64,000 nucleotides of DNA. It comes from Gracilimonas sp. GTDB lineage: Bacteria; Bacteroidota; Rhodothermia; Balneolales; Balneolaceae. This document shows positions 1-64,000 of this stretch, piece by piece. The notes below the pieces were generated by a model. It ran no database searches, was not told the DNA's origin, and saw only the letters and a list, made by a program, of their open reading frames with translations. The DNA lies in NCBI RefSeq assembly GCF_040218225.1, contig NZ_JAVJQO010000008.1, positions 620,001 through 684,000 of the forward strand. The letters run 5' to 3'. Positions within the stretch are counted from its first letter, which is position 1, and each line of letters opens with the position of its first letter. The position numbers and the translations under genes were made by a program.

Positions 1-1026
1 GGTTTTGGTGGGTTCGGCATTGGGTTTGATCCATCAGATCCTGTTGGTATGCTTACTCCGGCTTATGGACTGGATATGACTATCTGGACGGATTTCATCT
101 TCCAGGCTATGTTTGCAGCAACTGCAGCTACTATTGTTTCAGGTTGCGTTACCGGCAGGATTAAGCTTCCCTCTTTTATGCTTTTTGGGGTACTGCTGCT
201 CGCATTCTGCTATCCGGTAACGGGAAGCTGGCACTGGGGTGGCGGCTGGTTGTCCGAACTTGGATTCTATGACTTTGCCGGTTCTACCCTTGTTCATGCC
301 GTAGGTGGTTTTGCAGGACTCGCTTGTGTACTTCTTTTAGGACCCCGTACAGGTAAATATGAAGGTGGAAAGATTCATGGTATCCCGGCTCACAATATTC
401 CTTTAGCAACTATTGGTGTATTTCTGCTTTTCCTTGGCTGGTTTGGATTTAATGGTGGTTCTGTACTCAGTGCAGATCCCGAAACTGTTTCCTATGTATT
501 CGTAACCACTGCTTTGGCAGCCTGTGCCGGTGCATTGGCTTCTATGATCACCACACAAATCACCATGAAGTCGCTGGATGCCCCTATGGCCCTGAATGGT
601 ATTTTGGCAGGATTGGTGGGAATTACCGCAGGCGCGGATGTTGTCTCGCTTACTGATGCTGTTTTAATCGGTGCCATTGCCGGTGTACTGGTAGTACTCG
701 CCATCCTGATGTTTGACAAGTTAAGAATTGATGACCCTGTTGGTGCCATCTCCGTACACGGTGTTTGTGGTATTTGGGGAACTCTTGCTGTAGGAATTTT
801 CTCTGCTGACTACAGCTTTGGAATCCAGTTGCTTGGAACATTATCTATTGCTGCATTTACCTTCATATTTTCTTTGATCGTATTCGGAGCTATAAAAGCT
901 ACCATTGGTGTCCGGGTTTCTAAAGAAGTTGAATCCGACGGACTCGATATTTCGGAGCATAAAAATCATGCTTATCCAGATTTCTCACCTGTTAAGACTT
1001 CAGAATTGGGAGCTTTTGCCGACTAA
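1..1026 (+). CDS. amt: Ammonium transporter, Amt/MEP/Rh family (5' end cut by window)
   Basis: An integral inner-membrane channel that takes up ammonium. The frame is open from base 1, before the first internal ATG at 49, so the gene starts outside the window; about 341 residues are visible. Family marks are the DFAGSTLVHAVGG segment, carrying the first of the two pore histidines, and SVHGVCGIWG, carrying the second. Between and around them are about nine hydrophobic helices. The short polar tail ending in GAFAD is the cytoplasmic C-terminus. No GlnB/GlnK gene follows; the next gene is a Gcw_chp outer-membrane protein. The family call is firm; substrate specificity is taken from the family. 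Confidence 0.95.
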   Translation, partial: GFGGFGIGFDPSDPVGMLTPAYGLDMTIWTDFIFQAMFAATAATIVSGCVTGRIKLPSFMLFGVLLLAFCYPVTGSWHWGGGWLSELGFYDFAGSTLVHAVGGFAGLACVLLLGPRTGKYEGGKIHGIPAHNIPLATIGVFLLFLGWFGFNGGSVLSADPETVSYVFVTTALAACAGALASMITTQITMKSLDAPMALNGILAGLVGITAGADVVSLTDAVLIGAIAGVLVVLAILMFDKLRIDDPVGAISVHGVCGIWGTLAVGIFSADYSFGIQLLGTLSIAAFTFIFSLIVFGAIKATIGVRVSKEVESDGLDISEHKNHAYPDFSPVKTSELGAFAD

Positions 1027-1060
1027 GGCGCAGGCTTGACCTAAATTTCATTTGATTCTC

Positions 1061-1092
1061 CTTACCCGGTTCGGTTAATCAGGCCGGGTAAG
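1061..1092 (+). other. Stem-loop after amt
   Basis: CTTACCCGG at 1061-1069 pairs perfectly with CCGGGTAAG at 1084-1092 around a 14-base loop. There is no T-run on either side, so it is not a textbook intrinsic terminator. It may stabilise the 3' end of the amt transcript or act as a weak terminator. The loop contains TAATCAGG, which also occurs in the loop of the terminator at 1949-1986. Confidence 0.5.
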
Positions 1093-1225
1093 ACAGAATC
1101 TAATTTCACTCAATTAACTCTCACTAACATATCTCTATTCACTTGATATGTCCCAACCATTGCTGTGTCCATAAATCACAGCAAATACACTCACTCACAA
1201 AACTTATTAGAAGAGGACTATTAAC

Positions 1226-1903
1226 ATGAAAACTTCAAACAAAATATCAACAATTCTTAAAGCACTTTCCCTTGGTTTTGTCATCATAATGCTATTCGGA
1301 CTTACAGATCTGAACACGGTAAAAGCTCAGGAATTCAGTACCGGTGTAGATTTGTATAGCACTTATGTATGGCGTGGTGTTTCCTACTCAGGTCCATCTT
1401 TACAGCCGGCCGTAGAATTTAGCAGCGGTGGTTTTGCCATTGGTGCCTGGGGCTCACAAGGCTATGATGGCTTTCAGGAAATGGATCTTTATGCAGGTTA
1501 CAGCTTCGACTTTGGGTTAAGCCTTGGTGTTACCGATTACTGGTACCCTGGAGCTGCAGGTTCTGGTCCGTGGTTAGATGGTGACAGTCATGCCTATGAA
1601 CTCAACCTTGGATATAGCGTTGAAGATTTTTCCCTGTCAGGAAATTATATTTTTGCAGGTGAAGGCTCTGTAGGAAATGACATTTATTTTGAAGCCAGCT
1701 ACTCATTTAATGAAGCCAGCATATTCCTTGGTGCCGGAGATGGGTGGCATAGCTCAGATACCGAATTCGCATTGGTCAACGTGGGCGTTAGCACCAGCAA
1801 GGATATCGTAATTACCGATACATTTACCATTCCATTAAGTGGTGCGGTGATCTTTAACCCGGATACAGAACAGCTCTATATTTTAGCTGGCCTATCATTC
1901 TAA
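1226..1903 (+). CDS. Gcw_chp/TorF-type outer-membrane beta-strand protein
   Basis: A 225-residue protein with a long signal peptide (cleavage probably near residue 35, after KA). The mature part is rich in alternating aromatic and small residues, as in small outer-membrane barrels. The opening FSTGVDLYSTYVWRGVSYS followed by a 'sLQPAVEF' segment matches the Gcw_chp (TIGR02001/TorF) pattern, whose biochemical role is unknown. Members are often near amt genes, so a role in nitrogen-source uptake is possible but unproven. AGAGGA lies about 10 bases before the ATG, and a terminator follows the stop. The last residue is Phe, usual for outer-membrane barrels. Confidence 0.75.
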   Translation: MKTSNKISTILKALSLGFVIIMLFGLTDLNTVKAQEFSTGVDLYSTYVWRGVSYSGPSLQPAVEFSSGGFAIGAWGSQGYDGFQEMDLYAGYSFDFGLSLGVTDYWYPGAAGSGPWLDGDSHAYELNLGYSVEDFSLSGNYIFAGEGSVGNDIYFEASYSFNEASIFLGAGDGWHSSDTEFALVNVGVSTSKDIVITDTFTIPLSGAVIFNPDTEQLYILAGLSF

Positions 1904-1948
1904 GATAAACGAAAAAGCTACTTTTCTACTTAACAACTTAGCTAACTA

Positions 1949-1986
1949 AGGCCGGGTAATCAGGATCGATGCCCGGCTTTCTTTTT
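1949..1986 (+). terminator. Intrinsic terminator after the Gcw_chp gene
   Basis: GCCGGG at 1951-1956 pairs with CCCGGC at 1972-1977 and is followed by TTTCTTTTT. It closes the transcript of the upstream outer-membrane protein gene. Confidence 0.7.
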
Positions 1987-2063
1987 CACTGAACTGGAAT
2001 TTTAAGGATTCTCCCCTTTTCAACTGTCTCATCAGGTTGCACCTTACTGATAATAGCTACATC
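1986..2063 (-). pseudogene. Decayed 3' end of a second M48 metalloprotease gene
   Basis: Read on the minus strand, this stretch encodes DVAIISKVQPDETVEKGRIL followed by KIPVQ and a TGA stop. The intact M48 gene at 3683-5182 ends DVAIINQVKLDETVEKGRIL then KIPVQ. About 21 of 25 codons agree, and much of the DNA is identical. Upstream of it on the minus strand a stop codon appears within about 12 codons and similarity is lost. It is therefore a relic of a paralogue or of an incomplete duplication. The rest of 1904-2242 shows no gene. Confidence 0.8.
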
Positions 2064-2242
2064 CATAAACAGATATTGAAATTGTACTCATGACCAGGCA
2101 TAGCGCTGCTTTCGCGTCTGACTTCAAAAAAGATGCTTCAACAAATTTTTTTTCAGGATATATGAATTCATTTTAGAAAGCGATAATATTAATTATACCG
2201 GTTGTTAACCTGTAATAATTGAACAATCATATTCATATTAAC

Positions 2243-3646
2243 ATGAAACTTCTACGTAGGCTCAGCATCATACTCACCCTCCTTATTATATCAAATCCTG
2301 TACTTGCACAGAATAATTCTTCTGCCGTTGACGAAATAAGAGGAAATGCTGCTGAAGCAAGAGAAAACGTTAAAAAGGCAAAAACAGCATATACAGAATA
2401 TTTAAAAAACCCGGACAGAAACCGATCTAAACTTAATGAAGCTCAGAAATATATTAGCAACGGCTATTGGTCCGCTATTGGATATTCATACATTGGAGGA
2501 GATAATGATGTTAAAAGCTACCTTTTACACGGTGCCATACAGCGAGCTGTGGCCCGGGAATTTATGAAAAAAGATCTTATCACTCCGGGTGGATACAATC
2601 GTAATGCGGCCAATAAAGAACAAGTGACCTCATCTTTCCTGCATGTCTACTATAATGCATATGAAAAGTCCAAAACGGCAACCCAACAGGATCAAATTAC
2701 CCGGGACTTAGATGCTGCTGTTCTTTTATTATCTGAATTATCTAACCTGTATGTGGAAAATCAGGATTATGTTCCTGCCTTTTATGTAAATCGTCAACTT
2801 TTGGATCATGCCGAGAAAATGATGAAGATAATTCCGGAAAATCATCCGAATTACTTGGTGAACAAAAAATACCTGGAAGAAAGAACCATATTAATGGGAT
2901 TTATTGCACTGAATATTAAAAATGCTGAGCGTATCACGGAGCTGCGGGCAGAATCGTTTCTCGAGAGAAATCCGGTACCAGAGGCCTATGAGTTCTACAT
3001 TCGCAGAAGTACTACCTACGCCGACTCAATTGTTCAGGTAGCATATACTAGGTTTCCTGATAATCATATGATCATGGGGGCCATATTGAATTATTTTACC
3101 CGAACTCAACAATATGAAGCTGGTCTTCAAATGTTTGAACCTAGAGTGTTGACCGAGAATGTTCCAACCATATATCTTAATACCCTGGGGCGGTATCATA
3201 CCGAACTAGTTTCAAAATATTTCGCAATCAATAATCCTCAAAAGGCCGGTTCACATAAGGAATCGGCGATCAGCTACTTTAGTAGAACACTGAAAGAAAA
3301 TCCGGACGAATTTGATGCAAATGCGAATATGGGAATTTTATATTATCAAATGGCTTATCATTTTGGCCAGCAGCTACAACAACTCAACCAAGTTGAAACC
3401 GATACAACCGCACAAAAAGAATGGGACCGGTTGACGGGCTTGATAAACGAGCATTTGGGGTACGGTTACCCCTATTTAGTCCGGGCTGAGAAAGTGAACC
3501 CCAACGACGAAATTGTTCTCTCTGCCTTAGTGACGATATTTAGACAACGCAACGATATCACTACGGCAGAGTATTTAGAGAAGAGGATTGCCTATCTGCA
3601 AAATGGCGGTAAATTCATTGAATCCTACTTTAAAAAGAACGGGTAA
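2243..3646 (+). CDS. Secreted TPR-repeat protein
   Basis: A 467-residue protein from the ATG at 2243. A TTG eight codons upstream is also in frame, but the ATG starts directly on a normal signal peptide (MKLLRRLSIILTL...VLAQ). The mature part is helical. TPR-like units are clearest near residues 345-380 (ENPDEFDANANMGILYYQMA) and at the C-terminus (NPNDEIVLSALVTIFRQRND). It probably acts as a periplasmic or outer-membrane scaffold; the partner is unknown. It sits alone between two minus-strand M48 sequences, one intact and one decayed. Confidence 0.7.
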   Translation: MKLLRRLSIILTLLIISNPVLAQNNSSAVDEIRGNAAEARENVKKAKTAYTEYLKNPDRNRSKLNEAQKYISNGYWSAIGYSYIGGDNDVKSYLLHGAIQRAVAREFMKKDLITPGGYNRNAANKEQVTSSFLHVYYNAYEKSKTATQQDQITRDLDAAVLLLSELSNLYVENQDYVPAFYVNRQLLDHAEKMMKIIPENHPNYLVNKKYLEERTILMGFIALNIKNAERITELRAESFLERNPVPEAYEFYIRRSTTYADSIVQVAYTRFPDNHMIMGAILNYFTRTQQYEAGLQMFEPRVLTENVPTIYLNTLGRYHTELVSKYFAINNPQKAGSHKESAISYFSRTLKENPDEFDANANMGILYYQMAYHFGQQLQQLNQVETDTTAQKEWDRLTGLINEHLGYGYPYLVRAEKVNPNDEIVLSALVTIFRQRNDITTAEYLEKRIAYLQNGGKFIESYFKKNG

Positions 3647-3682
3647 TCGTCATCCTTCTCATCGCAACACTCAATAAATTTT

Positions 3683-5182
3683 TTACTGAACCGGAATTTT
3701 AAGGATTCTCCCCTTTTCAACCGTCTCATCAAGCTTAACCTGATTAATTATCGCTACATCTAGCGGCTCTATATCCATTGGTAAATCTGCGGGTAAAAAC
3801 TCTGCAAACGGTGCGGTTCGGGATGCGGGCCTGAGATTAATTCTAACAGGATCAATACCCAGAATAGAAGCGTCGTTCAACTCGGTGAAACCAGCCGGTA
3901 TAGATGCAAATTCTCCCTCATACACCGGAAACTGAGATGCAGAAGTGTAGCTCAGGAAATTGTAGATATTACCCTGAAACTCAATGGCGGTAATCTGAAT
4001 CTGTAATTCCGTGCTATCCTGAGCTATAGCTGACGCAAATGCCTGATACCCGTCTAACCCATTTTCGGTGTACGAATACTGATCCAATATTGTAATTCCC
4101 TCCTGATTCAGAAAAGACTGTACGGAGTTTCGGGCAGAGTTATTTTTAGAATCAATAGTAAACTGCGTGATCGCTGTTTGTTCTTCATTGACCAATATAA
4201 CGGATGAAGGCTGATTATATACCTGAAGTCTGGCCGGTACTGGGAACTGAAATTTAAGATCAGGATGATAAAAGGTACCGTCTCTCTCAAAACCCTGGCG
4301 TGGATTATTTCCAAAAACGATGTTTTCGATCATATTCAAAAACTCTTCATCATCTAATATCGTCTGCTCATAACCTTGTTCTTCCCATTTTTTTGCCAGT
4401 TCGGGAATTGTTTTTTCCCGCTCGCCCGGATCGGGGTGGCTTGACAGCAAAGTAGGTACTCCTCCGCCAGAACTTTCTGAGATTCGTTCAAGGGAATTAA
4501 AAAACTCTGCTCCCTCTGCCGCCTGATAGTTTTTCATAGCTGAATACTCCACACCTAATGCATCTGATTCACGCTCATCATCCCTTCCATACTTCAGAAA
4601 CATAAGCTGAGCCGTTTGGCTGCTGAGCTGAAGGATATTACCACCGTCAAAACCCAGAGATTGTCCCAGCACGGCTCCGCCAAGAACAGCTATTTGTCCG
4701 ATTTGCTGTTCAACAGCTCTTTGGGAAGCATGCCTTGCTGCCACGTGACCAATTTCATGGCCTAAAACAACAGCAAGCTGAGCTTCATTATTTAAATGGG
4801 CCAGTAATCCACGTGTCACATATATATATCCACCGGGCAGGGCAAACGCATTCACAACAGGGCTATCCAAAACCCGGAAGGTAAATTCAGTATCCTTAAA
4901 TTTTTGAGGGGTATCATCTCTTCTCAAGTGACTCACCTCGAGCAGGGATTGCCCCAATTCAGATACGTAATTCGATAGCTGTTCATTCTCATAAACCCCA
5001 TACTGAGCAATAATCTCCTTATCAGCATTGGCCCCAATCTGCTCCTCTTCTTCCCAGCTATATCCAAAAGCACGTTTGTTACCGGAAACAGGGTTTTTCT
5101 CCAGGGTTACACATCCACTTGCAATAACAGCAAATGCCAAAAGAAGGGTGACAAAAAACGATCTCGACTTCATAAATTTCAT
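3683..5182 (-). CDS. M48 family zinc metalloprotease, lipoprotein
   Basis: A 499-residue protein. Residues 1-24 are a lipoprotein signal peptide (lipobox ASGC). The HEIGH zinc motif at about 142-146 and a downstream ERESDALG segment near 202 (third ligand Glu) define an M48 peptidase. Relatives such as BepA/LoiP act in the periplasm in outer-membrane protein quality control. The C-terminal half beyond about residue 300 is a separate beta-rich region ending in DETVEKGRILKIPVQ, which resembles a LysM-like tail. It lies on the minus strand after murB, with a 66-base gap. The end of this gene is partly duplicated at 1986-2063. Confidence 0.9.
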   Translation of the reverse strand: MKFMKSRSFFVTLLLAFAVIASGCVTLEKNPVSGNKRAFGYSWEEEEQIGANADKEIIAQYGVYENEQLSNYVSELGQSLLEVSHLRRDDTPQKFKDTEFTFRVLDSPVVNAFALPGGYIYVTRGLLAHLNNEAQLAVVLGHEIGHVAARHASQRAVEQQIGQIAVLGGAVLGQSLGFDGGNILQLSSQTAQLMFLKYGRDDERESDALGVEYSAMKNYQAAEGAEFFNSLERISESSGGGVPTLLSSHPDPGEREKTIPELAKKWEEQGYEQTILDDEEFLNMIENIVFGNNPRQGFERDGTFYHPDLKFQFPVPARLQVYNQPSSVILVNEEQTAITQFTIDSKNNSARNSVQSFLNQEGITILDQYSYTENGLDGYQAFASAIAQDSTELQIQITAIEFQGNIYNFLSYTSASQFPVYEGEFASIPAGFTELNDASILGIDPVRINLRPASRTAPFAEFLPADLPMDIEPLDVAIINQVKLDETVEKGRILKIPVQ

Positions 5183-5248
5183 AATGATTAACTCTAGATT
5201 TCAATTGATCTAAGTGAATTTGAACGAATAATGTTTCCAGATTCCAAC

Positions 5249-6277
5249 CTAAGAAACAATATTTACTTCTGGAGTAAGCAGAACACCAAACCTGTCTTTA
5301 ACTGAAACCTGAATTTTCTGTGCCAGATTCCATATCTCCTTTCCGGTAGCTTTCCCGTAGTTCACAATTACCAAAGCCTGCATTTTGTGAACCCCGGCAT
5401 CGCCAAACCTTTTTCCTTTCCACCCGCACTGATCAATAAGCCATGCAGCCGGTACTTTTACTTTTTCTCCATCCGGGTAAGATGGAATTTCCGGATACGC
5501 TGACTTCAGGTCCTGAAACTGATTTTTTGTGATCACAGGATTCTTGAAAAAGCTTCCGGTATTTCCAATTTCTGTAGGATCGGGAAGCTTACTTTGGCGA
5601 ATCTCAATCACCGCCTGACTTATATCTTTAATCGATGGGTCGCCGATACCCTCTTCTTCCAGCTTTTCTGAAAGCGCACGGTATGATGTATTTAGCGTCG
5701 GTGATTTCTGCAGCTTCAGCCTCACATTAACAATCACAAACCGGCCTTTTAACTCATTTTTGAAAACACTGTCCCTGTAACCAAAACGGCATTCGTCTTT
5801 GCTGAAAGATTTTACCTCTCCGGTTTCCAGCTCAACCGCTTCGAGGGAATCAAACACTTCTTCCAGCTCTACTCCATAAGCTCCGATATTTTGAATGGGA
5901 GCCGCGCCTACCGACCCCGGAATCAGCGAAAGATTTTCAATTCCGCCCCATCCTTTCTCAACACAATACAAAACCAGTTGATGCCAGTTTTCTCCAGCTC
6001 CTGCATTCAGCTTTACTTGTATTTCATCTTCATGTTCAATCGATATCCCTTTTATATCAACATGGATAACAAGTCCATCATAATCGCTGACAAATAACAC
6101 ATTACTTCCCCCGCTGATTATAAATTTCGGAGTGTTATAAAACCGGGTGTCAGCAAGCAGGTTTTTCAGTTCTTCAACCGATTTTACAGAAACAAAATAA
6201 CGGGCCTTTGCGGCAATACCCATTGTGTTATAATCGGAGAGATTAAAATTTTCCTGAATGGAAAATGACTGGCTCAT
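5249..6277 (-). CDS. murB: UDP-N-acetylenolpyruvoylglucosamine reductase
   Basis: Reduces UDP-GlcNAc-enolpyruvate to UDP-MurNAc with NADPH and FAD, in the cytoplasm, as an early step of peptidoglycan synthesis. The FAD-binding SGGSNVLF and GGIENLSLIPGSVGAAP motifs, the NTGSFFKNP motif with the catalytic serine, and a C-terminal Glu in TPEVNIV are all present. At 342 residues it has the length of the E. coli type I enzyme. It follows the GldE-like gene by only 6 bases, so the two are probably co-transcribed. Confidence 0.95.
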   Translation of the reverse strand: MSQSFSIQENFNLSDYNTMGIAAKARYFVSVKSVEELKNLLADTRFYNTPKFIISGGSNVLFVSDYDGLVIHVDIKGISIEHEDEIQVKLNAGAGENWHQLVLYCVEKGWGGIENLSLIPGSVGAAPIQNIGAYGVELEEVFDSLEAVELETGEVKSFSKDECRFGYRDSVFKNELKGRFVIVNVRLKLQKSPTLNTSYRALSEKLEEEGIGDPSIKDISQAVIEIRQSKLPDPTEIGNTGSFFKNPVITKNQFQDLKSAYPEIPSYPDGEKVKVPAAWLIDQCGWKGKRFGDAGVHKMQALVIVNYGKATGKEIWNLAQKIQVSVKDRFGVLLTPEVNIVS

Positions 6278-6283
6278 AAAATA

Positions 6284-7666
6284 TTATTCAGTAGGATGTT
6301 GAACTTCTTTAGGGCTATCTACTTTCACTCTTACCTTTTTGATCCGGTTATTTTTTACGGAGTGAACCGTGAGTTCAAGGTTTTTGTAGGTGATTCGCTC
6401 TCCTACAACCGGCAGGCTTTCCGTGAGATGGTAAATCAAACCTCCCAGTGTTTCAAAATCATCATCTTCCGCGGTTACTTCAGACTCCAGGATTTTTTCC
6501 ATATCATCCAGATCAATCTTCGCATCAAAGATGTAGATTCCACTCTTAAATCGGGTATATAGCGTTTCTTCTTCGCCGGAATCGTCGGTTATATCTCCAA
6601 CGATTTCCTCCAAAATATCATCCATGGTCACAATACCTTCGGTTCCGCCATACTCATCCACCACAATTGCTATATGAGTTTTCTCCTGCTGAAAATCGCG
6701 CAGCAGATCATCCAGTTTTTTAGTAGCTGGAATAAAAAGAGCTTTACGCGAAACGGTTTTCCAATTAAGAGAAGGCTCTTTTTTATCAGCATTCAGATAA
6801 GGCAGTACATCTTTAGCATAAAGGACCCCCACAATATTATCTAGGTCATTCTCAAACAGAGGCATTCTGGAAAGGCCATTTCCCCGAATTTTTGTAAGCA
6901 CATCTTGCAACGATTCATCCAGAGCAACGGCGATTATATTCACCCTTGAGGTCATAATCTCGCGCACGGTGATATTTCCAAAACCAATCACATTTTCAAT
7001 GATCTCACGCTCATCTTCTTTGATAGAGCCTTCCTGTTCGCTAACCTCGGCCATAGTCCGGATATCTTCTGACGTCATTTTACTGGCTGGCTTGGGAAGA
7101 TATCGCTCCAGACTGATCGTGCTGTCTGCAATAAGTTTCGCAAACGGTTTCAGAAGTATAAATAAACTATAAATGAATGCGCTGTTTCCCCGGGAAACTT
7201 TCATGGGGTTATTGATAGCAATAATTTTTGGCGTGATTTCACTCAAAATCAAAATCATAAAGGTTAATACGATCACCTCTATAGAGAATACGATCACTTC
7301 TGAGAGCCCATATGCTTCAACAATATCGCCTGTAATTACCGCTGCCAGTACAGAAGCTATAATATTGGCAAATGTATTTCCGATTAAAATCGTAGCCAAC
7401 AAACGGCGGGGCTTCTCAAGCATTTTTATGATCCGGTCGTCGGCTGATCCTAGCGTCTCGTCTTGCTTAAGATCTTGCATCCGATTAGATAAGGAGAAAA
7501 GGGCAACCTCAGAACCTGAGAAAACAGCTGAGAAGGCTAATCCCAGAAACAAGAAGAGTAGCTGAATCCCAAGTACAACAGGATCTAAACCATGTGCAGC
7601 TGCACTTTCGGTAAAAGTGAGAAGAGAGTCTTGAGCCAAACTGAAAGGATCTTCGATAGTATCCAA
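6284..7666 (-). CDS. GldE-like CNNM/CBS-pair/CorC membrane protein
   Basis: A 460-residue protein. Residues about 30-200 form a CNNM (DUF21) transmembrane domain (FSGSEVALFSLSN). About 215-345 are two CBS domains (VREIMTSRVNIIAV, then VVDEYGGTEGIVTMDDIL). The last 90 residues are a CorC/HlyC domain. In Bacteroidota, GldE has this layout and its gene lies beside ssb, exactly as here, so a gliding/T9SS-linked role is possible. A general divalent-cation export role (CorC/HlyC family) is the alternative. The first usable start is a TTG at 7666, directly after an in-frame stop. Confidence 0.85.
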   Translation of the reverse strand: MDTIEDPFSLAQDSLLTFTESAAAHGLDPVVLGIQLLFLFLGLAFSAVFSGSEVALFSLSNRMQDLKQDETLGSADDRIIKMLEKPRRLLATILIGNTFANIIASVLAAVITGDIVEAYGLSEVIVFSIEVIVLTFMILILSEITPKIIAINNPMKVSRGNSAFIYSLFILLKPFAKLIADSTISLERYLPKPASKMTSEDIRTMAEVSEQEGSIKEDEREIIENVIGFGNITVREIMTSRVNIIAVALDESLQDVLTKIRGNGLSRMPLFENDLDNIVGVLYAKDVLPYLNADKKEPSLNWKTVSRKALFIPATKKLDDLLRDFQQEKTHIAIVVDEYGGTEGIVTMDDILEEIVGDITDDSGEEETLYTRFKSGIYIFDAKIDLDDMEKILESEVTAEDDDFETLGGLIYHLTESLPVVGERITYKNLELTVHSVKNNRIKKVRVKVDSPKEVQHPTE

Positions 7667-7749
7667 TTACTGATTATTGATGATTGATTAAATGTAAGGA
7701 CGCTTTCACTATCTTCAAAAATACAAGATTTTGGACTAACCTGATTGAT

Positions 7750-7790
7750 AAATAAAAAAACGACACGAGAATTCCTCATGCCGTTTTAAA
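7750..7790 (-). terminator. Intrinsic terminator after ssb
   Basis: On the minus strand AAAACGGCATGAG pairs with CTCGTGTCGTTTT (two G-U pairs, loop GAATT) and runs into TTTTTTTATTT. It lies just downstream of the ssb stop at 7812 and separates ssb from the GldE-like gene. Confidence 0.75.
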
Positions 7791-7811
7791 TATAAATTTT
7801 ATGCTTCAGAC

Positions 7812-8279
7812 CTAGAATGGAAGATCATCATCCATATCATCAAAGTTGCTGTCCAATTCCACATTACTGCTCATTGGCTTTCCACCACCTTGATTTTGCG
7901 CTTGCTGCGGCTGATTTCCACTTGCCTGGTTTCCTCCGCCACCATTACCGCGGCTGTCGAGCATGACCATTTGCAGTGCCTTAATCTCAGTGGTATATCG
8001 TTTCTGTCCGTCTTTGTCTTCCCACTGCCGGGTTTGAATCGGGCCTTCTATATATACTTTTGAGCCTTTGCTTAAATACTGTTGGCAGATTTCAGCTGTT
8101 CTTCCCCATGCAACCACGCGGTGCCATTCTGTGCGTTCCTGGTATTCTCCATTGCTGTCTTTGAAGCGTTCGCTGGTAGCTATACTTAACGTAGCCACGG
8201 CTGTATTCGACTGTGTGTACCGTACTTCAGGGTCTTGACCAAGATTTCCGATTAACATTGCTTTATTGAGTGAACTCAT
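7812..8279 (-). CDS. ssb: Single-stranded DNA-binding protein
   Basis: Binds single-stranded DNA as a tetramer during replication, recombination and repair. Starting at the ATG at 8279 ([14 protein letters not shown]), it is 155 residues; an upstream in-frame ATG would add 12 residues not seen in the family. The OB fold covers about residues 1-110, followed by a Gly/Gln/Asn-rich linker and the acidic tip DDMDDDLPF that recruits partner proteins. It is followed by its own terminator, although the GldE-like gene lies next on the same strand. Confidence 0.96.
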
Positions 8280-8564
8280 AACGTATCCTGTTCTTTTTTG
8301 CTGTTTTGTTTGCAATGTAAGAGTTAGTTCAGAAGAATTCCTTACAAAAAAAATTATATCTATGGTTAATCATTAAGTCTTTACTTAATGATAAAAAATT
8401 ATTTGAGCTTCAAAATATCCCGATATCACTGTTATACAATGAAATGCAGAAACCGGGAACCTTCTGCAATTTTACATCTATAAAAAAAGTGTCGACGATT
8501 TTGTAACACTTAACACTTCCCTTTTCTCTTATAGGTACAAAAGAGGCGAAAAAATTCGGAGCAT

Positions 8565-10196
8565 ATGATTAGTGAAGAAGTCAAAGAGGACTTGAGAGAG
8601 TTCCCTGGTAAGGCAAAAAATAGCAATCAGCAATTAGCTGGGTTGGAAACATATAGTGGAGCCTGGACAAAAACACAGGCTGCACATTTGGTAAGGCGAA
8701 CTCATCTTGGCTTAAAAATCAATAACCTTAACTATGCACGCAGTTTTAACAATGCCACTGACGCCGTCAATGCTTTAGTTGATAACGCGATCGCAACTCC
8801 CTTGCCCGATGACCCTCAGTGGTTTAGCAACAGTAATTCTGGTGATGTTCAGGATGTATACGATATTCAGTTTCGCTGGATGGATGCCATGTATAATGGC
8901 GGGCTTCGTGAACGCATGAAGCTATTTTGGAGCAATCACTTTGCCGTTTCTTACAGCAATATGAATGCCCTGCCTGAAAAAGCCAGCAACAGCTATGCCA
9001 GCCATATGTACAAGTATTGGAAGCTGCTTCACGAATACAGCTTTGGCAATTTCAAAGAGTTTGTATCGCAAATGAGCAAAAACTCAGCAATGGTTTATTA
9101 TCTGAATAATTACAATAACCGGGAAGGTCAGCCTAACGAAGATTTCGCCCGCGAACTGATGGAGCTTTTTACTCTAGGACCAAAGGACAAAAACGGTAAC
9201 GATAATTATTCAGAAAATGATGTAGCTGAGGTAGCACGAGCCGTAACAGGCTGGCGGGTAAACGATGCCACCCTCAGTGGGTATTTTGATGAAAGCCGCT
9301 TTGACAGTTCAAGCAAAACTATTTTTGGAGTAGCCAGTAATTATGATCTGGATAGTGTGATAGACCTGATCTTTTCGATGAAGGAGCAGGAAGTAGCTTA
9401 CTTCATATCCAGGAAGTTGTATGTGTTCTTTGTATCAGCCAAGCCCAACGAGGCAGTTATTTCTGAACTAGCTGATTATTGCATCGATCAGAATTTTGAA
9501 ATTGGTGAAGTACTCAAGAAACTTTTGAGCAGCGCTCATTTCTACGAAGAGAATTTTTATGGCTGCCGGATTAAAAGTCCAACCGAGATTTTTATCAGCT
9601 ATTTAAGAGAGCTGGAAATTACTCCAACCACTCAGCTGAAGGAATATATCCGACTGCGAATGCAAGGACTGAATGAAGAGTTACTACGCCCCGAAACGGT
9701 ATTTGGATGGGCTGGTTATAATCCCCCTTATTCTGATGGTACCCCTGGGCATTACTCATGGCTCAATACCAACCTGATGCCTTCAAGGTGGGATAACCTG
9801 ACTGATATTATTTATGGCTATGATAATTCGGGAAACCGATATGAGCCCATTCGTTTAGCAGAAAAAATATCGGATCCTTCAAATCCATTTGCTCTTGCTG
9901 AAGATCTGGCTGAGCATCTTTTGGCTCCGCCACTCAACACGGTTGGCGTCCGGAAAATTGACGAAGACTTTGCAGGTAATCCTGCTCTCCACCCCAGCAC
10001 CAACGTAGCCGGGTTTAATTCATTCCCTGAATACAAGATAAACCTTGCCAAAATCTTACTGGGAACAATACCCTGGTATGAGTTTACGGCTAACAGTGAC
10101 CAGGATGGTAATCTTTTCTATCAAGAGACCTTCTCCGAAGCAATCCGGCAGTATATCTCCTATTTGCAACAACTACCGGCTTACCAGCTCATTTAA
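8565..10196 (+). CDS. DUF1800 family protein
   Basis: A 543-residue protein of the DUF1800 family, function unknown. Recognisable parts are the N-terminal AAHLVRRTHLG segment, RERMKLFWSNHFAVS near residue 120, and NEDFARELMELFTLG near 190-205. No signal peptide is evident. In many bacteria a DUF1800 gene is followed by a DUF1501 gene, and here the next gene, 20 bases on, is DUF1501. This supports a shared and still undefined process, probably at the envelope. Confidence 0.9.
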   Translation: MISEEVKEDLREFPGKAKNSNQQLAGLETYSGAWTKTQAAHLVRRTHLGLKINNLNYARSFNNATDAVNALVDNAIATPLPDDPQWFSNSNSGDVQDVYDIQFRWMDAMYNGGLRERMKLFWSNHFAVSYSNMNALPEKASNSYASHMYKYWKLLHEYSFGNFKEFVSQMSKNSAMVYYLNNYNNREGQPNEDFARELMELFTLGPKDKNGNDNYSENDVAEVARAVTGWRVNDATLSGYFDESRFDSSSKTIFGVASNYDLDSVIDLIFSMKEQEVAYFISRKLYVFFVSAKPNEAVISELADYCIDQNFEIGEVLKKLLSSAHFYEENFYGCRIKSPTEIFISYLRELEITPTTQLKEYIRLRMQGLNEELLRPETVFGWAGYNPPYSDGTPGHYSWLNTNLMPSRWDNLTDIIYGYDNSGNRYEPIRLAEKISDPSNPFALAEDLAEHLLAPPLNTVGVRKIDEDFAGNPALHPSTNVAGFNSFPEYKINLAKILLGTIPWYEFTANSDQDGNLFYQETFSEAIRQYISYLQQLPAYQLI

Positions 10197-10216
10197 TCAA
10201 AAAAGCGTCAAGAAGC

Positions 10217-11863
10217 ATGTGTAAAAACGATCATCATAATCCAAAGTTATCCCACGACCGCAAAGGGGCAAGCCTTGAAGACAAGGAAGCCCACAAACAC
10301 GATCATGAGAACTGGAGCCGCCGTAGTTTTTTGAGTACGCTTGGTTTTGGAGCTATTGGTTCTTCCATGATTTTAGGGGGAATGCCAGTCAGTACCTTTG
10401 CACGATCAAAATTTTTCAACCGGCTTTCACGTGCCAATAACGACCGTGTACTGGTACTGATTCAGCTCAGTGGAGGTAATGACGGACTCAACACCATCAT
10501 CCCTGTTGAAAACGATATTTATTACCAAAAACGACCAACTATCGGTATCCGAAAGCAAGACTCTATTTTACTGAGTAATGAAATTGGGATGCACCCGGCC
10601 ATGAATAACCTCGAATCATTTTGGGGTGAAGGCAATATGGCGGTGATTAATAATGTTGGGTATTCTAATACTAACCGTTCTCACGCCCGGGCTACTGATA
10701 TCTGGACAACCGGCAGCGGCAGCAATGATGTCGAAAATACTGGCTGGGCCGGACGCTTCCTTGTTGAAGACAACCCTGACTTCATATTGAACCCACCTGA
10801 GTTTCCTCTTGGAGTTCGTATTGGCGGTTCTGCTACTCTTTTTCAAAGTGAATTTGGGAATTTAGGAGTCACTTTTGGAGGAGCCAGTCAGTTCACTCAA
10901 TTCCTGGAGCAGGGTGGTTTCTATGATGAAAACAATGTGCCACAAAATGACTTTGGTGATTCCCTGTCTTTTGCCCGGAAAATTGCCAATTCATCATTCA
11001 AATATCTTGAATCCATTCAGGAAGCCGCCGATAACGCCACGAATATAGGTGAATATCCAAATTCATCACTTGCACAAAGCCTGGCAGTAGTTGCCCGATT
11101 AATAAGAGGTGGTTTAAATACCAAGCTGTTCCTCGTTTCCAAAGGCGGGTTTGACACTCATAATAATCAGGGAGGGACCGAAGGCGGACATGCCAACTTA
11201 TTGGCCGACATTGCCAATTCTGTAAATGCTTTTTATGCAGACCTGAGCAGTGATAACCTTCATAACAAAGCTCTGACGATGACATTCTCCGAATTCGGCC
11301 GTACGCTCGATGAGAATTCCTCAAACGGAACTGATCATGGTTCTTCAGCCCCTGTAATGGTCTTTGGCCCGGTTAATGGTGGACTTTACGGCAACCACTC
11401 AGACTTAACAAACCTCGATAATTCTGGCGATCCGGTGTTTAGCACTGATTATCGATCTGTTTATACATCCATATTAGATGACTGGTTTGAATTAGGTGAC
11501 GAAGAAACCGACTCCGTGATTGATGGGAGCTTTGGTAAATTGGATTTTGTGGATTCAACGGTCACTACCCCTACCAGCAACACTAAGGGTAACGGCCCTT
11601 CTTCGTTCAAACTGGATCAGAATTACCCGAACCCCTTCAATCCAACAACTACCATATCGTTTTCACTGGCAAGCTCTGCTAATGTAAAACTTCGTGTTTA
11701 TGATATTAAGGGAAGCCTGATTCGAACGATAATAAACGAACGAAAATCGGCTGGTGAATACAGCATTCAGTTTAATGCGTCCAACCTGCCAAGTGGCACC
11801 TACCTGTACAAACTCGAAACTCCTACCGGTACTCAAACCAAAAAAATGACTTTAATCAAATGA
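10217..11863 (+). CDS. DUF1501 protein with Tat signal and T9SS type A sorting tail
   Basis: A 548-residue protein. A His/Lys-rich N-terminus of about 35 residues precedes a twin-arginine motif (SRRSFLSTLG) and hydrophobic segment ending near ARS. The body is a DUF1501 domain (alkaline-phosphatase-like superfamily), with VLIQLSGGNDGLNTIIP near residue 80 and a GGFDTHNNQGG motif near 310. The last 85 residues are a T9SS type A sorting domain (NYPNPFNPTTTISFSL ... SGTYLYKLET ... KKMTLIK). This implies Tat export across the inner membrane and T9SS transfer across the outer one. It overlaps the next gene by ATGA. Confidence 0.92.
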   Translation: MCKNDHHNPKLSHDRKGASLEDKEAHKHDHENWSRRSFLSTLGFGAIGSSMILGGMPVSTFARSKFFNRLSRANNDRVLVLIQLSGGNDGLNTIIPVENDIYYQKRPTIGIRKQDSILLSNEIGMHPAMNNLESFWGEGNMAVINNVGYSNTNRSHARATDIWTTGSGSNDVENTGWAGRFLVEDNPDFILNPPEFPLGVRIGGSATLFQSEFGNLGVTFGGASQFTQFLEQGGFYDENNVPQNDFGDSLSFARKIANSSFKYLESIQEAADNATNIGEYPNSSLAQSLAVVARLIRGGLNTKLFLVSKGGFDTHNNQGGTEGGHANLLADIANSVNAFYADLSSDNLHNKALTMTFSEFGRTLDENSSNGTDHGSSAPVMVFGPVNGGLYGNHSDLTNLDNSGDPVFSTDYRSVYTSILDDWFELGDEETDSVIDGSFGKLDFVDSTVTTPTSNTKGNGPSSFKLDQNYPNPFNPTTTISFSLASSANVKLRVYDIKGSLIRTIINERKSAGEYSIQFNASNLPSGTYLYKLETPTGTQTKKMTLIK

Positions 11864-12927
11864 CATACTCAGCAAAACAACAACTCAAGCCCAAAATACT
11901 TTCGCTGCTGCTTATCGCCCTTTTTGGCATTGTGCTGATGACCGGTTGTGACTTGGTGAATTCAGTAGCAGGAAATGATGACAAAAAAAATAATGACGCC
12001 AAAACTATTTATCCCGTCTTGCTTAATTCGAATTGGGGATTTATTTCCAATTCCGGCAATATAGTAATGGAGCCGCAGTTTGATTTAGCCAGAGACATGT
12101 CTGACGGTCTTGCTGCCGTACGTGAAGGCACTCTATGGGGATATGTGCAATCCAATCCGGCCCGACTTGTTATCGAAACCCAATTTACCAGTGCCGGGGA
12201 TTTTGAAGACGGTCTTGCTCCTGTTCAGCTTCCGGGGCAGGCTTATGGTTTTATTGATGAAACCGGCAATTTTGTAATTGAGGCTCAATTCGACTTTGCT
12301 CAACCTATTTCAGAAGGTAAAGCGGCTGTTCGTATAGATGGACTTTGGGGATATATCAACTCTGATGGCAGTACTCTTGTTGAACCTCGATATAGTGATG
12401 CACGACCTTTCTCTGACGGACTCGCTGCCGTCGAAACCTTTGATGGATGGATTTACATTGATGACAAAGGCAATGAAAGCATCAATCCAACTTTCCAAAT
12501 TTCCACAGCCGGGGAATTCGTTGATGGCCTTGCCCCTATCGAAACTACGGAAGGATGGGGATTCATCAATAAATCAGGAAGTCCTGAAATCACTCCTAAA
12601 TTTGAAGAAGCCGGGCGCTTTTCTCAAGGACTTGCCTGGTTCAGAGATGGAGACTATATCGGCTTCATCAATAAAAATGAAGAAATTGTTGTAGAACCAC
12701 AGTTTGCAGAAGTAAAGCCATTTTCTGAAAACATGGCAGCTATACGCCTTAGTAACGACTGGTTTTACCTGAGCAAAAATAGCAAGCTGATATCCATCAC
12801 TGAACCCTTTGATAATGCAGAAAGCTTCAACAACGGTATTGCCCGTGTTCAGCTTGGTGACGATGACAATATCCGGTATGGTTATATCGACAAAAAAGGC
12901 GAATTCATTTGGTACCCAACCCGATAA
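11860..12927 (+). CDS. WG-repeat lipoprotein (copy 1)
   Basis: A 355-residue lipoprotein (lipobox MTGC near residue 30, then DLVNSVAGND). The mature part is made of about seven WG beta-repeats with the pattern 'WGFIN..G..vi.PqFd.A..FsdGlA.V'. WG repeats are a ligand- or partner-binding beta module without a fixed enzymatic role. Its start codon overlaps the DUF1501 stop (ATGA), so translation is coupled to that gene. The next gene is a paralogue. Confidence 0.88.
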   Translation: MTYSAKQQLKPKILSLLLIALFGIVLMTGCDLVNSVAGNDDKKNNDAKTIYPVLLNSNWGFISNSGNIVMEPQFDLARDMSDGLAAVREGTLWGYVQSNPARLVIETQFTSAGDFEDGLAPVQLPGQAYGFIDETGNFVIEAQFDFAQPISEGKAAVRIDGLWGYINSDGSTLVEPRYSDARPFSDGLAAVETFDGWIYIDDKGNESINPTFQISTAGEFVDGLAPIETTEGWGFINKSGSPEITPKFEEAGRFSQGLAWFRDGDYIGFINKNEEIVVEPQFAEVKPFSENMAAIRLSNDWFYLSKNSKLISITEPFDNAESFNNGIARVQLGDDDNIRYGYIDKKGEFIWYPTR

Positions 12928-12939
12928 ATCAAGAAAATT

Positions 12940-13983
12940 ATGAAACGTTTATTACTACTGTTCACTTTTGTACTTCTTTTTGCATCCTGCGATCTGGTAA
13001 ATTCCCTATCTGGAAATGATGAAGATAATGCAGTGAAATTATATCCCATTTTAGTTGATGGTGACTGGGGATATATCAACCAGCAGGGAGAAATCATCCT
13101 TGAACCTCAGTTTCAAAACGCGGATGATTTCCATGATGGCCTAGCTGCTGTACGCGAATCATGGGGATGGAAATACATAAATTCCAAAGGGGAAATTAAA
13201 ATCGAAGGCAACTTCAATAACATACGCAGATTTTCAGGAGGAAAAGCTGCTGTTCAATTCGATGGCCGGTGGGGATACATCAATCAATCCGGCAATTTTG
13301 TAATTAACCCAAAATTCAGAAATGCTTCCCGTTTTTCTGATGGCCGGGCTTTTGTACGAAGCATAGACTACTCAAACTACTTCTATATCGATGAAAGCGG
13401 AAATCGAATTGAATCGGTAGACCTTCCGGATAACATGGATTATGTGGAACAAAACGAATTTCGTGATGGCCGGGCTATGGTTCGTGATGATGATTTATAC
13501 GGATATATTGACAAATCTGGTAATACTATTGTGGAGTTTAAGTATGCCGAAGCCCGCCCTTTTTCCAATCAGTTGGCCGCAGTGAGAATAAGCAACCGTT
13601 GGGGGTTTATCGGTAATAATGGTAACGTGTCCATTTCTCCTCAATTTATTAGTGTGGGTGATTTTGGAAATGGACTTGCTCCTGCCCGTTCAAGCTCCAA
13701 CGCATTTGGGTATATCAATAAATCCGGAGAGTTTGTGATCAGCGAACAATTTCAAGAGGCTGGTACTTTTGCCGAAGAACGTGCTCCGGTTATGGTAAAT
13801 AATAAATGGACATTCATCGATAAATCAGGTAACCAAATTACCACTCCAAAGTTTGATGAAGTAGAACCCTTTTATAATGGATTGGCAAGAGTTACCATCT
13901 ACGTTCCTGTAGAAGATGAAATCGAAGAAAATTACGGTTATATCAATAAATCAGGTGATTATGTCTGGTTTCCAACCCGATAA
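12940..13983 (+). CDS. WG-repeat lipoprotein (copy 2)
   Basis: A 347-residue paralogue of the preceding gene, 12 bases downstream. It has the same layout: signal peptide, lipobox FASC, a DLVNSLSGND linker, then about seven WG repeats. The C-termini also match (YGYINKSGDYVWFPTR here, YGYIDKKGEFIWYPTR in copy 1). It arose by tandem duplication and has since diverged. It is probably the last gene of the DUF1800-DUF1501-WG-WG operon. Confidence 0.88.
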   Translation: MKRLLLLFTFVLLFASCDLVNSLSGNDEDNAVKLYPILVDGDWGYINQQGEIILEPQFQNADDFHDGLAAVRESWGWKYINSKGEIKIEGNFNNIRRFSGGKAAVQFDGRWGYINQSGNFVINPKFRNASRFSDGRAFVRSIDYSNYFYIDESGNRIESVDLPDNMDYVEQNEFRDGRAMVRDDDLYGYIDKSGNTIVEFKYAEARPFSNQLAAVRISNRWGFIGNNGNVSISPQFISVGDFGNGLAPARSSSNAFGYINKSGEFVISEQFQEAGTFAEERAPVMVNNKWTFIDKSGNQITTPKFDEVEPFYNGLARVTIYVPVEDEIEENYGYINKSGDYVWFPTR

Positions 13984-14045
13984 ACTTCACTCTATTTTGT
14001 AACAATTCAGGCTTTGTGAACTCCTGTAATAAAAACAAGATAGCT

Positions 14046-14171
14046 ATGATTTCTGAACAAATTATATCTGACTACTCTGAACAGGAAAGTTATTATTCCG
14101 AAAAAATAATGCGGGCTAAAATAGCACTGCTATTTATCTCGGTCGCTGCGTTGATATTCTTCTCTTTCTAA
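14046..14171 (+). CDS. Possible 41-residue single-span membrane peptide
   Basis: A short frame beginning MISEQIISDYSEQESYYSEK and ending in one hydrophobic segment (IALLFISVAALIFFSF). Acidic N-terminus, positive residues before the helix and an abrupt stop fit a small C-tail-anchored membrane protein. No clear ribosome binding site is visible and no family is recognised, so the call is tentative. Confidence 0.35.
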   Translation: MISEQIISDYSEQESYYSEKIMRAKIALLFISVAALIFFSF

Positions 14172-14241
14172 ATCAATTTTTTGGTTTTGGGAATTAGGTT
14201 TTCCTATCTGGTGTTGAGCACATCAAATAAGAAACTTCAAA

Positions 14242-14718
14242 ATGAAAATTCCCTTCTGGGCCAAAATTATATTTGGCATCCTGATTTGTAATGCTGTTGG
14301 ACTAGCTGCAAGCACCGTTACCCTGCCAGCTATAAGCTCTTGGTATACAGACTTAAATAAGCCTTTCTTCAATCCTCCAAACTGGCTATTTGGACCTGTT
14401 TGGACGGTTCTTTATATCCTTATGGGTATTGCCATGGCGGGAATCTGGCAAGTTGGGTTTTCAAATCCAAAAATAAAACCTGCCCTTACTTTCTTTGGAC
14501 TGCAGCTGTTTCTGAATGGATTGTGGTCTTTTCTTTTTTTTGGTTTAAAATCTCCGCTTATTGCTTTCATCGAGATAAACCTATTACTTGTCCTGATCAT
14601 TGTTACCTTTAAAAAATTCAGAGAAATTAAAACATGGACGGGTTGGCTACTGGCACCTTATATTCTTTGGGTTTCATTTGCTGCAATTCTCAATCTGGCT
14701 ATTGTTGCACTTAACTAA
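14242..14718 (+). CDS. tspO: TspO/MBR family membrane protein
   Basis: A 158-residue protein with five hydrophobic helices. Family motifs are WYTDLNKPFFNPPNWLFGPVW (residues 33-53) and the following LYILMGIAMAGIW. TspO proteins bind tetrapyrroles and are linked to porphyrin handling and oxidative-stress signalling in the envelope. The DUF427 gene follows after 15 bases, so co-transcription is likely. Confidence 0.93.
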   Translation: MKIPFWAKIIFGILICNAVGLAASTVTLPAISSWYTDLNKPFFNPPNWLFGPVWTVLYILMGIAMAGIWQVGFSNPKIKPALTFFGLQLFLNGLWSFLFFGLKSPLIAFIEINLLLVLIIVTFKKFREIKTWTGWLLAPYILWVSFAAILNLAIVALN

Positions 14719-14733
14719 CTCTATTATAATTCA

Positions 14734-15288
14734 ATGACAGATCTTCCAAGCTGGGCTAAATCGGGGCAATCACAGTGGGAGTATTATGGGCAAAAGCGTC
14801 CTAAATTCGCCCATAAACCCAAAGAAGGACAGGAATCGGTATGGGATTACCCCCGCCCCCCAAAAATTGTCACGGATTCAAGAGAAGTGCTGGTTATTTT
14901 CGCTGATAAGATTATTGCCAGAAGCACGAAGGCGTTCAGGATATTGGAAACAGCAAGTCCCCCTACTTTTTACATCCCCCCGACCGATATAAACTCAAAG
15001 TATCTGAGCAAAGCTAAAGGGGAATCTAAGTGCGAATGGAAAGGTGAGGCTATTTATTGGGATGTCATTGTCGAGGATAAAAAAGCACCCCGGGCTGCCT
15101 GGTCTTACCCAAAACCTTTTAGTGATTACTACAAAATTAAAAGTCACATAGCTTTCTACCCCTCTAAAGTTCATTGCTATGTAAACGGTGAACATGTGAA
15201 GCCCCAGCCGGGTGGTTTCTACGGCGGCTGGATAACTAAAGAAATTGTAGGACCTGTAAAAGGCGAATCAGAAGAGACCTATTTGTAA
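14734..15288 (+). CDS. DUF427 domain protein
   Basis: A 184-residue cytoplasmic protein. The DUF427 core runs from about residue 45 (VTDSREVLVIFADKIIARST) to 160, with the typical FYIPPTDIN and WSYPKPF segments. The N-terminal 40 residues are a Trp/Pro-rich extension (PSWAKSGQSQWEYYGQKRP). DUF427 has a small beta-tent fold and no settled function. It follows tspO closely. Confidence 0.88.
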   Translation: MTDLPSWAKSGQSQWEYYGQKRPKFAHKPKEGQESVWDYPRPPKIVTDSREVLVIFADKIIARSTKAFRILETASPPTFYIPPTDINSKYLSKAKGESKCEWKGEAIYWDVIVEDKKAPRAAWSYPKPFSDYYKIKSHIAFYPSKVHCYVNGEHVKPQPGGFYGGWITKEIVGPVKGESEETYL

Positions 15289-15359
15289 AGTCTTTTCAAA
15301 TGTTTTCAGAACTGGTCTGAACCGAGTATTTTCTGCCATCCATTAAATCAATTACTACC

Positions 15360-17402
15360 ATGATTAAACGATCTCCAATTCTAGCTATTCTGTTTCTTTC
15401 ATTGCTGAGTATCTCAGTTTCTGCCCAGGTAGATGAATCCTATTTCGACTATATGGATTTATTTGACCTTCAAATGGTCAGCAGTCCTGAAATCTCTCCT
15501 GATGGAAATACCATCATTTATGAACGCCACCAATTTAACGTAATGACCGACCGGCGTTTTGTAAACCTGTGGAGTATCTCCTTTTCGGGGAATAACCACC
15601 GCCCGCTAACATCTGGTACCGATTATTATGGAAATGTAAGCTGGTCGCCCAGCGGAGATCGAATTACCTATACTTCCAGTAACGAAGGCTCGAACCAGAT
15701 TTTTGTACGCTGGATGAGCTCAGGTGAAACCGCCTCCATCACGAACCTAACTGAAAGCCCGGGAAACCTGAGTTGGTCTCCCGATGGCAGCAAGATTCTT
15801 TTCTCGAAATTTGTTCCGGGTTCATCATCCCCCCGAATAGCAGATCTACCCTCTCCTCCTGCAGGTGCTAAGTGGGAGCAATCTGCAAAAGTGATAGACA
15901 AAGCTGTCTATCGTCGTGATGGTGGAGGCTATGTAGATGAAGGCTATACTCACCTTTATGTGATCCCTTCGGAAGGTGGTGCTCCAAGAAAACTAACATC
16001 CGGTGATTATGATCATGGCAGTCCAAGTTGGGCCCCTGATGGCAAACACATCATCTACACAGCCGATAAGAGTGAAGATGCCGATATGGATCCCAATAAT
16101 GAGCAAATCTATTTATTGAATATAGAGACCGGTGAGGAAACACAAATCACAGATAAAAGAGGCCCACACAATAATCCTAAAATATCACCGGATGGTAAAT
16201 TAATTGCCTATACAGGTTATGAAGATCAATTTCTGGGATACCAGCAGAGTGAATTATATATCATGAATATGAATGGCTCAAACCTGAGAAATATCTCAGA
16301 AGACTTTGATCAGGATATCTCATCTATTACCTGGGCTAACGACAGTAAGTCTTTGTTCTTCCGGTATGATGAAGAAGGAAACAGCAAAGTGGGAAATATC
16401 AAACTTAATGGAGATGTTACTTCGATAGCCCAAAACCTGGGAAGCCCATCTTCAGGAAGGCCTTATGGTGGGGGTAGCTATTCTGTGGCTAAAAATGGAC
16501 GGTTTGCCTTTTCAGAGGTTTCGACTTCACACCCTACAGAGTTGGCAGCGGGACATTTTCCGACTAAAATGGCAAACAAAACTCTCACTAATCTCAATGG
16601 TGAATTTTTCAAGTCTACCAAAGTGGGTAATGTAGAAGAATTTTGGGTGGAATCTTCCGTGGACGATTTCCGGGTTCAGGGCTGGATCATTACTCCTCCC
16701 GATTTTGACCCAAATAAAAAATACCCGCTGATATTAGAAATTCATGGCGGACCCTATACCAACTATGGCTCCCGGTTCACACCAGAACTTCAGTTTATGG
16801 CCAGCCGCGGATATGTAGTCGTTTACACGAACCCTCGTGGCAGTACAAGTTATGGTGCAGAATTTGCCTCTTATATCAATCACAACTATCCAAGTGAAGA
16901 TCACAATGACCTAATGGATGCCGTGGATTATGTTGTTGATCAGGGTTACATCGATGAAGATAATTTATTCATTACCGGAGGAAGCGGTGGCGGAGTATTA
17001 AGTTCATGGGCCATTGGAAAAACTGATCGCTTTAAAGCAGCAGTAGTAGCCAAACCAGTCATCAACTGGTACAGCTTTGTCTTAACTGCTGATGGCTCTC
17101 CTTTCTACAGCAAATATTGGTTCACCAAGAAGCCCTGGGAAGATCCGGAACAATACCTGGAACGATCTCCTATTTCGTTAGTTGGTAATGTTACAACTCC
17201 TACCATGCTTCTGACCGGAGAGCAGGATTACCGGACCCCTATGAGTGAAACTGAACAGTATTATGCAGCACTCAAATTACAAGGTGTGGATGCTGCTATG
17301 GTTCGCATACAAGGCTCTGGGCACGGTATTGCAGCCAAACCAAGCAATCTATTCCGAAAAGTAGCATATATCATTGGCTGGTTCGATAAGTATAAAAAAT
17401 AG
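15360..17402 (+). CDS. S9 family serine peptidase (prolyl oligopeptidase type), secreted
   Basis: A 680-residue protein with a Sec signal peptide (ends VSAQ). Residues about 25-400 form a beta-propeller with repeated 'SPDG..I.Y' blades (for example SPDGNTIIYERH and APDGKHIIYTAD). The C-terminal alpha/beta-hydrolase domain has the nucleophile serine in TGGSGGG (near 543), Asp in GEQDYRTP (near 622) and His in GSGHGI (near 654). It probably trims oligopeptides in the periplasm, as DPP-like or acylaminoacyl peptidases do. Confidence 0.93.
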   Translation: MIKRSPILAILFLSLLSISVSAQVDESYFDYMDLFDLQMVSSPEISPDGNTIIYERHQFNVMTDRRFVNLWSISFSGNNHRPLTSGTDYYGNVSWSPSGDRITYTSSNEGSNQIFVRWMSSGETASITNLTESPGNLSWSPDGSKILFSKFVPGSSSPRIADLPSPPAGAKWEQSAKVIDKAVYRRDGGGYVDEGYTHLYVIPSEGGAPRKLTSGDYDHGSPSWAPDGKHIIYTADKSEDADMDPNNEQIYLLNIETGEETQITDKRGPHNNPKISPDGKLIAYTGYEDQFLGYQQSELYIMNMNGSNLRNISEDFDQDISSITWANDSKSLFFRYDEEGNSKVGNIKLNGDVTSIAQNLGSPSSGRPYGGGSYSVAKNGRFAFSEVSTSHPTELAAGHFPTKMANKTLTNLNGEFFKSTKVGNVEEFWVESSVDDFRVQGWIITPPDFDPNKKYPLILEIHGGPYTNYGSRFTPELQFMASRGYVVVYTNPRGSTSYGAEFASYINHNYPSEDHNDLMDAVDYVVDQGYIDEDNLFITGGSGGGVLSSWAIGKTDRFKAAVVAKPVINWYSFVLTADGSPFYSKYWFTKKPWEDPEQYLERSPISLVGNVTTPTMLLTGEQDYRTPMSETEQYYAALKLQGVDAAMVRIQGSGHGIAAKPSNLFRKVAYIIGWFDKYKK

Positions 17403-17457
17403 TATTCAGCCGTCAGCTTTCATTAATTAAAAACATACGCATTAAGTTTACTTAAAG

Positions 17458-19485
17458 ATGCTCTTCGCAGTTAGTCTTCCTTTTTTAAATGAAATCGTTG
17501 CCCTTTTTCTGGTAAGCGTTTTGATTGCCTACATCTGTTATCGCATTAAGCTGGTACCTATCGCCGGTTTTTTGATTGCCGGTGTTATTATTGGTCCCAA
17601 TGCGCTTGGTTTGGTTCAGGATCAGGAGTTGGTAGATATGCTGGCAGAAATCGGTATTATCCTGCTTCTATTTACCATTGGTATAGAGTTTAGCCTGGAA
17701 AAACTTTCGCGAATCCGGAACGCCATTTTTGTGGGTGGGGGATTACAGGTTTTATTAACGGTTGCAGCTGTCGTCGGTATCTTATTTTTCTTCGGTGTTG
17801 ATTGGAAAGTGGGTATTTATACAGGTTGCCTGGTAGCTTTGAGTTCTACAGCTATCATTCTCGGATTATTCAGTGAACAGGGTAAAACCGACACCCCCGT
17901 TGGCAGGCTATCTCTGGCTGTCCTGATCTTTCAGGATTTGGCTATTATTGCTATGGTATTGTTGGTGCCCATTCTATCCGGACAAAGTGATTCTGTTACC
18001 GATCTGTTTTTTGTTTTAGGAAAAGCGGTGTTGCTCATCGCTGTTGTAGTTTTACTAGCCCGAAAAGTAGTCCCTTGGATACTGGAGAAAGTAGCTCAAA
18101 CCCGGAGGCAAGAACTCTTCTTACTCACTGTAATCGCCATTTGTTTTGGCACAGCTGCTCTTACCAACCTTGCCGAAGTCAGTCTTGCACTTGGAGCCTT
18201 TTTAGCCGGACTTGTTGTAAGTGAAAGCCATTACAGTGATCATGCTATCAGCGAGATCCTACCGCTCAAAACCATATTCAATGCCGTTTTCTTCGTTTCT
18301 GTAGGGATGTTGCTGGATTTACAATTTGTCATCGAGAACCCATTACTGTTACTTGGAGTGGCGGCCGGTGTCTTATTGCTGAAATTTATTTTAAGCTCCG
18401 TCAGCTTGCTTACTCTTGGGTATCCTGTTAGGGTAGCAGCCGCTTCCGGTATTGTATTAGCTCAGATTGGTGAATTTTCTTTTGTTCTGGAGCGAGCCGG
18501 ACGAGTAACAGGACTGACTCCCGCTGGATTTGGAGAAGTAGGCTCCCAAACCTTTATCGCCGTTTCGGTATTACTGATGCTCCTCACTCCTCTTTTTCTT
18601 CATATCAGTCCCAACATTGGCAACCTCCTGGCAAAAACACCGCTTAAGCATATCGGACAAAAAAGAAGAGAAACTACTACGGATGATTCTCATGCTGACC
18701 TCGAAGATCATGTAATTATTATAGGATATGGACCTGCAGGCCGAAACCTCGCCCGGGTTTTAAAGGAATCAGGCATCCCCTTTATTGTGATTGAGATGAA
18801 TCCTCAATCTGTGAATGAGATGCACGAGAATAACATCCCTGCTATATATGGTGATGCCTCCCGAACACATATTCTCGAACATGCGCAGGTTATTAAGGCA
18901 AAGCTCTGTGTAATTGCCATAAACGATCCATCCATCAGCCCAAGAATTATTAAGCTGGCTAATTACTTAAATCCAACTATTCAGGTCATAGTCCGAACCC
19001 GATACTTGGCTGAAGCCGACTTCCTCGAAAAAGCAGGTGCAGACATCGTAGTTCCTGAGGAAATGGAAACAACTGTTCGCCTCTTCTCTAATGTGCTCAA
19101 AGCGTACATGATACCTGATGAGGAAATAGAACAGCACATCAGAGAGCTTCGGGCAGAAGATTACGAGATCATGCGTGGGAGTATTCAGGAAGCACATTTA
19201 ATGGTGTTACAAGGACTTGATGAAGAAGGGCTTCACACACGAGCGGTGGTGGTTCGGGAAGGATCTTACGCAGCAGGACGCACACTCGCTGAATTGAAAC
19301 TTAGAAATGAGTTCGAGATTACAGTACTGACTGTAAATCGGGGAGAAAAAAACATTGGAAATCCATCCGGTGACTTCAGGCTAGAACCGGGCGACCGTTT
19401 GGTTATGGTTGGACTTGCTACACGATTCGCTGACGCCGCAGAAATATTCCGAGAGAAAGAAAACCCATTAGAGTTCGAAGAATAA
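17458..19485 (+). CDS. KefB-type cation:proton antiporter with TrkA domains
   Basis: A 675-residue CPA2 family antiporter. Residues 1-380 hold about 12 hydrophobic helices (LVALSSTAIILGLF, VLIFQDLAIIAMV). A TrkA-N/RCK nucleotide-binding domain begins near 417 (DHVIIIGYGPAGRNLARVL) and a TrkA-C domain fills the last 85 residues. It most likely exports K+ (or Na+) in exchange for protons under nucleotide control. The glutathione-regulated ancillary subunit KefF/KefG is not adjacent, so true KefB regulation cannot be assumed. Confidence 0.92.
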   Translation: MLFAVSLPFLNEIVALFLVSVLIAYICYRIKLVPIAGFLIAGVIIGPNALGLVQDQELVDMLAEIGIILLLFTIGIEFSLEKLSRIRNAIFVGGGLQVLLTVAAVVGILFFFGVDWKVGIYTGCLVALSSTAIILGLFSEQGKTDTPVGRLSLAVLIFQDLAIIAMVLLVPILSGQSDSVTDLFFVLGKAVLLIAVVVLLARKVVPWILEKVAQTRRQELFLLTVIAICFGTAALTNLAEVSLALGAFLAGLVVSESHYSDHAISEILPLKTIFNAVFFVSVGMLLDLQFVIENPLLLLGVAAGVLLLKFILSSVSLLTLGYPVRVAAASGIVLAQIGEFSFVLERAGRVTGLTPAGFGEVGSQTFIAVSVLLMLLTPLFLHISPNIGNLLAKTPLKHIGQKRRETTTDDSHADLEDHVIIIGYGPAGRNLARVLKESGIPFIVIEMNPQSVNEMHENNIPAIYGDASRTHILEHAQVIKAKLCVIAINDPSISPRIIKLANYLNPTIQVIVRTRYLAEADFLEKAGADIVVPEEMETTVRLFSNVLKAYMIPDEEIEQHIRELRAEDYEIMRGSIQEAHLMVLQGLDEEGLHTRAVVVREGSYAAGRTLAELKLRNEFEITVLTVNRGEKNIGNPSGDFRLEPGDRLVMVGLATRFADAAEIFREKENPLEFEE

Positions 19486-19531
19486 AAAATCAGCTTTCAG
19501 TAGTTATATCCATCAATACTGAAAGCTAAAA
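19484..19531 (-). terminator. Intrinsic terminator for the DUF1761 gene
   Basis: AGCTTTCAGTA (19492-19502) and TACTGAAAGCT (19517-19527) form an 11-bp perfect stem. On the minus strand it is followed by GATTTTTT, so it ends the DUF1761 transcript. On the plus strand the stem is followed by A residues, so the antiporter gene is served less well. Confidence 0.7.
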
Positions 19532-19545
19532 AAGCGAACCAAAAC

Positions 19546-19965
19546 CTACTTCCAGGCACCCAGAATTAAGCCCATTAGGGTAAAAACTACAATCCAGAAG
19601 CTGCCGTTAATGAAAATATAGGTCCATGATTTTTGTTCATATAATGCATTCACACCTATAGCCGTGGCAACCCACCCAAAGCCGGTCAGAAAACCATAAA
19701 ATGCACCATTACTGCCATTTATCATTTCGGCTGAAGCCGGATCTCCATAAAAGAACATAGCAAGGCAAAAGGCCATGATGAACTGAAATATCAGAGTAAA
19801 ACCGAAAATTTTACCCATATTCCCATTTTGAGCGTCTTCTTCAGTCATCCCTACCGATGCCATCCACTTTTTGCCAAATAATGGGCCATACCATACAAAC
19901 CCGATCGCGAATCCAACAAGCGAAGCTGCTACTACAGCCAGCCAATTTATTGCAGACATTTCCAT
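19546..19965 (-). CDS. DUF1761 small membrane protein
   Basis: A 139-residue protein with four hydrophobic helices. The N-terminal half carries the family pattern VVAASLVGFAIGFVWYGPLFGKKW followed by a 'GMT.ED' turn. DUF1761 is a conserved integral-membrane family of unknown function. The gene stands alone on the minus strand between two plus-strand genes and has its own terminator. Confidence 0.85.
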   Translation of the reverse strand: MEMSAINWLAVVAASLVGFAIGFVWYGPLFGKKWMASVGMTEEDAQNGNMGKIFGFTLIFQFIMAFCLAMFFYGDPASAEMINGSNGAFYGFLTGFGWVATAIGVNALYEQKSWTYIFINGSFWIVVFTLMGLILGAWK

Positions 19966-20158
19966 GAATTTATCCTCATTTAATTAGTGTTTTTTGAAAG
20001 TTTCACCTATCCCAGATTCTTTATTACCTCATGAATCACAGGCAATTAACGAAATTTATGGTTTTAGCACAATTTCACTAAAATGAAATACCGAATATTC
20101 ACTTTAATGGGATCAAGCTTTTGCCGAAGTTTTCTTACCTTCTGCCTCACAGTTATCA

Positions 20159-21076
20159 ATGATTAAAATTCATAGCATGAAGTATCCTGATTTCAACCAA
20201 ACCGTTCCTATCGACCATGTAGGTGTGGAGGAACGTGTTTCAAGGTTGAATAAGCGCAGCATCAAAAAAGATTCGAAAATCCAAGCGCTTAAAATGGCGC
20301 TGAGTATGATTGATCTGACAACCCTGGAAGGGAAAGATTCACCCGGAAAAGTGATTCAACTTTGCCAAAAAGCAAAACAACCCCACCCAGCCGTTCCGGA
20401 TCTGCCAACCGTAGCTGCAATCTGCGTCTACCCAAATATGGTATCAGTGGCCAAAAATGCATTAAAAGGCACTGACATTAATGTAGCGAGCGTTGCAACA
20501 GCCTTCCCAAGTGGCCAATCTCCCCTTTCCATGCGGCTGGAAGACACTAAATTTGCCGTAGCTGAGGGAGCCGACGAAATTGATATGGTCATAAGCCGGG
20601 GAGCTTTTTTGAACGGTGAATATCAATTGGTTTTTGATGAGATCGCGGCCGTAAAAGAAGCCTGTGGAGATGCACACCTGAAAGTAATCCTGGAGACTGG
20701 CGAGCTTCATACCTACGAAAATGTGAGAAAAGCCAGTGACATCGCTATGCATGCCGGAGCAGATTTCATCAAAACCTCAACCGGTAAAATCAGCCCTGCA
20801 GCAACCCAGCCCGTTACCCTGGTTATGCTCGAAGCTATCCGTGATTTTTACTATGATACCGGAAAGATGATTGGTATGAAACCAGCTGGTGGAATAAGAA
20901 CGGCGAAACAAGCCATTCAATATTTAGTTATAGTAAAAGAAACACTTGGAGCCGGCTGGTTAAACAAAGATTATTTCCGCTTCGGAGCCAGTTCACTTAC
21001 TAACGACTTGTTGATGCAAATTGTAAAACAGCAAACGGGTCACTATCAATCTCTGGATTATTTCAGTAACGATTAA
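20159..21076 (+). CDS. deoC: Deoxyribose-phosphate aldolase
   Basis: Cleaves 2-deoxyribose 5-phosphate to acetaldehyde and glyceraldehyde 3-phosphate in the cytoplasm. Motifs include MIDLTTLEGKDSPGKV, AAICVYP, EGADEIDMVI, the Schiff-base lysine in DFIKTSTGK and GGIRT. At 305 residues it is about 45 longer than E. coli DeoC because of an N-terminal extension. A second ATG at 20177 (MKYPDF) is an alternative start. Two aldehyde dehydrogenase genes follow after 48 bases, which fits disposal of acetaldehyde. Confidence 0.95.
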   Translation: MIKIHSMKYPDFNQTVPIDHVGVEERVSRLNKRSIKKDSKIQALKMALSMIDLTTLEGKDSPGKVIQLCQKAKQPHPAVPDLPTVAAICVYPNMVSVAKNALKGTDINVASVATAFPSGQSPLSMRLEDTKFAVAEGADEIDMVISRGAFLNGEYQLVFDEIAAVKEACGDAHLKVILETGELHTYENVRKASDIAMHAGADFIKTSTGKISPAATQPVTLVMLEAIRDFYYDTGKMIGMKPAGGIRTAKQAIQYLVIVKETLGAGWLNKDYFRFGASSLTNDLLMQIVKQQTGHYQSLDYFSND

Positions 21077-21124
21077 TCCGCATTGAATTTCCATAAAAGA
21101 ACTTTGAATTAAGTACCAACTAAC

Positions 21125-22627
21125 ATGTCTGACACTGAAACTAAAGAAGTTCCTTACAAACCAACTTCCCCAAACTCTAAACTGGATTTTGAATCCGTTT
21201 GGGAATACGCTCCGGCTCCTCAAACCTCTGACTTTGTGGAGGTTAAAGACCGTTATGATTTATTTATTGGTGGAAAGTTTGTGAAGCCATCAAAAGGTCG
21301 CTATTTCAAGAGCACCAATCCTGCCACAGCAGAGGAAGTCACAGAATTTGCTGAGGCCACACAAAAGGATGTGGATAAAGCCGTTAAAGCTGCCCGAAAG
21401 GCTTTTGAAGGAGAATGGTCGAAGATTTCTGCAAAAGAAAGAGGAAAATATATTTACCGCATAGCCCGGATGCTCCAGGAACGTGCCCGTGAATTTGCCG
21501 TTCTGGAATCAATGGATGGCGGAAAGCCTATCCGGGAATCCCGCGATGTTGATATTCCATTAGTTGCTGCTTACTTCTTCTATTATGCAGGATGGGCTGA
21601 TAAACTTGAATATGCCTTCCCTGGCAAAAAGCCAAAACCCTTAGGCGTTTGCGGACAAATTATTCCATGGAATTTTCCGCTCTTGATGCTAGCCTGGAAA
21701 ATCGCACCGGCTCTTGCTTGCGGAAATACGGTAGTGCTTAAACCTGCTGAAACAACTTCTTTAACAGCTCTTAAATTTGCTGAATTGGTTCAGGATTGCG
21801 GACTGCCGGAAGGTGTGGTTAACATCGTAACAGGAGCCGGGCAAACCGGTGCCGAGATCGTTAACCACAAAGATATTGACAAAATTGCATTTACCGGCTC
21901 AACGCAGGTAGGGAAAATCATTCAGAAGTCGCTGGCCGGAACCGACAAAAAGTACACTCTGGAACTAGGTGGTAAAGGTGCTCTTGTAATTTTTGAAGAT
22001 GCTCCTATTGATCAGGCTGTAGAAGGTATCATCAATGCCATTTATTTCAATCAGGGGCATGTTTGCTGCGCCGGTTCCCGTTTACTGGTTCAGGAAGGTG
22101 TTGCCGATAAAGTAATCCAAAAACTAAAAGATCGCCTTGAGACTTTAGTAGTTGGAGATCCTTTAGACAAGAACACTGATATAGGAGCCATCAACTCCAA
22201 AGAACAGTTTGAGACCATCAATAAATACCTGGAACTCGGGGTTGAAGAAGGGGCTGATATCTACCAAAGTAAATGTGATATCCCCGAAAACGGATACTTC
22301 ATCCGCCCTACCCTTTTTACTAATGTGTCACAGTCGAACCGGGTGGTACAGGAAGAAATATTTGGACCTGTATTAACAGTTCAAACATTCCGTACTGCAG
22401 ATGAAGGAATCGAAAAAGCCAATAACACCCCTTATGGATTGGCTAGTGGTGTTTGGACTGATAAAGGTTCCAAAATCTTTCAAATGGGAAGTAAAATGAG
22501 ATCTGGTGTGATATGGGCAAACACCTATAACAAATTTGACCCAACCTCACCTTTTGGTGGCTACAAAGAAAGTGGAGTTGGGCGCGAAGGCGGACTTCAC
22601 GGATTGGCAGCCTACACAAAAATTTAA
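21125..22627 (+). CDS. Aldehyde dehydrogenase, catalytic (first half of an ALDH16-like pair)
   Basis: A 500-residue NAD(P)-dependent aldehyde dehydrogenase. IIPWNFPLLMLAWKIAPAL, the nucleotide-binding FTGSTQVGK, the catalytic Glu in LELGGKGA and the catalytic Cys in NQGHVCCAGSR are intact, as is EEIFGPVL. An N-terminal extension of about 40 residues precedes the domain. Placed between deoC and a half-length ALDH gene, it probably oxidises acetaldehyde or related aldehydes. Together the two products (500 + 289) match the overall size of two-domain ALDH16 enzymes. Confidence 0.93.
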   Translation: MSDTETKEVPYKPTSPNSKLDFESVWEYAPAPQTSDFVEVKDRYDLFIGGKFVKPSKGRYFKSTNPATAEEVTEFAEATQKDVDKAVKAARKAFEGEWSKISAKERGKYIYRIARMLQERAREFAVLESMDGGKPIRESRDVDIPLVAAYFFYYAGWADKLEYAFPGKKPKPLGVCGQIIPWNFPLLMLAWKIAPALACGNTVVLKPAETTSLTALKFAELVQDCGLPEGVVNIVTGAGQTGAEIVNHKDIDKIAFTGSTQVGKIIQKSLAGTDKKYTLELGGKGALVIFEDAPIDQAVEGIINAIYFNQGHVCCAGSRLLVQEGVADKVIQKLKDRLETLVVGDPLDKNTDIGAINSKEQFETINKYLELGVEEGADIYQSKCDIPENGYFIRPTLFTNVSQSNRVVQEEIFGPVLTVQTFRTADEGIEKANNTPYGLASGVWTDKGSKIFQMGSKMRSGVIWANTYNKFDPTSPFGGYKESGVGREGGLHGLAAYTKI

Positions 22628-22643
22628 TTTCTAAGTATTAGAT

Positions 22644-23513
22644 ATGTCTGACAAAAGAATCGATGTAAAGAAAACATATAAGATGTATATGGGAGGAGAT
22701 TTTCCTCGCTCAGAATCTGGCCGCACTTATAAAGTTTATGACAGTGAAAAAAACCTTTTAGCTAATGCCTGTCAGGGTTCCCGTAAGGATTTCCGTGATG
22801 CTGTTAAAATAGCCCGCGGAGCTTTCGACGGGTGGAGTTCCAGAAGTGCTTACAATCGCGGTCAAATCCTGTATCGTATCGCCGAGATGCTGGAAGACCG
22901 TCGCGATCAGTTTATGAAAGAATTAGGGCCAATCGGTTTTAAAACCTCAGAAGCTGAAGCTGATATCAATGCGTCTATCGACCGTCTTATTTACTACGCA
23001 GGCTGGGCAGATAAGTATCAACAGGTATTTGGGTCTATAAACCCCGTGGCCAGCTCACATTTCAACTTTAGTTTACTGGAACCTACCGGTGTGGTTGCTG
23101 CTTTCGCTCCTGAAAAGAGCCCTCTTTTGGGATTGGTTTCCATCATCGTACCTATCATTGTAGGAGGAAACACCTGTGTAATCCTTGCTTCTGAAGATCA
23201 CCCTTTACCAGCTATAAGTTTTGCTGAAGTTTTGAATTCTTCGGATGTACCTGGAGGAGTGGTAAACATCCTTACAGGATTCCGTAAAGAATTATCGGAA
23301 CATTTTAGTACGCATATGGATGTAAATGCCATGATATACACTGATACATTACCTCAGGAAATGAAGAAGAGCATCGATGAAAACGCCTCACTTAATGTGA
23401 AACGCATTATTAAAAAGCCCATTGAAGACTGGTATTCAGAAGAAGCTCAATCTCCCTATTTCCTGACGAATTTCCAGGAAACTAAAACCACATGGCATCC
23501 TGTTGGATTTTAA
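22644..23513 (+). CDS. Half-length, non-catalytic aldehyde dehydrogenase-like protein
   Basis: A 289-residue protein resembling only the N-terminal, nucleotide-binding half of an ALDH (MGGDFPRSESGRTYKV, FDGWSSRSAYNRGQIL, then PGGVVNILTGF near 210). The catalytic Glu and Cys region is absent, and the sequence ends in a distinct tail, ETKTTWHPVGF. It begins 16 bases after the first ALDH gene, in another frame, with its own start. This layout matches the pseudo-domain of ALDH16, here as a separate gene. A structural or dimerisation role is inferred. Confidence 0.8.
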   Translation: MSDKRIDVKKTYKMYMGGDFPRSESGRTYKVYDSEKNLLANACQGSRKDFRDAVKIARGAFDGWSSRSAYNRGQILYRIAEMLEDRRDQFMKELGPIGFKTSEAEADINASIDRLIYYAGWADKYQQVFGSINPVASSHFNFSLLEPTGVVAAFAPEKSPLLGLVSIIVPIIVGGNTCVILASEDHPLPAISFAEVLNSSDVPGGVVNILTGFRKELSEHFSTHMDVNAMIYTDTLPQEMKKSIDENASLNVKRIIKKPIEDWYSEEAQSPYFLTNFQETKTTWHPVGF

Positions 23514-23520
23514 ACCTATT

Positions 23521-24063
23521 ATGAGATACTTAAGCTTATTTGTTCTGCTTCTTTTTGCAGCAGTTGCGTGTTCAACAACCGAACAAGCCGTAAATAATAC
23601 CATTGAAGAAGCCAGAGAAAATCTACAATCTCAGAATGAAGAGATTGTATCTAACCTGAATTTAGAGGATTACAGAACTCAGCTCTCCGATGCGTATGCC
23701 TACCGTGAGAATAAGATTCCTGATGCTTTCAACCAGATTCGGGTTGAACAGGAAGAAGAAAAAGATTTGTATGAAGGGTATCGCATCCAGATCTATTCAG
23801 GTCAAAGTGTAGTTGAAGCAGACACCATGGCCGGCAACTTCCGTGCCTGGGCAGATACAACCATCGTGGGTTACCAACCAGATACATATACCTTTTTCAG
23901 GACTCCTTTCTACCGCGTACATGTGGGTGATTTTCATGAGCGGGATCGTGCTATTCAGTTTTCTAATATCGTAAAACGATACTTTAAAGACGCTTGGGTA
24001 GTATACGACCGGGTAAATCCGGCTCGCGTTCCGGCTGATACAACCGTCATAGAAACCCAGTAA
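23521..24063 (+). CDS. SPOR-domain lipoprotein
   Basis: A 180-residue protein from the ATG at 23521, which starts directly on a lipoprotein signal (lipobox AVAC near residue 18). An in-frame ATG at 23503 lies inside the preceding gene and is less likely. The region from YEGYRIQIYSGQ to the end (KRYFKDAWVVYD) is a SPOR domain, which binds denuded peptidoglycan glycan strands at division sites. It probably sits on the inner face of the outer membrane. It follows the ALDH genes by 7 bases. Confidence 0.82.
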   Translation: MRYLSLFVLLLFAAVACSTTEQAVNNTIEEARENLQSQNEEIVSNLNLEDYRTQLSDAYAYRENKIPDAFNQIRVEQEEEKDLYEGYRIQIYSGQSVVEADTMAGNFRAWADTTIVGYQPDTYTFFRTPFYRVHVGDFHERDRAIQFSNIVKRYFKDAWVVYDRVNPARVPADTTVIETQ

Positions 24064-24166
24064 TTTCTCTTAAATTACAGCCTGAGAATAAATGCTGTTC
24101 AAATGCTAAACTTTTTAGTTATTATTACGAACAAGCGCTAAATATAAATTCAGATCATTTATTGCC

Positions 24167-25309
24167 TTGGGTTTAAAAAACGAAGCACAATCCGGCTACG
24201 GTACTAAAAAGTTTTATCAGGAATATGTCTCTGGAATGAGCCGGGAAAGATTCTCTAAAGAGCTCACTGCAGATACTGAACGTCTTAAGCTTGTGTACAA
24301 AGAAGCTGTTGAAGATATAGAGAGACAGCAGGGACAACAGCTCCCCGGACATATCAAGATGCTGCGTTTGTTTTCTGATCTTGCTCAACGTCTGAATCCC
24401 ACCCGACGACTTATTTTTGGCTTAGGTTCAGTAAGTTTTGTGGCTTATTACCTTCTAAACTTTCTCGACATCATTCAATACTTCCTCATTGGAGACCTGC
24501 TCCTCCCTTTCAGTTTTCTAAGCATGTTTATGCTGCTGTTGATAGAACTTTTGGAAAAATCGGACGTGCAGAAAGAAATTGATCTCGCACGGGAAATCCA
24601 GCTCAGTCTTTTACCCGGTACTTCATTAAGTAAAGACAATCTTGAAGTCTATTCTTTCGCTCACACGGCTAAAGAAGTAGGTGGCGACTATTTGGACGTC
24701 ATTGAAACAGAAAAAGGAACATATGTTGTCATAGCTGATGTATCCGGAAAAGGATTGAGTGCTGCCCTGTACATGGTTCGCCTTCAGGCATTGGTGAATT
24801 TGATCATCGAAAAAGACCATCCATCCCCAAAAGAGCTTTTTCTTCAGCTTAATAACTATATAAAAAGTAACAGTAAGGATAAGACGTTTGTTACCGGGTG
24901 TGCTGCTTTCTTTCCGAATGATGAGGACCATTTTGAATATATCCGCGCGGGGCATAACATCCCCATTTACTACAACAAAGAGCGCGATACGACTTTTAAT
25001 CTAAAGGCAAATGGATTTGCTCTGGGTATGGCTTCTACCAAACTTCTGGACAAGAATCTGGAAGTGAAAAAATTCCATTTCAAACCTGGGGATTCTGTTC
25101 TATTCTATACCGATGGACTCAATGAATCACGAAATGAGCGGGGTGAAGAATACGGGGAAGAACGGATAGAATCTCTGATGGAGATCTACGGTTCACTTCA
25201 TGCTAAAACCATCATTGGTAAAGTACAGTCATCACTGGAAGCATTTATTGGCTCCGTAAGTCCACTGGATGATGTCACTTTTACCTGTGTACATCGCCCT
25301 GAAAAGTAA
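24167..25309 (+). CDS. PP2C-type (SpoIIE/RsbU) serine/threonine phosphatase, membrane-attached
   Basis: Up to 380 residues. Two hydrophobic segments lie near residues 80-125. A SpoIIE-type PP2C domain covers about 145-378 (AREIQLSLLPG, KEVGGDYLDV with metal-binding Asp, IADVSGKGLSAAL, FYTDGLNES, PLDDVTFTCV). Such phosphatases dephosphorylate anti-sigma antagonists in partner-switching pathways; no antagonist gene is nearby. The start is uncertain: TTG at 24167 gives the full length, and the first ATG is at 24236. Confidence 0.85.
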   Translation: MGLKNEAQSGYGTKKFYQEYVSGMSRERFSKELTADTERLKLVYKEAVEDIERQQGQQLPGHIKMLRLFSDLAQRLNPTRRLIFGLGSVSFVAYYLLNFLDIIQYFLIGDLLLPFSFLSMFMLLLIELLEKSDVQKEIDLAREIQLSLLPGTSLSKDNLEVYSFAHTAKEVGGDYLDVIETEKGTYVVIADVSGKGLSAALYMVRLQALVNLIIEKDHPSPKELFLQLNNYIKSNSKDKTFVTGCAAFFPNDEDHFEYIRAGHNIPIYYNKERDTTFNLKANGFALGMASTKLLDKNLEVKKFHFKPGDSVLFYTDGLNESRNERGEEYGEERIESLMEIYGSLHAKTIIGKVQSSLEAFIGSVSPLDDVTFTCVHRPEK

Positions 25310-25330
25310 GAGCAGGTTCAGTTCTTTTCT

Positions 25331-27325
25331 TTATTTGGAAGTCGCTTTAACTACTGCATCTGATGTAATCCCAAAATGCTCATAGAGTTCTTCATAAGGT
25401 GCAGATTCACCAAAGCTGTTCAGGCCTATAGCTGTGCCTTCAGTTCCAATATAGCGCTCCCATCCAAATGTTGAACCGGCTTCAATCGAAACTCTGTTTG
25501 TAACTTCTTTGGGCAGCACAGATTCTTTATATGAAGCGTCCTGCTTCTCAAACAACTCCCAGCTAGGCATGCTTACTACTCGCGCGTCTATGCCTTTGTC
25601 AGCAAGCTTAGTTTTAGCTTCTACTGCGAACTGCAGCTCAGATCCTGTCCCAATCAGAATTGCATCCGGAGTTTCTTTTTCTGAATCAGCATATATGTAA
25701 GCACCTTTTTGAACTAAAGACGCGTGGTTTTTATCACTACGTGACAAAGTAGGTAAATTCTGCCGGGTTAAAACCAATAGCGTTGGACCGGATGTATTTT
25801 CAAGTGCAGATTTCCATGCGTAAGATGTCTCATTAGCGTCGCCAGGTCTTAAGATAGTGATATTTGGCATCGCCCTGAGGCTGGCAAGGTGTTCCACGGG
25901 CTGGTGAGTGGGTCCATCTTCCCCAAGGCCGATACTATCGTGAGTCAGTACAAAAATAGAAGGTACTTTCATCAAACCAGCCAAACGGATAGCTGGTCGC
26001 ATATAATCTGTAAATACAAAGAAAGTTGCTCCATAGGGTATCAGTCCGCCATGAAGTGCCATACCATTAACAGCTGCTCCCATAGCGTGTTCACGGACTC
26101 CATAATGAATGGTTCTTCCTGTAGGATTATCTCCCTGGTAAGAGCCATAACCATCAATATCGGTTTTGGTACTTCCGCCTAGATCCGCAGAACCACCAAA
26201 TAAATTCGGAACCTCATCTTTGATGGCATTAATTACTTTGCCAGAAGCCGCACGACTTGCTATCCCTTTAGTATCTTCGTCAAACTTAGGTAAGATTGAT
26301 TCTAGTACAGGTGATAATTCGCGGTTAATCCATGCATTGAATGCCTCCCCTTCTTCAGAAAAAGCTTTTTCATATGCAGCTATTTTATCATTCCATTCTT
26401 TTTCTGCCCGCTTTCCTTTGTCCAGTTCTTCTCTGAATACTTTGAGAGCATCCTCTGGGATATAAAACTTCTTGTCTGGATCCCAGCCATATCCTTCTTT
26501 CGTAAGCCTGATTTCATCTTCACCCAAAGGAGAACCATGAGATGATTCACTATCCTGCTTATTAGGACTACCGTATCCAATGTGAGTTGTACAAACAACA
26601 AGCGACGGCTTATCTTTTACTGATTGAGCTTCTTCTATTGCAGAGGTAATTGCGTCATGATCGTGCCCATCAATTTCAACAACATGCCAGTTGTAAGCTT
26701 CAAATCGTTTTGAAACATCCTCAGTAAATGCTAGATCGGTAGACCCTTCAATTGAAATACTGTTGGAATCATACAAGTAGATCAATTTCCCCAAACCCAT
26801 ATGTCCGGCCATAGAGGCTGACTCATGAGAAATTCCTTCCATCAAATCACCATCACTTACAATTGCGTAGGTATAGTGATCAACAATTTCGTGTCCTTTT
26901 TTATTGAATTTAGCAGCTAAAAAGTGTTCTGCCATTGCCATTCCAATACCCGTTCCAAACCCCTGCCCTAATGGTCCGGTCGTTGTTTCTACTCCAGGTG
27001 TCATTCCATATTCAGGGTGCCCGGGAGTAATACTTCCCATCTGTCTGAAGTTCTTTATTTCCTCCAGACTCAATTCATAACCGGTAAGGTGAAGCAAGCT
27101 ATATAGCAACATAGAGCCATGACCTGCTGAAAGAATAAACCGATCTCTGTCGAACCAGTTTGGATTTTTTGGGTTATGCTTTAAAAATTTTGTCCAAAGT
27201 ATATAGGCTACATCTGCCATCCCCATTGGCATGCCTGGATGCCCGGAATTTGCTTTTTCAACGGCATCCATAGATAAGGTTCTAATTGTATTTACACAAA
27301 GCTGGTCAAGTTTTGATGCAGGCAT
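25331..27325 (-). CDS. tkt: Transketolase
   Basis: Transfers two-carbon ketol units between sugar phosphates in the pentose phosphate pathway, using thiamine diphosphate. The sequence is 664 residues, normal for the family. It carries [14 protein letters not shown] at the N-terminus, the thiamine-diphosphate GDGDLMEG motif, and the pyrimidine-domain and C-terminal segments ([23 protein letters not shown]). It stands alone on the minus strand, convergent with the PP2C gene. Its acceptor, glyceraldehyde 3-phosphate, is the other DeoC product, but no shared operon exists. Confidence 0.97.
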
Positions 27326-27422
27326 TTATTGGTTTGGTGGAATGAAAATTAGGATTTTAAAATCGATACGAAGATAGGAAAAGGCATGTATGTAAAAAAG
27401 AAAAAGCGATATTATTTGCTCA

Positions 27423-27460
27423 TAAAAAAACCACCCTGCCCGAAGACAGCGTGGTTTAAA
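27423..27460 (-). terminator. Intrinsic terminator after the TPR gene
   Basis: AAACCAC (27428-27434) pairs with GTGGTTT (27451-27457). On the minus strand the hairpin is followed by TTTTTTT, just downstream of the TPR gene that ends at 27483. Confidence 0.75.
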
Positions 27461-27482
27461 ATATTACTTATCAGATAACTTT

Positions 27483-28517
27483 TTATCGTGCAGTAGAATC
27501 ACACTTTAGCTCATACTCCATTTTGTGTTGAGCTGGAGACTTGAATGACCCAAATAGCGCATTACTGAATGCATCACAAGCAACCGACTTATTGCCTAAT
27601 GTCTGGTGAGCATAACCTAACTCAAAGTAGATTTTTGCTTTATCGGTTTTACCACCACTTTCATGGTCTAAAGCAGTTGTGGCAAATTCAACAGCTTTCT
27701 CATAATTGCCGGCTTTGTTACTTGCTTCAGCAAGCCGGTAGTAAACATCCGCAGACTCATCATCATATTTAAGAGCTGTATTCAGTGTTTCCACAGCTGT
27801 TTGAATATCACCTGATTCCGATTGTCGTGTTCCAACGGCCAACAGTTCATCATGAGCAGCTTCTCTAGCTTTTTCAGCAATGTCAGTATTATCTGTGGCT
27901 TCAGCAGTTGTGATAGCCTGATCGTACCATTTCAGTAATTCATCAACATTTTGATCAATAATACCATCATCATCGGTATCATTTTGTTTCTTGATGATTT
28001 TCGCCTTGTGATAGTATGCTACAGCATAATTAGAATTCTCATTCAGTGCTTTATCTATTGCCTGTGCAGATTTTTCTAATTCATTATTAGAATAGAGTGT
28101 TACAGATTTTTGATATAAAAGAACAGGAATATTACGCTCTGCGATTGGTGTCACACGGGTATCATTATACTCTTCGCCCACCTGCACAACTTCCCGGAAA
28201 GCGCTAATCGTCGCATCCAGATCTTCTAAGCTTTTGCTCTTTTGGTACGCCTGATATTGAGCTCTAGCCTTATTGAAATAGGCAGCAGGAATCTGCTGTT
28301 CTACTCTGCCCACAATGTCTTCACCTTCCGGACCAAGTTGTCTTGCAATAGTTAGTGCCTGTGTGTAGGATGCAATAGCAGCTTCGAAATTACCAGATTT
28401 GGCTTCTTCATATCCTGCATTATAAGCCTTAACAGCATCTGTTTTAGTTTGAGCAAAAACTGTAGTTGCCATCAAAACTAAAACAATCGCTATTGAACTT
28501 CTTTTAAAAACCTTCAT
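27483..28517 (-). CDS. Secreted TPR-repeat protein
   Basis: A 344-residue protein with a Sec signal peptide (MKVFKRSSIAIV...VFAQ). It has about six TPR-like units, clearest at residues 27-60 (AYNAGYEEAKSGNFEAAI) and in the last 120 residues (SADVYYRLAEASNKAGNYE, KIYFELGYAHQTLGN). It is probably a periplasmic scaffold. The partner is unknown and the gene appears monocistronic with a clear terminator. Confidence 0.8.
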   Translation of the reverse strand: MKVFKRSSIAIVLVLMATTVFAQTKTDAVKAYNAGYEEAKSGNFEAAIASYTQALTIARQLGPEGEDIVGRVEQQIPAAYFNKARAQYQAYQKSKSLEDLDATISAFREVVQVGEEYNDTRVTPIAERNIPVLLYQKSVTLYSNNELEKSAQAIDKALNENSNYAVAYYHKAKIIKKQNDTDDDGIIDQNVDELLKWYDQAITTAEATDNTDIAEKAREAAHDELLAVGTRQSESGDIQTAVETLNTALKYDDESADVYYRLAEASNKAGNYEKAVEFATTALDHESGGKTDKAKIYFELGYAHQTLGNKSVACDAFSNALFGSFKSPAQHKMEYELKCDSTAR

Positions 28518-28647
28518 ATCTATTTTGTTTGTGATCGTTAGTTGCAGCGCCGAATTTAATAAAAAATGACGCTGAAATTAAAATTATAACTGCCTTTCTA
28601 ATGAAATAGTATTAATAAAACTCAACAAAGCGCTTTCATGTTCCCAA

Positions 28648-29349
28648 TTAAAAGTAAAAGTTTGGCATAGGCTCTTTTTGGCTGTAAAAATCACAGATTA
28701 TTTCAACAGCTTCATCTGTTGAATCTGTTACATGAAAAAGATCTGTGTCATTATCAGAAATAGTGCCCCACTCTTTCATCGTATTTTCCATCCAATCTAT
28801 CAAGCCCGACCAGTATTCACTCCCAAAAAGAACAATAGGTATTTGATCAATTTTACGAGTTTGAATAAGTGTAAGACTTTCAAATAATTCATCGAGTGTG
28901 CCAAAACCACCAGGGAATACAATAAAACCCTGGGCATATTTCACGAACATCACCTTTCGTACAAAAAAGTAATTAAAATTTATGCTAAAGGCCGGGTCAA
29001 CATGTTGATTAATTCCTTGCTCAAAGGGTAAACTAATTCCCAGCCCTACCGACTTACCCTTTCCAACCTCAGCTCCTTTATTGGCAGCCTCCATGATTCC
29101 CGGGCCTCCGCCGGTAATAACACCAAATCCTTTTCTGGTAATTTTATCAGCTGTTTCAACGGCTAATTTGTAATATTCGTCTTCCGGTTTGGTTCGGGCT
29201 GAACCAAAAATGGAAATGCAAGGCCCAATCTGAAAAAGCTTATCATATCCTTCAACAAGCTCTCCCATAATTTTAAATACACTCCAAATGTCACGGTCAT
29301 AACCATTAGACTGGCTTCTGTTTCGAAATTCTCTTTGTTCTTCACTCAT
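28648..29349 (-). CDS. LOG family protein (putative nucleotide 5'-monophosphate phosphoribohydrolase)
   Basis: A 233-residue Rossmann-fold protein. The two LOG signatures are present: GGGPGIMEAANKGA near residue 85, and PGGFGTLDE near 145. LOG enzymes split the ribose-phosphate from cytokinin-type or purine nucleoside monophosphates. The variant Phe in PGGFGT is common in bacterial members. It lies 11 bases after DUF5683, so it may be the last gene of the parA-parB-DUF5683 transcript. Confidence 0.9.
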   Translation of the reverse strand: MSEEQREFRNRSQSNGYDRDIWSVFKIMGELVEGYDKLFQIGPCISIFGSARTKPEDEYYKLAVETADKITRKGFGVITGGGPGIMEAANKGAEVGKGKSVGLGISLPFEQGINQHVDPAFSINFNYFFVRKVMFVKYAQGFIVFPGGFGTLDELFESLTLIQTRKIDQIPIVLFGSEYWSGLIDWMENTMKEWGTISDNDTDLFHVTDSTDEAVEIICDFYSQKEPMPNFYF

Positions 29350-29360
29350 AAATAAATCAA

Positions 29361-30014
29361 CTAAAAATTAAGGGACAATGAAATAGAAGGAACCGGTTCA
29401 GCATTCCCAATAGCCAAAACCCCGGGTCTAACTTTTGCATTCATCGACAAATCATCAGACACATCAAATGGCCGAAGGTGTGCAAAAACATATGCATCTA
29501 TTGCGTTAAGTGCATACGACAATCCAATAAATACATATACCAAATCACGCCGATTTCGATAAAAGTTTCGGGTTTCCCTGAGCGAATTAAGATTCGCATT
29601 TTCAGGTATATACCCAGGTGTTGGCCCAAACCTGTTGTCATCCGGCGTATCAGGATTCAAGTTATAGAAAGCGGCCCGGTAATCATGATAATTTTTATGC
29701 AAATAAATGCTGTAATAAGTCAGACCTCCTAACAATCCATACACAATGGGTACTTTCCATGCCTGCTTGTTCGTCACTTGTCCCCAACCCGGTATGATTA
29801 GTGATCTCCTTAGAACCATTTTAGGTTCAGGATAAACTTTCTTTTCAGAAGCTGAATCTGCTAAAGCCTGTTTCAGGGAATAGTTTTGAGGAACAAATTT
29901 TTGATAGGAACTAAAGTTTTGAGAAAATCCCTGTTCGCAAAGAATCAATCCCAAAAAAAGAATAAGACTAATCGATCGAGTCAAAAATTCCCAATATTCG
30001 TTCAAGGTCGTCAT
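29361..30014 (-). CDS. DUF5683 domain protein
   Basis: About 217 residues from the ATG at 30014 (MTTLNEYWEF). A hydrophobic stretch ending in GFSQ looks like a signal peptide after a longer polar lead, so a later start is possible. The DUF5683 part includes MVLRRSLIIPGWGQVTNKQAWKVP, followed by a membrane-like segment and a second one (LVYVFIGLSYALNAIDAYV). Function is unknown; in Bacteroidota this family is typically encoded next to parA/parB, as here. The start lies inside the end of parB, an overlap of 47 bases. Confidence 0.8.
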   Translation of the reverse strand: MTTLNEYWEFLTRSISLILFLGLILCEQGFSQNFSSYQKFVPQNYSLKQALADSASEKKVYPEPKMVLRRSLIIPGWGQVTNKQAWKVPIVYGLLGGLTYYSIYLHKNYHDYRAAFYNLNPDTPDDNRFGPTPGYIPENANLNSLRETRNFYRNRRDLVYVFIGLSYALNAIDAYVFAHLRPFDVSDDLSMNAKVRPGVLAIGNAEPVPSISLSLNF

Positions 30015-30888
30015 CGGAATAATATTCAATCCTGATTTCTCCTCCTTCCTTCTTGGGTTGTACATTTACTTTTGTACTAAATGTACGACGCAAACGGGCG
30101 GAAATTTCATCATAAAAAGGATTTGACGCCTCTTTCTTTGATGCAGATTTCTTTTTTGCCTTCGAAGAGCTCATGACGTCACGAACTGCTTCTTCAATCT
30201 GGCGAACCGATAATCCTTTATCGATAACTTTCTTGAGGATCTTCTGCTGAACATCTTCATCTTCGATAGTAATTAAGGCACGCGCATGTCCCATCGAAAT
30301 CTGATTCGACTTTAAAGCAGATTGAATGAAATCAGGCAGGTTCAGGAGACGTAGCATATTGGTTACAGTTGTCCTGTTTTTACCTACCCGCTCAGCTACT
30401 TCAGCCTGGGTATAATCAAATTCTTCAAGCAGTCGTTTATAACCCAAAGCCACTTCCAACGGATTTAGTTCTTCCCGCTGGATGTTTTCGATCAATGCGA
30501 AAGCCATACTTTGCTCGTCGTCAGCTTCACGAATGAAAGCGGGTATTTCCTTCAGCCCGGCTAATTTTGCAGCTCTTAAGCGCCGCTCCCCACTAATAAG
30601 CTCAAACCGCTTTTCACCAATATACCGAACCGTAATTGGCTGAATTAAACCATGCTTTTTGATGGAAGCGCCAAGTTCATCCAATTTCTCTTCATCAAAC
30701 TCTTTTCGGGGCTGATGCGGGTTTTTCCGGATATGATCAACCGGAACAAACAACACGATATTAACGCGGTCTTCCGGATTTACGATACTTTTTTCAACAC
30801 CTTCTTTCTTCTCCGCTTCTTTGCCCTCTTCCTGATATTCAGGAAAAAAAGCGCCTAATCCACGGCCTAGTACTTTTTTAGTAGCCAT
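29968..30888 (-). CDS. parB: Chromosome partitioning protein ParB
   Basis: Binds parS sites and slides as a CTP-dependent clamp to segregate the chromosome. It is 306 residues. The N-terminal ParB/CTPase domain shows NPHQPRKEFDEEKL, GLIQPITVR and the GERRLRAAKLAG box. The central helix-turn-helix is TQAEVAERVGKNRTTVTN. The C-terminal 60 residues form the dimerisation region. It follows parA after 16 bases. No parS-like palindrome was found in this window. Confidence 0.96.
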   Translation of the reverse strand: MATKKVLGRGLGAFFPEYQEEGKEAEKKEGVEKSIVNPEDRVNIVLFVPVDHIRKNPHQPRKEFDEEKLDELGASIKKHGLIQPITVRYIGEKRFELISGERRLRAAKLAGLKEIPAFIREADDEQSMAFALIENIQREELNPLEVALGYKRLLEEFDYTQAEVAERVGKNRTTVTNMLRLLNLPDFIQSALKSNQISMGHARALITIEDEDVQQKILKKVIDKGLSVRQIEEAVRDVMSSSKAKKKSASKKEASNPFYDEISARLRRTFSTKVNVQPKKEGGEIRIEYYSDDDLERILGIFDSID

Positions 30889-30904
30889 AATCTAAATTTC
30901 TGTC

Positions 30905-31702
30905 TTAATCAGTAAGAACCGGGCTGTTCTTAAATAGTTTTTTATTTCTCTTGATGATTTCCCGGGCCAACGCCAGATAATTTTTTGCACCAACACTGGT
31001 AGAATCATAGAGAAGAGCTGGCTTGCCAAAACTTGGAGCCTCAGCCAAACGAATATTTCTGGCGATTACGGCTTTGAAAACCCGATCGTCAAAATAACGT
31101 TTCACCTCATCTGCGACCTGATTCGATAGCCTTGTACGGGTGTCATACATCGTGAGCAGTACACCCTCAATATCCAAATCAGGATTTAAATGCTGGCGTA
31201 CAATTTTAATGGTATTTAAAAGCTGTCCTAATCCTTCTAAGGCAAAATATTCACACTGAACGGGAATTACGATAGAATTTGATGCGGTTAGAGCATTGAT
31301 TGTTAAAAGCCCTAATGAAGGGGGACAATCAATAATGACGAAATCATATTTATCCCTCACACTTTCAATAGCTTTCTTGAGAATTCTCTCACGCTCTTCA
31401 CGATCAATCATTTCAATTTCAGCGCCGACCAAATTTATATGAGAGGGCACTAAATCCAGGAAGTCCAATTCTGTCTGGCGAATCGTATCTTCTATATCAG
31501 TGCTGCCAATCATTATTTCATACACCGAATTGGTCACTGTCTTGGTATCTATGCCAAGACCACTGGTGGTATTACTCTGCGGATCAATATCGATAACCAG
31601 CGTTGGATGCTCAACAGCAGCCAAACTCGCAGCTAAATTAATTGCCGTGGTTGTTTTTCCTACTCCACCTTTCTGATTGGCAATTGAAATGACTTTTCCC
31701 AT
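30905..31702 (-). CDS. parA: Chromosome partitioning ATPase ParA/Soj
   Basis: A DNA-binding Walker ATPase that moves ParB-origin complexes. It has 265 residues, with the deviant Walker A motif KGGVGKTT at residues 10-17, an IDIDPQ motif, and the Walker B segment [12 protein letters not shown]. It is first in the parA-parB-DUF5683-LOG cluster on the minus strand. Confidence 0.97.
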
Positions 31703-31809
31703 TAAAAACCTGCTTTATGCTTGATATACTTTATTGACAAAAACTAATATAAAGCGAGGTGCACTGCTATACAAAAATACTTATTCACATATTAAGGGAA
31801 AGTTTTCCA

Positions 31810-31840
31810 CATTAAAAAGGCAACCTGTTGGCTGCCTTAT
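31810..31840 (-). terminator. Intrinsic terminator after the sigma/regulator pair
   Basis: On the minus strand AAGGCAGCC pairs with GGTTGCCTT (one G-U pair, loop AACA) and leads into TTTTTAAT. It starts 3 bases after the stop at 31843. Confidence 0.85.
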
Positions 31841-31842
31841 AC

Positions 31843-32391
31843 TTAATTGGATGAACCGGTCAGCAAAATTCCGTTGCCACCAGTAGAATTTGCATTCGGA
31901 TCGTTAACCAACTCCAGCTTTTCATAGCTTTTATCTAAATCACTTTTTAGAGCTGCTGACTGATTAATGGGCTGATCACCGGAAAAACGAAGGATTTCAT
32001 TCCGATCTACCCACGGTTCAATGGTTTTTGAGTTGGAAGACACTGAAGGTGTGATTTCAGAACCATCCGTATAAAAATAATATCCACCGCCGGTGAATGC
32101 GGCCAATAAGATAGCCGCAGCAATTCCTCTTTTGACGAAGAAAGTAATGTTTTTAGATTTTTTTAGGGTATCAGATTGTAGCTGTTTTGCGTCATTCGTT
32201 ATTTTTTGAGTTAGTTGTTCGGGAGGTGTTTTTTTAGGAAGGCCCGAGAGCCTTCGTCTAGTGGCTCTCAGACTTTCGACTTCGATTAACAGATCTTCAT
32301 CTTCCCGCATTAATTTTTCAAACTCCATTTCCTCTGAAGGATCCATTTCCTTCATCAGATAACGAATAGCTTTATTTTCATCCGTGTGCAT
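31843..32391 (-). CDS. Putative membrane-anchored anti-sigma-like regulator
   Basis: A 182-residue protein from the ATG at 32391 (MHTDENKAIRYLMKEMD). The first 60 residues are charged and helical, like the sigma-binding part of anti-sigma factors ('L...e...FE..m'), but no zinc-binding HxxxCxxC is present. One transmembrane helix follows (about 82-106), then a short periplasmic tail ending in a Gly/Asn-rich stretch. The gene overlaps the end of the ECF sigma gene by 14 bases, so their amounts are linked. The anti-sigma role is inferred from position and topology. Confidence 0.65.
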   Translation of the reverse strand: MHTDENKAIRYLMKEMDPSEEMEFEKLMREDEDLLIEVESLRATRRRLSGLPKKTPPEQLTQKITNDAKQLQSDTLKKSKNITFFVKRGIAAAILLAAFTGGGYYFYTDGSEITPSVSSNSKTIEPWVDRNEILRFSGDQPINQSAALKSDLDKSYEKLELVNDPNANSTGGNGILLTGSSN

Positions 32392-33019
32392 GTTTTTGCT
32401 CTTCTTCTCGTTCTTCTTCAAAATATTTTCGAAGGTTTATGAGCGCGTATCGCATACGACCTAATGCCGTATTTATGGATACATCGGTAAGTTCTGCAAT
32501 TTCCTTAAATGGCATTTCATAATAGTGCCGTAAAAGAACTACCGAACGTTGCTCTTCAGGAAGTTTAGCAATGTGTCTCATCAGACTTGCCCGGGTCTCA
32601 GTTTCAACCAATTGCTCATCTGCGTCCACAACACTTTCATCTTCCATCCGATCAAAATAATCGGTGTTAGAGTCCTCGTCGCTCCATCCACTAACGTCGA
32701 TATAACGCTTTTGTTTTCTTAGATAATCAATCGTTGCATTATGTGCAATACGCATCACCCAGGCAATCCATTTACCTTGTTCATTGTAGGTGTCATCCAT
32801 TTTGGTGATGACTTTGGTGAAGGTAGTTTGAAACAGATCATTAGCGATTTCGGGATTCATCACCATGCTGTAGATATAGGAATAAATCTTCTGCTGATGC
32901 CGGTTCATCAGTTCATTAAAAGCCGACTCATCTGCGCTGTTTCGAAATTTCTTTACGAGCTCTCTGTCCTTTAAACTTTTGTAGTTAGTTTTCTCAACGT
33001 GTCTGTTAATTAATTTCAT
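32378..33019 (-). CDS. ECF-type RNA polymerase sigma factor
   Basis: A 213-residue sigma-70 family protein of the ECF class. Region 2 is FNELMNRHQQKIYSYIYSMV through MRIAHNATIDYLRKQ, and region 4 is LPEEQRSVVLLRHYYEMPFKEIAELTDVS. Between them an acidic linker (residues about 110-140) is longer than usual. It overlaps the membrane regulator gene downstream. The signal it answers is not shown by the sequence. Confidence 0.92.
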   Translation of the reverse strand: MKLINRHVEKTNYKSLKDRELVKKFRNSADESAFNELMNRHQQKIYSYIYSMVMNPEIANDLFQTTFTKVITKMDDTYNEQGKWIAWVMRIAHNATIDYLRKQKRYIDVSGWSDEDSNTDYFDRMEDESVVDADEQLVETETRASLMRHIAKLPEEQRSVVLLRHYYEMPFKEIAELTDVSINTALGRMRYALINLRKYFEEEREEEQKHAHG

Positions 33020-33222
33020 AATAAGTCACCCTGTTTTTTGGGTTATGCCCTCAGCAGATAAACTGAAACTCTGACCTTTTGTTTCAATAACCATCTGATG
33101 CAAAAGAGCGTTTCGTACCAAAGACTAATTCTTTGATTCTGTGCCTATTTTAATATGCCAAGCACGGTATTCATATAACATGTTGATGTTACTCAAAGCT
33201 CACATTACAGGTGTGAGACGAA

Positions 33223-35064
33223 TCACTCGTGGAAATAGTTGTACACTTTTTCTCCTAACACCTTACCAAGGTTAAACTGTAATTCTTCTTTTTTGGCCTT
33301 TCTGATTTTTTTTACTGAACCAAACTCTATAAGTAGTTTTTGTGCCGTCTTCTCTCCTACACCATCTATGTCTAAAAGTTCTGTTTTAACCGTTCGTTTG
33401 CTTCTTTTTTTGCGGTGAAAAGTAATTGCAAATCGGTGGGCTTCATCTCTGGCTTGCTGTAATAATTTCAGCGCGGATGATTTTTTTGGAATCATAATTG
33501 GGTCAGACATGCCGGGCAGAAATACTTCTTCCAATCTCTTTGCCAGACCTATAATTTCACATTCTCCGAAGAAATCAATTTCCTTTAGAGCTTCTACCGC
33601 CGAACTAAGCTGCCCCTTTCCTCCATCCACAATAATCAGATCAGGTATCTGCTGCCCTTCTTTTTGAACCCGGGAATAGCGCCGGATCAGAATCTCTTTC
33701 ATGGATGCGAAATCGTCCGGGCCTTCCACTGTTTTTATATTGAACCGCTTGTATTCGCTCTTGCGAGGTTTCGCATCTACAAAACATACCATGGAGGCAA
33801 CCGGATCTGTACCCTGCAGGTTTGAGTTGTCAAAACACTCAATTCTGCGGGGCAACCGGTCTAATTTCAAATGTTCTTTCAGCTCTTTCACAGCGTGGGG
33901 AATCCGGTTACGCTCCGCTTTCTCTTTTTCCAATGCCCGCTCATTCAGGTGAAGCTTGGCATTTGCAAGTGCCATTTTAATCAACTGTTTTTTCTCTCCG
34001 ATCTGAGGCACATGTACAGGAACAATCTTTCCTCTCTCCTGATGCAGATACTGTTCAAGTGGTTCCACATCTTCCATGTCATGGCTCAGGTAAACCTCAT
34101 CCGGAATGGCTGCGGTGTATTGCCCGGTATAATAATCTTCCACAAAGGATTGCAGCATTTCTCCTTTATTTAACCCCTCGATATTTTTCAGGAACCGGTG
34201 AAACTTCCCAATCATTTTCCCTTCACGGATCTTAAACAAAACTCCGCAGGCTTCTCCGATTTCTTCATTCTTTCCAATAGCAAAAACATCGCGGTCCACT
34301 TTTTTGGAGACCACCATTTTCATCTTCTGACTGTAGCGTTTTACAGCTTCAAGACTATCACGGAGCTGGGCGGCTTGCTCAAACTCCAGAGCATCCGAAG
34401 CGATCTGCATTTCATCTTTCAGTTCCCTGATCAGCTGATCGGTTTGTCCGTTCAGCATTCGGTCTACTTTTTGAATGGTGGCCTGGTAAACTTCATCGTC
34501 CCAATCGCCTGAACAGTTTTGCAGATAATCATCGAAACAGGAGTGCCACTTTGGTACGCCTTTGGTCTTGTCGATATTTTTTTGAGAAACTGCACAGGTA
34601 CAAAGGCCAAATGCTTTCCGGATGGTCTCCAGCATTCGCTTCATAGCCCCAACACTGTCATAGGGACCGTAATATTTACTTCCATCCTTTACCACGGTCC
34701 GGGTTGGATAAACCCGCGGTTTGGCTTGGTTAGTGATACAGATGTAGGGATAGGACTTGTCATCCCGATACATAATATTGTACCGGGGCTGGTATTGTTT
34801 GATCAGGTTATTTTCGAGAATCAGCGCCTCTGCTTCAGAATCAGTAACTACAACCTCGATGTCATCAATTTTTGATACCATCGTTTTGATACGGCCATCT
34901 TGTGGACGGGAATCCTGAAAGTAAGACCGAACCCGGTTTCGAAGTTTCTTGGCCTTACCTACATATAGTTCAGTTCCGGAAGAATCCCGGTAGATATAAA
35001 CCCCAGGTGAGGTGGGTAGATTGGCGACTTTTTCAGAGAGTTGTACTTGTCCTTCGTTGCTCAT
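33223..35064 (-). CDS. uvrC: Excinuclease ABC subunit C
   Basis: Makes both incisions around DNA lesions in nucleotide excision repair with UvrA and UvrB. It is 613 residues. The N-terminal GIY-YIG nuclease domain has GVYIYRDSSG and ELYVGKAKKLRNRV. A UVR motif lies near 205-240, the RNase H-like nuclease domain includes RIECFDNSNLQGT and DLIIVDGGKGQLS, and the C-terminal helix-hairpin-helix pair is DIDGVGEKTAQKLL. All expected domains are present. Confidence 0.97.
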   Translation of the reverse strand: MSNEGQVQLSEKVANLPTSPGVYIYRDSSGTELYVGKAKKLRNRVRSYFQDSRPQDGRIKTMVSKIDDIEVVVTDSEAEALILENNLIKQYQPRYNIMYRDDKSYPYICITNQAKPRVYPTRTVVKDGSKYYGPYDSVGAMKRMLETIRKAFGLCTCAVSQKNIDKTKGVPKWHSCFDDYLQNCSGDWDDEVYQATIQKVDRMLNGQTDQLIRELKDEMQIASDALEFEQAAQLRDSLEAVKRYSQKMKMVVSKKVDRDVFAIGKNEEIGEACGVLFKIREGKMIGKFHRFLKNIEGLNKGEMLQSFVEDYYTGQYTAAIPDEVYLSHDMEDVEPLEQYLHQERGKIVPVHVPQIGEKKQLIKMALANAKLHLNERALEKEKAERNRIPHAVKELKEHLKLDRLPRRIECFDNSNLQGTDPVASMVCFVDAKPRKSEYKRFNIKTVEGPDDFASMKEILIRRYSRVQKEGQQIPDLIIVDGGKGQLSSAVEALKEIDFFGECEIIGLAKRLEEVFLPGMSDPIMIPKKSSALKLLQQARDEAHRFAITFHRKKRSKRTVKTELLDIDGVGEKTAQKLLIEFGSVKKIRKAKKEELQFNLGKVLGEKVYNYFHE

Positions 35065-35184
35065 GGAACAAAGATAATAGATTTAAACACAGATTTATAG
35101 AGCCATGGCTTTTCAAATATTTTTAAGAGGATTTATTTCAATGTACCTTTACATCAATCTTATTTTAATTCAATTTTCTTCTTC

Positions 35185-35883
35185 TTGAATACTAAATTCA
35201 CCAAGACAAAGCCCAACATCCCAATCATTTTTGAAGACAATCACCTGCTGGTGATTGATAAACCGGCCGGTGTTCTTTCCCAGGAAGACCATACCGGTGA
35301 TCCTGATGTATTGAATCTTTGTAAGGAGTACATCAAGAAAGAGTACAACAAGCCTGGAAATGTATACCTGGGTTTGGTACATAGGCTTGACCGCCCTGTA
35401 AGTGGGGTGATGGTTCTTGCCAAAACATCCAAAGCGGCTTCCCGCCTCTCTTATCAAATCAGAAAGCGGACCATGAAGAAAACTTATTGGGCACTGGTTC
35501 ATGGGATGGCTCCGGTTTACGGGGAACATGTGCACTTTTTAGACAAAGATAACCGAACTAACACCGTCAAAGCCTATTCAAAGCCAAAAGGAAAGGCAAA
35601 AGAGTCGCGCCTGAAATTCATCACCATCAAACAAAATGCTAATTTCAGCGTGGTGGAAGTAGATTTGATCACTGGCCGGCCTCATCAGATCAGGGTACAG
35701 TTTGCGAAAGAAGGCACCCCGCTTTGGGGTGATCATAAATATGGAAATCCTGAGGAAAGTCAGGGTAAAGATATCGCGCTTCGTGCTGTAAAGCTGGAGC
35801 TGGAGCATCCAACCCTAAAAGAAATCATGACCTTCAAAGCTCCAAAACCCACAGGACAACCCTGGAATAAGTTTGAATACTAG
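35185..35883 (+). CDS. RluA-family RNA pseudouridine synthase
   Basis: A 232-residue enzyme that isomerises uridine to pseudouridine in rRNA or tRNA. The catalytic Asp is in LVHRLDRPVSGVMV near residue 75, and GRPHQIRVQFA lies near 165. The S4 domain is absent, as in the short RluA/RluC relatives. No in-frame ATG precedes the conserved core, so TTG at 35185 is the likely start. It is convergent with the histidine kinase gene, with only 10 bases between stops. Confidence 0.88.
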   Translation: MNTKFTKTKPNIPIIFEDNHLLVIDKPAGVLSQEDHTGDPDVLNLCKEYIKKEYNKPGNVYLGLVHRLDRPVSGVMVLAKTSKAASRLSYQIRKRTMKKTYWALVHGMAPVYGEHVHFLDKDNRTNTVKAYSKPKGKAKESRLKFITIKQNANFSVVEVDLITGRPHQIRVQFAKEGTPLWGDHKYGNPEESQGKDIALRAVKLELEHPTLKEIMTFKAPKPTGQPWNKFEY

Positions 35884-35893
35884 GTTCCTGATT

Positions 35894-37753
35894 TTAAACC
35901 AATACGTTTGCTGTTGAGCCTTTATGGTTCCTTAAATGGTTGAATTTAAGCTGATACTCAGTCCCATTTTCTCCCGTTTTAATATCGATCTCAGACTTAA
36001 TTTGTTCAGAATACGAAAGCACTAATGTGGTGCCCAACGTAGGACTATTTTCCAATTCAAATCCTTCCGGGAGACCTATTCCATCGTCTTTTACAGACAA
36101 GATAACTTCATCCTGGTTGGCTTTTATTTCAACCGTTATGACTCCCTTTTCTTTTCCTTCAAAGGCAAACTCGTAGGCATTAGAAACTAATTCATTCACA
36201 ATTAATGCCAGAGGAACGGCCTGATTCACATTCATTTCAATTCTGCCTACAGACGATTTCAGTTCAATAAGTTTGTCTTCAGGACTTCTTTTCATTTCAA
36301 TAAACTGAAGCAATTGAATCAGGTAGTGATCGAAGCGGATTCCGTTAAAATCTTTAGCCTTATACAGATCTTCGTGAATCAGAGCCATCGACTTAACCCG
36401 CATGAGGTTAGTTAGAAGCGCTGCTTTTACCTGGTCATTTTCACTGACAAATTCCTGCATTTGCAGAAAGCCGGAAATAACAGCAAGGTTATTCTTAACC
36501 CGGTGATGTACTTCAGCTAACAGCACTTCTTTCTCAGCAAGCAGTGCCTCCAGCTTCTCCTGATAGCTACGCTGGGCTTCAATACTTTGACTAGTTCCGA
36601 TCAGGTATTTCTTGCCGTCTTTCTCAAACGAAACTGCATTAAATAAAAATGGTTTTTTGCTTCCATTTTTCTGTATCAGGTCTGCCTCAATGCTTCCGAG
36701 AGGCTCAGAGCTGGAAAATGACTGATCAATATATTGCTGAATGAGACTTTTATCTTCTCCTTCAAAGAAATCCAGCGGAGAAAGCTCTGCATATTCTTCT
36801 TCAGTATATCCATGGTCGTCGTGGTTCCGACTCCACTTAATCAGATTTCCGTTTTCATCAAACATGAAGAAATTCAGCGGCAACGACTTAATAATCGTTT
36901 CGCTAAACAATTTTTCTTTATTCAATTCTTTCTCGGCTTGCTTTCGCTGAGTAATATCTTTTGCTGTTATCAGTAGCTTTTCATCTTTAAACACTCCATT
37001 CAGTTCAAGAAAAACCTCTTTATTATGTAGTTCCAATTTGGCCTCAGATTCAAAAGCATGATCTCCAGACTGAGTCCATTTTTTTAAATCATTGATCAAA
37101 GCCTGATCAGGGCATAATTCATTTAAAGATTTCGGGCAAGCTTCTTCATCTGATCTGCACAGAAGATCACCTCCATTCCTGCTCAACGTCTCAATTTCCA
37201 GCGTATCGGGATTCAGAACCAGCATCAAATCTACGGAAGCTTCCAGAAAAGCCGCTTTGGTTTCGAGCTCTTTATTCTTTTTACTGAGTTCGAGCCGTGC
37301 TTCAATTTCGCTTGCAATGGTACGCAATGCATCAAGCTGGGCATCCGAAAGCTTCTTGGGTTCTTGCCCCAATACACAAATTGACCCAAGGTTTTGCTGA
37401 TTTCTTTTGATGTTCACACCGGCATAGAATCTCAGTTTGGGATCGCCTGTAACGAATTCAAAATGGCGGAAACGATCGTCTTCGGAAGCGTCTTCCACCA
37501 CCATATATTCATCTTTGGTGATGGTGGTATGACAGAAATTTAACTCTCTTGGCGATTCCTTGATGTCATTACCATAGTTAGCCTTAGACCAGGCCCTCTT
37601 TTCATCAATAAAGTTGATCTTAGCAATGGGAACCTCGCAAATTTGGGCAGCCAGTTTTACCAGGTTGTCATATTCCTGACTCTCCTCTGTATCTAAAATT
37701 TCGTATGAATGGAGAACTTCCAGCCTTTTTGCTTCAGAAGAAAACTTCGACAT
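35894..37753 (-). CDS. GAF/PAS sensor histidine kinase, HisKA_2 type
   Basis: A 619-residue soluble kinase without membrane segments. A GAF domain covers about 10-155 (LHSYEILDTEESQEYDNLV). PAS-like regions follow near 165-265 and 285-400. HisKA_2 has the phospho-acceptor His in EVHHRVKNNLAVISGFLQ near 415. The HATPase domain ends the protein (NELVSNAYEFAFEG, DDGIGLPEG). No receiver or regulator gene is adjacent, so the partner is unknown. Confidence 0.9.
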   Translation of the reverse strand: MSKFSSEAKRLEVLHSYEILDTEESQEYDNLVKLAAQICEVPIAKINFIDEKRAWSKANYGNDIKESPRELNFCHTTITKDEYMVVEDASEDDRFRHFEFVTGDPKLRFYAGVNIKRNQQNLGSICVLGQEPKKLSDAQLDALRTIASEIEARLELSKKNKELETKAAFLEASVDLMLVLNPDTLEIETLSRNGGDLLCRSDEEACPKSLNELCPDQALINDLKKWTQSGDHAFESEAKLELHNKEVFLELNGVFKDEKLLITAKDITQRKQAEKELNKEKLFSETIIKSLPLNFFMFDENGNLIKWSRNHDDHGYTEEEYAELSPLDFFEGEDKSLIQQYIDQSFSSSEPLGSIEADLIQKNGSKKPFLFNAVSFEKDGKKYLIGTSQSIEAQRSYQEKLEALLAEKEVLLAEVHHRVKNNLAVISGFLQMQEFVSENDQVKAALLTNLMRVKSMALIHEDLYKAKDFNGIRFDHYLIQLLQFIEMKRSPEDKLIELKSSVGRIEMNVNQAVPLALIVNELVSNAYEFAFEGKEKGVITVEIKANQDEVILSVKDDGIGLPEGFELENSPTLGTTLVLSYSEQIKSEIDIKTGENGTEYQLKFNHLRNHKGSTANVLV

Positions 37754-37832
37754 AATGATATAATCCGGATAATGTTACTGCTCAAGTAGGGTCATTTTAT
37801 CGGCAAAAGAACTTTTTTATTAATACTGTTTT

Positions 37833-38693
37833 TCAATTATTTACCGAATCCAGCTTAATCTCCATCAGAATAGAATCAAGATAAAGCCCGATGGAATCCT
37901 GAATGGCGGCTAAATCTACCGAGTCTAACAGAACGTCTTCTCTTTGAAGAGTATCAACCGTATCAGGCTTTGGTTCTGGTTTTGGCAAATACCTGATGCC
38001 GCTGAGCTGCTGCATATTTCTCAGTATCCATTGGCTTCGCTGTGCAACATACTCTGAAGCTGGCTCCGGTTCTATACGCTTGGGACTTGGAAGCACGGTT
38101 GCCATGCGGGCCGATTGCTTTGGAGTGAGATCTGAGGCGGGCTTGTTATAGTAAAATTCAGAAGCCTTGTTGACTCCATACATGCCCGGCCCAAACTCCG
38201 CTGTATTCAGATACACTTCCAGAATACGGTCTTTTGTCCAGAAGAATTCAATCAGAACCGCAATACCGGCTTCTATTCCTTTCCTGAAATAGGTTTGAGC
38301 CGGAGATAAAAACAGGTTTTTCGCCACCTGCTGGGTAATGGTACTGGCACCACGGACTCTTCCACTCTGTTCTTTTTCTTCCAAAGCTTTGTCAATAGCA
38401 GCAAGATCCAATCCCCAGTGCTCCCTGAATCGCTGATCTTCGGAAGCGATAACGGCTAATTTCAGGTGATCCGGTAGTTGCTCATCGGGAACCCAGCTTT
38501 GTCGAAGGTTATATCGCTCTTTGCCAAAGTCTTCCCAGTTTTCCTGTAAAGTAAAGGCCGTGAAAGGAGGATTTACCCAACGCAGTATAAAAATCAGCAT
38601 ACAAAACCAGAACGACCAGCCCAGCAAAACACCGCCGATTATCTTGCTGTGCCGTTGCCAGTTTTTAAATGAATTTGATGATTGTTCTTCCAT
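37833..38693 (-). CDS. mtgA: Monofunctional peptidoglycan glycosyltransferase
   Basis: Polymerises lipid II into glycan strands at the periplasmic face of the inner membrane. It is 286 residues with one N-terminal transmembrane helix (about 17-38) and a GT51 domain. The conserved GT51 motifs are present: ASEDQRFREHWG with the catalytic Glu, GASTITQQVAKNLFL, RKGIEAGIAVLIE and LEVYLNTAEFGPGMYGV. No transpeptidase domain follows. The C-terminal 70 residues are charged and variable. Confidence 0.93.
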   Translation of the reverse strand: MEEQSSNSFKNWQRHSKIIGGVLLGWSFWFCMLIFILRWVNPPFTAFTLQENWEDFGKERYNLRQSWVPDEQLPDHLKLAVIASEDQRFREHWGLDLAAIDKALEEKEQSGRVRGASTITQQVAKNLFLSPAQTYFRKGIEAGIAVLIEFFWTKDRILEVYLNTAEFGPGMYGVNKASEFYYNKPASDLTPKQSARMATVLPSPKRIEPEPASEYVAQRSQWILRNMQQLSGIRYLPKPEPKPDTVDTLQREDVLLDSVDLAAIQDSIGLYLDSILMEIKLDSVNN

Positions 38694-38824
38694 AAACCAA
38701 AGGTATCAATTTTAACAACAGATACAGCAATGGCAGGATTTTGTTTCCTTTTTATGATGCTGAGCCCAAAAATACTGGTGACCTGACAGTCCAAACGACT
38801 AGCCAACTAATAACCACCCTGAAC

Positions 38825-38974
38825 TTGTCATCCTGAGCGCCTGAAAAGCCTTATTGAATGACATTAAAGACCGCGAAGGATCTCAAATTCTGTAGTAAGG
38901 GATAGTTTAACCTTTGAGATCCTTCGTGATTTATACCCCAATCCATATTTTTTACTACGCACTCAGGATGACAA
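38825..38974. repeat. REP-like imperfect palindrome of about 150 bp
   Basis: The outer arms are TTGTCATCCTGAGCGC (38826-38841) and GCACTCAGGATGACAA (38959-38974), matching at 15 of 16 positions. The inner arms are CGAAGGATCTCAAA (38874-38887) and TTTGAGATCCTTCG (38913-38926), a perfect 14-bp match. Together they could fold into a long two-step hairpin. The core words GTCATCCTGAG and CGAAGGATCT are familiar from dispersed repeats in Bacteroidota genomes. It fills the mtgA-rmuC gap, codes for nothing, and occurs once in this window. Confidence 0.8.
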
Positions 38975-38993
38975 TAGTGAAAAGTTAATGATA

Positions 38994-40319
38994 TCACTCA
39001 TCAAGTAATTCGTCGTCTTCCACCGTCATGTTATCAGGAAGCTGCTTGGATGATTTGGCTCCCAGTTTACGGATCATCTCGGCCTGGCGGACTAAATTGC
39101 CTGCGCCGGTTGAAAGTCGGCCCATGGCCTCATCATAGCTATCCTGAGTTTGACGAATCCGCTGACCAATATCATTCATGCTTTCCACGAACAGCACAAA
39201 TTTATCATACAGTGCTCCGCCTCTCTTAGCAATTTCCATAGCATTCTTATTCTGATATTCCTGCTTCCACACGCTGTCGATAGTAGCCAGAGTCGCCAAT
39301 AAGGTAGAAGGACTTACAATCACGATATTTTGGTCGAAGGCTTCATAATACAAGTTGGAATCAAACTGCAAAGCGGCACCAAAAGCTGGTTCAATGGGAA
39401 TGAACAACAGAACGAAATCAGGGCTTTTCTCCCCATGAATTTGTTGGTAATCCTTGGCACTCAATCCTTTCACGTGTGTTCGGATTGAATTGACGTGTTC
39501 CTTTATAAACCGTTCTTGTTCGTCCTGATCATCTGCCGAACTATATTTTTCATAGGCAGTCAAAGATACTTTAGAATCTATAATCAGGAATTTCTCATCA
39601 GGAAGATGCACAACCACATCTGGCTGCAGGCGCTTACCCTCATCGGTCGTAACCGAATACTGCGTCTGATACTCCCGCCCTTTGGTGAGGCCTGATTTTT
39701 CCAAAATACGTTCCAGAATTACTTCGCCCCAATTCCCCTGAGATTTTGAATCTCCCTTTAAAGCTTTGGTTAGATTTTTAGCATCGTCGCTCATTTTTTG
39801 ATTCAGCTCCATCAGGTGCTTAAGCTCCTGCTTGAGAGAACCACGGGCCTCCACCTCGTCTTTGTGAGTTTCCTCTACCTTCTTCTTGAAAGCCTCCAAT
39901 TTCTCTCCCAGCGGGTTCAGCAGCTGATCGATCTGTTCCTTGTTTTGCTTGGTGAATTTCTCGGATTTCTCTTCCAGGATTTTATTCGCCAGGTTTTCGA
40001 ACTGTGTAGTAAGCTGTTCCTGCATTTCGGAAAGCTCTTTCTTCTGTTCGTTGAGTCGTTCCTGCAAATTCCTGTAATCGGCATTCCGTTCGGCCAGCTG
40101 TTTATCAAGTTCATTAGCCCGAATTCGTTCTTTTGAAAGTTCTTCTTCTTTTTGCTGCTGAAGCTGATTCAGTTCGGATTCGGTCTCTTCCAACTGCTCT
40201 TTCAGGTTTTGATTGCGTTCCTCCAACCGCGAACTCTCTGACTTTGATCTGAAATGCGCAATAGCAAACCCTGCCATTCCCCCGATGATAATTCCTGCTA
40301 TGGCTAAGATATAATCCAT
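38994..40319 (-). CDS. rmuC: DNA recombination protein RmuC
   Basis: A 441-residue protein with an N-terminal membrane helix (DYILAIAGIIIGGMAGFAIA), a coiled coil over about 25-150, and the RmuC domain (about 155-400: KSQGNWGEVILERILEKSGL, QPDVVVHLPDEKFLIIDSKVSL). RmuC limits inversions at short repeats and resembles restriction-type nuclease folds. It lies next to the REP-like palindrome, which is probably a coincidence. Confidence 0.94.
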   Translation of the reverse strand: MDYILAIAGIIIGGMAGFAIAHFRSKSESSRLEERNQNLKEQLEETESELNQLQQQKEEELSKERIRANELDKQLAERNADYRNLQERLNEQKKELSEMQEQLTTQFENLANKILEEKSEKFTKQNKEQIDQLLNPLGEKLEAFKKKVEETHKDEVEARGSLKQELKHLMELNQKMSDDAKNLTKALKGDSKSQGNWGEVILERILEKSGLTKGREYQTQYSVTTDEGKRLQPDVVVHLPDEKFLIIDSKVSLTAYEKYSSADDQDEQERFIKEHVNSIRTHVKGLSAKDYQQIHGEKSPDFVLLFIPIEPAFGAALQFDSNLYYEAFDQNIVIVSPSTLLATLATIDSVWKQEYQNKNAMEIAKRGGALYDKFVLFVESMNDIGQRIRQTQDSYDEAMGRLSTGAGNLVRQAEMIRKLGAKSSKQLPDNMTVEDDELLDE

Positions 40320-40427
40320 GTACCTATTTAATCTTTTGAGTGTTCAAGATTTCCGGTTCAAGTCCGAAGTAAGATCTCACGCAAATATAATAAGGTTGAG
40401 TGACAACCCTTGTCACCAATCCCAACA

Positions 40428-41240
40428 TTAATTTACAGATAAGATTTCATTCATTTCCCTGATCAGCTCCTGATTCCCATAAATCCAGCCGTGTCCCTGA
40501 TTTTCCAACACAAAATATTCGTCACCTTCTTTCAGAAATTCTGTGAGCCTTAACGACCTTTCTATGGGTAGGACCTGATCTTCCCCCGCGTAAAAAATGT
40601 AGACGGGTTCCTCAATTTTCTGCAGGGCCAGGTCTGTTCGCAGGGGAAATCGAACCAGGAAATCTGGCAGGAAAGCAAACTGTGCATCTTTCATATCCAC
40701 CATACTGTAGTAGGGTGTCCACATGATCAACATTCCGGGATCATTAGCTGCCGCCACTTGTGCGGCCACTCCTGTTCCAAGTGAATACCCCATCAGAACA
40801 ATATTTCCCTCCTCATATTCCTTCTTCATCTCATTAAAAACGAACTTCATGTCCCCCACTAAATCCTCTTCATTCCAAAGCTGGCCCGTACTTTTTCCAT
40901 ACTCCCTGTAATCAGGGTAAAGCACATCGTAGCCATTATTCAGGAAAAGTTCGATTTTTGCGGGATTGGTCCGATTTGAACCCCGGTTTCCATGAAAATA
41001 GATCGCCAGTCCTTTTGCGGAGTCAGTGAAAGCATGAATGGCATGAATTCGAACGCCATCTTCTGGCTCAAACCAGCGTTCTTCAAATGAAAATTCATAC
41101 CGGTAGGGTTCATTTTCATTCAGTTGGGAAGGCCTGAAAATGATGGAATTTTGGATCAGGTAAAAATATCCGCAAACGCCAATGTAGGCGAACAGCAGCG
41201 TTGCACCAAAAGTGATGAATAGTTTTTTTATCCGGTTCAT
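40428..41240 (-). CDS. Alpha/beta hydrolase, membrane-anchored
   Basis: A 270-residue protein with an N-terminal hydrophobic anchor (about 8-28). The hydrolase domain has the oxyanion-loop IYFHGNRGSN, nucleophile Ser in MGYSLGTG near 145, Asp in YAGEDQVLP and His in NQGHGWIYG. The substrate is unknown. It resembles the BEM46/YfhR-type hydrolases that face the periplasm. Confidence 0.88.
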   Translation of the reverse strand: MNRIKKLFITFGATLLFAYIGVCGYFYLIQNSIIFRPSQLNENEPYRYEFSFEERWFEPEDGVRIHAIHAFTDSAKGLAIYFHGNRGSNRTNPAKIELFLNNGYDVLYPDYREYGKSTGQLWNEEDLVGDMKFVFNEMKKEYEEGNIVLMGYSLGTGVAAQVAAANDPGMLIMWTPYYSMVDMKDAQFAFLPDFLVRFPLRTDLALQKIEEPVYIFYAGEDQVLPIERSLRLTEFLKEGDEYFVLENQGHGWIYGNQELIREMNEILSVN

Positions 41241-41427
41241 ATAATGATTTCTGAAAAGCGGTCTCTTAATGAGGTTAATAAATATAACAAGATTCTCAGC
41301 AAGTGATAAGCCTTTTGTGTCTCTGAATTATACCATCAATCACCCACATAGATACTCTGAATAATTTTGCTGGAATGTTATTCACTTGCAAGTCCTTTAT
41401 TAATTGAATGTTAAATAAACCGCTTAT

Positions 41428-41601
41428 ATGAAACTATCAGATGTTTTCATCCTGGGTTCAGCGTTCCTCTCAATGCTGTTATCCATCTACTTATGGTACA
41501 CAACCAATCCTGAAGCAGGAATTTTTGTAGGACTTTGGGTCCCTTCTCTTTTAGGCTTCGGAATCTATATCAAAAATATTTACAGGAGTCCCAATGAGTA
41601 A
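41428..41601 (+). CDS. Small two-span membrane protein
   Basis: A 57-residue frame beginning MKLSDVFILGSAFL. It has two hydrophobic segments (about 7-24 and 31-50) and a short charged tail, IKNIYRSPNE. No family is recognised. Its end overlaps the next small gene by 8 bases, and the AGGAG before that gene lies inside this one, a sign of translational coupling. Both lie on the plus strand in a minus-strand neighbourhood. Confidence 0.6.
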   Translation: MKLSDVFILGSAFLSMLLSIYLWYTTNPEAGIFVGLWVPSLLGFGIYIKNIYRSPNE

Positions 41602-41746
41602 TACAGTTATATTATTTTGCGGAATTTTTGCAACCGTTCTATTTCTGATTGGATATGGCCTGACAATCAAAGAATTCAGGGAACTTGAAGACGAGCGTAA
41701 AACCAATTCATTCCCCGAAGAAAGTAATGCTGAGATCAAAAAATGA
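41594..41746 (+). CDS. Small single-span membrane protein
   Basis: A 50-residue frame beginning MSNTVILFCGIFAT. One hydrophobic helix (about 4-23) is followed by a charged helix (IKEFRELEDERK) and a polar tail. AGGAG lies 7 bases before the ATG. The stop codon is inside the stem of an intrinsic terminator. Layout resembles small cytochrome-oxidase-assembly or CcoQ/CcmD-like peptides, but there is no supporting neighbour. Confidence 0.55.
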   Translation: MSNTVILFCGIFATVLFLIGYGLTIKEFRELEDERKTNSFPEESNAEIKK

Positions 41747-41760
41747 TCCCAGCATTTTAA
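41726..41760 (+). terminator. Terminator overlapping the stop of the small membrane gene
   Basis: AATGCTGAGATCA (41726-41738) pairs with TGATCCCAGCATT (41744-41756) at 12 of 13 positions, followed by a short T-run. The TGA stop at 41744 starts the right arm. Confidence 0.7.
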
Positions 41761-41775
41761 AAGGATGGTTGAAGA

Positions 41776-42249
41776 TTACTTTATCTCAGCTTTAGCTAGT
41801 TCGTGCAGTCTTTTCCACTCTTTCTCTCTTACCGGTGTGATTGAGTGACGGGCTAAGCGAAATAATTCCATATCCTGCAGAATCGGGTCTTCCTTAAGCT
41901 GATCGCGGGTTACCTCATTCTCAAACTTTTGGACAAATTTAACGTCCACCAATTGCCAGCGAGGTTCGCTTTCGGTACTCTTTTCATCGAAGTATTTAGA
42001 ATTCGGATCAAACTGAAGCGGATCGGGATGTGATTCTTTGGAGACTTCCATCGTCCCAACTATTACCGGGGTGGAAATATTGGAATGATAGAATAATACG
42101 CCATCCCCCTTTTTCATGTCATCGCGCATATAATTTCGTGCAGCATAATTTCTGACGCCCGTCCACTCAGTTTCGCCGTCTTTCTTTAAATCGTCAATGC
42201 TGTAGTCATCCGGTTCTGATTTCATTAACCAATAGTTTCTATCGCTCAT
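41776..42249 (-). CDS. EVE domain protein (THYN1-like)
   Basis: A 157-residue protein that is almost entirely one EVE domain: YWLMKSEPDDYSIDDL, TGVRNYAARNYMRDDMKKGD, and FYHSNISTPVIVG. EVE domains share the PUA fold and bind modified bases in RNA or DNA. The substrate is unknown. No restriction or modification gene is adjacent. Confidence 0.93.
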   Translation of the reverse strand: MSDRNYWLMKSEPDDYSIDDLKKDGETEWTGVRNYAARNYMRDDMKKGDGVLFYHSNISTPVIVGTMEVSKESHPDPLQFDPNSKYFDEKSTESEPRWQLVDVKFVQKFENEVTRDQLKEDPILQDMELFRLARHSITPVREKEWKRLHELAKAEIK

Positions 42250-42277
42250 TGTATTCGCTTTAGAATTAAGAATTAGA

Positions 42278-42328
42278 AATTAAAAATTTAAAATTGGATT
42301 GATTTGTGCCAATTTTAAATTTTTAATT
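42278..42328 (-). terminator. AT-rich perfect hairpin after rfbB
   Basis: A 20-bp perfect inverted repeat lies at 42278-42297 and 42309-42328, with an 11-base loop. It sits 3 bases after the rfbB stop, and on the minus strand the right side continues T-rich. It is likely the end of the rhamnose operon transcript, though the stem is nearly all A-T. Confidence 0.5.
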
Positions 42329-42330
42329 AT

Positions 42331-43338
42331 TCATTTTGAATTATACTTCTCCACATACCACAAAATTGTTTGGCGGAGCATTCCGTCGAAATCCTGAGAA
42401 GGTTCCCAGCCCAATTCATTCTTAATTTTTGAGGCATCGATAGCATACCGGAAATCATGTCCCAGCCGGTCGGTTACAAAAGTGATCAGGTTTTTATAGT
42501 CACCCTCTGGTCCTTTTCCTACTTCTTCGTTCAGGATATCACAGATTTTCCGTACCAGGTCAATGTTTTTCCATTCGTTATTGCCGCCAATTGTATACGT
42601 TTCACCAGCCTTACCCTTGCCAAAAGCTACATCCAAAGCATCGCAATGGTTATGCACAAAAAGCCAGTCGCGGACATTCTCCCCTTTCCCATATACAGGT
42701 ATTTTCTCATGGTTGATGGCACTTCGAATGACGACGGGAATTAGTTTCTCATCATGTTGGTGTGGCCCGTAATTGTTGGAACAATTGGTGGTGACCACAT
42801 TCATGCCGTAGGTATGATAATAGGCTCGCACAATCATATCGCTGCCGGCTTTGGAAGCTGAATAAGGAGAATTAGGAGCATAGGGAGTTTCCTCAGTAAA
42901 AAAGCCATCCTCGTCTTGTAGCTCGCCATACACTTCATCTGTAGAAACATGCAAAAAACGATTGTTTTCCCATTCCTCTTCATCATCCTTCCAAAGCAAC
43001 CGACACTCTTCCAGAATATTGAATGTGCCTACAATGTTAGACTGTATAAAGGGTTCGGGCCCCTGTATTGAATTATCAACATGAGACTCTGCAGCAAGAT
43101 GAAAAACCCCCTGCGGCTTGAACGTCTGCACTATATCGTGCACCTCGTTTCTATTAACCAAATCCACTTTCTTAAAGTAGTATCTGCCCGAATCTTTGAG
43201 TGATTTCAGATAGGATTGATCGGAGGCATATGTAAGTTTATCCAGGTTGTATATTTCCCAATCCGGGTGGTCTTCGGTAAGTCTTAAAATCAGGTTCGAA
43301 CCAATGAAACCGGCTCCTCCCGTTACAATAATTCGCAT
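42331..43338 (-). CDS. rfbB: dTDP-glucose 4,6-dehydratase
   Basis: Converts dTDP-glucose to dTDP-4-keto-6-deoxyglucose, step 2 of dTDP-L-rhamnose synthesis. Starting at the ATG at 43338 (MRIIVTGGAGFIGSN), it is 335 residues; the frame is open upstream but only into rfbC. The NAD-binding GGAGFIG, STDEVYGE and YSASKAGSD (catalytic YxxxK) motifs are present. It is the last gene of the operon, following rfbC with no spacer. Confidence 0.96.
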   Translation of the reverse strand: MRIIVTGGAGFIGSNLILRLTEDHPDWEIYNLDKLTYASDQSYLKSLKDSGRYYFKKVDLVNRNEVHDIVQTFKPQGVFHLAAESHVDNSIQGPEPFIQSNIVGTFNILEECRLLWKDDEEEWENNRFLHVSTDEVYGELQDEDGFFTEETPYAPNSPYSASKAGSDMIVRAYYHTYGMNVVTTNCSNNYGPHQHDEKLIPVVIRSAINHEKIPVYGKGENVRDWLFVHNHCDALDVAFGKGKAGETYTIGGNNEWKNIDLVRKICDILNEEVGKGPEGDYKNLITFVTDRLGHDFRYAIDASKIKNELGWEPSQDFDGMLRQTILWYVEKYNSK

Positions 43339-43339
43339 A

Positions 43340-43885
43340 TCAGAATAAGTCTTCTTCTTTGAGTGATGAAAATAAAGGCAGTTTCCGGTCTTTTTCAGAA
43401 AGAATTGGACGGGCCACATCCCAGTGAATTCGAATCAGAGGATCATCCCAGCGCACCCCCCGCTCCCCTTCGGCATTGTAATAATCTGAGCACTTGTAGG
43501 CCACAACCGCCTCATCAGAAAGCACCGAAAAGCCATGGGCAAATCCTTTAGGGATGAAAAGCATTCGTTTGCTTACATCCGTGAGCTTAAAGGCCACATA
43601 ATTTCCAAAAGAAGGAGAATTCTGCCGAAGATCTACAGCCACATCCAGTATTGATCCCTTCAGGCACTGTACCAGTTTATCCTGGGGATTTTCTATTTGA
43701 TAATGCAATCCACGAACCGTGTTTTTATAGGATTTTGAGACGTTATCTTGCACAAAATCTACATCAATACCCGATTTTTTGAGCTCCGATTTCCGATAAG
43801 CCTCAAAAAAATATCCCCGGTCGTCTTCAAAAACCCGGGGTTCTATAATTTTTACAGCAGGAATGCGTGTTTCTGTAATCTTCAT
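43340..43885 (-). CDS. rfbC: dTDP-4-dehydrorhamnose 3,5-epimerase
   Basis: Epimerises the 4-keto sugar at C3 and C5, step 3 of the pathway. It is 181 residues with a cupin fold: FEDDRGYFFEAYRKSE, TVRGLHYQ with the catalytic His, and FIPKGFAHGF. It overlaps the end of rfbD by 4 bases and ends directly before the rfbB start. Confidence 0.96.
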   Translation of the reverse strand: MKITETRIPAVKIIEPRVFEDDRGYFFEAYRKSELKKSGIDVDFVQDNVSKSYKNTVRGLHYQIENPQDKLVQCLKGSILDVAVDLRQNSPSFGNYVAFKLTDVSKRMLFIPKGFAHGFSVLSDEAVVAYKCSDYYNAEGERGVRWDDPLIRIHWDVARPILSEKDRKLPLFSSLKEEDLF

Positions 43886-44745
43886 ACTTTAAGTTCGGCC
43901 AACATTGATTTTAATCCTTCTTCCCATTCAATAAGGGAAACGCCTGAGATGTTAGCAATTTTTTCAGTACTTAACAGGGAAAAAGCCGGACGTTTGGCTT
44001 TGGTAGGGAATGCGGAGCTATCTACCGGCTCAAGATTAATATCTACTCCAGCTTGTTTAAAAATTTCTGATGCAAAATCGTACCAGGTTATCTTTCCTTT
44101 TGAGGTCAGATGGAAAACTCCCTCTTCATTGCCTTCAATAAGCTGCCAGCAGTTTTCAACCACATTTTTTGCAAAAGTGGGACAGCCAAATTGATCATTC
44201 ACAACCTTTAGTGTATCACGGTCTTCAGCCAGTTTGAGCATCGTTTTCACAAAGTTGCTGCCATACTTACCACACAGCCATGAAACCCGGATAAGCAAAT
44301 AGTTGCATCCACTGTCCTGAATAGCTTTTTCTCCGGCAAGTTTAGAACTCCCATACACATTAATCGGTTTAGTGGGATGATCTTCAGTGTACCCTTCCGG
44401 AAATTTCTCCATATCCTCTTTTGTCCCGGGAAAAACATAATCGGTTGAAAAATGCAATATCTTAATTTTTTTTTGGGCACAATATTTGGCCAGGTTTCCA
44501 ACCGCCTTTTCATTTACCTGGAAAGCTTTTTCGGGTTCATCTTCGGCCTGATCTACTTTTGTGTAGGCTGCACAATTAATAATAAGATCCGGTCGGAGAT
44601 TGCTCAGCACACGATTGGTATCCGCATGGTCGGTTACATCCAGATCAGCGGAAGGCAAGGATATAAACTCCACTTCTTTACGGTTCAGGAAGCTCACCCA
44701 TTCCCTTCCAAGCTGACCACTGCCACCCGTAATTAAAATCCGCAT
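43882..44745 (-). CDS. rfbD: dTDP-4-dehydrorhamnose reductase
   Basis: Reduces the 4-keto group to give dTDP-L-rhamnose, the last step. It is 287 residues, an SDR fold with GGSGQLGREW, STDYVFPG and YGSSKLAGEK (YxxxK). It lies 2 bases after rfbA and overlaps rfbC by 4, so the operon is tightly coupled. Confidence 0.96.
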   Translation of the reverse strand: MRILITGGSGQLGREWVSFLNRKEVEFISLPSADLDVTDHADTNRVLSNLRPDLIINCAAYTKVDQAEDEPEKAFQVNEKAVGNLAKYCAQKKIKILHFSTDYVFPGTKEDMEKFPEGYTEDHPTKPINVYGSSKLAGEKAIQDSGCNYLLIRVSWLCGKYGSNFVKTMLKLAEDRDTLKVVNDQFGCPTFAKNVVENCWQLIEGNEEGVFHLTSKGKITWYDFASEIFKQAGVDINLEPVDSSAFPTKAKRPAFSLLSTEKIANISGVSLIEWEEGLKSMLAELKV

Positions 44746-44747
44746 AA

Positions 44748-45449
44748 TTATCCCCTTACCAATTCATTGGCGATCCGGTATGATTCAGGTGTTCCGGCAT
44801 CGGTCCACCAACCTTCCATTACCGAGCTTTTCATTTCTCCTTTTTGAATGTAGAAGTTATTGACATCTGTTATTTCTAACTCTCCCCGGCCAGATGGCTT
44901 TAAGTTTTGAATGCAATCAAAGACTTTTGAGTCATAAAAGTAAACGCCGGTCACGGCATAATTTGATTTAGGCTTCTCCGGTTTTTCTTCGATCGAAAGT
45001 ACTTCCTCTCCATCCAGCTCAGCCACCCCATATCGTTTGGGGTCGGGTACTTCCTTGATCAGAATCTGAGCGCCGGTTCCGTCATAGTTGTCAACAGCCT
45101 TTTTTAGTGAACTCTGAAAAATATTATCACCCAGTATTACAACCACAGGTTCATCTCCTGCAAAATTTTCTGCCAGTCCCAAAGCTTGTGCAATTCCTCC
45201 CGCCTCATCCTGTACCTTATAGGTGAACCTACAACCAAAATCCTTCCCTGAACCCAACAAATTAACAACCGCTCCCATGTGCTCTGTTCCGGTCACGATC
45301 AGTATCTCCTGAATACCCACTTCTGTTAGCTTTTCGATGGGATGATAAATCATGGGTTTGTCACCAATCGGAAGCAAATGTTTGTTCGTAACTTTAGTTA
45401 GAGGAAATAACCGTGATCCGGTTCCGCCTGCAAGAATAATTCCTTTCAT
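44748..45449 (-). CDS. rfbA: Glucose-1-phosphate thymidylyltransferase (short form)
   Basis: Makes dTDP-glucose from glucose 1-phosphate and dTTP, step 1. From the ATG at 45449 (MKGIILAGGTGSRLFPLT) it is 233 residues, about 55 fewer than E. coli RmlA. The catalytic core is complete (GDKPMIYHPIEKL, VVILGDNIF, EEKPEKPKSNYAVTGVYFYD, WTDAGTPES). What is missing is the C-terminal helical part that contributes to the allosteric dTDP-rhamnose site. It is the first gene of the operon. Confidence 0.93.
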   Translation of the reverse strand: MKGIILAGGTGSRLFPLTKVTNKHLLPIGDKPMIYHPIEKLTEVGIQEILIVTGTEHMGAVVNLLGSGKDFGCRFTYKVQDEAGGIAQALGLAENFAGDEPVVVILGDNIFQSSLKKAVDNYDGTGAQILIKEVPDPKRYGVAELDGEEVLSIEEKPEKPKSNYAVTGVYFYDSKVFDCIQNLKPSGRGELEITDVNNFYIQKGEMKSSVMEGWWTDAGTPESYRIANELVRG

Positions 45450-45608
45450 AAAAAACTTTGATTCAATTTGGCTCAAAATAAGAAAAGTTAATTTACATCT
45501 GCTAAATCATTATTAGAGTCTGTTAATTAACGAGAATTAACTCATTAAGAACTTTACAAAAGCATATTTTTATACGATAAATTTTGAGAGACCTTCAGGC
45601 TTTAGGCA

Positions 45609-48600
45609 GTGATTAAATCCAAGATTCACATAAAAATTCTGTTCATCACCATATTTCTTTTTTGTATGGGTGGAATTGATGTATCTGCCCAAACCACAAA
45701 TTGGAATGGCTCTGTTAACAGCGACTGGAATAATGCTTCGAACTGGAGTAACGGCGTTCCCGGCCCGGGATATAGAGCAGTTATCACGAATTACTCCAAT
45801 AAGCCAATCCTTAATACTTCAGCAACGGTAAATACCCTTCAGCTCGGGAGTTACTACCCGGGTCCGGGAGTTACCTTTCTTACGGTGATATCAGGTGGAA
45901 ATTTAACGATCACCAATGAAATTGAATTCAATGGCAATGGAGGCTCTCTACACATTGACGGGGGAACGGTAAATCATACCGGAACCTCACTCGACTGGGG
46001 TTCCAATGATAATCGTTATGTAGAAATGACCAGCGGTAGTTTTACCACCAATGCAAATTTTTCGATTAATGGTGGAAATAAAACAACACAACCTGGCTTC
46101 TCGGTTGGCAGCGGAACAGCTACTTTTAATGGAAATCTTACCGTCAGCAGTTCGGGTAGCGGCAAATGGTTTGATGCCGGTTCTGGTGTTGTAAATGTAG
46201 AAGGTAACCTGAACATTCAGAATAGTGCATTATTTGAATTAGGCACAGCAACTTTGACTGTTGATGGAACAACAACCATTAACGGTACATTTGACGGTGA
46301 AGATGGAATGGCAACTTTTGAAGGACCAGCAAATGTTCAAAGTGGAGGCACATTAGAAAACGATTCCGGTACACTCGTATTTAATTCCACACTAGATGTG
46401 CAAGGTAATGCCTATGCTTATTTAGGATCGGGTACCGTAGAAATTAACAACGATGTACAAGTTCAAAGCTCCGGATATTTTTATGTGCAGGATGCTACCG
46501 TGAACATCAATGGTAATGCTGACTTTTCGAGCAACGGTAATCTATATGTTGATACTGGAACTATTAATGTTGCTGGCGACGCCTCCGTTACAAGTGGGGG
46601 TTCGATGTCGCTTGGGAGTGGTAATTTGGAGCTTTCCGGAGATTTTGAAGTCACCGGTGGCAGTAATTTTAATGCCGATTCCAGTACCGTAACCTTTAGT
46701 GGAGACAACACTCAAACCATCACCACCAATGGTAGCAATATCACTTTCAATAATGTCGTCGTCGATTCCGGAGCTACTTTCCAAACTGACGGGGGTTCTG
46801 AGAATGTAGTTACGGTTGAAGGTAACCTTACCGTTAATGAAGGTGGTTCTGTCAATGTACAGGACGATGACCAACTCGATATTCAGGGTGAAGTAAATGG
46901 TGATGGTTCAGATAACGTACAGAGCCCGGCCCCATTTGCCGTTTCTGCGGTAGCAACCGATGTAAACACCGTCATTGTTACTTTTAACAAGGCCATGGTC
47001 GAATCCTTGGCAGAGAATGTTTCCAATTATACCATAGAAAGGGTCAGCAACTCCAACTCGGTAACCGTAAACAGTGCTACTCTAAATACGGGAGGCAATA
47101 GTAAACAGGTTACATTGTCTATATCCACCATTCTTGAAGATGTGGAATACCGAATCATCATGAACAACCTTGAAAGCACTGACAACGGGGAATTATCTGA
47201 CAATCACATCAAGAGGTTTACCAAGGTAGGCCCCATTACTTTTTATAGCGTTACTTCCGGCAACTGGGCTACTGCAGGCACCTGGTCCAAAACCAGTCAT
47301 TCTGGTACTCCTTCTGCTTCTGACCATCCCGGAAATACAAATAATGCAACCGTAATTGTTGGTGATGGTGATGTAGTCACTATTTCAAGTTCCACAAGCA
47401 TTGAAAATCAAACTGCGGTTCAGGTGAAATCAGGATCGGTACTTCGTGTAGGTTCAGGTGGGGTCTTAACCACCGGATTAAAGACGATAACCGGAGCGGG
47501 TACTTTTGAAGTTACAACAGGAACCCTCAGAATAGGTTCACTTTCAGGTATTTCGTCTTCCGGGTCAACCGGAAATATTCAAACCACAACCCGTACATTC
47601 GGTACTTCAGGCAGTTACACGTACAATGGAAGCGGAGTACAAAATACAGGCAATGGTTTACCCGGAACGGTACAGAATTTAACGATCTCGAATAGCTCCG
47701 GAGTAACTTTATCAACCAATAACATTCAGGTTAGTGGTACCCTCTTTTTAACCAGTGGGACGTTCAACATTGGGTCCGGAAAAAATTTAATCGCAAACAC
47801 AAAATCCATTGGCAGCGGAGATCTCAAAATTGAGCGAACCATAACCGGTTCCAATGGCTGGCGATTACTTTCTTCTCCATTAGATACTGATTTTGATGAT
47901 CTGCTTGACAAAACCGTAACTCAGGGCTTTACAGGCGCCTATTATAGTACTGGGTCAAATCCTGGAGACACATTACAACCTAATGTGCTTTATTACGATG
48001 AAACCTATCCCGGTACGGATAATCAACGGTGGAGAGCCCCATCCAATGCTTCAAATTCTATTCCAGAAGGACTTGGGTTGTTCACCTATATCTTCGGGGA
48101 TATCGATGCTGACCCAAATTATAATGACGTTTTCCCACTGCCATTAACACTGGATGTTCAGGGACAAGAAAATGAAGGACCTGTTGATTTTGGTGTCACC
48201 TATACCACCTCTGCTGACTCAGGCTGGAATTTAGCAGGCAATCCCTATGCTGCCACTATCGATTGGGATAACGCCTCTTCCTGGACCAAAACAAATATCG
48301 ATCAAACCATCTACATATGGGATTATAGCAGCAACCAATTTTTAACCTGGAATGGATCTACAGGAGATTTAGGAAGTGGATTAATTGCTCCTTTCCAGGG
48401 GTTTTGGATTAAAGCTAATGCAATCACTCCTTCTCTTGTTGTTGAGGAAGATGCTAAAACAACGGGCGGTACCTATGTTGGCAAACTAAATTCAGCTAAC
48501 AACAAAGCTAACCACCCAATGTTTTCTCTGACGCTGGTTGATGATCAGAACAGGGAAGTTTCAGCTCATTTTATGTTTACTGAGTCGGCTAAAATTGGTA

Positions 48601-49301
48601 AAGATCCCTTAGATGGATACCGTTTAAATCCGTACTCCGGCATTACTGATTACATTGAATTATCCTCTGTTTCTTCCAGCGGAGATAAATATTCTATCAA
48701 TAACCTGCCTCGTAATTTTGGAACACCTATCGAAATCCCACTTCAGGTAGAAGCTTATGAAAATGGGTTTTCGATTTCTAAAAGTATGTACATGAAGCTT
48801 CAGAAATTTTCGAATATACCGGATGGTTGGACGATCACATTGATTGATAAAAAAACATCAACAGAAGTCAGCCTCAAAAATCAACCCTCGTATATATTTA
48901 CACACAAAGGTACTATGGGGAAACAAGCGGCAAATCAAAGTAGCTCTTTGAAACCAAAAATTCAGAGTAAGGCAGATCCCAAAAATGCTCGTTTTGTAAT
49001 ACGGATAGAACCGGGAGCAGATGCCAGCGACCTCCCTTCCGATTTTACCCTGAAACAAAATTATCCTAATCCCTTTAATCCTTCCACAAAAATTCAATTT
49101 GAACTACCGCTACAAGGCGTTGCAGAACTCTCGATTTTTGATATTCTCGGTAGAAAAGTAACAACCATTGTTGATTCTGAACTTCAGGCAGGAATACACA
49201 CGTTTACCTGGGACGCCTCTAACTTTTCAAGTGGTATTTATTTATATCGATTAGTCACAAACAATGGTGTTTTTACCAAAAAAATGACCTTGATTAAATA
49301 G
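45609..49301 (+). CDS. Large T9SS cargo protein with beta-helix-like repeats (1230 residues)
   Basis: Starts with GTG at 45609 on a signal peptide (ending DVSAQ). It opens with an NWNGSVNSDWNNASNW segment, then about residues 95-430 hold degenerate repeats of about 25 residues with the pattern 'G.l.v.G...i.sgg.l..gsGt..', probably a beta-helix. A Big_5/SbsA-like domain follows (about 440-540), then a second 'GNWATAGTWSK' segment (near 550), a conserved module starting GWRLLSSP (about 750-960), and the T9SS type A tail (NYPNPFNPSTKIQFEL ... KKMTLIK). It is predicted to be surface-exposed, adhesin-like. Confidence 0.88.
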   Translation: MIKSKIHIKILFITIFLFCMGGIDVSAQTTNWNGSVNSDWNNASNWSNGVPGPGYRAVITNYSNKPILNTSATVNTLQLGSYYPGPGVTFLTVISGGNLTITNEIEFNGNGGSLHIDGGTVNHTGTSLDWGSNDNRYVEMTSGSFTTNANFSINGGNKTTQPGFSVGSGTATFNGNLTVSSSGSGKWFDAGSGVVNVEGNLNIQNSALFELGTATLTVDGTTTINGTFDGEDGMATFEGPANVQSGGTLENDSGTLVFNSTLDVQGNAYAYLGSGTVEINNDVQVQSSGYFYVQDATVNINGNADFSSNGNLYVDTGTINVAGDASVTSGGSMSLGSGNLELSGDFEVTGGSNFNADSSTVTFSGDNTQTITTNGSNITFNNVVVDSGATFQTDGGSENVVTVEGNLTVNEGGSVNVQDDDQLDIQGEVNGDGSDNVQSPAPFAVSAVATDVNTVIVTFNKAMVESLAENVSNYTIERVSNSNSVTVNSATLNTGGNSKQVTLSISTILEDVEYRIIMNNLESTDNGELSDNHIKRFTKVGPITFYSVTSGNWATAGTWSKTSHSGTPSASDHPGNTNNATVIVGDGDVVTISSSTSIENQTAVQVKSGSVLRVGSGGVLTTGLKTITGAGTFEVTTGTLRIGSLSGISSSGSTGNIQTTTRTFGTSGSYTYNGSGVQNTGNGLPGTVQNLTISNSSGVTLSTNNIQVSGTLFLTSGTFNIGSGKNLIANTKSIGSGDLKIERTITGSNGWRLLSSPLDTDFDDLLDKTVTQGFTGAYYSTGSNPGDTLQPNVLYYDETYPGTDNQRWRAPSNASNSIPEGLGLFTYIFGDIDADPNYNDVFPLPLTLDVQGQENEGPVDFGVTYTTSADSGWNLAGNPYAATIDWDNASSWTKTNIDQTIYIWDYSSNQFLTWNGSTGDLGSGLIAPFQGFWIKANAITPSLVVEEDAKTTGGTYVGKLNSANNKANHPMFSLTLVDDQNREVSAHFMFTESAKIGKDPLDGYRLNPYSGITDYIELSSVSSSGDKYSINNLPRNFGTPIEIPLQVEAYENGFSISKSMYMKLQKFSNIPDGWTITLIDKKTSTEVSLKNQPSYIFTHKGTMGKQAANQSSSLKPKIQSKADPKNARFVIRIEPGADASDLPSDFTLKQNYPNPFNPSTKIQFELPLQGVAELSIFDILGRKVTTIVDSELQAGIHTFTWDASNFSSGIYLYRLVTNNGVFTKKMTLIK

Positions 49302-49414
49302 CGCTTCCTTTCTTCTTATAGATTATTTTCATGCGGGTTAGAAATAGCTAATCATTCCCAAGTTTAGAAAACCAATAATTATATTTGCCAATAAACTCAG
49401 TCTAACCCAGAAGT

Positions 49415-52400
49415 GTGAAAATCACCCAAAGCACACATATCGGACTATTGACCCTGCTGATTGCACTCATAAGTGTGGAAACTATTTCCGCGCAAGTTCC
49501 GGGGTATACCTTCCGTAAAAAATTTGCTGTTGATAATGCCCAGGTTTCAGGCTCTACAAATTTGACTGATTTTCCTGTACTTATCTCACTCACAGAAAAT
49601 GATTTCAGAACCACGGGTAATGGTGGGGGTGTTGAAAGCCCCAATGGATATGATATTGTATTCACTTCTGCAGATGGTTCTACCGTTCTTGATCATGAGC
49701 TGGAATCATACAATGCCTCAACCGGTGAAATCTTATTTTGGGTTCGCTTCCCTACCCTTAATGCCACGTCTGATACCGAATTCTTCGTTTACTATGGAAA
49801 TTCCAGCCAAACTACCGATCAATCTGTAAATACCACCTGGAATTCCGGTTATCAAATGGTTCTGCACCTGGATAGTGACCTGAGTGACGCAACTTCTAAT
49901 GGAAATAATGGTTCTACGAGTGGAACTTCTGTAATTCCAGGAATAATTGGTGACGGGCGTGATTTCAATGCCGGGAGCGGAAATGACATAATTACCATTC
50001 CAGATGACCCTTCCATTGAGATTACCGGAGATATTACTATTTCATTCTGGATGAATGGTTCCAATCTTAATTCTGTAGGCCCCGACTTGGTAACCAAAGG
50101 TGCTTACAACAGTTCTTATGCCGTTTATTACTTTAATAATATCACCGTTAACGATGACGGAACTGCCTTTGATGGTAGCGCCTTGAATGACGGACAAGAT
50201 TATTATGTCACTTTCACAAACAGCAGTACCAATGGCCGTACTATTTATATTGATGGAGCGCAGGATGTAACTAACGGAACCGCGTTCAACTTCACCCCAA
50301 ATGGAGACAACCTCACCCTTTCAAGCGGAGATTTTCAGTTTGACGGGATGATGGATGAAGTTCGGATTTCGAATGTTGCACGCTCGGCCGACTGGATTGC
50401 TACGGAATACAGCAACCAAAATGCGCCGGGAAGTTTTATCTCTGAGATACCTGATCCGCCTGTTCTTGCCGATATTGAATCTTCTCCACAGAACTTTTTT
50501 GCCGGGGGTTCTGAGGTTTTTATTACTTCAGCTATTACTGTTGACCATCCATTTACTTCTAATCTCTCAAGTGCTGAAATCGAAATCACCGGAAATTATA
50601 ATGCTTCTGAGGATGTACTCGACTTCACTGACCAGAATGGAATAACAGGCAGCTGGAATTCGGGAACAGGTATTCTATCACTTTCCGGGACGGCTACCTT
50701 AGCACAATACCAAGCTGCTTTAAGGGATGTTACCTATGAGAATACCAACGGTTCTACCCCTGACCAAAGCACCAGAACAATATCAGTAACCGTCAATGAT
50801 GGGTCAAACGACAGCAACACCCTCACAAGAGATCTCAATATAATCACTACCCTGACTGACCTATCGACTGATTTAGCCAATCCCGTTTTTCATTTTGATG
50901 CACAGGATGTAAATGGTGATTTAAATCTGGGGAATCAGCCTGGAGATGGTACCTCTGTCGCTTCCTGGGGAGACCGTTCAGATAATGCTGTGGGTTCCGG
51001 AACTGATCTTTCAGCAATAAATGGAACTGCTGCCCAACGTCCACTATTCAATTCAAACTATTTTGGTGAACGGGGTGGAATTCTTTGGGATGGAACCGAT
51101 GATAACCTTGATCCGCCAAACAACGCTATTTTAAATACAGCTAGTTATACAGAAAAATCTTTTGCCGTTGTTTTCAGAACCGGGGCATCAGTTACAGGGT
51201 TACAGGTAATTTACGAACAAGGTGGTGGTACCCGGGGGTACCAGATTAGTATTAAAGATGGTAATGCGTACGCTTTCGTATGGAATAACAACGAATGGGG
51301 CGTCGGGAATCAATACAAATCAATTGATTTAGGAGTAGTCCAACCCAATGAGAGTTATATATTGATTGCGAGCCATGATGCGACAGCCGGTGCGCTAGTC
51401 AATCGTACCTGGTCAGCAAGCATAAACGGTGGTACTGCCATTACTTTGTCCAATACTGATGTTCAGCAAGCTCATAGTGGCGGTGCCATCATTGGTGAAG
51501 AAAACGGAACCCGCGACCCGGTGACAACAGCAAACAACCCAGCAGGCAATAACAATTTTAACGGATACATCGGCGAGTTTTTATCCTGGAATACAGCCCT
51601 TAATGGCGGACAGATGGCCAGTGTGTACGACTACCTCTGCGATAAATGGTGTAATGAACCTCCTGTCCTGGCTTCAATTGAAATGACAGACCTTGATTAT
51701 ACAGAAGGTGATTCACCAACTTCTGTCTCCTCCTCACTAACTGTTTCAGATAGTGATAATACTATTCTTGAGGGAGCCACCGTAACCATTTCTTCAAATT
51801 TTGAGACCTCCGAAGACGTTCTGGATTTCACTCCTGTCGGAAATATTGGCGGAAGCTATAATTCAACAACGGGTGAACTAACACTTTCAGGAACTGATTC
51901 ACCAGCTAACTATCAAACTGTTCTTCGTTCGGTTACTTACGAAAATACGAACACCGTCAATCCATCCACAGCATTAAGAACCATCGATTTTGAAGTGGAA
52001 GATTGGGATGATGTAAGCAACACGGCCTCCCGTGATATAAATGTAATTGCTGTAAATAGTACTCCTTCTCTTTCCGGTATTTCAGGACCTGCTTTAACAT
52101 ACAATGAAGGAAGCGGGGCTGTAAATGGTAGTGCCGCATTTACGGTGGCTATTTCAGATGCAGATGACACCAATATGGAAAGTGCCACCATTGCCATCAC
52201 AAATAATTATACGCTTGGGGAAGACGAACTTGGCTTTCCGAATCAGCTTGGAATTACCGGAAGCTGGAACTCTACAACGGGCATTTTGACCCTGACTGGT
52301 TCTGCATCCCTGGCTGATTATCAGACGGCACTTGAGGCTGTAACTTACGAAAACCTGAGTGCTGATCCGGTTGAGATTACCCGGACTATTTCATTTACCG

Positions 52401-55400
52401 TTAATGATGGAGCGAGTAACAGCAATACCGAATCCAGAGATTTAGATGTGGTAGCTGCTAACTCAGCGCCGGTGCTTTCCGGTATCGAATCCTCGGCTCT
52501 GAATTATGATAATGCAGCTATTCAAATAACGTCTACCCTACAAGTATCTGACCCGGATGACACTCAACTCGACAGTGCCTTCGTGTTGATTACTCAAAAT
52601 TTCAAACCCGCCGAAGATTCCCTTTTATATTCGGAGATTTTTGGAATTACCGGGGATTTCGATGATCAAACAGGACGATTAAAACTGGAAGGAACTACTT
52701 CTTTAAGTGATTATCAGACAGCCCTGAGAACCGTTGAATACAAAAACTTTGCCACCATACCTACCGGACCCGAACGAGAAATCAGTTTTGTAGCTCACGA
52801 CGGAGCACTAGCCAGTGACACAGTGAAACGCACAATTGAAGTGAATGCGGTAGAAGCTATTAACGGATTGGAAGTTTGGCTGCGCGCAGATGCCGGAATT
52901 GTAACCAGCGGCAGTGAAGTTGTGACCTGGCAGGATCAAAGTGGAAATGGAAATGATTATACCGGAACCGCAGATGCCGGAACCCGGCCTACATTTGTAA
53001 GCAGTTCAAGCCTGCTTAATAATCAGCCCTCTATTAACTTTGCCGGTAACGGGGATCACTTTGCTGATACTGATGGAGAGAATTATATCAATGGATCAAC
53101 CGAGTTTACCATCTTTTTGGTTTTGAAATCAGATCAGACCAATACTGACCGTGGATTGTTTATTGCAGAAACACCCGTTTCTCAAGATAAGACATTAACC
53201 ATTCGTTATGATGCAGCCGGAGCTAATACCGGCGGTGCCTTTACCAATGTAGTAAAGGCAGGGATACTGGGAGATGATCCCGACAACCAAATTGAGAGTT
53301 TTACTGATATCCAGACAACTAATGGGCAGATTATCAGCTATCAGTGGCAAAGTGGCAATACCTATGATATTTTTATAGATGGTATTCTGAATAACCCCAG
53401 TTCGATTGGCCCGCCTCCAACAGGTACTATTAGCAATGCTACCACAGCAATTTTAGGTAAAGGGGGGAAAGATGATCCCGATACCAACAACCAAAGCTGG
53501 GATGGTGAGATCGCAGAGTTTATTTATTATGGCCGGCTTCTCACACCATCCGAGCGGGAAAATGTAGAAGATTACCTCTCAGAGAAATACACGCTTTCAA
53601 TCCGAAAAATTACGGCGGCAGAAAACGGTGAAAATATTTCTGCTGATGACGCAAATACCTCCTACACCTCCCTCACGGGGCCTATTATCAAAGAAGGTTT
53701 TGCCGGAGAACTATCCGCAAGCGGAACTTTTGTACTCAATGCACCAACTGGTTTTGAATGGAATACAGGAGCAACTCCATCCGTATCTACTTCAGCGGTT
53801 TACGGAGGTACAACAACTCTTGCTGTTTCATATACGAGTATTACTTCTTCTCAAGTTACTTTTACGGTTAATACTGCTTCAACTTCAAATCCGGGTGAGA
53901 TTGATATTAGCGGACTTCAAATTCGCCCTACCACCGGAGCATTACCCAATACAGGCAACATCACCAATACGGGTACTACAGGACTTGGTGGAGGAACTAA
54001 TTATGGTTCGCTATCTATGGTTGCAGGTGCTTTGGACAGCCTTGTAATTACTCAGCAGCCATCATCTACAAATGTAAATACGGCTATCACACCAGCCGTT
54101 CGTGTACAACTTACCGACCAGTTCGGGAATAGTGTGAAGCAAGCAGGAGTATCGGTTAACATGGCTTTAACTTCCGGAACGGGATCATTATCGGGGACCA
54201 CCAGTCGTTTGACAAACTCTTTGGGAATAGCTGATTTTTCAGATCTCGAAATTGATGATGTAGGCACAAAACAACTCACAGCTACAAGTTCTGGCCTTGA
54301 TAATGCCGTAAGTTCAAACTTCAGTATTGTAAATGCCGGCGTACTTACAGGATTTAAAGTTGAACGCGTGCCTTCCGGAAATATCAGCCCAAAAATAGCC
54401 GGACAAAATTTCAACATAAAAATTACTGCCATTGATGGTTCTGGGACAACTGTAACTACTTTTTCGGGAACCACGGTTGTAACTTCTTCTTGTGATATGG
54501 GGTTAGGACAAGGTACTACATCCAGTTTCAGTTTAGGAGTTCTGTCCTCCCTTACTGTTAACATTACCAGTGTCGGTAATTGTACAATTACGGCAACCAA
54601 TTCCTCAGGCTCCGAAACCGGGGTAAGTAATTCATTTGCTGTATCAGCGGGCGCAGCTGATGAGTCCGAAACCACTATCTCTGCTTCTCCCACTGTAATT
54701 CTAAATGATGGAGCCAGCACTTCTACGATTACGGTTCAAGCCAAAGATGCTTTTGGAAATAACGTTACAAGCGGAGGTGCTACCGTAGTATTAAACACTG
54801 ATGAGGGTTCAATTGGCAGTGTTACTGATAATTCGAATGGCACCTATTCGGCCACGCTTACATCCTCCACGGGAACAGTTGTTGCAACGATAACCGGTAC
54901 TTTGAATGGAAATAGTATCAGTGATAATGCCCTGGTAGAGTTTGCCTCCTTCAGTCATATCTGGGAAAGTCAGCTCGGTTCTGTTGCTGATGCCTCCAAT
55001 TATTTTGATCCTGACAACTGGAACGTTGGTTCTGTACCGAATGCAGCCTCAGTTGTACTGATTCCTGCGAGTCCTGCTGTTGGTAATGAGTTTCCTGTTG
55101 TTAATGTAACCGATACAGAAATTGCTGCCCTTTCCATCGAGGCTAGCGCTGAACTCAACATATCAGGTGGTGTTAACTTTATCGTCTCAGGTGATGTTAC
55201 CGGAAACGGGGAACTACTGGGAAGTAATAATGACTCTCTTACCATTGGTGGTGATCTGAATATTCCGAATTTCACCCTAGGTAATATCATATTTAATGGA
55301 AGCAGCGACCAAACTATTCAAAGTCCACATTCTTTTGTAAACGTTGAGGTTGACAATCCCGGAACAGTAGAAATCACAAACAATTTCACTGTAACTGGTA

Positions 55401-56989
55401 TTCTCACTATGACCGATGGCGAATTACTCGTACCAAGCGGCCTAAACCTGATCGCCAATACACAAGCATATGGAACAGGTGTTCTGCGGTTCCAGAGAAA
55501 AATTTCAGGAGTCAGAGGCTGGAGAATGCTGGCATCGCCGGTAAACTCAACCGTCGGTGACTTCCTTGACGGCACCCTTACCCAGGGTTATACGGGTGCA
55601 ACGTACAGTACAGGCTCAGATCCCGGTGATACTCTTCAGCCTAACGTAATGTGGTATCTTGAAGATTATGATATTAATGAAGAAGGCTTACCAGCCACTG
55701 ATAACGACCGATTAAGAGCCCCTTCAAATAGTACAAACTCTCTGGTGGCCGGAAGAGGTTACTGGGTTTACTTTTTCGGAAGCATTCCAGCTGACCCTCT
55801 GTATAATGATCCGCTTCCGGATACCCTGGATGTAGCCGGACAGGAATTTGGGTCTGGTGCAACTGAAGTAGATTTTGGTGTTACTTATACCCCTGAAGCC
55901 GATTCTGGATGGAACTTTGTAGGGAATCCGTTTGGAGCATCTATTAACTGGAATAATGCCGCAAACTGGACGAAGACAAATATTGAATCAACCATTTATA
56001 TTTGGGATCCGGCTGCCAATAGTGGAAATGGAGAATTCCTTACCTGGAATGGGTCAACAGGCTCTCTGGGTAGTGGTATCATCCCGGCCTTCCAGGGATT
56101 TTGGGTAAAAGCCAATGCCTCAAGTCCCGAACTGAAAGTTAAAAATGCAGCCAAAACCACGGGGGGTAACTTCCTCCGCAAAGAAGTTCCGGCACAGCTG
56201 CAAGAGTTTGAAAGTTCACCTCCTGTTTTGGAGCTCAAAGCAACTGGGAATGGGTTGGCAAAAGTAACCCATGTTATGCTAAGCCAGAATGGTACAGAAG
56301 GTAAAGACGATCAGGATGCATTGCGGCTTCTACCCTTCTCAGATTCACACATTGAATTTTATTCAACGCTGAGTAATGGTACAGAGCTTGTGATCAATAA
56401 CCGACCAGCCAATTTCAGCCACCGCCAAAATGTTCCCCTGCATTTCGAGTCTTACATTAATGGACAAGTTGCAGCTGGTAGTTACACCCTTAGCTGGCCC
56501 GGACTTAGAAATGTACCTGAGGAATGGTTATTAATCTTGTTTGACCATGAGACCGGACAGGAAATTAATCTCAGAGAGCAGGAAAATTATGTTTTCAGCT
56601 ACAATTCAAAGAAAAAACTAAAGCAGGCTCAGCCTACAAACGGGGCTCCTTCCCTGAAGAAAAACAAATCTTCCGCAAGATTCCTCTTGAGAATTACCAC
56701 TGAGGAAATTGAGGCTAATATCCCTGAAGAAGTTTACTTATATCAAAACTATCCGAACCCGTTTAATCCAACTACCACTATTCCATTTGGACTAACTGAA
56801 GAGTCGGATGTGACACTTGAAGTTTTTGACATTCTGGGAAGAAAAGTTCAAACCCTGGTTTCTGAGACACTTCCGGCAGGAAACTATAACATCCCTTTCC
56901 AGGCGGGCAGACTAGCGAGCGGGGTTTATTTATATCGTATCCTAACGAACCAAAAAGTTCTGACTAATAAAATGGTGCTGATTAAATAA
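49415..56989 (+). CDS. Giant multidomain T9SS cargo protein (2524 residues)
   Basis: Starts with GTG at 49415, with a signal peptide ending SAQ. In order: DUF2341 (about 30-150), LamG (150-335), cadherin-like repeat 1 (350-478), LamG-like (478-745), cadherin-like repeats 2-4 (748-1147), LamG-like (1148-1398), an unassigned beta domain (to 1540), invasin-like Big_1 domains (1540-1640 and 1748-1843), an 'NWNVGSVPN' segment (near 1860), the GWRMLASP module (2033-2252) and the T9SS type A tail (2440-2524). It is probably a surface adhesin or carbohydrate-binding protein. Partner and ligand are unknown. Confidence 0.88.
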   Translation: MKITQSTHIGLLTLLIALISVETISAQVPGYTFRKKFAVDNAQVSGSTNLTDFPVLISLTENDFRTTGNGGGVESPNGYDIVFTSADGSTVLDHELESYNASTGEILFWVRFPTLNATSDTEFFVYYGNSSQTTDQSVNTTWNSGYQMVLHLDSDLSDATSNGNNGSTSGTSVIPGIIGDGRDFNAGSGNDIITIPDDPSIEITGDITISFWMNGSNLNSVGPDLVTKGAYNSSYAVYYFNNITVNDDGTAFDGSALNDGQDYYVTFTNSSTNGRTIYIDGAQDVTNGTAFNFTPNGDNLTLSSGDFQFDGMMDEVRISNVARSADWIATEYSNQNAPGSFISEIPDPPVLADIESSPQNFFAGGSEVFITSAITVDHPFTSNLSSAEIEITGNYNASEDVLDFTDQNGITGSWNSGTGILSLSGTATLAQYQAALRDVTYENTNGSTPDQSTRTISVTVNDGSNDSNTLTRDLNIITTLTDLSTDLANPVFHFDAQDVNGDLNLGNQPGDGTSVASWGDRSDNAVGSGTDLSAINGTAAQRPLFNSNYFGERGGILWDGTDDNLDPPNNAILNTASYTEKSFAVVFRTGASVTGLQVIYEQGGGTRGYQISIKDGNAYAFVWNNNEWGVGNQYKSIDLGVVQPNESYILIASHDATAGALVNRTWSASINGGTAITLSNTDVQQAHSGGAIIGEENGTRDPVTTANNPAGNNNFNGYIGEFLSWNTALNGGQMASVYDYLCDKWCNEPPVLASIEMTDLDYTEGDSPTSVSSSLTVSDSDNTILEGATVTISSNFETSEDVLDFTPVGNIGGSYNSTTGELTLSGTDSPANYQTVLRSVTYENTNTVNPSTALRTIDFEVEDWDDVSNTASRDINVIAVNSTPSLSGISGPALTYNEGSGAVNGSAAFTVAISDADDTNMESATIAITNNYTLGEDELGFPNQLGITGSWNSTTGILTLTGSASLADYQTALEAVTYENLSADPVEITRTISFTVNDGASNSNTESRDLDVVAANSAPVLSGIESSALNYDNAAIQITSTLQVSDPDDTQLDSAFVLITQNFKPAEDSLLYSEIFGITGDFDDQTGRLKLEGTTSLSDYQTALRTVEYKNFATIPTGPEREISFVAHDGALASDTVKRTIEVNAVEAINGLEVWLRADAGIVTSGSEVVTWQDQSGNGNDYTGTADAGTRPTFVSSSSLLNNQPSINFAGNGDHFADTDGENYINGSTEFTIFLVLKSDQTNTDRGLFIAETPVSQDKTLTIRYDAAGANTGGAFTNVVKAGILGDDPDNQIESFTDIQTTNGQIISYQWQSGNTYDIFIDGILNNPSSIGPPPTGTISNATTAILGKGGKDDPDTNNQSWDGEIAEFIYYGRLLTPSERENVEDYLSEKYTLSIRKITAAENGENISADDANTSYTSLTGPIIKEGFAGELSASGTFVLNAPTGFEWNTGATPSVSTSAVYGGTTTLAVSYTSITSSQVTFTVNTASTSNPGEIDISGLQIRPTTGALPNTGNITNTGTTGLGGGTNYGSLSMVAGALDSLVITQQPSSTNVNTAITPAVRVQLTDQFGNSVKQAGVSVNMALTSGTGSLSGTTSRLTNSLGIADFSDLEIDDVGTKQLTATSSGLDNAVSSNFSIVNAGVLTGFKVERVPSGNISPKIAGQNFNIKITAIDGSGTTVTTFSGTTVVTSSCDMGLGQGTTSSFSLGVLSSLTVNITSVGNCTITATNSSGSETGVSNSFAVSAGAADESETTISASPTVILNDGASTSTITVQAKDAFGNNVTSGGATVVLNTDEGSIGSVTDNSNGTYSATLTSSTGTVVATITGTLNGNSISDNALVEFASFSHIWESQLGSVADASNYFDPDNWNVGSVPNAASVVLIPASPAVGNEFPVVNVTDTEIAALSIEASAELNISGGVNFIVSGDVTGNGELLGSNNDSLTIGGDLNIPNFTLGNIIFNGSSDQTIQSPHSFVNVEVDNPGTVEITNNFTVTGILTMTDGELLVPSGLNLIANTQAYGTGVLRFQRKISGVRGWRMLASPVNSTVGDFLDGTLTQGYTGATYSTGSDPGDTLQPNVMWYLEDYDINEEGLPATDNDRLRAPSNSTNSLVAGRGYWVYFFGSIPADPLYNDPLPDTLDVAGQEFGSGATEVDFGVTYTPEADSGWNFVGNPFGASINWNNAANWTKTNIESTIYIWDPAANSGNGEFLTWNGSTGSLGSGIIPAFQGFWVKANASSPELKVKNAAKTTGGNFLRKEVPAQLQEFESSPPVLELKATGNGLAKVTHVMLSQNGTEGKDDQDALRLLPFSDSHIEFYSTLSNGTELVINNRPANFSHRQNVPLHFESYINGQVAAGSYTLSWPGLRNVPEEWLLILFDHETGQEINLREQENYVFSYNSKKKLKQAQPTNGAPSLKKNKSSARFLLRITTEEIEANIPEEVYLYQNYPNPFNPTTTIPFGLTEESDVTLEVFDILGRKVQTLVSETLPAGNYNIPFQAGRLASGVYLYRILTNQKVLTNKMVLIK

Positions 56990-57062
56990 ATAAGCTAACA
57001 TCTACGGGTGCTTCTTTTCCGTAGTATCAATAAGACGATGATTTGATCTTTTAAAACAGTAT

Positions 57063-57090
57063 ATTAATATTAGAATTTTTTAATATTAAT
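57063..57090. other. AT-only stem-loop in the leader of the pilin-like genes
   Basis: ATTAATATTA (57063-57072) pairs perfectly with TAATATTAAT (57081-57090) around an 8-base loop. It lies in the 287-base gap after the giant gene. No T-run or GC clamp supports a terminator. Confidence 0.45.
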
Positions 57091-57131
57091 TTGTGTGTCG
57101 AATTAGAAGGTGCGAATGATGGTCATTTAAT

Positions 57132-57161
57132 GATTAGAGATATTATTTAAAATATCTAATC
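57132..57161. other. Second stem-loop in the same leader
   Basis: GATTAGAGATATT and AATATCTAATC pair with a two-base AG bulge around a short loop. It is located 115 bases before the first pilin-like gene and could be an operator or an RNA structure in the 5' leader. Confidence 0.4.
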
Positions 57162-57276
57162 GAATAAGGTCGAAATTATATGTTGATTTACTTTACTCAA
57201 GGTTATAGAGGAAATTTTGTAACAAATCATGTTAAGATAAATCATTACTGTGTAACAACTCTAAACTTCAAAAGCT

Positions 57277-57729
57277 ATGACTGACTATTCAGATATTATT
57301 TACCTCGGTGCTGCAATGGTAGTTTTTTCATTGCTTACAATGAACACATCCCGAAGTTTTCAGGTAACCATAGATACCATGGTAAGGTCTGAATTGGAAT
57401 ATAGAGCCATTTCGGCTGCTCAGGAAGAAATTGACGCTATCCGCTGGGTACAGGCCAGATATAAAAGTCAGGATCCTTTCAAATCATCCAACAGTCAATA
57501 TTTATATGATGACAATCCTATACAGCGTACCTTTAAATATGGTGTAGACGAGGAGTATTCAGAAACATTCACCATTTACAGGAAAGCTGAAGAAAGCGAT
57601 GATTGTGACTTATTGGATTCTACCACGCAGCGTTGTTATGAAATTACTATTACCGTTCAGAATAATTCTCTGGACCCTCCGATTACAGTAACTCAAAAAC
57701 TCATCAGAACCTTAACATTTAACAGCTAA
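57277..57729 (+). CDS. Pilin-like protein 1 (hydrophobic N-helix, one Cys pair)
   Basis: A 150-residue protein. After seven polar residues comes a hydrophobic helix (about 8-22), then an amphipathic helix (SELEYRAISAAQEEIDAIRW), as in pilins and pseudopilins. There is no prepilin-peptidase site (no G|FxxxE). The C-terminal part has exactly two cysteines (CDLLDSTTQRC) and ends in a beta strand. It is first of three consecutive genes of similar layout, with only 5 bases to the next. Function inferred only: minor structural subunit of a surface filament or envelope complex. Confidence 0.6.
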   Translation: MTDYSDIIYLGAAMVVFSLLTMNTSRSFQVTIDTMVRSELEYRAISAAQEEIDAIRWVQARYKSQDPFKSSNSQYLYDDNPIQRTFKYGVDEEYSETFTIYRKAEESDDCDLLDSTTQRCYEITITVQNNSLDPPITVTQKLIRTLTFNS

Positions 57730-57734
57730 CGGCC

Positions 57735-58355
57735 ATGAATATAGGTATTGTTACAAGTTATGTTATTGGAGGTTTTATGCTGATTTCGATTCTTGCATTT
57801 AATATCAGCTTAAATACAACCAGCCAGGAGACCACCATATCTACTATCAATCAGGAAAAAAGAGACAACTTGGTACAGTTGCTTTCCTGTGACTTCAATG
57901 GCTTAGGTTATTCAGATGATGTTTTTAATAATGACCCTATACAAGTAAGCGAGGATGATGAAATTGAATTCAGAACCTCCCCTGCTTGTGTTGACGGAGG
58001 TAATGATACTTCTGGTGAATTAGTAACACTTTACGCCAACTCTTCTAATCTGGCAACATCCACCACGAACCCGAATGACTTTTATTTGTACCGCGAAGAC
58101 AAAAATGGAACCTCCCGTTTCCTGGTTACTCATTTTGAACTGGTTTACTTTCGAAAAAATATTGTTAGCGGAGATTGGGATGAGGTTGCCAATCCAGCTT
58201 CACTTTTATCTCAAAGAGAAATAAAGATAAGAGTTGAGATCATGATCGAATCAGAAGAACCTATTCGTATTAGTCCACAAGGGGTATATATATATCACCG
58301 AACCGCATGGACCAGAGAATTTATCCCCAACATTATGAATCACCCCTGGAATTAA
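57735..58355 (+). CDS. Pilin-like protein 2
   Basis: A 206-residue protein with an N-terminal hydrophobic helix (about 4-26, TSYVIGGFMLISILAF) and a following polar helix (QETTISTINQEKRDNLVQLL). Like its neighbours it has exactly two cysteines (SCDFN near 51 and PACVDG near 84). The rest is beta-rich. No prepilin-peptidase site is visible. It ends 12 bases before the DUF4900-like gene, whose start has GGAGAG upstream. Confidence 0.6.
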   Translation: MNIGIVTSYVIGGFMLISILAFNISLNTTSQETTISTINQEKRDNLVQLLSCDFNGLGYSDDVFNNDPIQVSEDDEIEFRTSPACVDGGNDTSGELVTLYANSSNLATSTTNPNDFYLYREDKNGTSRFLVTHFELVYFRKNIVSGDWDEVANPASLLSQREIKIRVEIMIESEEPIRISPQGVYIYHRTAWTREFIPNIMNHPWN

Positions 58356-58367
58356 AAGGAGAGTATT

Positions 58368-59684
58368 ATGGGAAGAGCAATGCTATTTCTTGTTAGTGGT
58401 TTAGTTATCATTTCGGGCATTATCCAAATGGCTAACACCAATCGTACTGAAGTTCTGCCTCAGCGCACCGCCATTCACTTTAATGAACAGCAAGCCAAAA
58501 ACGTAGCTTCAAGTCTTATTGACAATGCAATCCAGAATTTACTGGTAGATATGGAATGGTCTGATGAAATCTCAATGTCTACCGAAAGTGGCGCAACTGG
58601 CACTTTATATATGAGTCAACCTGATCCTGATGATGAGTTCCGGGTGCTGCTTACCAGTTTTGGAACATATGGAGGTTATCGGTCAGAGATAGAAGTTTTA
58701 ATGCAAAGAGATTCTTTTTCAAGATATTCGTACTTCACAGACTCAGAAACTTTCTCTCCACCAAATGATAATGTGAAAATTTGGTGGTGGAATAATGACC
58801 AGGTTACCGGACCGGTTCACACAAATGGAACATTTAGTATGTCTGGCTCTCCTACTTTTAATGGTTTTGTTTCCAGCCCTAATGACTGGATTGGATATAC
58901 CGGAGATGAAGATAGTAGTGACCCGGATGAACGTCATGGTAGTGATTCACCTAATTTTAATGGCGGAACCAATTTCAATCTTACCAAAGACAAAGAATTA
59001 CCAGGAACGGAACAAATTAACCTTCTGAAAAGTGAGGCTACCCTTACCTTTGACGAACATAGTGATGTTGAATTCTATGAGGATTTGTTAGGTGATGGCT
59101 ATGTAAAAGTAAAAGATGAAGATTGTAATGATATTCTTTTATGCTATGACCACTATAAACTTTCAAACTATGAAAACCCTGATGGCGGAGTAGTTATAAG
59201 TATTGATGGAAGAGCAAATGTAAAGGGAGATGTGAAAGGAAGAGTTACCCTGCATTCATCCACTAAAATAAATATCATGGGTGATATCCGATACGACACA
59301 AACCCATTGGTTGATTCTACTTCAACCGATTTATTAGGGTTGGTAAGTGAAGGAGACGTAATGATTGACGAAGATGCTCATGATGATGAAGGAAGCTACC
59401 ATTTAACTATCCATGCTTCCATTATGGCACTCGGAACTTCTTTTGAAGTTGAAAATTGGGGAGGTGGAAGCCCACGAGGAACCCTAAATCTTCTTGGTGG
59501 AATTATCCAGAAAAACAGGGGCCCGGTAGGTACTTTTAGTGGCAACAATGTTGCAACGGGCTATACCAAAAATTATATATATGACACCCGACTTCAGCAA
59601 ACAATCCCTCCTTCTTTTCCAAGAGAAAGTATCTTCTCATTGGTATACTGGAGAGATAAGCCTGTTATCAAAATTGACTCATAA
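58368..59684 (+). CDS. DUF4900-like, PilX-like envelope protein
   Basis: A 438-residue protein with an N-terminal hydrophobic helix (about 3-21) and a PilX-like polar helix (FNEQQAKNVASSLIDNAIQNL). The middle part (YSYFTDSETFSPP, TGPVHTNGTFSMSGSPTFNGFV near 155) resembles DUF4900, a family beside pilin-like genes. The second half is beta-helical (VVISIDGRANVKGDVKGRVTL) with the only two cysteines in CNDILLC. It is probably the largest or tip-like subunit of the three. Confidence 0.65.
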   Translation: MGRAMLFLVSGLVIISGIIQMANTNRTEVLPQRTAIHFNEQQAKNVASSLIDNAIQNLLVDMEWSDEISMSTESGATGTLYMSQPDPDDEFRVLLTSFGTYGGYRSEIEVLMQRDSFSRYSYFTDSETFSPPNDNVKIWWWNNDQVTGPVHTNGTFSMSGSPTFNGFVSSPNDWIGYTGDEDSSDPDERHGSDSPNFNGGTNFNLTKDKELPGTEQINLLKSEATLTFDEHSDVEFYEDLLGDGYVKVKDEDCNDILLCYDHYKLSNYENPDGGVVISIDGRANVKGDVKGRVTLHSSTKINIMGDIRYDTNPLVDSTSTDLLGLVSEGDVMIDEDAHDDEGSYHLTIHASIMALGTSFEVENWGGGSPRGTLNLLGGIIQKNRGPVGTFSGNNVATGYTKNYIYDTRLQQTIPPSFPRESIFSLVYWRDKPVIKIDS

Positions 59685-59719
59685 GTAACATTTAACACAT
59701 TATATACGAAGTTCATAAA

Positions 59720-60106
59720 ATGAAGAAATTACTATTTGTAACCGCTACCCTGATATTAACCTCCACTATCGCAGTGTACGCACAGCACAAGGTTACTTTC
59801 CAAATCAATCTCAAGCCCATGCTCGAGGATAGTACTTTCATCCCCGGTCAGGATTATGTTCAGGTTACCGGTAGCTTCAGTCCTATAAGCACAAGACCTG
59901 TACGTCTTTATGATACTAATCCAGTGGATAGCATTTACACAGCGGAAGTGCGCTTTTCTTCACGATACTCAAATCAAGAACTACAATATAATTTTGAGAT
60001 TGTATCCCCTGATAGCAAGAAGAAAGAAAGACTTCCTCGCAAAGTTTCACTCAGAAGCAGAGAGATTGAATTACAGCCTCTCTATTTTGATGCTTTTGCC
60101 TGGTAG
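59720..60106 (+). CDS. Small secreted beta-sandwich protein
   Basis: A 128-residue protein with a Sec signal peptide (ending VYAQ). The mature part reads KVTFQINLKPML ... QDYVQVTGSFSP ... ELQYNFEIVS, a pattern like the carbohydrate-binding CBM20/CBM48 immunoglobulin-like fold. Binding residues cannot be confirmed. It sits 35 bases after the DUF4900-like gene and is likely co-transcribed. Confidence 0.55.
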   Translation: MKKLLFVTATLILTSTIAVYAQHKVTFQINLKPMLEDSTFIPGQDYVQVTGSFSPISTRPVRLYDTNPVDSIYTAEVRFSSRYSNQELQYNFEIVSPDSKKKERLPRKVSLRSREIELQPLYFDAFAW

Positions 60107-60315
60107 TTAGTTTTTTACCTTCCGGTTTTCAGCTTTGATCTAAAATCCGGTTTATCATTCTTTTCGTATTTTCATTGAGTGGTCTGCTCTTTGTTATCAG
60201 ATCAGAGTTTAGCCTGCCAGTTATGATGCTCTAATTAAAATATATTAACTGGCTTTACTCTGACTTAACCGAGAAATTTACCCTTGTACTTTAAGGTTAG
60301 TCAATTAAACATTCG

Positions 60316-60813
60316 ATGAGATATTTTCTTTTAGCAATCTTTCTATTGGTGTCATCTCCTTTCATAGCAGCTCAGGATAATAATGGTATATCCGCACAGG
60401 TAAATGTAAGTGCAGAAATCATACAGTCCATTGAGCTGATTACGGTAAACTCTATGCGCTTTGGAAATGCAAACCCTGGCCAACGAGAAATTTATGTAAA
60501 TCCGATCAACAGTCTTAATGCCGGGTTTATGATTGCTGTTGGGACTCCGGATGCCGAGTTCCGTCTCAATTATTTACCTGAAAGAGAACTAACTCAAATT
60601 GATGGCAATGCTACTCTTACTTTCACTTATGAAATCTCAGGTAATCCCGAGGAGAACCAGTCCACCTCGGAACTGCTAGAACTTGACAACAGAAACATAC
60701 AATTTAATAGTGAAGGCCGATATTACATCTGGGTAGGTGGTAGAGTGAATCTTGAAAATGCTGCACCCGGTAATTATGAAGGTGACTTTACTATTGAAAT
60801 AGACTACATATGA
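60316..60813 (+). CDS. DUF4402-like secreted structural protein 1
   Basis: A 165-residue protein with a Sec signal peptide (ending IAAQ). The mature domain has the DUF4402 outline: an early VNSMRFGNANPG strand and the C-terminal signature YYIWVGGRVNLENAAPGNYEGDFTIEIDYI (split over positions 136-165). DUF4402 proteins resemble Csu-type pilus subunits. The TGA stop overlaps the next ATG (ATGA), so translation is coupled to gene 2. Confidence 0.7.
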   Translation: MRYFLLAIFLLVSSPFIAAQDNNGISAQVNVSAEIIQSIELITVNSMRFGNANPGQREIYVNPINSLNAGFMIAVGTPDAEFRLNYLPERELTQIDGNATLTFTYEISGNPEENQSTSELLELDNRNIQFNSEGRYYIWVGGRVNLENAAPGNYEGDFTIEIDYI

Positions 60814-61463
60814 TCCCTAGATCACATAGAAAAACATTGGATTTCAAGCCTTTCAAAAAGAAGGGTTTTAGGCGTTCTATGTACATGGTGATATTTGGCA
60901 TCCTTTGTTTAACCAATTGGATAACCCTTTCTGCTCAGGAAATTAATTTTGGAGATTTCAGTAGCAAATACGCCGTTTCGCTGTCTGAATTAAATCCAGC
61001 GGAAGATTTGAGCTTTGGGATGGTCGTACAAAATGAAGGGCTAAAAAGTATCGACCTGATTGACTCAAAAGTTTTAATTATTGAAGGGGTAAAATACCTG
61101 GATGTGATCGTTGACATAACAGCAGATAACTATTTATATCTTGATGATGATATTGCTTGCAATGGTACCAACTCAAATTGTATCCCTTTTACTATTCAGG
61201 CAGCCTATGCGAATCGTGGTAATAATGATACTAATCAAGCAGTTCTTATGCAGGTTGCTTCAAATGTAGCAAGTGCCCAGTTTCCAATTGAAGCACGGGG
61301 TAATCGCCCACCCGGCCCGCCCCCTACTCCGGTTTATGAAGGCTATAATCCAGCTCTGTATAATGAAACCGCATATATCTATGTATATGGTTCTCTGAAT
61401 GTTGGAAATATAGACGCCGGCAGCTATTCAGGTAATATTACAATTACCATTTCTTATGACTAA
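60810..61463 (+). CDS. DUF4402-like secreted structural protein 2
   Basis: A 217-residue protein. A positively charged lead of about 22 residues precedes the signal peptide (ending LSAQ); an ATG at 60879 would give a normal-length signal but would lose the ATGA coupling. The mature part has the FGDFSSKYAVSL/LSFGMVVQNEG start, a single cysteine pair (CNGTNSNC), a Pro-rich insert (PPGPPPTP) and the tail YIYVYGSLNVGNIDAGSYSG. It overlaps gene 3 by 8 bases. Confidence 0.68.
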   Translation: MIPRSHRKTLDFKPFKKKGFRRSMYMVIFGILCLTNWITLSAQEINFGDFSSKYAVSLSELNPAEDLSFGMVVQNEGLKSIDLIDSKVLIIEGVKYLDVIVDITADNYLYLDDDIACNGTNSNCIPFTIQAAYANRGNNDTNQAVLMQVASNVASAQFPIEARGNRPPGPPPTPVYEGYNPALYNETAYIYVYGSLNVGNIDAGSYSGNITITISYD

Positions 61464-61977
61464 ACGATTTGTTTACATACTGCTGCTAGTTATTAGCCTA
61501 TCCCCTATCACAAAAGCCCAGTTTATTAATCTTCAACTTAAGATTGAACCTGAATTAAGTGCAACTGTTGAGCAGGATTTAGATTTTGGAACCTTAGTAA
61601 CCAATTCCGGAAGAACTGAGATTCAGTTGGGTGATGTAAATATGGGGGTATTTAGCATTCGGGCTTTTCATACTCAAAATGTATACCTCAATTTGCAGTA
61701 TCCTGAGGTACTCAGAAATGAAAACCCGGCAATTAGTGACGAAATCCCTCTTCAACTAAACATGTCTTATAATAACACCGGAAATAATAATGCTATTAAT
61801 TCTGCCCCACTTACTGCAAATAGCGGATTTATCTCGATCCACGATAACACCCAGCTGGAAAACCGCAACGACATCTGGAAACAAATGTACATCTATGTAT
61901 ATGGAGCGATTGAAGTAGGAAATATTCCCAATGGTGTTTATACCGGTGAAGTAGTCTTAAGTGTAGATTACGATTAA
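61456..61977 (+). CDS. DUF4402-like secreted structural protein 3
   Basis: A 173-residue protein with a signal peptide ending TKAQ. It has the same DLDFGTLVTNSG opening and the tail MYIYVYGAIEVGNIPNGVYTG ending VDYD (signature at about residues 144-173). It carries no cysteine, unlike gene 2. Its last 19 bases are repeated exactly at 62423-62441. Confidence 0.7.
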   Translation: MTKRFVYILLLVISLSPITKAQFINLQLKIEPELSATVEQDLDFGTLVTNSGRTEIQLGDVNMGVFSIRAFHTQNVYLNLQYPEVLRNENPAISDEIPLQLNMSYNNTGNNNAINSAPLTANSGFISIHDNTQLENRNDIWKQMYIYVYGAIEVGNIPNGVYTGEVVLSVDYD

Positions 61978-62682
61978 TTTATTGCGAGATACCTCGGACT
62001 TAATGTATAGTACTACCTTATCAGCTTGAAGCAACCTGCCTTTCTCCTATACACCAACAATACGATGCCGTTCACGACTCGCCTGTTTACTTTAATACAT
62101 CCCATCATTGGCTGACAAATCATGCTAAAGTTACAAAGGGCGCTGCTGCACAAAGATTAGCAGCGAATTCACCATCCCATTTGAACCTTAATGGATAGGA
62201 TTACCGGATTTCCTTGATTACCCCAAATCCATCCTTACTATCCACTAATCAATTAAATCATGGTTCGAAACCCAGATTTTCTCCTGCCCCTTACAAGCAT
62301 TAACCACAAAAAAGGTCACTATTCCATTATTGATGGGAAAAGCTAGAAAATGAGTATTGATTAGAATCTCAATCCGATTCATAGAGAATGTTCACGTTTC
62401 TACCGGTATTAAACAGCAATGCAAGTGTAGATTACGATTAAATCTGCATTCCTAATCTTTTCGTATAGTTATTCAGATCTGAACATTAAAGAAATCTAAA
62501 TATAAATCTGAGTGTGCTTACTTATTTTTGTACCGTAAAATTATCATCTAGGACAATGATTACATGGTTTCAGCTCAAAAAGTTAGGACGTTTTAATTAA
62601 GAGTATCTAACTAGGAAGGCTTTCAGAAGATCAATAATTTTCTTTCAGAAATTAAACAAACACAAAACTCAATCTCACGATT
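61978..62682. other. 705-base gap inside the DUF4402 cluster
   Basis: No open frame longer than about 20 codons fits a gene. The stretch contains the decayed DUF4402 end at 62395-62441. A TATTTTTG at 62523-62530 matches the Bacteroidota -7 box TAnnTTTG, about 150 bases before the next ATG, but no -33 TTG is found at the usual distance. A relic of a lost gene plus the promoter region of the next gene is the simplest reading. Confidence 0.5.
62395..62441 (+). pseudogene. Decayed 3' end of a DUF4402-like gene
   Basis: GTTTCTACCGGT (62396-62407) matches GTTTATACCGGT near 61936-61947 at 11 of 12 bases. After a stretch of unlike sequence, 62423-62441 repeats exactly the last 19 bases, including the stop, of the gene ending at 61977. 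Frame is lost between the two. It is best read as the remains of a fourth tandem copy. Confidence 0.6.
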
Positions 62683-63186
62683 ATGAAAACTTTAAAAACT
62701 CTTTTATCAGTATTCGCGATAGCGGCTGTTTTTTCAACAGGCACTTATGCTCAGCAAAACATTAATGCTACTGCTACTGTAGTTGATGCTATTGCTTTTG
62801 GTACTCACCAGGATCTTGCTTTTGGTACTTTAGCATCTGGCGATACTAAAACAATTAGTGCCGACTCTTCATCTGCAGGTTATTTCGAAATTACCAGCTA
62901 CGCTCAAAGTAATACTATTGTAGCCGGTCTTTCTTACACTGACTTTACTGGAGGATCTGCACCTTCTTTTACAGAATCTTCTACCGTTAAGTATAGTTTC
63001 AGTGCAAGTGCTGCTCCAAATAATTCTAATCCTACACTTGGATCTGATGCAACTGGTGGTAACATCGCAACAAATACTGAGACAGATAACCTTTATATTT
63101 ATATCGGTGGTTCTGTAGATGCAACTGGTGCAAGTGCTGGAACATATACTGATGCTCAAATTACACTAACTGTAGAGTATCTTTAA
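62683..63186 (+). CDS. DUF4402-like secreted protein 4, candidate major subunit
   Basis: A 167-residue protein with a Sec signal peptide (ending TYAQ). The mature part is small-residue rich, with HQDLAFGTLASGDTKTI at the N-side and LYIYIGGSVDATGASAGTYTD near the end, closing in TLTVEYL. No cysteines. It has its own long leader and a strong terminator, unlike the coupled genes before it, so it may be expressed separately and at high level as the main structural subunit. That role is inferred. Confidence 0.68.
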   Translation: MKTLKTLLSVFAIAAVFSTGTYAQQNINATATVVDAIAFGTHQDLAFGTLASGDTKTISADSSSAGYFEITSYAQSNTIVAGLSYTDFTGGSAPSFTESSTVKYSFSASAAPNNSNPTLGSDATGGNIATNTETDNLYIYIGGSVDATGASAGTYTDAQITLTVEYL

Positions 63187-63208
63187 GACTTAGATAATCA
63201 AACTTTTC

Positions 63209-63239
63209 AAGCCATGAAGTTTTCTTCATGGCTTTTTTT
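63209..63239 (+). terminator. Strong intrinsic terminator after DUF4402-like gene 4
   Basis: AAGCCATGAAG (63209-63219) and CTTCATGGCTT (63224-63234) form a perfect 11-bp stem with a TTTT loop, followed by a T-run. It isolates the gene at 62683-63186 from the chaperone gene that follows. Confidence 0.92.
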
Positions 63240-63348
63240 ATAACGGTCCACGACGTAGAAATAACCTGAAAAAAACTTAGTGTAAAAGATTTAATTATTT
63301 TATCTATTAAATGCTAAATTGAGAAAGCCACTAAGTAAAAAAAAGTTT

Positions 63349-64000
63349 ATGAAAAACTTATTCAAGCACATAGCCACTACCTCTGTTTTTTTAGTGCTGT
63401 CAATTGTTATATCTGCCGAATTGATGGCCCAAATAACTATTGCCCCTACAAATCTGTTTATCGATTCAAGGAATAAGTTTGGTAGCTATTTAATCATAAA
63501 TAATTCCAGTGAACCTTATGAAATATCTATAGATTTCTTATTTGGTTACAGTGAAGCAGATGAAAATGGGAACAGATATCTTGTTTATGACGATTCTGTT
63601 ACAGCTGAAAAGTATTCTATTGTAGAGTGGATACGTGCGTTTCCCCAAAATCTCACTTTAGCTCCTAACCAAAGGCAAACTGTAAGGCTAAGAATTAATC
63701 CACCCAGCGATATTGAAAATGGTACGTACTGGGCTAGAATAAGAACAACTGCTACACCGCGATCAACAGCTATAGAAGATCAAAGTAATCAGGGTATATC
63801 TGCAAATATTGGATTAAGAATTCAGCAAATAACAGGTATTTTTTATAAAAATGGGACGGTTTCTACTGACATAAACATAAAAGATATTACTACTGAACAA
63901 AATAATGGCCAGATTGATGTTTTTTATGGCTTAGAAAGAACAGGAAACTCACCCTTCATAGGCAGTATTGGCGTAAAAATGTATGACTCAAACAACCGGG
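63349..64000 (+). CDS. PapD-like periplasmic pilus chaperone (3' end beyond window)
   Basis: Open from the ATG at 63349 (MKNLFKHIATTSV) to the window edge; 217 residues are visible. The signal peptide ends at LMAQ. The mature part begins ITIAPTNLFIDSRNKFGSYL and continues with a NSSEPYEISIDFLF strand and APNQRQTVRLRINPP, the typical first-domain layout of PapD-like chaperones (a beta edge and a 'L.P.q.q.vRl' strand). A second domain starts near 170. It should fold and cap the DUF4402-like subunits encoded upstream. The usual basic anchoring residues cannot be confirmed by eye. Confidence 0.72.
   Translation, partial: MKNLFKHIATTSVFLVLSIVISAELMAQITIAPTNLFIDSRNKFGSYLIINNSSEPYEISIDFLFGYSEADENGNRYLVYDDSVTAEKYSIVEWIRAFPQNLTLAPNQRQTVRLRINPPSDIENGTYWARIRTTATPRSTAIEDQSNQGISANIGLRIQQITGIFYKNGTVSTDINIKDITTEQNNGQIDVFYGLERTGNSPFIGSIGVKMYDSNNR

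Follow-up and report, generated by a model that had tools for sequence, protein, structure and literature searches.

The locus considered here raises a simple question: can proteins that look like type IV pilins, and yet begin directly at their hydrophobic helix, belong to a pilus at all, and if so, to which one? Three such genes are found one after the other in the analysed stretch of Gracilimonas sp. DNA (64,000 nucleotides, hereafter the window):

P1, 57277..57729, + strand: 150 aa, putative leaderless minor pilin, GspI/PilV-like from its position and motif, with an acid at residue 6.
P2, 57735..58355, + strand: 206 aa, putative leaderless minor pilin with a predicted GspJ/PilW fold.
P3, 58368..59684, + strand: 438 aa, putative leaderless minor pilin, GspK/PilX-like from its position, with a large beta-type domain and a weak DUF4900 match.

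The gaps are of 5 bases between P1 and P2 and of 12 bases between P2 and P3: the coordinates and the spacing given in an earlier reading of this DNA, made from the sequence alone, are both borne out. In all three proteins the hydrophobic stretch starts within the first 3-7 residues, and the class III signal is absent.

The best evidence on the nature of the trio comes from P2, modelled by AlphaFold2 from 15 sequences (the window and loci from named genomes). The model, with a mean pLDDT of 85.7, features a helix running unbroken from residue 3 to residue 55 (53 residues), followed by a beta domain. By Foldseek alone no match is found at E <= 0.001: the best one, at E 0.044, is a Thermus type IV-like pilin, and the list contains many phage coat proteins. 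When VIA-align was run on the Foldseek candidates, the nine best entries were all GspJ/EpsJ/XcpW pseudopilins or TTHA1219, with Z scores of 9.5-10.8, the next score being 3.5; 126-169 residues are aligned with these entries, with an rmsd of 2.9-4.4. According to the model, P2 is of the GspJ/PilW type, a long N-terminal helix on a GspJ-type beta domain, as expected if the trio is pseudopilin-like. For P1, the helix (residues 4-64) is predicted with confidence, while the globular domain is poorly modelled (mean pLDDT 61.9). The layout of a helix followed by a beta domain, which the sequence-only reading had attributed to these proteins, is therefore supported by the model for P2, and for P1 as far as the helix is concerned, its globular part being of low confidence. 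P3 matches DUF4900 at E 1.1e-4, under the cut-off; within its family, DUF4900 is matched by 15 out of 28 members and Bactofilin by 5 out of 28.

Searches at the sequence level are less informative. In Pfam, P2 finds no pilin family, and of 25 P1 proteins a single one has a marginal hit to a type IV pilin model (E 0.065); Pfam and NCBIfam searches of P1 and P2 gave nothing useful. The PDB sequence search returned no match for the P1 or P3 profile, and only weak, unrelated matches for that of P2. Profiles were also compared by hhalign with those of canonical pseudopilins encoded in four genomes of this phylum, with probabilities of 2-26 percent: P1 against I-like (P 0.018) and P2 against J-like proteins (P 0.025) are weak and non-significant, P3 against K-like proteins is weak as well (P 7.5e-4, probability 26 percent), and the major pilin described below has P 0.01. 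The matching P1 and P2 pairs score better than the crossed ones (P 0.083 and 0.3). These links are weak; P1 and P3 are assigned from gene order and linkage. In classical type IVa pili the minor pilin genes are ordered PilV-PilW-PilX, and GspK is the largest of the I-J-K proteins, as P3 is in the trio.

A candidate machine for these proteins is encoded in the same genome, far from the trio:

Machinery operon, L034 4296-13948: PilC (PF00482), PilB (PF00437), a cNMP-binding protein, PilT (PF00437), a PilM-like protein, PilO (PF04350) and a secretin (PF00263).

PilB, PilC, PilT, PilO and the secretin, the set by which a type IV pilus is recognized, are encoded together. The best solved relatives of PilB and PilT are T4P PilB (E 4.5e-100) and PilT (E 1.7e-69), respectively; PilB has intact Walker motifs, an A and a B-like one, along with two CxxC pairs. 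The PilM-like protein has no match above cut-off. Of the genes singled out by the sequence-only reading as diagnostic, pilB is present, the secretin is nearest to PilQ (NCBIfam, E 2.9e-26), and a prepilin peptidase was not detected. The cyclic-nucleotide-binding gene lies within the pilus operon of many families (L034:10240-10746 and equivalents), which suggests a nucleotide control of the machine.

In other families trio and machine are found together, the full operon reading pilA-pilC-pilB-P1-cNMP-P2-P3-pilT-pilM-pilO-pilQ. In L041, from a relative further away, the order is two short MGQQQ proteins-PilC-PilB-P1-cNMP-P2-P3-PilT-PilM-like-PilO-secretin. In the named-genome set, where 80 of 438 confirmed loci were kept, 38 of the 80 contain the segment from PilB through PilT, and in 12 of these 38, including that of Candidatus Chrysopegis kryptomonas, P1-P2-P3 lie in between; in three KSB1 loci the operon is present and a P1 follows the secretin. 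The locus sets partly overlap, and each count is given within one set.

A major pilin is available too. Proteins of about 120-160 residues with a MGQQQLLL-type start are found in 39 of the 57 relatives, and three of them in the genome under study. Their mean pairwise identity, over 30 proteins, is 0.78 in residues 1-28 and 0.32 in the rest. Among solved chains their profile finds Geobacter PilA as the best match (E 0.0058); weaker matches, with E over 0.1, include Thermus PilA5 and further pilins amid unrelated chains. The trio goes with a complete type IV pilus machine in which the major pilins, as well, have no leader; P1, P2 and P3 are very probably the minor pilins of this type IVa-like pilus, none of whose subunits carries a leader peptide.

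The cassette was also followed outside the operon. P3 relatives are present in 30 of the 57 relatives; the order P1-P2-P3, whose conservation had been regarded as decisive in the sequence-only reading, is kept in many of them and is seen again in the majority of 19 cassette loci, where two cassettes often lie side by side. Besides the one in the window, the genome contains one further P3 cassette, on contig C4. A third, divergent cassette, leaderless too, was observed in other loci (L107:15996-18313, L048:16360-18827, L149:6435-7349): in L107 and L048 its order is P3-P1-P2, and its proteins start, for example, with MGKY, with MSTSQ or MGQV, and with MAFQPDLVVPP or MIQADLIVPP. A fourth conserved gene accompanies the cassette type of the window:

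P4, 59720..60106, + strand: conserved protein of 128 aa with a signal-peptide-like start, directly downstream of this cassette type.

P4 has 14 family members, counting cassette loci and window, and no match in Pfam. Two very large secreted proteins are encoded just upstream of the trio (45609-49301 and 49415-56989): the former matches a T9SS sorting domain, and the latter, by eye, ends in a similar stretch. Downstream, 60316-63999 contains DUF4402 genes, followed by a protein which by eye is chaperone-like and has no Pfam match; in relatives, the DUF4402 and chaperone-like genes are followed by a SPOR-domain protein of about 1,180 residues (L038:8143-11682). The DUF4402, chaperone-like and SPOR genes possibly form a separate fimbrial system.

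This neighbourhood is the main argument for a different explanation, by which the trio would be an inner-membrane envelope complex derived from minor pilins, not forming a filament and serving, for example, as a scaffold for T9SS-type proteins or for the DUF4402 genes. Within the family of the organism, the cassette indeed lies away from the pilus operon and beside secreted proteins, large T9SS-type ones adjoining it in 7 out of 19 loci and DUF4402 genes in 10 out of 19. In other families, however, the same trio is found inside the pilus operon; moreover, the genome under study keeps all the motors and three major-pilin-like genes, and the helix next to the start is conserved in each protein. 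Such a complex is therefore unlikely. The same observations bear on the functional link with the DUF4402 cluster that the sequence-only reading had put forward: DUF4402 genes are neighbours in 10 of the 19 loci and no requirement, since in other families the trio sits in the pilus operon with no DUF4402 genes between its parts. If the trio consists of minor pilins, the cassettes beside secreted or DUF4402 genes may be seen as tip cassettes, encoded along with other surface genes.

The absence of leaders was evaluated by looking upstream of the starts. For P1, P2 and P3 of the window, an in-frame stop is found 5 codons before each Met, and no ATG, GTG or TTG lies between stop and Met; therefore no leader is hidden by a miscalled start. 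The same test was applied to the families, after dropping the rows without a start motif (8 for P1, 2 for P2, 3 for P3, 4 for the major pilin): an upstream in-frame stop is present in all cases (39/39 for P1, 44/44 for P2, 46/46 for P3, 115/115 for the major pilin), and an alternative upstream start is absent in 36/39, 42/44, 45/46 and 113/115, respectively. The sequence-only reading had noticed that the G|FxxxE class III site is missing in all three proteins; the start test agrees, leaving no room for a leader. The PF07963 profile was not found in this genome, and was found in 6 of the 57 relatives.

No prepilin peptidase is found in the genome by PF01478, which is positive in 12 out of 14 control genomes and in 4 of the 57 relatives. 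A profile built on 16 peptidases of the phylum, divergent short ones included, retrieves the same four enzymes (E about 1e-61 to 1e-63) and has best matches of E 0.001-0.04 in seven other genomes; in the genome under study, it has no match at E <= 1. Among 345 genomes of the phylum, a leaderless pilin is present in 119, PilC in 163 and PF01478 in 43. Of the 119 genomes with a leaderless pilin, 118 have PilC, 105 have no detectable peptidase and 14 have one. All of these 14 have at least four PF00482 domain matches, corresponding to two PilC genes or more, vs 11 of the 104 with PilC and without peptidase (p 8.5e-12, counts read by eye). Four of the 14 were inspected, and each has a separate class III pilin locus, with 12 pilins flagged in all, whose leaders are of 7-34 residues; in three of the four, the peptidase and major pilin genes are direct neighbours, and in the fourth they are about 165 bases apart.

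The sensitivity of the peptidase test is imperfect, as indicated by 16 PilC genomes which have neither a leaderless pilin nor a detected peptidase, and by two leaderless-pilin genomes (G018 and G213) where no peptidase was detected despite the presence of class III pilins, in a K-I-J-PilC block (L260:2113-5349, L261:6031-9352); in these two, the enzyme may be lost, unassembled or divergent. A further explanation holds that these are type IV pilins of the ordinary kind, and that their leader or peptidase escaped notice because of wrong starts or of a divergent peptidase cutting a leader of one or two residues. It may draw on the divergent short peptidases which do exist in the phylum, two of them under the Pfam cut-off, and on the Gly at residue 2 of the major pilin, close to the classical cleavage Gly. 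It is very unlikely: the upstream stops leave no room, known leaders are of 6-26 residues according to the accessible text of a review (PMC4471445), the profile including divergent enzymes finds none in this genome, and residue 2 of P2 is Asn, not Gly, in 37 of 46 proteins. The unprocessed pseudopilin-like complex suggested by the sequence-only reading is well supported by the predicted GspJ fold of P2, the conserved gene order and the absence of a detectable peptidase.

Where the proteins begin, relative to mature pilins, may be read from the alignments. Residue 4 of the major pilin query is placed opposite residue 1 of the chains 2m7g, 8qqj, 8pfb and 6xxe, which we take to begin at mature residue 1: the start codon therefore precedes the N-terminus of classical mature pilins by about three residues. 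For P2, the first aligned residues, P2 against entry, are 29-31, 32-33, 34-35 and 38-39, and 1-2 with the full-length XcpW model. If the numbering of GspJ-type entries is that of the mature proteins, as we assume, these near-equal positions put Met1 of the modelled P2 at the mature GspJ start. A Sec signal peptide cut by signal peptidase I, yielding periplasmic-soluble or secreted proteins, would fit a run of about 20 hydrophobic residues behind a short N-terminus and the AxA-like stretch soon after it in the major pilin, but is highly improbable, given that conservation in the major pilin is highest over its first 28 residues, that the P2 helix has no break, that the register of both alignments equals that of mature pilins, and that the major pilin and P1 have no basic n-region.

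Glu at mature position 5 is nearly invariable in classical bacterial pilins, as stated in the accessible part of the same review (PMC4471445). Of 47 P1 proteins, 36 have D or E at residue 6 and 5 have it at residue 5. Removal of the initiator Met is permitted when residue 2 is S, T, G, V or A, as it is in 31 of the 47; once Met is removed, residue 6 of P1 becomes position 5, and the MTDYSD start of the window protein fits this arrangement. Residues 2-8 of P3 contain no acid (49 out of 49), and GspK likewise lacks one close to its N-terminus. In the major pilin, too, no acid is present at position 5 or elsewhere near the start.

The sequence-only reading had also reported one cysteine pair per protein. 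This is correct for the window, where each protein has exactly two cysteines (P1 110/120, P2 52/85, P3 253/259), and does not hold beyond close relatives, to which the pair is confined: exactly two cysteines are found in 3/47 P1, 2/46 P2 and 15/49 P3 proteins, and the three proteins of the paralogous cassette on contig C4 (L035) have none. As most homologues lack it, the pair was rejected as a defining trait of the family.

Taken over several classes of the phylum, as well as KSB1, Kryptonia and Marinimicrobia-like genomes, the data probably describe a branch of type IV filaments without proteolytic maturation, featuring pilins which start at the mature position, an acid equivalent to Glu5 in P1, standard machines and interchangeable tips.

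Among known systems, the type IVa pilus shares with this one the motors, the platform protein, PilO, the secretin, a major pilin and the minor-pilin trio; here, in contrast, the leader is absent on all subunits, as is the class III signal, and the peptidase is undetected. T2SS GspI-GspJ-GspK share three adjacent genes and the GspJ fold predicted for P2; they differ in that here there is no leader, PilT is present, the best matches of PilB are pilus ATPases, and the P3 domain is of a DUF4900/bactofilin-like beta type, unlike GspK. The 'T2SS' of Bacteroidetes (Cytophaga), which branches with T4aP and has been flagged as a possible separate type, is a candidate likeness: it occurs in the wider phylum, is T4aP-derived and has a divergent major pilin, according to the accessible text (PMC6668835). 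The mitochondrial T2SS is GspO-free as far as known; its GspG is extended at the N-terminus by a long segment, which a different protease probably removes, and minor pilins are missing (PMC10128026), whereas in the present system there is no extension and minor pilins are kept.

In the accessible passages of the reviews, a class III leader and a dedicated peptidase define type IV filaments, being universal except in Nanoarchaeota (PMC4471445), and peptidase activity is essential in bacteria and archaea (PMC10128026); MSH loci seemingly borrow a peptidase. A search of the open-licence PMC literature, outside which preprints and most subscription papers fall, yielded nothing on type IV pilins without a leader, on type IV pili of Balneolota or Kryptonia that do without a peptidase, or on DUF4900; for type IV systems lacking a peptidase, the sole match (PMC9563170) concerns Nanohaloarchaeota. 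The system described here is best understood as one that works like a type IV pilus, in which the class III signal and the peptidase typical of classical members are not found.

Pilus assembly would then proceed without proteolysis. Translation would start exactly at the N-terminus which in a classical pilin is made by the peptidase, or no more than about three residues from it; the subunits would enter the inner membrane, globular domain on the periplasmic side, and could be assembled immediately, needing at most the loss of the initiator Met. The shared machine (PilB, PilC, PilM-like protein, PilO and secretin) would extend a filament of the MGQQQLLL-type protein, which the P1-P2-P3 complex may prime and tip, the large beta domain of P3 being the part likely exposed at the tip, and which PilT may retract. 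The two cassettes, in the window and on contig C4, would serve one machine, with interchangeable tips.

If this is true, cleavage and N-methylation are dispensable for assembly in a widespread lineage which keeps motors and scaffold, and scans requiring PilD or a GFxxxE motif miss these pili. Such a lineage would also provide a natural test system for the role of the leader, be it in topology, timing or membrane extraction.

Follow-up and report, generated by a model that had tools for sequence, protein, structure and literature searches.

The window analysed here, a stretch of 64,000 nucleotides from a marine Balneolales bacterium, stops inside a chaperone-usher pilus operon that is complete in the genome. 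The locus very probably specifies a non-classical chaperone-usher pilus, for which donor-strand assembly, usher-mediated export and SPOR-mediated wall anchoring are inferred as the mechanism. The best reading is of an adhesive pilus with an usher fastened to the cell wall, although the adhesive role, like pilus formation itself, is deduced rather than observed. The system is neither usher-less nor T9SS cargo.

Results

Organization and conservation of the operon

The genes observed follow the order subunits, chaperone, usher (Table 1), the 3' end beyond the window being taken from the whole-genome sequence. This order is kept across Balneolales, and dozens of loci, belonging to several families, show the identical arrangement, which excludes chance. 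A single base separates the chaperone and usher genes; at the majority of loci the two either overlap or almost touch. An earlier note, which proposed a chaperone-usher-like or usher-less assembly system in this phylum, had expected an usher just past position 64,000. The gene is indeed present there and is backed by structure prediction, ruling out usher-less assembly, while the chaperone fold, the usher and the DUF4402 matches described below support a chaperone-usher-like system. None of the outcomes that the note had named as refuting it (no chaperone fold, no DUF4402 match, downstream genes of an unrelated pathway) was encountered.

Table 1. Features of the operon and its 3' flank, in window coordinates (continued past 64,000 in the genome)
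Feature	Position	Strand	Basis
Subunit 1, DUF4402-like secreted pilin, 165 aa	60316..60813	+	PF14352 over cut-off; conserved first operon gene in Balneolales
Subunit 2, DUF4402-like secreted pilin, 217 aa	60810..61463	+	PF14352 E 0.0096; family conserved in relatives
Subunit 3, DUF4402-like secreted pilin, 173 aa	61456..61977	+	PF14352 E 6e-4; family conserved in relatives
Subunit 4, candidate major (shaft) pilin, 167 aa	62683..63186	+	Aligns with subunits 1-3; family DUF4402 matches; hairpin after gene
Hairpin and U run, candidate terminator or attenuator	63209..63240 (hairpin ~63209-63234)	+	-16.5 kcal/mol, z -4.7
PapD-like periplasmic chaperone, 281 aa	63350..64194 (within window 63350..64000)	+	AlphaFold fold, structure matches
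Usher, 1171 aa	64196-67711	+	AlphaFold model; FimD/PapC structure matches; SPOR PF05036
rpoN	67719-69227	minus	Next gene after usher

Four related secreted pilins

As had been read from the window, the four subunit genes are open reading frames for secreted proteins of 165-217 residues, each beginning with a signal peptide that ends in AQ. The overlaps reported between the first three genes (ATGA between 1 and 2, eight bases between 2 and 3) are confirmed, and all four reading frames lie at the positions given for them. The fourth gene forms its own transcription segment, and the terminator attributed to it corresponds to a terminator-like hairpin with a U run that folds much better than shuffled sequences. 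The signature said to unite the four proteins, an FG motif and a C-terminal G-Y...Y pattern, is real: across 16 aligned sequences covering the four subunit types, the columns G152, Y154 and the penultimate Y164 are invariant and F49-G50 is nearly so. Subunit 2 also contains a conserved PPGPPPTP stretch.

The proposed DUF4402 (PF14352) identity was borne out for subunits 1-3 and, through relatives, for the family of subunit 4. In the Pfam scan subunit 1 exceeded the cut-off (26.1 bits), subunits 3 and 2 matched below it, and subunit 4 itself gave no match, although nine of the 16 aligned sequences of its family, relatives included, match DUF4402 (best E 2.8e-9). No SCPU (PF05229) match was found in the four subunits, the scan at E<=10 returning DUF4402 and chance hits only. 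The sole solved structure matched by the subunit profile, weakly (E 0.023), was the pilin domain of CsuE, a tip protein of the archaic type. Subunit 1 is probably a minor or tip-proximal pilin, and subunit 4 is a candidate, and likely, major (shaft) pilin.

Known usher systems also make capsule-like fibres, and no gene for a two-domain tip adhesin was seen at the locus. It might be argued from these two points that what the usher and chaperone export is not a rod-like adhesive pilus but something else, for instance a thin coat on the surface or a polyadhesin capsule. Four distinct single-domain subunits, one of them a separately terminated candidate major pilin, fit a shaft with minor subunits better, and we consider a surface coat unlikely.

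A PapD-like chaperone

The gene beginning near position 63349 had been thought to encode a PapD-like fold, and its predicted structure agrees with this view; the ATG at 63350 is more likely to be the start than an upstream TTG. The AlphaFold model (pLDDT 93.7) matches, by VIA, the usher-pathway chaperones CsuC, FimC, SfaE and YadV over two domains (Z 13-14, 3.2-3.9 Å, 170-195 residues), and the best Foldseek matches include EcpB, CfaA and CsuC (E ~1e-9). PapD_N is not matched by the chaperone of the window, but is by 12 of its 33 homologs.

Two residues that are invariant in these homologs recall features of characterized chaperones. The super-conserved proline of domain 1 is Pro59 in CsuC and Pro60 in EcpB, and in archaic and alternative chaperones a conserved arginine (CsuC/EcpB Arg89) binds the subunit C-terminus (PMC4654587). 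P99, invariant in the 33 sequences, aligns with EcpB Pro60 in hhalign, whereas R130 lies two residues off the place of Arg89 in the profile alignment with EcpB, a placement that is uncertain. It should be stressed that the hhalign comparisons with single E. coli proteins are far too weak for a claim of homology between the chaperone and EcpB, or the usher and EcpC, and none is made. Single-sequence searches of the PDB with the chaperone and usher yielded nothing useful.

The structural searches also raise the possibility that the PapD-like gene encodes a WxLIP-like or other Ig-domain wall protein, with the subunits exported independently or by T9SS. Indeed WxLIP of Enterococcus tied for the best VIA score and was the best Foldseek match, and half of the chaperone homologs have weak matches to Por_Secre_tail, the T9SS sorting domain. 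WxLIP, however, superposes on the model at 7 Å, compared with 3-4 Å for pilus chaperones; the PapD-like gene is coupled to that of a genuine usher; and the Pfam scan detected no Por_Secre_tail in the four subunits, leading us to reject their export by T9SS. A wall protein at this position thus appears highly improbable. The sorting domain is present in two large proteins encoded upstream of the subunit genes.

An usher with a peptidoglycan-binding-type tail

The AlphaFold model of the usher shows a barrel of 24 strands with a plug inserted between strands 6 and 7 and, after the barrel, two C-terminal domains. The top 19 Foldseek matches are all FimD or PapC (best E 1.9e-28), and the VIA scores for these ushers (Z 20-24) stand above that of the next porin (15.7). 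Residues 36-151 form a domain, while the VIA alignments to FimD/PapC begin at residue ~174. Pfam gave no PF00577 match for the usher of the window; the family is matched by four of 32 homologs (best 2e-8) and was found in eight of 58 genomes. Since the chaperone lacks a PapD_N match and the usher one to PF00577, both identities rest on fold and relatives. Some usher homologs display weak Cu_amine_oxidN1 matches.

The barrel and C-terminal domains extend to residue ~871, and are followed by a C-terminal extension of ~300 residues with SPOR (peptidoglycan-binding) domains. PF05036 is matched in two stretches of this tail (residues 913-1159) at 61.1 bits, against a curated cut-off of 21. We propose from family membership, there being no binding data, that the tail binds peptidoglycan.

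Usher tails and motor genes switch together in relatives

Relatives of the usher carry SPOR, OmpA-like or TPR tails, the last in 14 of 63 proteins. All 14 TPR-tailed ushers, and none of the others, are followed by genes for a FliF-FliG fusion and for a TPR lipoprotein, and these loci usually also carry MotA and MotB-OmpA(-SPOR). Tail type and motor genes switch together in seven of seven independent comparisons. The fusion has significant FliG_N, FliG_M and FliG_C matches and a FliG match in the PDB (E 5.6e-27); MotA is recognized at E 7e-17, and MotB has a MotB_plug/OmpA match and retains the transmembrane ion-channel aspartate within the motif W..S.LD. Nine motor-bearing genomes are without a flagellar FliF. 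The motor genes are absent from the locus of the window, and its genome contains no ortholog of them outside the flagellar cluster.

It is plausible, but unproven, that the sister systems are physically coupled to a proton-driven motor. The sister usher, through its TPR tail and the TPR lipoprotein, would be docked to a non-flagellar FliF-FliG ring, and MotA/MotB would use the proton-motive force to rotate or drive the pilus, the SPOR-tailed usher of the window being a static counterpart, anchored to the wall, within the same family of machines. This scheme is tentative, and we judge it nearly as apt to be right as wrong.

A different history would make the window system a static remnant, in which an ancestor with a TPR-tailed usher and downstream FliF-FliG/MotAB lost the motor, leaving a pilus that is now only anchored. 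The nearest neighbour of the usher in the tree, which belongs to the same genus (locus L022), does have the motor between usher and rpoN, and the SPOR tails of usher and MotB are homologous over ~250 residues. Set against this, usher SPOR tails within the genus are alike (79% to the nearest), whereas those of MotB fall in a supported clade of their own and share just ~27% identity with the tail of the window usher, indicating that MotB was not a recent source of the SPOR tail. The tail identities and tail tree also led us to reject the idea that a deletion of the motor genes had recently fused the usher to a MotB tail. The direction of change is unresolved, the tree showing seven switches; loss from a motorized ancestor is possible but doubtful.

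Discussion

The preferred reading, a wall-anchored chaperone-usher pilus, implies the following pathway. The four DUF4402-like pilins would pass the inner membrane via Sec. In the periplasm the PapD-like chaperone would then cap them through donor-strand complementation, a step for which there is no model of a subunit or complex. The chaperone would hand the pilins over to the usher, which is predicted to follow the FimD/PapC plan of 24-strand pore, plug and C-terminal domains, and which may polymerise them by donor-strand exchange and export the fibre. Subunit 4 would likely form the shaft and subunits 1-3 the minor or tip pilins, while the periplasmic SPOR extension, by binding peptidoglycan, could hold the usher against mechanical load.

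The system resembles several characterized pili without corresponding fully to any. In common with the archaic (sigma) Csu system of Acinetobacter baumannii, it combines a two-domain periplasmic chaperone, an usher and several small pilins in one operon, and its chaperone fold (CsuC) and, weakly, its subunit profile (the CsuE pilin domain) match Csu proteins. Its pilins, however, are DUF4402 proteins without an SCPU match, and a SPOR tail is added to its usher. Given pilins outside the SCPU family, and in the absence of an usher phylogeny against the named clades, archaic assignment is withheld. The chaperone is likewise close in fold to EcpB and CfaA of the alternative (alpha) pili ECP and CFA/I, but in sequence the chaperone and usher show very little similarity to EcpB/EcpC, and there is no EcpD-like two-domain tip. 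With the type 1 and P ushers FimD and PapC, the usher shares the barrel, the position of the plug and the two C-terminal domains, yet identity is 11-15%, the N-terminal domain is not superposed in the VIA matches, and the 300-residue extension with peptidoglycan-binding-type domains is a further difference. The motor genes of relatives resemble those of the flagellar motor in the FliF-FliG fusion, MotA, and MotB with its OmpA domain and conserved aspartate, but differ in their linkage to an usher and TPR lipoprotein and in their occurrence in genomes without flagellar FliF. Type V pili (FimA/Mfa1) are also surface fibres of Bacteroidota, and the pili of P. gingivalis have a strand-based assembly mechanism. 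To our knowledge, type V pili have not been described as using a PapD-like chaperone or FimD-like usher; no sequence comparison with them was made.

Classical and alternative chaperone-usher pili are described as confined to beta- and gamma-Proteobacteria, and archaic systems as occurring also in other Proteobacteria, Cyanobacteria and Deinococcus-Thermus, Bacteroidota not being listed (PMC4654587). We found the divergent chaperone-usher clade in 87 of 394 sampled Bacteroidota genomes, some of these matches being partial. Searches limited to open-access literature, in which absence is only weak evidence, found no work on DUF4402 and nothing relevant on ushers with a SPOR domain, on chaperone-usher systems with FliG and MotA, or on non-flagellar FliG in Bacteroidetes, and no description of a motor-driven chaperone-usher pilus. 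Ushers are not mentioned in reviews of 5:2 motors (PMC9389320) and of motility systems (PMC7004002).

The Bacteroidota clade widens the known range of chaperone-usher pili, in organisms that are usually discussed in terms of T9SS. Peptidoglycan-binding tails built into the usher would explain how an outer-membrane pore resists the pull on its pilus. Finally, the strict exchange of SPOR or OmpA-like tails for TPR wherever FliF-FliG genes follow the usher gives the idea of a motor-driven chaperone-usher pilus a basis that can be put to the test.

A chaperone-usher pilus locus in Gracilimonas

An earlier note on this DNA described four DUF4402-like secreted proteins followed by a PapD-like chaperone, and an ORF check found the positions of the four genes, the chaperone start and the claimed overlaps to be exact. 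The usher that it expected just beyond position 64,000 is indeed present, with FimD and PapC as its best structural matches; the chaperone end, the usher and the next gene, rpoN, were read from L002, a piece of the same genome. Relatives with named records are Gracilimonas and other Balneolaceae, which places the host in Balneolales. The locus is well supported as a chaperone-usher pilus system; wall anchoring of its usher is inferred.

Positions of features at the pilus locus and in relatives (window coordinates unless a relative's locus, L, or usher residues are named)
Feature	Position	Remark
T9SS-type protein, 2524 aa	49415-56989	upstream of operon
Four upstream genes (150, 206, 438, 128 aa)	57277-60106	438-aa product: weak DUF4900 match
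Subunit 1	60316-60813	plus strand
Subunit 2	60810-61463	plus strand
Subunit 3	61456-61977	plus strand
19-base direct repeat	61959-61977, 62423-62441	exact; 464 bases apart
Subunit 4	62683-63186	plus strand
Chaperone, 281 aa	63350-64194	end read from L002
Usher, 1171 codons	64196-67711	starts one base after chaperone end
rpoN	67719-69227	strand opposite to usher
Usher N-terminal domain	residues 36-151	strand count in model
Usher barrel, 24 strands	residues 192-661	strand count in model
Usher plug, six strands	residues 291-361	model; between barrel strands 6 and 7
Two usher C-terminal domains	residues about 679-770, 774-871	model
Two chaperone genes and 1533-aa usher	L028 1961-9494
FliF-like genes behind usher	L027 3892-5430; L039 4814-5635	one family
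Stand-alone non-flagellar motor clusters	L118 7847-12904; L119 5679-10711; L120 5505-10659	MotB is MotB-OmpA; no usher

The AlphaFold model of the chaperone is confident (pLDDT 93.7) and, in VIA structure comparison, matched the solved pilus chaperones YadV, SfaE, CsuC, FimC, SafB and Caf1M at Z 13-14, with superpositions mostly of 3-5 A across most of both domains; EcpB, CfaA and CsuC stood near the top of the Foldseek ranking. Enterococcus WxLIP scored equally well but superposed at 7 A. PapD_N was found in 12 of 33 chaperone homologs. One proline is the sole invariant residue across the chaperone superfamily (PMC4654587), and homolog and profile alignments identify its counterpart as the invariant P99; R130 is probably the arginine of non-classical chaperones, its placement not being certain. 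Weak matches to Por_Secre_tail, the T9SS sorting domain, in 16 of the 33 aligned chaperones (best 6e-5) probably reflect the Ig-like similarity of domain 2.

The usher was modelled over residues 1-890 only (AlphaFold, pLDDT 83.8); it and the chaperone are the only proteins with predicted structures. All of the top 19 Foldseek matches were to FimD or PapC (best E 1.9e-28), and VIA gave Z 20-24 for FimD/PapC versus 15.7 for the next unrelated barrels; PF00577 was seen in 4/32 usher homologs. This family occurs widely in the phylum: 87 of 394 sampled genomes gave matches, many full length and some partial. The usher at L028, in a genome lacking flagellar FliF, carries a large insertion.

DUF4402 was matched by subunits 1 and 3, weakly by subunit 2, and by 9/16 aligned sequences of the subunit-4 family; the window's own subunit 4 gave no match. 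A profile of all four types had one match among solved chains, to nearly the full length of the pilin domain of CsuE, an archaic tip protein (E 0.023), which is suggestive only. Subunit 4 has an upstream gap of its own and a strong terminator-like hairpin downstream, an arrangement that, we infer, would suit a major subunit produced in excess. The 3' end of subunit 3 recurs downstream as a direct repeat; the copies flank a non-coding stretch, differing in length among relatives, that is possibly an insertion or decayed duplication.

The four-gene set upstream, the first three members of which encode an N-terminal hydrophobic segment, also adjoins the pilus operon in many relatives and is possibly its functional partner. 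The T9SS-type protein further upstream contains Invasin_D3, Laminin_G_3 and DUF2341 with a sorting tail.

Usher tails and a linked motor

A C-terminal extension of 300 more residues in the usher contains SPOR domains (score 61 bits, cut-off 21). Ushers of known plan have their C-terminal domains on the periplasmic side, and a peptidoglycan-binding tail there would therefore tie the usher to the wall. Among 63 distinct ushers of relatives, 31 have a SPOR tail (including L097 and L104, assigned through tail matches), 14 a TPR tail with a linked motor, two an OmpA-like tail and 16 another tail or none. Closer inspection of these 16 revealed OmpA in L033, SPOR just under the cut-off in L076, and TPRs of a different make, without a linked motor, in L073 and L079. 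Because the classification models were built from the same locus set, the numbers given for distant ushers are minimum values.

Each of the 14 ushers bearing the characteristic TPR tail is directly followed by genes for a fused FliF-FliG protein and a TPR lipoprotein, mostly with MotA and MotB-OmpA as well; MotB is often SPOR-tailed and, in motor-linked relatives, retains its transmembrane aspartate. Support is firm for the FliG part (match to solved FliG, E 5.6e-27; FliG_M in 13/14 and FliG_C in 12/14 members) and weaker for the FliF part (YscJ_FliF_C in 10/14, best 1.9e-4; solved FliF, E 5.5e-4). In the L027/L039 family FliG is partial or missing, no MotA or MotB lies behind the usher, and one FliF-like protein has a LysM domain. 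A motor accompanies 14/14 ushers with this type of TPR tail versus 0/49 others, without exception, and tail and motor switch jointly in 7/7 independent tree comparisons (p 0.016), the trees being quick searches with several distant ushers on long branches. Nine of the genomes with a motor lack flagellar FliF, and two of these nine are single contigs; genome comparisons rest on assemblies, many fragmented.

Several relatives carry a second motor copy (FliF-FliG, TPR lipoprotein, MotA and MotB) away from any usher. L118, with a 367-aa protein between FliF-FliG and the lipoprotein, and L119 come from genomes without flagellar FliF; the L120 genome has it. The window's genome contains neither an usher-linked nor a stand-alone copy, its sole such motor-type genes sitting in an ordinary flagellar cluster. 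The stand-alone copies show that the motor module exists without ushers too, and the motor's lipoprotein, to which the TPR tail is homologous (E 1e-14), may be the source of the usher's docking domain.

Rotation itself has no direct evidence behind it. Physical coupling of usher and motor is supported by their co-occurrence, the tight gene packing (-71 to +112 bases between usher and FliF) and the common TPR domain, and the data are consistent with relatives of this Gracilimonas powering the pilus or usher by a proton motor.
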